Origin: Cochliopodium minus | Taxonomy: Eukaryota; Discosea; Himatismenida; Cochliopodiidae | Length of the DNA stretch: 28,922 nucleotides | Reading direction: 5' to 3' | Assembly: GCA_024220525.1 (NCBI GenBank) | Contig: JAMYWO010000418.1 | Coordinates: forward strand, 1 to 28,922 | Part shown: positions 1 to 28,922 of the stretch, piece by piece | Numbering within the stretch: the stretch's first letter is position 1 | How the letters are laid out: each line of letters opens with the position of its first letter | The notes under the pieces: generated by a model | What the model saw: only the letters and a program-made list of their open reading frames with translations | Told to the model about the DNA's origin: nothing | The model's database searches: none | Made by a program: the position numbers and the translations under genes

Positions 1-251
1 TTTGTTATTGCTGCAAATCAAAAAACTTTTGCAAGTGTTTTTCAGTGAAAAATAAAATGTTTGGTCCAATTAGTCATATTAATTTGAAACCTCCTTACCC
101 TTCTTCTGATTCTCTTTTCACCTCTTTCACCAATGATCCTCAACTTCAAAAAGATTATTTGCAGACTGTTGAAGAAGAGTTATCTTGTGGTCCTGCTTGT
201 GCCCTGTGCTTGTACGCTTCTAATTCAGGTTCATGTTTTTATTGTTGTTGA
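1..251 (+). CDS. 3' end of a membrane F-box family gene (partial)
   Basis: The frame is open from the window edge (first full codon at 3) to TGA at 249-251. It encodes the Cys-rich tail of the family seen whole at 7143-8026 and 14027-14947: a CYCC cluster, then PPYPSSDSLFTSF, then a CGPACALC motif and a terminal Cys pair. Everything upstream (F-box exon, membrane segment) is outside the window. The first 77 bases equal 14694-14770 exactly and then diverge, so the true upstream sequence of this copy is unknown. A membrane-tethered ubiquitin-ligase adaptor tail is inferred from the full-length paralogues. Confidence 0.75.
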   Translation, partial: CYCCKSKNFCKCFSVKNKMFGPISHINLKPPYPSSDSLFTSFTNDPQLQKDYLQTVEEELSCGPACALCLYASNSGSCFYCC

Positions 252-784
252 AAAAAAAAAATGATGCAACCACATTTGATTCAATATTTTTAATTTATTT
301 TAAATTGAATTTTCAATCTAAATTGTTTTTTAATTCAATTTTTGGCTCTTCTTAGATTTTGTGGGTGACTTCATATAATATTTTTGAGAAACATTCAAAT
401 TTTATATTGAATTTTTCTAATTAAATTGTTTATCTATTTGGATTTTTTGAAGAAAGATTAAAGAGAAAAAAATTATTTAAAGAAAAAATTAATTTTCAAT
501 TTTCCTTCTTAAAAGAAACGTTCTAGTATTTTTACTTCCTTATCTTGAGCTTTATGGAAAAATTAAAAAGTCTACTAGGTACTCATTTTTTCAATGAGAA
601 GAATTTTTATTGAACTCTTTCCATGTTTTGCAGGAATAAATTTCGCTCTTCTTTTTGAGATGAATTGTTTATTTGTACTTGAAAGGGAGAAAATATGATT
701 GAAAATTTTGTTTATTATTTACAACTTTTAAAAAATGAAAAATGAAAGAAAGAAGTAAATGTTTGAGATTATTCTAAAGTTTGT
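252..784. other. Intergenic, convergent 3' flanks
   Basis: AT-rich sequence between the 3' end of the F-box family copy and the 3' end of the RasGEF gene. The first ~120 bases resemble the 3' flank of the copy at 8027-8160, so the duplication extended past the stop codon. No coding signal or RNA gene is visible in the rest. Confidence 0.6.
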
Positions 785-3715
785 TCAGTTTTCACAAAGC
801 CTACTTTTCTCAATCACTTCTTCTTCACTTAATGGAGACAAAGAAAACAAATGGTCGACAAGTTCTTGGTTAGCTGCAAAAGAATATGTCGTTTGTTTGC
901 ACTGCATTATCAAGTCAACCACTTTCTGGATCAAACTAAACTTCTGGAAGTTGACAAGTCCTTCTTTTGTCAGATTCTGGTTGCTTTCTTCGATAAAACA
1001 AATATCCTGAAGACAAAGTCCAAAGTATGGAAGAAATGGTAGACGTTTTAGCTTTTTTTTGGGCATCTCGATGATTGAAGACGTAAAGTCAGAATCACTA
1101 TCACTTGTATCACACTCCGAGCTCATCGATCCTTTGAAATTTTCTTTGATGATCTTTTTCTTCGCAACTTCACTTTTACATTGTTCGAAACTGTCGTTCA
1201 GACTGCTCTTGTTGTTTCCTCTCTTTTTAGAGTTCTTTTCGTTCTTTACGGTGGCATTTGCTCTTTGAATTGCTTCTCTGAGAGATTTGTAATTTTGAGA
1301 AGGATTTAACAATCTGTCCATTTCTTCCATCTTTTTCTTGCACTCAATCGAAATCTATTATCGCAAATTAATAAATATGTGAATAATAATAATGAAATCA
1401 ATGAAATAATGAAAAAAAAAAGAAGATATAAATAAAAAAAAAAGATATAAATAAAAAATAAAAAATAAAAAAACAAGATATAAATAAAAAAAAGGATATA
1501 AATAAAAAAGAAGATATAAATAAAAAATAAAAAAAAGAAGATTAATAACTAATGGAACACTTACAGATTTGAATGTTTTTTTCATTCTTTGGATTGGAAA
1601 AGAGTTGATCGTTGATAAGACCGCAACAAACATGTTGAACGAGTTCATTTTGAGACAGTTATGACCTTTAAATTAATTTTAAGAATTAAATAATATAATT
1701 AAATAAAATTGCAATAATAAAATTATAATAATAAAATTAAATTAAATAAAATTAAATTAAATTAAATAAAATTAAATTAAATTAAATTAAATTAAATTAA
1801 ATAATTAAATTATAAAATAAAAATATTAAATAATAATTTAAATTAAATAAATAATATTAAATTAAATTAAATGATAAAATTATTAAATAATAATTTAATA
1901 AATTAATTATTAATAAAATTAATTAATAAAATAATAAAATAATAAAATTAATAAAATAATAAAATTAAATAATATAATAAATTAAATTAAAATAATAAAT
2001 TAAATTAAATTAAAATAATAAAATTAAATTCAAATAATTAAATGAATTAAAAAAATTACCAATTTCGATCATCCTTTCAATTTCTTCGACGATTTCTTCA
2101 TCATCTGGTTGAGATAAAATGCTGGTTGCAACCCATCTTGAAACGTTGTTGAAGTGATTGACCAAAGAGAAGACACTATTGCAAAATGGACTCTTCGTAC
2201 TGCTCGTACCAATCAAAAAAGGGGAGCAGATGGAAGAAACACCTCTGTTTTCTTTCGAGTCTCGAAACAAAACGAACTCTCTTTTGTCATTGTGCCAGTT
2301 CAAAAGTTGATTGAGATCCAATTTTCTGAAGAGAAGTTGATCCAAAAGGGTGAGTTGTTGAGAAATCTCAAGCGCATTGAAGATCAACTTTTTCAACACT
2401 CTCGTGCTGATGCTCACTTTGCTAATCACTTTGATGAAATCCGATTTGCATCTTTCTGTTCTGTTTCCCTCTTTTTTATTGTCTTCTTTTTTTTTTGTAT
2501 TTGCTTCTTTGTCTTCTTTTGTATTTGCTTCTTTGTCTTCTTTTGTATTTACTTCTTTGTCTCCTTTGTCTTTTTTATTTGCTTCTTTGTCTCCTTCTTT
2601 TGTATTTACTTCTTTTTTTTCTTCTTTTGTATTTACTTCTTTGTCTTCTTTGTCTTTTGTATTGACTTCTTTTTCTTCTTTTTCTTTTGTATTTACTTTT
2701 TTATCTTTTTTATCTTTTTTATTTGCTTCTTTTTCTTTGTCTTTTTTATTTACTTCTTTATCTTTTGTATTTACTTCTTTTTTTTCTTCTTTTTCTTTTG
2801 TATTTACTTCTTTGTCTCCTTCATCTTTTTTATTTGCTTCTTTGTCTTCTTTTTCCTTTTTATTTGCTTCTTTTGAAAGAAATGTTGGTGTTGAGAAAAG
2901 TGGTGAAGAAAATTCAAAGTCCTCTCCTTTTATTCCTGTTGACCTCTTTTCACTTTGTTCAGAAAAGGTTTCCTCATTCTCATATATTTCTGTATTTTTG
3001 TGTATTTTTTTTTTTAAATAAAATAAAGAAAATCAGACAAACAATTAATAATTAATTAAAAAAATATATGAAAATAATTAATTTTTAATTTAATAAAATA
3101 ATTTAATAATAAAATAAATTTACCATCTCTCCCTTTCATATTTGATCTCTCTGCGACTTCAAATGTGTTAACCAAGTCTTTTTGTGCTTGAACCTTTTTT
3201 TTAAAATAATAAATTTGGTAAATTTGATAAATGAAGATAAATAAAAATAAATAAAAATAAATAAAAATAAATAAAAATAAATAAAAATAAATAAAAATAA
3301 ATAAAAATAAATAAAAATAAATAAAAATAAATAAAAATAAATAAAAATAAATAAAAATAAATAAAAATAAATAAAAATAAATTAGATAAATTTGATAAAT
3401 AAAAATGACAGTAAAAAAAATGATGTTTTTTACACCAAGAGTTGCATACACCACATCTTCGAGAAATGAGAAAAATTCAAATTGAATCTCTTCATTGTCA
3501 AAATCTCCGAAGTGATTGCTAATCCAATATTCAATCACAAGAATGATCTTCCTCCAATAGTTTTTTTGATTGTCTCCTTTTGGAACATCACAATACATTT
3601 CAATGAGGGAGACAAACATCTCAATGGGGGAGATGATCCTTCTAAAATTCATGAACACAATCTTTCTGTAGTTGGCCAACTTCTCTCCATCCATCTGAGT
3701 CAAGTTTTCAAGCAT
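785..3715 (-). CDS. Ras guanine-nucleotide exchange factor (RasGEF_N + Cdc25 domain), 5 exons
   Basis: Exons on the minus strand: 3715-3434, 3193-3124, 2989-2060, 1665-1565, 1336-785. All junctions are GT-AG with matching phases, giving 644 residues. Residues ~1-110 resemble the RasGEF N (REM) helices. Residues ~156-290 are a Lys/Glu/Asn-rich repeat. The Cdc25 catalytic domain runs from ~300 to the end, with ALEISQQLTLLD, the FNNVSRWVATSIL helix, MNSFNMFVAVLSTINSFPIQR, the LNPSQNYKSLREAI stretch and LPFLPYFGLCLQDICFIEE. Such proteins load GTP on Ras-family GTPases at membranes. The N-terminus is short for a REM domain; a CAG acceptor at 3718-3720 just before the ATG leaves room for an unseen upstream exon. 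The neighbouring LOV gene is on the same strand but separate. Confidence 0.88.
1681..2050. repeat. A/T microsatellite in RasGEF intron
   Basis: Almost pure A/T sequence built on AAATT and AATAAA units fills the intron between the third and fourth RasGEF exons (1666-2059). Confidence 0.8.
2466..2877 (-). repeat. In-frame coding minisatellite in RasGEF
   Basis: On the coding (minus) strand the tract is almost pure purine with short A/C/T interruptions and encodes variants of KEVNTK and KEANKK with acidic spacers. I followed the frame through the whole tract and found no stop. The opposite strand is pyrimidine-rich and also stop-free over long stretches, but encodes only Phe/Leu/Ser runs and is not a gene. 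Confidence 0.85.
3238..3382. repeat. 10-base tandem repeat in RasGEF intron
   Basis: About 14 nearly perfect copies of the unit TAAATAAAAA lie in the first RasGEF intron (3194-3433). The even spacing suggests slippage or recent array growth. Confidence 0.9.
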
Positions 3716-4073
3716 TTCTGTCGGAGAAATTAAGAAAGAGTTGAAAAAGAAATTTAATTAAAAATCAAATTTTTTTTTTATAAATCTTTTATCGAGAGTA
3801 AAAAGTAAAAACCAAGAATCTCATCGAAATTAAATCAAAAAGTTAAATATTTTTCTTTCTAATAAAGATATGTTTTTTGGGGCATAATGAGCAATCCCCA
3901 AAAAAAAGTTTTTGTAAAATCATTTGAATGCATAATTAAGATAAAGTGATTTCAATTATACAGTAAACACCATTTTAAGAAATATACTTGAAATGATCTG
4001 ATATAAACAGAACTCGAAAATTTTATGAAAAGAAATTAAGATTTTTGAAAATTTTATAAATATCACAAATATA
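3716..4073. other. Intergenic between RasGEF and LOV genes
   Basis: Contains the 5' flank of the RasGEF gene and the 3' flank of the LOV gene, both on the minus strand. I looked for a further RasGEF exon with a donor of the right phase and found none that was convincing. Confidence 0.5.
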
Positions 4074-6105
4074 TTATATTATATGAAAAATTTTATAAAA
4101 AATATCTTTTGAAATTTCTTTACTGTTTAAAGATATCTCCAAAATGTTTCCTTCATTATCTGTGATAATTTTCTTGGAATTGATGAGATGCAGAGTGTAT
4201 TCTTCTAATTTGTTCTTATTTTGTTCGATTTTTGTTGTCTTGTAGTCTTGGTTGGAAATAGAGTGAGAATACGATGTGGAAGTTGGGAGAGTGGGAGTAC
4301 GAGACGATGATTTGTTGATCCTCAAAAGAGGAAGAGACTCATTTTCTTCATAATGTGATACCTTGCTGAACATCAAAGAGGATTTCTTTCCTTCTTGAAG
4401 AGATCCAATGTTTTTAGATTCCCTCAATAATTGCAGCTCGTTCTTCAGTTGGTTGTTCTCTTCTTCGAGGCTTTGGATGTATGACTCTGAAAATCTGGTC
4501 TCAAAATCCTTTATCTTCAAAACATTCACTTCTTTTCTCATTTTCTCCATCTCTTCTTCTTTTTTGTGCAGTTCTTGTTGCATCCCTTTGAAAACAGAAT
4601 AATTCCTCTCTTTCTTCAGTTCTTCATGATCATTCAATCTTTTTTGGAGATCTTCATTCTCTGATTGCAAGATAGACAGTTTTTGGTTGAGTGATTTGAT
4701 AGTTTTCCACGATGCAAGATATTTGCCCTTCAAATCAGTGATTGTGTTGATGAATTTCTTGAAGAATTCTGTATTCTGTTGGCTTGTTGAATCCCCACCT
4801 TCTGTATTCAACACATAGAATTCATCTCTGAATTAAATTGAAGGATTGTCAGTTGTAATTGCAAATGAGAATTGTAATTTTGACATATTTGATTATATGA
4901 TGTTTAATTTGTAATATTTATGATTGAAGGTTAAATATAAATATTATTTGATTGTATTGGTATTTATTTATTCTTCAAAAAAGATTCTATTATTTTGTTA
5001 CGAGGATGAAAAGATTGTTTTTGCGAGAGTGAAAGCAGAAGGCATCAATGATCCACTCACTATCCTTTGTTTATAGATCCATTTCATCGCTTCATCTTCA
5101 CTTGAGAAGATTATTACATCTTTCTGCACTGCAATAAAGTATTCAACTGACTTTTTTTTTATAGATTTTTTTTTTTTTGTGAAGGAATTAAATTAATAAT
5201 GTTTGAAGAGTTATAGATTGAATGATGGTGATTTACCCTTTTCTTGTTTGCATTCTTGTGGATAGGCAATACCATAAAGTCGTTCATGAACAAGGTTCCA
5301 TCTTTTCTGTAATTGATCAATTCCACATGGCATCCTTCTCCTTTGATCAAAGCTTCCTTCATTTGAGATACAACCCTCTGATGTGCAAATTTTAATTTGA
5401 AAAAATAAAGTGAGGTTAATATATTATAATAATAAAAAAATTAAAAATAAAAATGATTTTTTTATTAACCTTGCTCGTTTTTGGTCCTTGCAAAAATCTG
5501 CAATTTTTTCCAAGGATATCTTTCTCCACATATTGGGTCATAGAAGTAAACTTTTGAAAGATTGAATTAAATTAATGCTAAATTTTAATTTTGAAATACT
5601 TTTATAATTATCTCCCTTTTTGATCATTATTTTTTTCAATAATCAAAGAACAAGTGAAAGAAAATGATTGAATTTAAATGTAATATATTCATAGTGATAT
5701 TTATTTTTTTTTTAAAGTGATTAACTATAAAAAGTTTCTTCATCATGTTATTGATAGTTTATTCCTGATTATTATTTTCTTTTGGGCGAAAAATATACAA
5801 GCGCTTTTAAAAATTATAGCTTTACCTTTGAATTTTGATATATGATTGGACCATCCTTGAGTTTGTTGTTTGTGACCAACATACTCTCATGGATTGATTC
5901 AAGGAAAGGATATTCTTTGAGAATTAACTTTTGTATTTTCTTCATCTTTCTGACACTAAGTTGGTAATTGGATCCACCCTTCTCTTTCCAAACTTGGTTG
6001 AAAGTATCCACATCTTTGGAAAACAAAAAAATACAATTAATTTTGGGTAAATGAAAATGGAGAATTGAAAATTTTACTTTTTTGTAAAACAAGATCTTGT
6101 CCCAT
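4074..6105 (-). CDS. LOV (flavin photosensor) domain protein with C-terminal coiled coil, 6 exons
   Basis: Exons: 6105-6078, 6013-5826, 5550-5470, 5377-5237, 5150-5002, 4827-4074. Phases agree at every junction and the product is 446 residues starting MGQDLV. Residues ~45-160 form a LOV-type PAS domain. The motif GKNCRFLQGP (86-95) carries the Cys that forms the flavin adduct (C89), and the other flavin contacts are present: N121 in LINYRKDG, N131 in FMND and Q155 in FIAVQKD. In known LOV proteins blue light links FMN to this Cys and moves a C-terminal effector. Here ~200-330 is a Lys/Glu-rich coiled coil, followed by a Ser/Thr-rich tail; no enzyme domain is seen. The coiled coil suggests dimerisation or scaffolding. 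Without spectroscopy, light sensing is inferred from conserved residues. Confidence 0.88.
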
Positions 6106-6379
6106 TAGATAATTTTAATTTTCTTGGATATTGTGATACAAAGCAGTATTTTTTTTTTTTATTCTATTTTCAGAAAATCAGTTCAATAAATAATTCCTTT
6201 TGTTGACGAAAAATAAACGATTTTAATTGTGGATAAAATACATCATAAGAAAAAATAATTTGCATTAATAAGCGAATTACCAGTATGTGAATTTATATAT
6301 CTCCAATTTAGAGATGAATGATTTAATCTTGCAAAAAATATGTCTAGAGTTTCAGAAACATAAATAAATTTTATATTGG
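6106..6379. other. 5' flank of LOV gene
   Basis: AT-rich sequence upstream of the LOV start codon, running into the decayed F-box-family copy. No motif stands out. Confidence 0.45.
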
Positions 6380-7076
6380 GATTAAATTGGTGAGAAAGCT
6401 AAGTAAAGATTTGGAAAATTCAAAATAAAATGAATGAAATAAACAAACTAAACTTTAAAATCAAAAAAGAATTAAAAGAAGGCCCAAAATTATAATGGTT
6501 ATTCTTTCACTTCCAAATTGGCAGCGATGCAATAAGATAATGTAGACTTTAGATTGTAAAAATGGAAGGTCATCAATATTCTGAAATGTTCAAAATAATG
6601 GTAAAAAAAGATTTAAATGAAATTTCAATATTAAAATTGAAAAGAAATAAATTTGAATCAATTTTTAATTTTTTTAAATTAAACTTTTCTTCCTGCATCA
6701 GATGTTGGAGTAATGGAAGAAAAGATAAATGATATGGTTTTTTTGATTCCTTTATATCCGATAATTATGGTTTTTTGATAAAATTGGGTTGATAGTGGAA
6801 TTTTTCAAGATTTGGGGTATCTTTTCTTTGTAAATGTTTTTATTCCATTCATTTTTTGTTAATGATTCTTCGTAAAATCTCCTATTGATGGACCTGAAAT
6901 TTAGAAAATTAAAAGTACCTAACCCTGGATCAGAGGAACTTTTCAGATCATTTGAATATGACAATCCTTTCAGAAAAGATTATTTGCGGATTGTTGGAGA
7001 AGAGTTTGATCATGAATCTGCTTGTGCTCTTTTAATGTTTGTTCCTTATCCTGGTTCTTGTACTAAATATTGTTAA
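6380..7076 (+). pseudogene. Decayed membrane F-box family copy
   Basis: From 6384 the DNA aligns with exon 1 of the intact copy at 7143 (for example AAATTGGTGAGAAAGC against CAATTGGTAAGTAAGC, then the KEGSKFYRDYSFTS stretch and the VVSILK region) but has several in-frame stops and small indels. The membrane-segment part is not recognisable. The C-terminal part (6888-7076) is still an open 62-residue frame keeping the family pattern: PGSEELFRSFEYDNPF, KDYLR, a Cys-containing centre and a terminal Cys. It lies 66 bases upstream of an intact copy, so this is a tandem array with one dead or dying member. The open tail could be a retained exon of a very divergent gene, but I see no start or acceptor that rescues the front half. 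Confidence 0.7.
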
Positions 7077-7142
7077 ATTTAAAATTGTCAATAAAACAAT
7101 AATTAATGAAAAAATAAATATATAAAAAAAAGTGAAAATAAA

Positions 7143-8026
7143 ATGAAATCCAGTCCACTTGTAAATACTCTTTTGATTGATCATCCTCCGCATAATAAAG
7201 AAATTTGTCAATTTTCTTCATTGCCAAGAAATATAAAGGAAGAGATCTGGAGTTATGTGGATGATAAAGATTATTTCAGAATTCAATTGGTAAGTAAGCA
7301 GTGGAGAGATTATTTAGAAAATCCAAAATCAATTTCATTGAGAAATAAACATACTGAAGCATTGGAATCAAAAAGAATTTTTAAAGAAGGCTCCAAATTT
7401 TACCGGGATTATTCTTTCACCTCCAAAGTGGTTGCATTGCAACAAGAAAGTGTGGATATTAGATGTTGTTATCATACAGATACGGGGAGAGTAGTGAGTA
7501 TTTTAAAATGTGCAAATTCTTTGTAAAAAAAAAAATCACGAAAATTTTGATGAATAATGAAATTTCAAAGAAAAATTTTAATTTAATATTTAATAAAAGG
7601 CTTTTTTTTCCTTGTGCTTACTTAAACAATGCAAAAAGAACTTGTTGTGAAAAGGGTTTTGGCGTTTGTGCGATTTTTATAGTACTTCTCCTGCCTCTTC
7701 CTTTCGTTTTGATGTTTTTCATGATTGGATTGTTGGTAGAAATGATCAAAATAATGATTTGGATGGTTACTTTTTGTTATTGCTGCAAATCTAAAAACTT
7801 TTGTAAGTGTTTTTCAGTGAAAAATAAAATGTTTGGTCCAATGAGTCATCTAAATTTGAAACCTCCTTACCCTTCTTCTGATTCTCTTTTCACCTCTTTC
7901 ACCAATGATCCTCAACTTCAAAAAGATTATTTGCGGACTGTTGAAGAAGAGTTATCTTGTGGTCCTGCTTGTGCTCTTTGCTTGTACGCTTCTAATTCAG
8001 GTTCATGTTTTTATTATTGTTGTTGA
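7143..8026 (+). CDS. Membrane-anchored F-box protein, copy A, 2 exons
   Basis: Exons 7143-7522 and 7600-8026 (380 and 427 bases), product 268 residues. Splicing uses a GTAAAA donor and an AATAAAAG acceptor; copy B has exactly the same exon lengths, which fixes the model. Residues ~20-65 match an F-box (FSSLPRNIKEEIWSYV, then FRIQLVSKQWRDYL), the module that binds Skp1 in SCF ubiquitin ligases. A 35-40 residue hydrophobic stretch (~150-188) should span the membrane once or form a hairpin; it ends in a Cys cluster (CYCC, then FCKCF) that could be palmitoylated. The tail has CGPACALC and ends in a Cys pair. The first ~20 residues differ from copy B while the next ~100 codons are nearly identical. 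An upstream GTGAGT inside exon 1 is an alternative donor but gives no shared frame. Confidence 0.8.
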
Positions 8027-8277
8027 AAAAAATAAATGATGCAACCACATTTGTTTGATTCAAATTTTTTAATTTGAATTTTCAATCTAAATTGTTTTTA
8101 ATTTAATTTTTGGCTGTTCTTAGATTTTGTAGGTTACTTCATATAATATTTTTGAGAAAGATATTCAGTTTATTTCAATTGTTTAGCTCATCAAGTATAT
8201 TTATTTACCTTTTTTCTGAATCATAATTTTTCTTTTGATATTTCTGAATTTAAAAATTATAAAAAAAATATTTGAAA

Positions 8278-10045
8278 ATGAAATTAGCAATTTTGTTGGT
8301 ATTGATCTTTGCATTTTCTGCATTTGGATATACTAAAGATTATCACGGACATAGTGTCATAAGATGCCAAGTGAAAGATAACACTCTATTCGAAAGAATT
8401 ATGAGTTACACTGATGTCCAATTGATTGATGTCTGGGTAAAGAAAAAAAAAAAAATTATAAATTGCTCATTATAAAAGAACATCTCTTTTTATATTATTT
8501 TATTTGTTGCCTTGTATATTCAAAATATATTTAAGAATTTTCAATATATATTTTTATTAAAGCAGATCACTTCATATTCTTATTTCATATATTCTTTGTT
8601 ACTCATATTTAATATTTTTTTTTTTCCAGAAAGCAAATCAAATGACAGGAGAAATAGATATCAATCTTTCCAAACAACAATTGGAGGAATTCAACAACAT
8701 TTTCGGAAAGGCAATAAAATGCGAGAACATGATCGAGAATCTCCAAAACGAGATCGAAGAAGAGGCAAAGAGATTGGAAAAGAAAGGAGATGATACCTTC
8801 TTCACCAATTATTACTCTTATGATGACATCTTGGCGTTCATGAGAGGATTGGTAGCCAAATATTCCTTCATGTATCTCAACATCGTTGGGAATACCACAC
8901 AAGGAAGACCTATCTATGGTATCGAGATGAATGGAGGTTCTGGATTGAAATCCAGAAACAAAGATGGTGAAATTCCAACCATCTACTTCCAAGTAAAAAA
9001 AAAAATAATAATTTCTCCTTCATGAAAGAATATCTTTAAATAATCAATTATATCATAATATTATCATAACACTTTTTTTTTTTTTCATCTTATTTTTTTT
9101 ATTTATTATTTTTTCTTATATTTTTTTTTTTTTCTTTTTCTTTTTTTATTTTTAGTTTTATTATTTCTTTAAATAGGGAATGCAACATGCAAGAGAATGG
9201 ATTGCTCCACCTACTGTTTTGTACATCCTCAATAAGTTGGCAGAAGGATACGGAACTGATGAGACCATCACCAGAATCGTCGACGATATCTACTGGGTCT
9301 TTATCCCTGTTGTCAACATTGGTAAAAAAAATAAAATATTTTTATTTTTATTTTTTTATTAAATTTTTTCTTTATCATTTTTTTTATTTTATGATTTATT
9401 TTTATTAAGAATTTTTTTTTGATTTTCATTTTATTAATTTTTTGATATTTTTTTAATTTATTTTCAATAATATTTTTTATTGGGGTTTTTTATTGGGATT
9501 TTTCATTTTATTTTTCTCATTTTTTATTTAATTTTCTTAATGGGTTTAATTTTAATCTTGTATTTTTGTTTTATTTTTTTTTAATTAATTTCTTTTCTAA
9601 TAATTATTTAATTTAGTCTTTTATTTATTTTATTTTATTTTTTTATAAATTTTATTAATTTTATTTTTATTTTGAACATTTTTTTAGATGGATATACCTA
9701 CACCAGATCAAATGACAGATTGTGGAGAAAGAACAGAAGAAACCCACCTACCGGATCCACTTGCTACGGAGTTGACACCAACAGAAACTGGCCTTCCTAC
9801 TGGAACAGAGGTGGTTCTTCAACAAACCCTTGCTCTGAAACTTATATGGGTAAAAAAACTTTATTTTGTTTTTTTATTTTTTTTATTTATTTTTTTTTTT
9901 ATTGTAATTATTTTGAATATTATTTTATTTTTACGTTTTTTATTTTTTATTTAATTTTTATTCATTAATTGTTGATTATTAATTATTTTTAATTTTAATT
10001 TATTTATTTTTTTAAATTTTGTTTTTTAATTTTCTATAATTTTAT

Positions 10046-10081
<36 letters not shown>

Positions 10082-11145
10082 ATTCATTAATTATTGATTA
10101 TAAATTATTTATTTTTAATTTTAATTCAATTTTTATTTTTATTCAATTTTCTTTAGTTTTATTTCATTTTCATTCATTAATTATTGATTATAAATTATTT
10201 ATTTTATCATTTTTATTTAATTTTTTTTATTTTAATTTTTTTTAATTTTATTTTTTATTTTTTAAAAAAGGTTCATCTGCAGCTTCAGAGGTAGAAGTTC
10301 AATCCATCATGAAATACTTCGGCACCTTATCCAACGTCCAAGTTTCCACTGACTGGCACTCCTACTCCCAACTCTACATCACCCCTTGGGTATATTAATT
10401 TTTTTTATTTTTTTGTTTACATATTTCTTTTTTAATTTTTATTTATTTTTATATTTATTTTATTTATTTTATTTATTTTATTTATTTTATTTATTTTATT
10501 TATTTTATATCTTATTTATTTTATTTATTTTTTTAAATTTGATTTTAATATTTTTTTATTTTATTTATTTTTATTTATTTTTTTAAATTTGATTTTAATA
10601 TTTTTTTATTTTTATTTATATCTTATTTATTTTATATCTTATTTATTTTAATTTAGGCTTGGACCACTGCTAGTCCTCCTTCCCTTTCTAACATGACCTC
10701 TTTGGGTAACCAATTTGCAGCAGCCATCAGAGCTACTTCTGGTCAAACTTACCAAGTCGGTTCCACTGCTCAAATTCTCTACGTTGCTTCTGGTTCTTTC
10801 AACGATTGGTAAATTAAAAATTAATTAAAAAATTTGATTGAAATTAAATTAAATATAAATTAAATTTAATATAATTTTAAACTTTATTAAAATTAATTTT
10901 TTAATTCAGGCAATATGATCAATTCGGAATCATTTATACTCAATGTATTGAATTGAGAGATACTGGAAGATATGGTTTTCTTTTGCCTGCTTCTGAAATT
11001 ATTGCTACTGGTGAAGGTAATCTCCTCTTCCTTATTAACTTTTCTAACCCTTTTTTATTATTTTTAAAAAACAGAAAACTTCAATGGAGTTCTTGTTCAA
11101 GCAAAACAAATCTTGGGAAACACACCTTTGAAAAGAAGAAACTAA
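8278..11145 (+). CDS. Secreted M14 metallocarboxypeptidase (A/B type), 8 exons
   Basis: Exons: 8278-8436, 8630-8992, 9177-9321, 9688-9849, 10271-10389, 10657-10808, 10910-11016, 11075-11145; 425 residues. A signal peptide ([17 protein letters not shown]) is followed by an activation propeptide (~20-110) and the catalytic domain. Zinc ligands H178 and E181 lie in QHAREW, the third ligand H306 in DWHSYSQ, and the general base E381 in [10 protein letters not shown]; the Asn-Arg substrate clamp is in DTNRNW. The enzyme removes C-terminal residues from peptides. The pocket position equivalent to bovine residue 255 reads Asn (SGSFNDW), neither the Ile of carboxypeptidase A nor the Asp of B. Likely secreted or lysosomal and used in food digestion. 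An AATAAA lies just after the stop. Confidence 0.95.
10436..10512. repeat. TTTAT tandem repeat in carboxypeptidase intron
   Basis: Repeats of TTATTTTATT lie in the fifth intron of the carboxypeptidase. All introns of this gene are strongly T-biased on the sense strand. Confidence 0.8.
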
Positions 11146-11249
11146 AAAATTTTGAATAAATTAAAAAGATATTTTTTCCTTAACTTTTATTTTTTATTTT
11201 TGAATAAAATTAATATAAAAATATATTTAAATATAAATAAAAAAAAAAA

Positions 11250-11635
11250 ATGAGATTATTTCTTTTGTTAATTATCCTTTTACTGTTTATTTATTCTACT
11301 TATCAAACATGCTACGGAAGTAATCCTTGTTCTGAAGAAGAAACTTGTTGCAATGTATTTAATATTATTTTAATTTATATTTAACACTTTTTTTTTTTTT
11401 GAAAATACTTTTTTATCAAAGACTATGGAAGGGCCTGGATGTTGTCCTTCTGTCAAGTTAATGTTTTTTTTGTTTCTTTTTTAATTATTTTTAACTCATT
11501 TAACCTAAAAGTGCTTGTTGTTGTCCTGATGGATTACATTGTTGTGAAAAATCATTTCAATGTAAATGTACTGGCTCATGTCCTGGATCAACATGCTCTT
11601 GTGAAGATTGTGCGAAAGAGGGAAAGTGCCTATAA
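11250..11635 (+). CDS. Secreted single-domain granulin peptide, 3 exons
   Basis: Exons 11250-11354, 11422-11456, 11512-11635; 87 residues. A hydrophobic leader (MRLFLLLIILLLFIYS) precedes a Cys-rich domain with the granulin spacing of Cys pairs: SEEETCCN, GPGCCPS, NACCCPDGLHCCEK, then a tail with CKCTGSC and CEDC. The middle piece closely resembles the granulin core C-C-P-D-x-x-H-C-C. The frame is only right if the second exon ends at AA|GTTAAT and the third begins after AAAAG. The role in protists is not established; in animals granulins are growth or lysosomal factors, and here it sits directly after a secreted peptidase. Lysosomal or secreted function is inferred. Confidence 0.82.
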
Positions 11636-11713
11636 AAAAAAAAAAAAGAAAAAAATAGTTTTTAATTAAATTTTATTTATTTTATTTTGGTTTCCAATTT
11701 CCTGTAATAAATT

Positions 11714-11988
11714 TTATAAGTTGAGTCGTTGGTATTCAGGACTAGAAGACTCGTAATTTTTAGGAGAAAACAAATCTTTTTGATTAGATTCTAAATATTT
11801 AAGAAGACCATCAATCTGGCTGTCCAACATCAATTGAACATCTTCTGGTAAATCTTCATTCAATTTTTTCAACAAATCAGGAAATTTTTCTGTTAAAAAA
11901 ATAAAAAAATAAAAAAAATGAAATAAAAAATAAAAAATAAAAAATAAAATAATAAAAAATAAAAAATAAAAAATAAAAAATAAAAAAT

Positions 11989-12024
<36 letters not shown>

Positions 12025-12228
12025 TAAAATAAAAATAAGAATAAAGTAAAAACAAAAAAAAAACAAAAAAATTTATTAAATACCAAAATGAGGGTAGAAG
12101 GGGGGAGTTGATAGAGGGAATCAACATTATTGAAATCAACGTTTTTTAAGAAGAGGAGATACTGTGCTTTTTCATGGATGAGTTTGTAGTTTTTTTGTTG
12201 CTGTTCTAAAAAGAGAATGTCGAATACA
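11714..12228 (-). CDS. Unidentified protein, 5'-truncated, last two exons
   Basis: Visible exons: 12228-12084 and 11889-11714, ending in TAA. The upstream exon starts after a TCTAG acceptor; further 5' exons lie beyond the N at 12341. The product is hydrophilic and helical (EQQQKNYKLIHEKAQYLLFL, then NEDLPEDVQLMLDSQIDGLL). The two exons do not join in frame as written: phase 0 out, phase 1 in. One more C in the C6 run at 12100-12105 would make the phases agree and give a natural junction (PPFYPHFEKFPDLL), so a homopolymer sequencing error is likely. I do not recognise the family. It converges on the granulin gene, 78 bases apart. Confidence 0.55.
11890..12060. repeat. A-rich AAATAAAAA repeat, intron
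   Basis: Low-complexity runs of AAATAA/AAAATA units fill the intron of the minus-strand gene at 11714-12228. Confidence 0.8.
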
Positions 12229-12240
12229 CTAGAAAAAATT

Positions 12241-12340
12241 AAAATAAATTAAAAATAAAAAATAAAAAAAAATAAAAAATAAAAAATAAAAATAAAAATA
12301 AAAATAAAAATAAAAATAAAAATAAAAATAAAAATAAAAA
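12241..12340. repeat. A-rich ATAAAA repeat ending at an assembly gap
   Basis: A tract of A and T that becomes perfect ATAAAA hexamers for the last ~55 bases and stops at the N. The left contig evidently could not be extended through it. Confidence 0.85.
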
Positions 12341-12341
12341 N
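12341..12341. other. Assembly gap marker (single N), contig join
   Basis: A lone N separates the A-rich intron of a minus-strand gene from the acceptor of a plus-strand exon. The 77 bases to its right recur exactly at the window end, so this is a join of two contigs of unknown true distance. Confidence 0.85.
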
Positions 12342-12356
12342 TTTATTCTTATTTAG

Positions 12357-12512
12357 AAATTAACAATGAACGAAAGTTGTCTCCTAATGATTTACCATCT
12401 TTAATTCCCGAGTGGAACTTTGGAGAAAACTATGGAGAAGGATGTATCGTAACTCATCAAGGAAACTACTACCTAGCTAACAACGATAACAACTGTGGGA
12501 TCCCCTCGAGTT
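12357..12512 (+). CDS. Exon of a secreted protein with a chitin-binding-like (CBM5/12-type) repeat (partial)
   Basis: After a TTATTTAG acceptor the frame reads NNERKLSPNDLPSLIPEWN, then a block with the CBM5/12 look: GENYGEGCIVTHQGNYYL ending in GIPSS. That pattern (aromatic, Y-x-x-G, V-x-x-x-G-x-x-Y, then G-x-P) binds chitin or cellulose in bacterial and amoebal hydrolases. The 5' part is lost at the N. The 3' boundary is uncertain: the frame stays open to 12757 but turns into Phe/Leu-rich sequence after ~12512, so I end it there. It may belong with the M28-like remains at 12933-13649. The first 62 exon bases recur at 28861-28922. Confidence 0.45.
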
Positions 12513-12932
12513 TGACTTCTCCTATTTTGTTTTTTCTCTTCAAAGAACCCACTCTTTTGCATGATTTCATCATTTTTTTGCAATTTTTTGTTGTATTGGC
12601 TCAACTTTTTGAACTTTGCTTTGTCAGCGTTTCCTTTTTTTGGGCTCCTCAGTTTTTCTTGCTTTTTTTAAATTATTTGCTTCTTTATTTTTGTGTTTGT
12701 TTGAGGCACAACAATTTGTCTTTATTCTTTCCCAAAAAGAAACTGTTTTCCAAATAAAGTTTTTGTTTTATTTGTTTCTTTTCATTTTTAAAAGCTTCAT
12801 CTTTGTTCAACAAAAAGATTGCAAAATTTTTAAATTTGTTTTAAAAATCAAACACTTTGAATGTTGCTGATTACTTGCTTTCTCTATCTTTTTTTTCTTA
12901 AATTCTTCATAAACAAAATAAAAAATTGAAAG

Positions 12933-13649
12933 AAACTACCATCATGATTCCTCAAATGTCCAAAAAATGGTTCGAAGAAGTTTCATCTAACCTCGCCAAA
13001 GTACTTCGTCAATTTTAACTGTAAAAAAACCCTTCAATATCAATTTAAATTTTTTTTTTTAAATAATTTGTTAAAAGATAAACAAATTTGAGTTAGAAAG
13101 ATGTCAGCATTATTTTTTCTGTAAAATATTCTATTTTTAAAGATAATTATTCTTTGTGCAAATTTTTTTTATGTAAACTAAATTAAAAATCAAGAATTTT
13201 TTTTTTGAAAATAGAACTACGAAAACCATTACGGGACAGATTTCGAATATTTACCCTATGGTCAGGACAAACACTCCCACTCAAGCAACAAACAAAGACA
13301 AAACCATTCTTGAAAACTATTTAACCAAAAAAAGGTAGATGGTCTTCACTAGGAGATAAATGATAATTTTTCTAATCCTCTTTGGTGTGGAAGATTTCAT
13401 GTCATTTTTTGTTTTTCGTTTTTGTCTCATTTAGCTTCTTTGAAAAAACTTTTTTTTCATTCAAAAGTTATTGATTATTCTGATACCTTTAGCGAGAAGG
13501 TATCGACTATCAAAGGTAAAAAAATAAAAAATTTTGTTTTTTTTGACAAAGTTTTCTTGTTCTTTTTAGTTTCAGAAATGGGATTAACTGCTCCTTTTTC
13601 TTTGCGACATTGGGTTGGCCTTTTTATTACTGCTTTTTATTTAAAATAA
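12933..13649 (+). pseudogene. Remains resembling the C-terminus of an M28-type metallopeptidase
   Basis: Candidate exons: 12933-13000 (PQMSKKWFEEVSSNLAK), 13215-13310 (NYENHYGTDFEYLPYGQD, with a stop shortly after), ~13352-13515 and 13570-13649. The last two join in phase and read YSDTFSEKVSTIK then VSEMGLTA, like the closing helices of M28 aminopeptidases (H/Y-x-x-x-D-T-x-x-x-V ... LGLA). The canonical metal-binding S-D-H is not preserved where expected (KHSHSS). The pieces do not link into one open frame, so I call it decayed. The family call is by eye and tentative. Confidence 0.35.
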
Positions 13650-14026
13650 ATGGAAAAATTTATCCACTTTATCCTTGTGAAATCTATAATTTTAAATATC
13701 TTTAAATAAATCTTTTTTAAATTTAATTATTAATTTACATTTTTTTCTTTTAAAAGATTTCAATTTGATATTTTTTATTACTATTAATCCAAAATTCCTG
13801 TTGAAATAATTGAAATTTTAGAAGGAATAAACTTATTTAGTTTTTAAAAAACGATCAAAAAATTTTAATCAATTATTAAAAGATAATTTGAGGACTTTAA
13901 GCGAGAATGGTCTTCTTGTGATGATTCAAAAAATTTTTATTTCTCTTCTTTTACTTAATATAAATTTTTTTTTAAATTTAGAAAATTATTATTCAATATT
14001 AATATATAAAAAAATATAAAAAAAAA
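13650..14026. other. 5' flank of F-box copy B
   Basis: AT-rich, no coding signal. The last ~40 bases before the ATG are A/T only, as upstream of copy A. Confidence 0.5.
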
Positions 14027-14947
14027 ATGATACCAAATATAAAAGAAAATGCTCCTTTGATTGATTATCTTGAGCCTAATAATGAAATTTGTCAATTTTC
14101 TTCATTGCCAAGAAATATAAAGGAAGAGATCTGGAGTTATGTGGATGATAAAGATTATTTCAGAATTCAATTGGTAAGTAAGCAGTGGAGAGATTATTTA
14201 GAAAATCCAAAATCAATTTCATTGAGAAATAAACATACTGAAGCATTGGAATCAAAAAGAATTTTTAAAGAAGGCTCCAAATTTTACCGGGATTATTCTT
14301 TCACCTCCAAAGTGGTTGCATTGCAACAAGAAAGTGTGGATATTAGATGTTGTTATCATACAGATACAGGAAGAGTCGTAAGTATTCTAAAATGTGCAAA
14401 TTCATGGTAAAAAAATCAAGAAAATTTTAATTTTGAGCGAAATTTAAAAGAAAATTTTATTTTAAATTTTTTAATGAAACAATTTGATTTTTAATTAATG
14501 TTTTAAATATTTAATAAAAGGCTTTTTTTCCCTTGTGCTTATTTCCAGAAAGCAACAGGATACTGTTGTGAAAAGGGTTTTGGCGCTTGTGTGACTTTTC
14601 TAGTACTTCTCCTGCCTCTTCCTTTCATTTTGATGTTTTTCATGATTGGATTATTGGTAGAAATGATCAAAATAATGATTTGGATGGTTACTTTTTGTTA
14701 TTGCTGCAAATCAAAAAACTTTTGCAAGTGTTTTTCAGTGAAAAATAAAATGTTTGGTCCAATTAGTCATCTAAATTTGAAACCTCCTTACCCTTCTTCT
14801 GATTCTCTTTTCACCTCTTTCACTTATGATCCTCAACTTCAAAAAGATTATTTGCGGACTGTTGAAGAGGAGTTGTCTTGTGGTCCTGCTTGTGCTCTAT
14901 GCTTGTACGCTTCTCATTCAGGTTCGTGTTTTCATTATTGTTGTTGA
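14027..14947 (+). CDS. Membrane-anchored F-box protein, copy B, 2 exons
   Basis: Exons 14027-14406 and 14521-14947, with lengths 380 and 427 exactly as in copy A; 268 residues. The F-box half (from about residue 21) is nearly identical to copy A at the DNA level, whereas residues 1-20 and the intron have diverged. W127 is split by the intron; exon 2 opens LFFPCAYFQKATG, then CCEKG, the long hydrophobic segment (~151-188), the CYCC and FCKCF clusters and the CGPACALC tail. Presumed role: Skp1-binding adaptor held at a membrane; the substrate-binding part would be the region between F-box and membrane segment, which has no recognisable repeat. The patchwork of identity suggests recent duplication with gene conversion. 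Confidence 0.82.
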
Positions 14948-15130
14948 AAAACATTAGTTTGATTAAATTGTATTATTGAATTTTTCATTCTCTTATGATT
15001 CTTTCAGAATAGATCAAGATTTCAAAAAGGCTATCAAATAAGATCTAATTTTTCAAATTAATCTCTTTACAAATAGTTATTTTATTACAAAAATTTTATA
15101 ACTAAATGGAAAAATAGGATAATAAAATTA

Positions 15131-15261
15131 TTTTTAAAGAAGGCTCCAAATTTTACCGGGTTTATTCTTTCACCTCCAAAGTGATTGCATTGCAACAAGA
15201 AAGTGTGGATATTAGATGTTGTTATCATACAGATACGGGGAGAGTAGTGAGTATTTTAAAA
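15131..15261 (+). pseudogene. Fragment of a further F-box family copy, cut at contig end
   Basis: Matches exon 1 of copies A and B from the FKEGSKFYR region onward with at least two differences (Asp to Val in the YRDYS stretch; Val to Ile later), and stops at the N. Upstream of 15131 homology ends, so it is either a 5'-truncated relic or a rearranged copy. Its last 77 bases equal 7432-7508 exactly. Confidence 0.6.
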
Positions 15262-15262
15262 N
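15262..15262. other. Assembly gap marker (single N), contig join
   Basis: Lies between an F-box family fragment and an intron of the calcineurin gene; the C-terminal calcineurin exons are missing, so the two sides are not proven neighbours. Confidence 0.85.
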
Positions 15263-15396
15263 AAAATATTCAAAAAATGTTTTTAAAATAAAAAATTATT
15301 TTTAAATAAGAAATAAAAAAATATATCAATATTTTAATTAAAAAGTATCAAAATGAAAAAATGAAAAAATGAAAAATAAAAATAAAATGTGTTTAC

Positions 15397-16416
15397 TTGT
15401 AAACACATTCTTTTTTAAAGTTGAAATAGTCAGTGAGATGTCTGCATTCGTGGTTTCCTCTGAGGAAATGGATTTTGTCAGGATAGTTCAGCTTCCATGA
15501 CCACAAATACATCACTACTTCGCATCCGTACATCCCTCTGTCTACATAGTCTCCCTGTAAAAAAAAAATTAAAAAAATAAATAAAAAAATTTAAAAAATT
15601 TAAAATTTAAAATAAAATAAATTATATTTAAATTAATTAAAAAATAAATAAATGTAATAAAAAACAAATTGAACAATTATTCATTAGAACAAAAAACAGC
15701 TGGCTAATTGGATGAAAATTATAAACAAATAATATGAAATGGTGAGCGAAATTCCATTCAAATGGAAAAAAATAAATTTATTTATATAAATCAAATAGAT
15801 CATTTCCAATATGATGTGATAGATTTTCTATGTATTGTATAAGAGGTACTGGAAATAAAATTTTATTAAATATATTTTCAAGATTATTATTATTTAGGCG
15901 AAAAGAAATCTCAAAAAGATATTTTATAAAAGGAGGATCAAATGGGAGAGATGTTAAGGGTATACCGTAGAAAGATTATAATTATAAGAAAAAAATACAA
16001 AAAGAAACCCATTTTCTTACCAAAAATAGAAAATTGACTTTGTCAGGAGTGCCTGAGATATCGAATAATTTCAAGAGATCATAAAATTGACCATGAACAT
16101 CCCCACAAATCGTCAATGGAGCATCCAACTTTAATAAATTGGGTTCTTTATCTAATACTTTCTCTGTCAGCTCCATTATTCTTATGGCATCCTCTAATTC
16201 TAATCTTCCCTCTCCCGTAAAATGCTTTCTTAATGCAGACATATTAGGCTTTGTTCTTTCTTTATCTGACCACAATTCATTGGATGGCAGCGTCGTTTTT
16301 ATTATTTCTGGCACTGAACTGATTTTTCTGTTGGTTGTATCTTTATGCACATGCAAACTTGTTTTTGCATATTTATTTATGCTTATTTGCTTTATATTTA
16401 TATTTTCATTCTTCAT
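15397..16416 (-). CDS. Calcineurin catalytic subunit (PP2B A), N-terminal half
   Basis: Exons 16416-16021 and 15554-15397, phases consistent; 184 residues visible. After a ~60-residue extension rich in Lys/Ser/Thr comes the calcineurin start ([16 protein letters not shown]) and the metallophosphatase motifs GDVHG (~105-109), GDYVDRG and [10 protein letters not shown], which bind the Fe/Zn pair. It is a Ca2+/calmodulin-activated Ser/Thr phosphatase. The second exon ends AA|GTAAAC and its intron runs into the N at 15262, so the rest of the catalytic domain, the B-subunit helix and the calmodulin-binding and autoinhibitory parts are absent. HECRHLT favours PP2B over PP1 or PP2A. Confidence 0.93.
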
Positions 16417-16762
16417 TTGTTCTTCTTACTATTCCTATCAAATGAAATAAATTTTCACTATTTTTTTTTTAATTAAATAATTTCATGGAGATCAATTAAA
16501 TTACAAAGATTCAATCATTTTTGGTGAGCTGAATGGAGAATGAATATTTGCCAACTTTAAATTATTTTTTTAATACAGTTCATTTAAGAATATTTTTTAT
16601 TTTTTTGAATCATCAAAGCAAAGAATAGAATCAAATTGAATTGAAACATTTGATAAGTACAAAAGTAAATTCTTGTTTTATATATTTCGCTTAAAAATAA
16701 TTAAATTAAAAAAAAAAAAAAATTTCGATTGTTTGAGCAAAATATTTATAAAAGCAAACAAG
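16417..16762. promoter_or_regulatory. Divergent intergenic region, calcineurin / ATP-grasp
   Basis: 346 bases between two divergently transcribed genes, so both promoters should lie here. A/T runs and one T-rich tract are visible; no specific element can be named. Confidence 0.45.
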
Positions 16763-19700
16763 ATGTTGGATCAAATTAAAAATGCAAAGCTCAAAAAAGC
16801 TGAAACTAAAGAGGTTAACTTGATGAATCTGATGGGTAAATTGGATAAAGGAAATTTAAATATATTAACATTAAAAACAATCAATATCCCAACAGGAAAT
16901 GTGGATACAGATTATGCAGAAGGTAATGAATGAAATAAGCAAAACATTTTTTTTGTCAGGTTATTATTATCTTTATAAATTGAATTATTTGAAATATAAA
17001 ATTCATAGATGTAAATAGTATAAATAGGAGTTTATCATCACTCAATATCCAATATCTTCATTTAAATTTTTTTTTAAAATTTTTTTTTTTTTTCCTTTAT
17101 AAAACAGAGCCAGAAGGAATCGAACAAAGAGTATTAGTGATACATCATGGAGACAGATATTGGATATCAAAAAAAGCTAAAGTGGTATTAATCACAACCA
17201 AATCTGTAAAAAAAAAAAAGAAATTTTTTTTTTTATTTTTTAATTATATTTTTTAATTAGAGAGAAGAAAACATGGAGAAGGCTTACAAACTAAAATTTG
17301 CACAAGTGATAGGGCTAGATAACTTTGACTCTACAGGTATGGTAGAATACGAGGCTGTGCAACTCCACAAAATACACAATTTCACCCATGTAAAATAAAA
17401 TTTGAATTTATATTCAACAAAAACAACTCACAAAATTTTCTTAATTAGGTGGTAAATAATTTTTATTTTTTTATTTTTTTCATTTTTTTTTTAATTATTT
17501 TCTGTTCTTTCTCTATTATTTTTTTGTTTATTTTATTAATTTTTATTTTTTTATTTTTTTTTGTATTTACTGTTCTTAAGTTTTAATATTTTAATTAATT
17601 TTTTATTTTTATTTTTTTTCATTTTATTATATTTTTTAATTTTTTATTCTTTTTAATTTATTTTTCCGAAAAATTGTTTTTTTAAAGGTTGCTTTGAGAG
17701 AAGGAGACTTGCTGAGGGGAGCGAGAATAAGAGAAAAGTTGGGAATCAAACATGGACAGTCAGTGAACAGCGTTGAAAGATTTCGTGATAAAGTCAAAAT
17801 GAAACAAAGACTCCGCGAAAAGGTTTTGTTCAATTTTTTGTTCAATTTTTTATATTTTACTTCGTTTCTTTTATTTTTTTTTGTTAGAATTAAATCCAAA
17901 AAAAAATTTATGATTTTAATGTTTATTTTATTTTTTTATATTTTATTTATTATTTATTATACCATGAATTTTTTGTTCAATCTTATTTATTTTTTCTAAT
18001 TATTTTATTCTTTTTTCTTTTTTTTTTATTTTTTGATTCTTTATTTTTTAGTTTTTTTAAAGATTTTAATAAATTTTTATTTTATGATTTTATTTATTAA
18101 TTTACTTTCAATTTTTTCTTATTGTTTTAAAAATGATCATTTTTTTTTAAAAAAGGGAATTAAAGTTCCAAACTTTTCAAGAGTGGAGAGCACGATGGAC
18201 ATTCTGAATTTTGTTGAAGAGCACGGATTTCCTGTAGTGATCAAACCTGCAAGAGGATATTCCTCCGTCTCCACCACCGTTCTCAAATCCCAAAATGATC
18301 TCCTCCTTTTCTTACAAAATGGTTGAAACTATTTTTTTATTTTAATTTTTTGTTTTTCTTTTTAAAAATTATTTTTAAAATATTTATTATTATTTTTTTT
18401 AAATGTTCTTATATTTTTAAAAGTTATTTTTTCTTTTTTAGAAATTTTTATTTTTAATTATTTTTATTTTTATTTACTTTTATTTTTGATTATTTTTATT
18501 TTTTTTAATTGTTTTATTATTTTAATTTTTTGTTTTTCTTTTTAAAAATTATTTTTATTATTTTTATTATTATTATTTTAAAATGTTCCTATATTTTTTA
18601 AAGTTTTTTTTAATTTTTTTTATTATTATTTTTTATCATAATTATTTTTTATCATTTGTTATTCTATTTCATTATTTTATTTTTATTTTTATTTTTTTTT
18701 ATCTTTATTTATTTTTTGTAGAATTTTTAGTGAGAAAGGGAGAAAACGGGGAAGAACCATTGATAGATCCCGTTTTGGGGTTGGAAATAGAGCAATTCAT
18801 AGAGGGAAGAATGTTTCACATCGACGGTTTTTATCACAACAGTAAAATAAAATTTAATAAAGATATAAGAAAATAAAAATAAAAATAAACACAATAAATA
18901 AAAATAATTAAAATATATAATTTAAATTTTAAAATAAAATAAAAATTTAAAAAATTAAAAATAAAAATTTAAAATAAGATCAAATAAAAAAAATCAAAAA
19001 ATCAAAAAATAAAAATATAAATAAAAATTTAATTAAGACAAATTTAAAAAATTAAAAAATTAAAATTTATTCTCTTTATTTTATTAATTAAAAAATGTGA
19101 GTGGATTAATTAAAGTATTAAATGATTATTAATGAGATTAATTATTATTATTGAAATTAATTATAATTAATTATAATTGAATTATGATTGAGAAATTGAA
19201 TAAATTAATTAATTATTAGAATTGATCTGGTAGTCTCAAAAATAAAATGACAAATTTATTTTAATTTTAGATGAAGTGAAAATAAACTGGCCATCATTGT
19301 ATTTGAACGTGGTAGTAAATTTCAAGAACAATGATATCGTGTCTGGATGTTCATTGAAGAAAGATGATGAAAGAACTTTGAGATTGCAAAAATACACAGA
19401 AGATGTCATCACTTCTTTGTTAGACGAAAATGAAAATGTTTCTTTCCCCTTCCATTCTGAAGCTTGGATCACTCCCAACAATGACATTGTTTTATGTGAG
19501 ATTGCTTCAAGAGCTGGTAAAATTCTTATATTTAAATTTTTCTTTTAAATTTTTATTTTTATTTTGTTTTATTTTGGAATTTTTTGTTTTATTTTTATTT
19601 TTATTTTATTTTTATTTTTATTTTTATTTTTATTTTTTTCTAAAGGTGGAGGAGAAATAGCAGAACAGAACAAACAATTGTTTGGGTGCACATTGGAGAT

Positions 19701-20164
19701 GGCCTTCCTACAATGGCAATGCCAGAACGTAATTTCCAACAAAGAATTGGATGAGAAATACACAACACGTTCTCCTAAAGTAGACTACAGAGTTGCATGG
19801 ATCTATATTTACCCAAAAGTAACAAAAAAAGAAAAATTGTTTTAATTTAAAATTTTTATTTTTTTATTTTTTTAAAGATTGGAAATAAATTGGTTTCAAT
19901 CCCTATGAAATGCGAAGAGCCTTGGAATTTGGTTTACAAGCCACTGGATCTCCCTGGGACATCCTTCACATCACGCAAATCTTGTGCAGATGCAATCTCT
20001 TCTTTTGTTTTAAAAGTAAACAAAATTTTTTATTTTTTTTTTATTTTTAAATTTTAATTATTTTTAATTTCTTTTTGAAGGTTTTGGATCATGAAGATGA
20101 AGAAGTTGTCATAAAAAAGGCTTATGATTGGTTCGAAAAGAATGTTGTTTACGAAAAAATTTAA
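16763..20164 (+). CDS. ATP-grasp ligase (amino-acid ligase / carnosine-synthase-like), 10 exons
   Basis: Exons: 16763-16922, 17108-17205, 17261-17389, 17688-17822, 18156-18321, 18722-18841, 19271-19516, 19646-19818, 19878-20015, 20081-20164; 482 residues, every phase consistent. An N-terminal Rossmann-like part (RVLVIHHGDRYWI) is followed by the ATP-grasp fold: GIKVPNF, the nucleotide-binding HGFPVVIKPARGYSS, LEIEQFIEGRMFHIDGF, and the metal-binding end VLCEIASRAGGG, which replaces the usual E-N-P-R-x-G-G. Such enzymes join a carboxylate to an amine through an acyl phosphate; the subfamily resembles BacD/CARNS1-type ligases making dipeptides. The substrate cannot be read from sequence. Introns are T-rich low complexity. 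Confidence 0.88.
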
Positions 20165-20229
20165 AAGTTGGAAAAATGAACTAAAAGTTTTCAAAAATAA
20201 ATAATTTTTTTTTATTTTTTATTTTCATT

Positions 20230-20542
20230 TTAAAATTGATTGATAAATTTCTTGGAATACTCATACACCTAAAACAAAAAAAAGAATTTTAGTTACTGAA
20301 AAAAAGTAAATTAACAAAAAAAAAAATTACAAAAAAGGTTATAGCGTTGACAGGCAATGCTCTTGTCATGCAAGGAGCCAAACCTCTGAAAAAACCTTTA
20401 ATTCCGTTCTCGCGGTAAACAGATCTGAAGGTGTCGATGATATGTTTGTGCTTTCTGTCGGTGGGATTGTCCGCTTGGATTTTGCTCTTAACAATGTCAG
20501 CAGGGTAAGTGAAAACCCAAAATGCAACACCTGCTCCAGCGC
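20230..20542 (-). CDS. Mitochondrial carrier (SLC25) C-terminal third
   Basis: Exons 20542-20331 and 20268-20230 (TAA). The reading (GVAFWVFTYPADIVKSKIQ, then DTFRSVYRENGIKGFFRG, then RALPVNAITFFVYEYSKKF) is the third repeat of a mitochondrial carrier, with the P-x-D-x-x-K signature. A carrier needs three such repeats of ~100 residues; the first two are absent. Upstream, across an A-rich tract, lie JmjN/ARID exons that happen to be in a compatible phase. I treat this as the tail of a carrier whose front is lost, not as part of the chromatin protein. It converges on the ATP-grasp gene 65 bases away. Substrate unknown. Confidence 0.8.
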
Positions 20543-20589
20543 CTAAAAAAAAAATATTTAAGAAAAAAACAAAAAATGAAAAAGAAATA

Positions 20590-20682
20590 ATTAATTAAAA
20601 AAAAAAAAAATAAATAAAAATAAAAAAATAAAAATAAAAAAATAAAAAATAAAAATAAAAATAAAAATAAAAAATAAAAAAT

Positions 20683-20714
<32 letters not shown>

Positions 20715-20829
20715 TAAAAAAAAATACAAAAATAAAAAAATAATAAAAAATAAAAAATAAAAATAAAAATAAAAATAAAAAATAAAAAATAAAAAATAAA
20801 AAGTCAAAAATAAAAATAAAAAAATAAGA
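20590..20829. repeat. A-rich AAATAAAAA tract, probable false join
   Basis: About 240 bases of AAATAA/AAAATA units in the apparent intron between the carrier tail and the JmjN/ARID exons. It has the same composition as the tract that ends at the N at 12341, and a repeat of this kind can merge two unrelated introns. Confidence 0.75.
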
Positions 20830-20836
20830 TGAAAAC

Positions 20837-23004
20837 CTTCTTGGGCATCTTCTACAATCTTCCAAAAAGCATCCTCTTTTTCTTCAATGGTCATGTGTTG
20901 TCCTTTAAAATAGTTCTTCTCGAACTGCTTTGAAATCTCCCTGAGCTCGATCATGTTGACATCCTTGCCGGTTCCATAACCGAAATGCTCATGTTCTGCA
21001 GTCTCACTAGGTTCATTTTCTTCATGTTTGATAACATTTTCTTTTTTTTTTTTTGTAAATTTAATTAAATTTAAAAATCAGGTGGATCATTTTTTATATG
21101 ATCAGATTAATAAATTAATATTTACAAGTTTATTTATTTATTTATTTATTTATTTTATTTTGCTTTTTTATTTATTTAGTTTACCTTTTTGATCATCCAC
21201 GTTATCTTTTTCATCTTTCATCTCATCTTTGTTTCTGACGGGGGAATTCTCATTGGAAGAGGAAGGAAGGGAATCCTCATGCATCTCATTATCATCATTA
21301 TCATCATTATCATCATCATCATCCCCAAGCATCTTCTTCTCTGATGACTTATCATGATCAGAAATGCTATTTTTGGATTTGATATCGCTTTCCTTCTTGC
21401 TCTTCTCTTTTTTGATGGACTCTTTGCTATTCTCTTTGGAATCTTTATCATCGATATGTTTGTTGGTGTCAATATGTTTGATATCTTGAATGATGATCTC
21501 ATTTTTATCAATTTCGAGATTATTCTTTGAAGATTTCAAATCACCATTTGAAGAATCCCTGCTTTGCTTCTTTTTGGATTTATCCAGGTGAATTTCATAG
21601 TGATACAAAAACTCTATGTAGGCATCCCTCAATATCTTGGTGGCTCTCTCCATATCGATATCGAAGGGGAGGATCTTATGCTCAGGAACAACTTCCTCCC
21701 ACAAATCTTTCTTGTCTACCACCGAAAAACCTCCTCTCTGTCTCACCGATCTGAAAAGTACGTATAAATCTATTTCTTGTCCTTTGAAAGTTGGTCCTTT
21801 GAAAAAAATTGGTTTGATTAAAAAAAAATTGTTTAAGGAGAGAAAAGAAATTTAAAAAAAAATTAAAAAAAAAGAGAATAATTTTAAAAAACATTTTATT
21901 CGTATTGAAGACAAGTTTATTGATATTATGGTTTTTTTAGGGGATACTTTCTTTGGTGATATCCTCTCAAATTTGATAATTAAGATACATAAGTCACTCA
22001 AAAAAAAACAAAAACAAAAAAAAATCAATATAAAGACAAGATTATGCAACAAAGAAAGATTTGTAAAACAATAAAAGTGTCAAAGATGATAAAAGGATAA
22101 ATACATAATCCAATTTATAAAATTCCAAGATATAAAAAATTTTTGTTGTTAAACAAAAAAAAAGAAAAGGGTTTACTTTGTAAAGATTCAAATTCACTGT
22201 TAAATTTTCCACATTTGTCCAAAAATTTTTCCAAAGAATCCACAAACTTTACGTTAGGACCTTTTCTCATCATAAGTTGATGGATGTTCTGCAACTTGGT
22301 ACTAAATACAATATTTTCAGGATCGTTGATTTCTCTTGAAAGATATCCGTTTTGCAACCAAGCTAATTTTGAAAAAAAGTTTTTTTCAAAATAATAATTA
22401 AATACAAGAAAAAAAATAAATTAATATAAAATAAATCCTTCTATTCTCTTTTGTATTGGATTCTTTTGCCAATAATCAAAAAAATCTATTTCGTTTTTAT
22501 CCATTATATTTTTTTTTTCTCCTTCAAAAAAAAATTTTTGAACAAACCTCCTTTTGGTGGAACTATTTTACAAATACCATAATTTCTTGCTAATGGGGTT
22601 ATTTTTCTGATATATTCCATTGTATCTTTAAATTCCTCTGCAGTTGGTCTAAAAATGGGACAAAAAGGAATATCTCTGATTTGTTTTTTCCTTTGAAATT
22701 GCCTTTGCCAGACATGTTTGTCTGAATCAAGAGGATCCATGAAATTTATCTTGGAGAAATCGATTTTAGAAAATTCATTGGGATTAGGTGTGTCCCTTTT
22801 TTTCCTTCTTTTTTCTTTTTTTTTTTCTTTGATTTTTGTTATTTCTTTCAAAATCATGCTATCGTTCAAAGGTGTTTCAGGAGGATTAGATAAACATTTA
22901 TCCAAATGATTTGCAATGTTTTCTGAGGAGTATCTTTGAGAACAAAAGGGGCAGGGAAAGTAGATAGGGTAGAGCTCTTCTTTGCTTTTCATGCTATCGT
23001 TCAT
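20837..23004 (-). CDS. JmjN-ARID chromatin protein (KDM5-like) with N-terminal UBZ4-type zinc finger, 3' incomplete
   Basis: Exons: 23004-22548, 22362-22177, 21796-21185, 21040-20837, phases consistent. Residues 18-37 form a C2HC finger (CPFCSQRYSSENIANHLDKC) like the Rad18-type ubiquitin-binding UBZ4. JmjN follows at ~118-152 (FCPIFRPTAEEFKDTMEYI, YGICKIVPPKG) and ARID at ~165-260 (VKFVDSLEKFLDK, GQEIDLYVLFRSVRQRGGF, LWEEVV, YEIHL). Then comes a Lys/Ser/Asp-rich linker with an acidic run and the segment YGTGKDVNMIELREISKQFE ... EDAFWKIVEDAQEG, which in KDM5 H3K4 demethylases leads into JmjC. JmjC is absent; the next exon in the window is a mitochondrial carrier. The first in-frame ATG (23004) is the start; an in-frame stop lies upstream. 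Confidence 0.85.
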
Positions 23005-23441
23005 TTTTTCAAAAAGTCTAGAGTTTGTTTTAAAGATTGTCAGAGATAGTTTAGATTTATTATCCAAAGTATATTTTTGAAGAATATTTTATTATTTACT
23101 CTCAAGAAAAAGTGGCCTTATTTTTTTTTTTATTTTATTTTTATTTATAAATATATTTGCTCTTTTATGTATTTAATTTGTCTGACAACTTCAAATACAA
23201 TCACAATAGAGGAAAAAGCTAAAATTTGCAAAATAACAAATGAAAGCTTCCTTTAATAAATAATCAAAGAAATCTAAACAAAAACTAAAAATAGAAATTT
23301 ACTTTTTAAATCTAAAAACAATTTTCTTCAAAACATTTATAATAGAATTTCTTGAGTATAAATACAATTTTTGTAAAAAGGAAAGAATTAAAAAAATTGA
23401 ATCCTTAACTCACAATGAATTGAAAATGAAATTAAAAAAAA
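23005..23441. promoter_or_regulatory. Divergent intergenic region, JmjN/ARID / basic protein
   Basis: 437 bases between divergent genes, A/T-rich with a T tract near 23120-23150. Both promoters are expected here; no specific element seen. Confidence 0.45.
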
Positions 23442-24152
23442 ATGAGTAAAAGAAAAAGCAAAAGATTGGAAGAGATATTTGATGCAGAATCAGATTCTTC
23501 TGAAGAAAAGAAACCAAAAAAAAAATCAACACCCAAAAAGAAATCAACACCTTCCAAAAAAACAAGCAAGAAAAAACAAACAAGAAGAAAGAGAAAAAAA
23601 GAGGAAAGTGAAGAGAGCGAAGAAATTGCAAGAACATTAGATATTCCTGTTCCTATTCCATCATTCTTGGATTCTGAAGATGATGAAGAAAATGCAAAAA
23701 GAAAATCAAAGAATACAACAAAGAAGAACATAAAATCATCAAATACCAACACATCCAAAAATAAAACACCAACCAAATCAAATATAAAGAATTATAAATC
23801 AACTCCAAAATCAAAAGAAAAAGAATTACCAACCAAAACATCAATAAAAACACCCACAAAAGAATCACCAAAAAATTCTATTCTTGGATTTGCTGAATAT
23901 TTCAATAATCTCGATAAAGAAGAAATTAAAACAGAAATAGAAGAAGATAATGTTATTGGAAGTTCTCAACTAAATTATCTGGAAGATTTTGATAAAAAAG
24001 AGGAAATTAAAATAAGCAAAACTTCCCAAAAGAAATTCGAAAATTATAAAAAAGGTATCAAAGATGTGTTGAATGAATCAGATAAGGAATTTGGGGTTAA
24101 AGATTTCATGAAAGTGAATAAGATTGAATCCCTAAATGAAATATTTTATTAA
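23442..24152 (+). CDS. Lys/Ser-rich nuclear-type hypothetical protein, single exon
   Basis: 236 residues from ATG to TAA without introns, unusual next to its many-exon neighbours. The first ~75 residues are basic with SP/TP-type sites (KSTPKKKSTPSKK) and resemble nuclear localisation signals. An acidic patch (FLDSEDDEENAKR) and a long Lys/Thr/Ser-rich middle with TPK and TPTK repeats follow. From about 140 the sequence becomes less biased (NSILGFAEYFNNLDKEEI), and the last ~50 residues look folded or helical (YKKGIKDVLNESDKEF, then VKDFMKVNKIESLNEIFY). No family recognised; a chromatin or nucleolar role is only a guess from composition. It starts 437 bases from the JmjN/ARID gene, head to head. 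Confidence 0.75.
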   Translation: MSKRKSKRLEEIFDAESDSSEEKKPKKKSTPKKKSTPSKKTSKKKQTRRKRKKEESEESEEIARTLDIPVPIPSFLDSEDDEENAKRKSKNTTKKNIKSSNTNTSKNKTPTKSNIKNYKSTPKSKEKELPTKTSIKTPTKESPKNSILGFAEYFNNLDKEEIKTEIEEDNVIGSSQLNYLEDFDKKEEIKISKTSQKKFENYKKGIKDVLNESDKEFGVKDFMKVNKIESLNEIFY

Positions 24153-24275
24153 ATAATTTGTTAATATCTCATTTCTATTCTTTTGAAAGAAATACCTCAA
24201 TATCAAATATCCAATTTTCGATTCAAAAACAAAAAGATATTCAAATTATAATTTGTTGTTTTTTAATTAAAAAAA

Positions 24276-25759
24276 ATGAAGCTCAACAAGATCTGGAAGA
24301 ACAAAAATATCACAAAGTCTTTTTCCAAAAGCTTTTTTTCCACTAAAAGCGATTTTACTTTGAAACTTGAAAATGTAAAATAAAATTTTATAAATTTATG
24401 AAAATCAAAAATTTTATAAATATTCCTTTCACTCATTGAGATAAATTTTTTAATTTTTTTTTTTTCCTTTCAAAATTTGAAAGCCATATCAATTACATCT
24501 TCTAGAAAAAGGACCATCAAATACAGTCACTGCATCAAAATCTGAAATAATAAAGGATTACAGAGATATGCAATTGATGAGAAAGTTAGAAGTTGCAGCA
24601 GATGAGCTTTATAAGAAAAAACAAATCAGAGGTTTTTGTCATCTTTATAATGGTCAAGAAGCAGTCGGTCAAGGTATGGTTGGTGCAATCAAAGAAGGAG
24701 ATTCTTTGATTACTGCTTACAGAGATCATGTCTTCCCTCTCATTCTTGGGGATGATCCAAAACTTGTTATTGCTGAATTGATGGGAAAATATGGAGGAAT
24801 TAGTAAAGGAAAGGTAAATAAAAGAATAATATCAAAAAATGAATTATACTATCATAAAAAAGATATCCTTTTATTCAAAAAATTATCACATATAATTTAT
24901 AACCAATATTAAATTAATATTTGAAAATATTTAATCAAATCACATTTACATTCGTATATTATTTGAAATGAAATTGAATTTCAACGGATTATTTTGAATG
25001 ATTTTAAAAAATTCTTTATTATCTTTCATATCTCTCAAATAGGGAGGATCAATGCACATGTATAATCCTAAAAAACATTTTTATGGAGGAAATGGTATTG
25101 TAGGTGCACAAGTTCCAGTAGGAGTAGGGCTTGCATTCGCACATAAATATAACAACACCAAAAATGCAGCATTGGCATTCTATGGAGATGGAGCATCCAA
25201 TCAAGGACAAATCTTTGAAGTATATAACATGTCTGCCCTTTGGAAATTACCAATCATATACGTATGTGAAAATAACAAATATGGTATGGGTACCTCCGTC
25301 GAAAGATCCTCCGCCAACACTTTATATTACAAAAGATGTGAATATATCCCTGGTATCAGAGTCGATGGGATGAATGTCTTGGCTGCCAGAAATGCCTACA
25401 GATTCGCTCTAGATTATGCCGTCAACAATGGACCTATCATCTTGGAAATGGAAACCTACAGATATTATGGTCACTCTATGTCTGATCCTGGAACCACTTA
25501 TCGTTCAAGAGATGACGTACAAAATGTCAGAAAAACAAGGGATCCTATCGCTAAAGTTAAGGGGTGGGCTTTGGACAACAAATTTGCTACTGAAGAGGAG
25601 CTTAGAAAGATTGATGAGGAGGTTTCTCAAATCATCACTGATGCTCTTGCTTGGTCTGAGAAGAGTGAATATCCTCCTGCTGATGAGTTGTACCGTGATA
25701 TCTATGTTGAGAACACTCCTGTCAGAGGTGTCGAGTTTTCAAACTCTTTCAAAGGTTGA
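24276..25759 (+). CDS. PDHA1: Pyruvate dehydrogenase E1 component, alpha subunit, mitochondrial, 3 exons
   Basis: Exons 24276-24374, 24484-24813, 25043-25759; 381 residues. Exon 1 encodes a presequence (MKLNKIWKNKNITKSFSKSF) rich in Lys/Ser and lacking acids. The mature part opens LHLLEKGPSNTV. Markers of E1 alpha: IRGFCHLYNGQEA, LITAYRDH, GNGIVGAQVP, and the thiamine-diphosphate motif from GDG (~191) to ENNKYG (~220). The loop YRYYGHSMSDPG (~283-294) keeps the serine that PDH kinase phosphorylates in animals. With the beta subunit it decarboxylates pyruvate and feeds acetyl groups to E2, so the organism has an aerobic-type mitochondrion. Converges on bL9m, ~250 bases apart. Confidence 0.97.
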
Positions 25760-26010
25760 GTTTTTCTAAGAAAAAAAAAAGTATCAAAAAATAAATTAAT
25801 TCAAAAATTTTAAAACTTTTCTTTAAAATTGATCTCATAGTTTCAAAGAGTTAATCTAAAAGTACAAAGAAATTTTTTTTATTTTTTCTATATCTTTGGA
25901 AAAAATTATATTTAATTATATCCTTTGTATAAATCAGTTGATTTGATTTTGTTTGTTGAATAATGAAAGGGAGATTTAAATAAGGGTTTTATTGTTTGTT
26001 ATTTGATTTA

Positions 26011-26694
26011 TTATCTCTTTTTGATATCCAATTTTAATTTTGATTCCAAGAGTTGTCCATCATCCAAGGTGATACGAACAGGAACTTCCACCAAACCCAA
26101 AGTATTTACAATAGGTTCAGGCAACAAGATATTATCAGTGGTCAAAACGATATTATATTGTTTTTTTAATTTTGCAAGAATGCTATAAACAGTGATTCTT
26201 CCATGAGTAACACCAGGAGAGATGACATGTCTTTTAAACTTTACAGTGAGTTTATCCAATCTTTTTTTATTCTTTTCTAACACCCTTCTTTTTTCTCTTG
26301 CTTCATAATCAATCAATTTGGTGTATGGTTCGAATTTATCTCTGTTTTCTGGGGTATCATATACTGCCATCAATTTTGGGAATAAATGATTTCTTGCATA
26401 TCCTTTTGATACATTCAAGATTTCTCCTATCTCTCCTACTCCAACCAGATTTTCGACCAATATCACTGATGTGAATTTATTTTCTGCTACTTTGGGGCAG
26501 TAAAAATTTTTTTGGGAAAAATAAAGATCTGAAAAATTATAGGTCTTGTTGATAAAGGTTCTATATTGATATAAATTGGATTTATTTAGAAAAATGATAG
26601 ATGGAAAGTTTTATTATGTTGAATTATTTTGTTATTTGGTATATATATTTTTTTACTTGTTAAAATTGATTGATTTCTTGGTGAACAACTTCAT
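26011..26694 (-). CDS. MRPL9: Mitochondrial ribosomal protein bL9, 2 exons
   Basis: Exons 26694-26657 and 26560-26011; 195 residues. Exon 1 gives a short presequence (MKLFTKKSINFN). Exon 2 adds ~30 residues including YFSQKNFYCPKVAENKF, then the bL9 signature region: VILVENLVGVGEIGEILNVS and GYARNHLFP, the N-terminal domain that binds 23S-type rRNA, followed by the connecting helix (EAREKRRVLEKNKKRLDKL) and a C-terminal domain. Without exon 1 the only starts are GTG or internal, so the split model is needed; its phase (AA|GTAAAA joined after ATATAG) fits exactly. Confidence 0.9.
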
Positions 26695-27248
26695 TTTTTT
26701 TTTATTTTTATTTTGTTGAATAAATTAGTTGAATTTTATATGATTCTAATTTGAACCAGATTATTCATTGTTATTGACAATTTCAAGATCCTTGATTAAA
26801 ATTTTTACTTCGGAAAATATTGATTTGAGGTATTTCTTCCATCTTGTTTGAAATTCAACTCATTAATAAAGAAATCAATGATGAGGTATTGGTTTGTTTT
26901 ATTATTCCAAATCTAAATTTTTATGTTTAAAAAATAAAAAAAGAAATAAAGAAAAAAACAAAAGCAAATAGAAAATTTAAATTAAGAATTAAAGCATTCT
27001 TTTGCTGATTGATATTATCAACTCATTTTAAAGAAATTTTAATGCCATTTCTTTTGAAGATTCTTTGAATTTTATTTTTTATTTTTCAATTTTAAATTAT
27101 GTTCTGTAAATTTATATACGGTATGTTCAATAAAACCAAATTTAGCCAATATATTTATAAATTCGACTCGTGAGTTTTTGAATTTAGGTTTCATACTTTA
27201 AAATAGTGAGAAAAATTAATAAAAAAAAAATTTGTTTTTGATAGTTGA
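26695..27248. promoter_or_regulatory. Divergent intergenic region, bL9m / membrane protein
   Basis: 554 bases of AT-rich sequence between head-to-head genes. No open frame of note, no RNA gene recognised. Confidence 0.45.
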
Positions 27249-28763
27249 ATGATACAAATGTACTTTACATCAATATCACAGAGGGCATTAAATACACTAT
27301 TTTCAATAATATTATTGTCACATTTGTTATATCAACACTATATTATTCATCGCTTTGTAACAATCAAAAAAAAAAATCAAAAAAATTTCTTTTTTTTAAC
27401 ACGAATCATTCATCATATGCATAGAATTTCAATGGATATAATATAGCACTGATATTCCTTTCAATTGTATTACTATTTCAAAGAATAATCTTCCCAAAAT
27501 GGAAAATAAAAGAATATACAGTATCAGCACATAAGATGCTGAGAAATATACTTTTATCAATGTTGATAGTTGGACCATCAATATATTTCACAAAACAATT
27601 GCACAAAAAAGAACCATATAACACCGCCATTTTAATCTTTCTCCCGTAAAATTATTTTTTTTTTGAATATTTTCACATTTTTTCTCAAAATGAAGAGAAA
27701 AGCATATTTAATTTTCATTTAATATGGTTCCCTTGATACCCATCATGATAAATTTTGGAGGGATTATCATTTCAATTAACTACTTATTACTTTTATTTGA
27801 ATTTAAATTATTTAATTTTTATAATTTTTTAAATTTAAATTTAATCATAAAAAAAAATAAAATTCAAATCATTAAAATCAATTCACTGATTCATAAATCA
27901 ACTTTTTTTGTTATTTTTTGGATTGAAAAATAAAGTTTAATTAATTTTTTTTTTGATTTTAAAACAGGGTTGTTTTGAAAAATTTGTTGCTGAGTTTGAT
28001 AACAAAATTGTTTCTGAGGGCATTAAAGAATGACAAAAAAAAGGAGGAAGAGAAAAAAGAAAAGGAGTTTTCCGAAAGAGAACAAGTAGATTTAAACGAT
28101 GATCCCCTTTCCAACAATTATAATAATTATTTAAATAATCATAATGTTAATAATCATGATAGTAATAATAATTACAGTAATAATTTTAGTAATAAAAATA
28201 TTAATAATAATTATAATCATGAAAAAAAATTAAACGAAAATAATGTTCATCATAACCATGTTGTTCATAATCACATTCATTCCCACAATAACAAAAATAA
28301 TAATAATGACAATGAAAACAATGATACCGTCATCATAAACAACCCTGATAATAATTTTAACTCTAATAATAATAACAACAAAAAAAACAATAATAATAAC
28401 AATAATAATAATAATAATAATAATAACAATAATTTTGCTAATGAAAAATTTTCGAATGGGGAGGAAGTTATCGAAAAAGCTACGAAAACAAAAATCAAAA
28501 TCGCTCGGTTGGGATTAAACACTTTGGAATACACTTATTTGATTGGTTATTTGCCCATCAGAATGGTGGACAACGAGTTTATTTATTTTGATGAAACCCG
28601 CATCGTCATATCCACTGCTTATCTTTTCGTTTCTTGTTTGGTCATTTTTTGGTTGAAGTTGCTCAACAAAAAATATGTCAAGTTGTTTTTTTGTTTTCAG
28701 TTGGTTGGAAAGTGGTCTCATATTCAAAAAAACAATGTTAAAGAAACTTATGAAAAGAGTTAA
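27249..28763 (+). CDS. Multi-pass membrane protein with Asn-rich loop (possibly TMEM39-like), 3 exons
   Basis: Exons 27249-27356, 27425-27645, 27968-28763; 374 residues. The start follows an in-frame stop. Hydrophobic segments: LNTLFSIILLSHLLYQHYII, NIALIFLSIVLLFQRIIF, RNILLSMLIVGPSIYF, AILIFLPVVLKNLLLSLI, then after the loop YLIGYLPIRMV and VISTAYLFVSCLVIFWLKLL. Between them is a charged stretch and ~100 residues rich in Asn with some His (AAT-type codons), probably cytosolic and disordered. The C-terminal pattern (YLPIRMV, YFDETR, LVGKW) reminds me of TMEM39-family ER proteins, but only weakly. The phase-2 donor at 27646 fits the acceptor at 27967 directly, so the open frame at 27724-27933 is treated as intronic. 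Confidence 0.65.
28105..28440 (+). repeat. AAT-rich coding microsatellite (Asn tract)
   Basis: AAT and related codons give long Asn runs with His interspersed, in frame in the third exon of the membrane protein. This kind of tract is typical of AT-rich amoebae such as Dictyostelium. Confidence 0.85.
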
Positions 28764-28845
28764 TTTTTTTTTTATTTTTTTTTTATTTTTTTAAAATTTT
28801 TTTCATTATTTTTGATAATTTTATTTATTTTTAAAATTTTTAAAT

Positions 28846-28922
28846 TTTATTCTTATTTAGAAATTAACAATGAACGAAAGTTGTCTCCTAATGATTTACC
28901 ATCTTTAATTCCCGAGTGGAAC
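28846..28922 (+). repeat. 77-base exact copy of 12342-12418 at window end, with partial exon
   Basis: Contains the acceptor TTCTTATTTAG and the first 62 bases (28861-28922) of the exon read at 12357, giving NNERKLSPNDLPSLIPEWN again. The window stops there. Either the chitin-binding-like gene exists twice, or the contig starting at 12342 really follows this point. Confidence 0.9.

Follow-up and report, generated by a model that had tools for sequence, protein, structure and literature searches.

A probable blue-light-controlled LOV-RasGEF in Cochliopodium minus, with sister LOV-RasGAP genes in the same genome

Here, we analyzed a 28,922-nucleotide stretch of Cochliopodium minus DNA (the window), which is the whole of one contig (C413) in an assembly of 44.65 Mb and 598 contigs (GC about 25%). 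The explanation that best accounts for what we found, and to which we assign a probability of roughly 0.7, is that the minus strand encodes a 1,081-residue RasGEF controlled by blue light through a LOV domain, and that sister genes in the same genome encode LOV-RasGAPs. The fusion of LOV and RasGEF in a single gene is, judging from the sequence, very probable, and, given such a fusion, it is quite likely that the exchange activity is light regulated.

The original prediction described a LOV domain at 5061-6105. The gene stops neither near 5061 nor at 4998; it most likely extends to 785, with the LOV domain most likely forming the N-terminal fifth of a larger LOV-RasGEF protein. Our model has 11 exons on the minus strand and encodes 1,081 residues, with a stop at 785. 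All phases close, and the introns are of the GT-AG type, are 64 to 406 nt long, and have a GC content of 0.02 to 0.22, versus 0.29 to 0.39 in the exons. The features of the gene are as follows.

6078..6105, minus strand: exon 1, with the start codon (MGQ...); an in-frame stop lies just upstream, and an MG[NQ] start is common to the family
5826..6013, minus strand: exon 2, N-terminal helices, then the first part of LOV (splice model)
5470..5550, minus strand: exon 3, GKNCRFLQGP, with C89 at 5500-5502 (splice model)
5237..5377, minus strand: exon 4, N121 at 5312-5314 and N131 at 5282-5284 (splice model)
5002..5150, minus strand: exon 5, Q155 (5124-5126) in the final LOV strand, then a linker of about 40 residues; ends in phase 2
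5115..5903, minus strand: LOV core, residues 47-158, across introns (Pfam and PDB matches)
4828..5001, minus strand: LOV-effector intron, donor GTAACA, 174 nt, 20% GC; position and phase as in the transcript-supported intron of the RasGAP paralogues
4124..4827, minus strand: exon 6, coiled coil (about 4515-4766) and start of RasGEF_N (model, coding score, heptads)
3434..3717, minus strand: exon 7, RasGEF_N (REM) motif (Pfam, 8.3e-8)
3124..3193, minus strand: exon 8 (splice model)
2060..2989, minus strand: exon 9, a linker of Lys/Glu-rich repeats, then the opening portion of the RasGEF catalytic domain (from 2369)
1565..1665, minus strand: exon 10, RasGEF catalytic domain (model, Pfam)
785..1354, minus strand: exon 11, remainder of the RasGEF catalytic domain (to 938), within which lies an insert of some 75 residues; the stop follows

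The predicted protein reads, in order, N-terminal helices, LOV, a linker with a coiled coil, RasGEF_N (REM), and a Cdc25-type RasGEF domain. Over the full 1,081 residues, Pfam returned RasGEF (PF00617; 1.7e-38, residues 756-1031), PAS_9 (4.1e-14), and RasGEF_N (PF00618; 32.8 bits versus a cut-off of 28.3), all above their cut-offs; the four families at E<=0.01 included a single LOV and neither an RGS family nor a kinase. The best heptad pattern between LOV and RasGEF_N falls at residues 217-300. The catalytic domain found its best PDB match in 2ije (3e-28), a guanine nucleotide releasing protein that we take to be RasGRF1, and its LVNF segment, in the catalytic hairpin region, aligns to that structure. 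The insert in this domain precedes an LPFLPYFG segment.

With respect to the sensor, the claim held up well: the LOV domain is complete, none of the canonical chromophore contacts is missing, and the frame stays in phase, all in a eukaryote that is rich in both introns and AT. The LOV frame, spliced from 6105-6078, 6013-5826, 5550-5470, 5377-5237, and 5150 onward (minus strand), runs for 196 residues up to an in-frame TAA, and its core carries the PAS fold of the LOV type. The profile search proposed as a check gave a PAS_9 match of 5.2e-15 for the LOV peptide (56 bits versus a cut-off of 27), and a PDB search with LOV gave a LOV domain as its top match (1.2e-23) and 150 distinct sequences at E<=0.001, the best 60 of which we inspected. 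On the strength of the PAS_9 score and the PDB matches, a chance origin of the LOV match is excluded. The adduct-forming cysteine, C89, lies within a G-x-N-C-R-F-L-Q type motif (GKNCRFLQGP), and the polar flavin contacts N121, N131, and Q155 align with those of known LOVs, all four at the positions first given for them in the spliced exons. The near-canonical spacing was likewise confirmed: the cysteine-to-asparagine distances are 32 and 42, the same as in oat LOV2. Q155 lies 3 residues farther out in the alignment to 2v0u, owing to a short insert ahead of the last LOV strand. The loop after the cysteine helix, which in VIVID holds an FAD-type insert, is as long here as in phototropin and has no such insert; FMN is therefore the likelier chromophore. 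Five exon junctions were said to keep phase through the domain. Phase is indeed kept, but four of the introns fall within the LOV module and the fifth comes after it. The suggestion that the domain is under selection is consistent with pN/pS values of 0.26 to 0.42 in three pairs, as expected of purifying selection, although the measure is crude and synonymous sites are saturated against the paralogues.

A search of the genome placed LOV loci on four contigs (the window, C347, C84, and C78), with 15 exon matches. The locus at C347:8882-12284 models as 13 exons encoding 694 residues, with all phases closed, in the order LOV, DEP-like, RasGAP; a second RasGAP gene adjoins it on the opposite strand. 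Its RasGAP match in Pfam is 1.6e-7 (31.9 bits versus a cut-off of 28.3), and in the comparison with neurofibromin (4.9e-10) the arginine-finger segment TLYRED aligns to TLFRGN. We term the segment that follows LOV in the RasGAP type DEP-like because its DEP matches are weak (Pfam E of 0.09 and 0.14; DEPTOR, E of 0.046). The C84 and C78 loci (L025 and L026) are near-identical, recent copies of a LOV-RasGAP gene. The former has out-of-frame changes and looks, by eye, to be decayed; the latter is in frame through the LOV part, and its sequence reads N past the DEP-like exon. A protein from an EukProt transcript assembly (P0121) closely matches the exons of both, including a 10-nt microexon that we read from the genome; its RasGAP score in Pfam (24.7 bits) is below the cut-off of 28.3.

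The TAA that closes the 196-residue frame (5000-4998) raises the question of whether the window instead holds two neighbouring genes on the same strand, namely, a LOV gene that stops at 4998 and, downstream of it, an independent RasGEF gene. Bacteria commonly have short LOV proteins, and Ras regulators are plentiful in this genome, whose RasGEF matches (at least 168, beside at least 69 for RasGAP, counted as exon matches rather than genes) make a RasGEF neighbour less improbable than usual. Moreover, we found no RNA or protein crossing the window gene's own LOV-RasGEF junction, and LOV and RasGEF occurred together in none of the best 120 of 439 matches to the 1,081-residue query and in none of the best 120 of 258 matches. 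However, the TAA is part of a GTAACA donor, and reading it as such leaves phase 2, which is the phase in which exon 6 opens after its acceptor, a CAG at 4828. In exon 6, 81 codons precede the first in-frame ATG, and these score +44.4 in the predicted frame; the other two frames give +18.8 and +15.7. The gap at 5001-4828, by contrast, scores -28.1, -24.6, and -17.9 in its three frames. Both the codons at the start of exon 6 and the gap had been held out of the training of the coding score; negative scores were obtained for the remaining introns too, but these had contributed to the background, which makes their scores partly circular. Exon 6 therefore needs an upstream exon, and the phase of exon 5 fits. 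Two separate genes would leave the coding-like codons of exon 6 with no start codon ahead of them, given that the sole ATG in the exon 6 frame within the gap meets a stop without a usable donor (judged partly by eye). The same GTAA is found at the same spot and in the same phase in all four LOV loci. The window gene and C347 also have in common the phase-0 introns that follow residues 72 and 99, as well as the phase-2 intron at the end of LOV, and one intron of the C78 copy coincides with the window gene's fourth. The P0121 protein, which reads TIGYSVPNWDLLNN across the junction spot, including the residues of the microexon, shows this donor spliced in the RasGAP type; its frame starts inside LOV, so that it documents the splice but not the fusion of a whole LOV to RasGAP. 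Taken together, these observations make two neighbouring genes unlikely. Alternative splicing could also yield both products, a diffusible LOV protein from the retained intron and LOV-RasGEF from the spliced one. Retention is possible in that GTAACA is not the commonest form of donor, and the retained form would stop cleanly after residue 196. It would give the same C terminus in all four loci, but conservation of the donor predicts the same thing, and we regard a dual output of this kind as improbable.

Another possibility is that the fused protein is real but that its LOV domain is not a light switch, acting instead as a redox sensor or as a scaffold for the RasGEF. Some LOV domains are reported also to answer to redox or temperature, and the hydrophobic W of the FWN motif is replaced by M here. 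Nevertheless, the window, C347, and C78 copies all retain the cysteine together with the three polar contacts, and a role apart from light seems to us rather unlikely. A blue-light-controlled LOV-RasGEF remains the reading that we favor.

Database proteins place the window gene in a wider family. LOV and RasGAP occur together (Pfam, for RasGAP) in proteins from Planoprotostelium fungivorum, an amoebozoan (P0273; 5.9e-12), from a metagenome (P0272; 1.9e-11), and from an MMETSP record (P0137; 1.9e-10). SAM was found in the first two and was not reported by Pfam in the third. The taxid of P0137 resolves to the green alga Chloropicon mariensis, and the doubt over its true source weakens any claim of an amoeba-only family. 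Another member of the LOV clade (P0135) has a sub-threshold SAM and a long tail, with no GEF or GAP match. The closest single database match, at 64% over 54% of the query, is a protein of 137 residues (P0001), of which a scan of viral contigs returned no relative. An MG[NQ] start is present in all nine family members with a visible start, the window gene included, and it too has N-terminal helices before LOV; only 7 of 347 database proteins have such a start, 5 of them belonging to the family. The PROSITE myristoylation pattern fits three of the nine starts but not that of the window gene. For the latter, the gene model and the homologous intron argue for a Ras regulator and LOV in one polypeptide.

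A tree had been proposed alongside the original prediction, and in ours the window LOV groups with the LOV-SAM-RasGAP proteins among bacterial LOVs and not with phototropin or aureochrome. The family and the copies from the window's own genome form one group of 8 rows (support, 98/86) on the bacterial side (96/90), away from the rows of phototropin, aureochrome, and other algal LOVs. The tree comprises 39 LOV rows hand-picked from the 347 database proteins plus three own-genome copies, is rooted for drawing only, and omits C84 (out-of-frame change), P0121 (which lacks the first half of LOV), and the fungal LOVs (White Collar/VVD). Structure models added little. That of P0121 was poor (mean pLDDT, 49.7) and was not used. 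That of P0273 (mean pLDDT, 61.6) gave LOV matches among the 50 Foldseek rows shown and LOVs plus some EAG/ELK channel PAS domains among the 50 VIA rows shown; RasGAP is missing from these rows, an absence that carries no weight. In the same model, residues 261-331, between SAM and RasGAP, appear to follow a beta-beta-alpha-beta-alpha-beta order, like that of a Ras-binding or ubiquitin-like fold. Separately, two metagenome proteins (P0224 and P0337) combine LOV with CAP-Gly according to precomputed Pfam labels, a possible further unreported LOV effector.

The only other coiled-coil/RasGEF_N relative that we found in the genome is a RasGEF gene on C9 (26% identity). This gene has RCC1-like and RhoGEF-like segments upstream (by eye), and no LOV match was found on its contig. 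This pattern suggests exon shuffling, through which various Ras regulators each received a LOV module that closes with a phase-2 intron. Bacterial contamination is ruled out as a source of the window by ten phase-closing introns and by its place in a 598-contig, 44.65-Mb genome. For comparison, published introns of Acrasis kona measure 9-95 bp (PMC11589745), Naegleria GC is 33-37% (PMC12482156), and Willaertia magna has 25% GC with assemblies of 36.6 and 47.6 Mb (PMC6892926, PMC11702301); a thymidylate synthase search gave no match. A second type of flavin blue-light sensor is present in the genome as a single BLUF match (C329:28503-28679, L033; 6.3e-15). Elsewhere in the window we noted a pyruvate dehydrogenase E1 alpha gene (24568-25769, plus strand), the second exon of which matches its human counterpart at 9.4e-82, a ribosomal protein L9 with both domains, presumably mitochondrial (26011-26466, minus strand), and a JmjN-domain protein, likely a histone demethylase (22504-23067, minus strand; 1.1e-17). 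A repeated cassette is complete twice (7111-8032 and 13995-14953) and partial once (1-260), the large copies showing repeat identities of 92 to 97%; it encodes an F-box protein (Pfam, 2.2e-7) together with a short protein that is hydrophobic and rich in cysteine. Long intronic arrays of the ATTTTT type (e.g., at 3240-3400, 10430-10650, and 20580-20800) give rise to spurious phenylalanine-rich open frames.

In LOV photochemistry, formation of the adduct and reorientation of the glutamine change the last LOV strand and the segment beyond it, and in SOS, activity is set by contacts between REM and Cdc25. By analogy, we envisage that the window LOV binds flavin and that blue light would drive formation of a flavin-C89 adduct, with protonation of N5 and a flip of Q155. 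The signal could then pass from Q155 via the last LOV strand to the linker and coiled coil, where it might alter or re-register the packing of the coil or release the REM-Cdc25 module. The outcome in the light would be loading of Ras, the presumed substrate, with GTP, although the sign could be the reverse; in the dark, decay of the adduct would lower exchange. The LOV-RasGAPs, for their part, would alter GTP hydrolysis in the light, an opposite effect on the same Ras pool, such that light could push Ras activity either way. A more speculative extension, which we rate at somewhat less than an even chance, is that one shuffled LOV module has produced an antagonistic pair through which light alone both generates and removes Ras-GTP at the cell cortex and directs movement, no separate receptor cascade being needed; this would be a possible link to behaviour such as phototaxis.

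If this reading is correct, a natural LOV-RasGEF and its LOV-RasGAP sisters put light one step away from Ras, the hub of amoeboid motility, and the light responses of amoeboid cells become testable at the molecular level. They would also provide optogenetic Ras switches that come ready-made in one piece and act in either direction, a natural counterpart of the engineered opto-Ras tools, and the Planoprotostelium protein, now filed as a PAS/PAC sensor protein, is probably a photoreceptor. There is a lesson for annotation as well: a phase-2 GTAA donor mimics a stop codon, and LOV-effector genes of AT-rich protists may therefore be cut short in annotation and recorded as small LOV proteins.

Proteins known to carry LOV sensors include kinases, cyclases, transcription factors, and F-box and RGS proteins. 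The same sensor chemistry is expected here as in phototropin, aureochrome, bacterial LOV-histidine kinases, and LOV-GGDEF proteins, but those carry other effectors; phototropin, for example, has two LOVs and a kinase, whereas the window protein has one LOV and no kinase, and its LOV sits on the bacterial side of the tree, apart from phototropin and aureochrome. The nearest relatives are the LOV-SAM-RasGAP proteins, which share the LOV clade, the MG[NQ] start, and a C-terminal Ras regulator. They differ in that SAM (in P0272 and P0273) takes the place of the coiled coil or DEP-like segment and RasGAP that of RasGEF, and the records that we examined for the three proteins give no sign of their earlier recognition as photoreceptors. 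In the literature that we searched, we recognized no natural LOV-RasGEF or LOV-RasGAP, although the 2016 LOV survey by Glantz and others may include some. The fungal RGS-LOV photoreceptor BcLOV4 likewise joins, in nature, a blue-light LOV with a regulator of G-protein signalling; a review describes its binding to membrane lipids as driven by light (PMC8993538). However, its RGS domain is N-terminal to LOV and acts on heterotrimeric G proteins, whereas in the present proteins a C-terminal RasGEF or RasGAP would act on small GTPases. Engineered opto-RasGEFs (PMC10363612) and LOV2-Intersectin fusions (PDB 5hzj) also place GEF activity under the control of light but are man-made dimerisers or insertions, in contrast to the natural gene described here. 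As far as our searches reach, the window gene thus appears to encode a LOV photoreceptor with an unreported class of effector.
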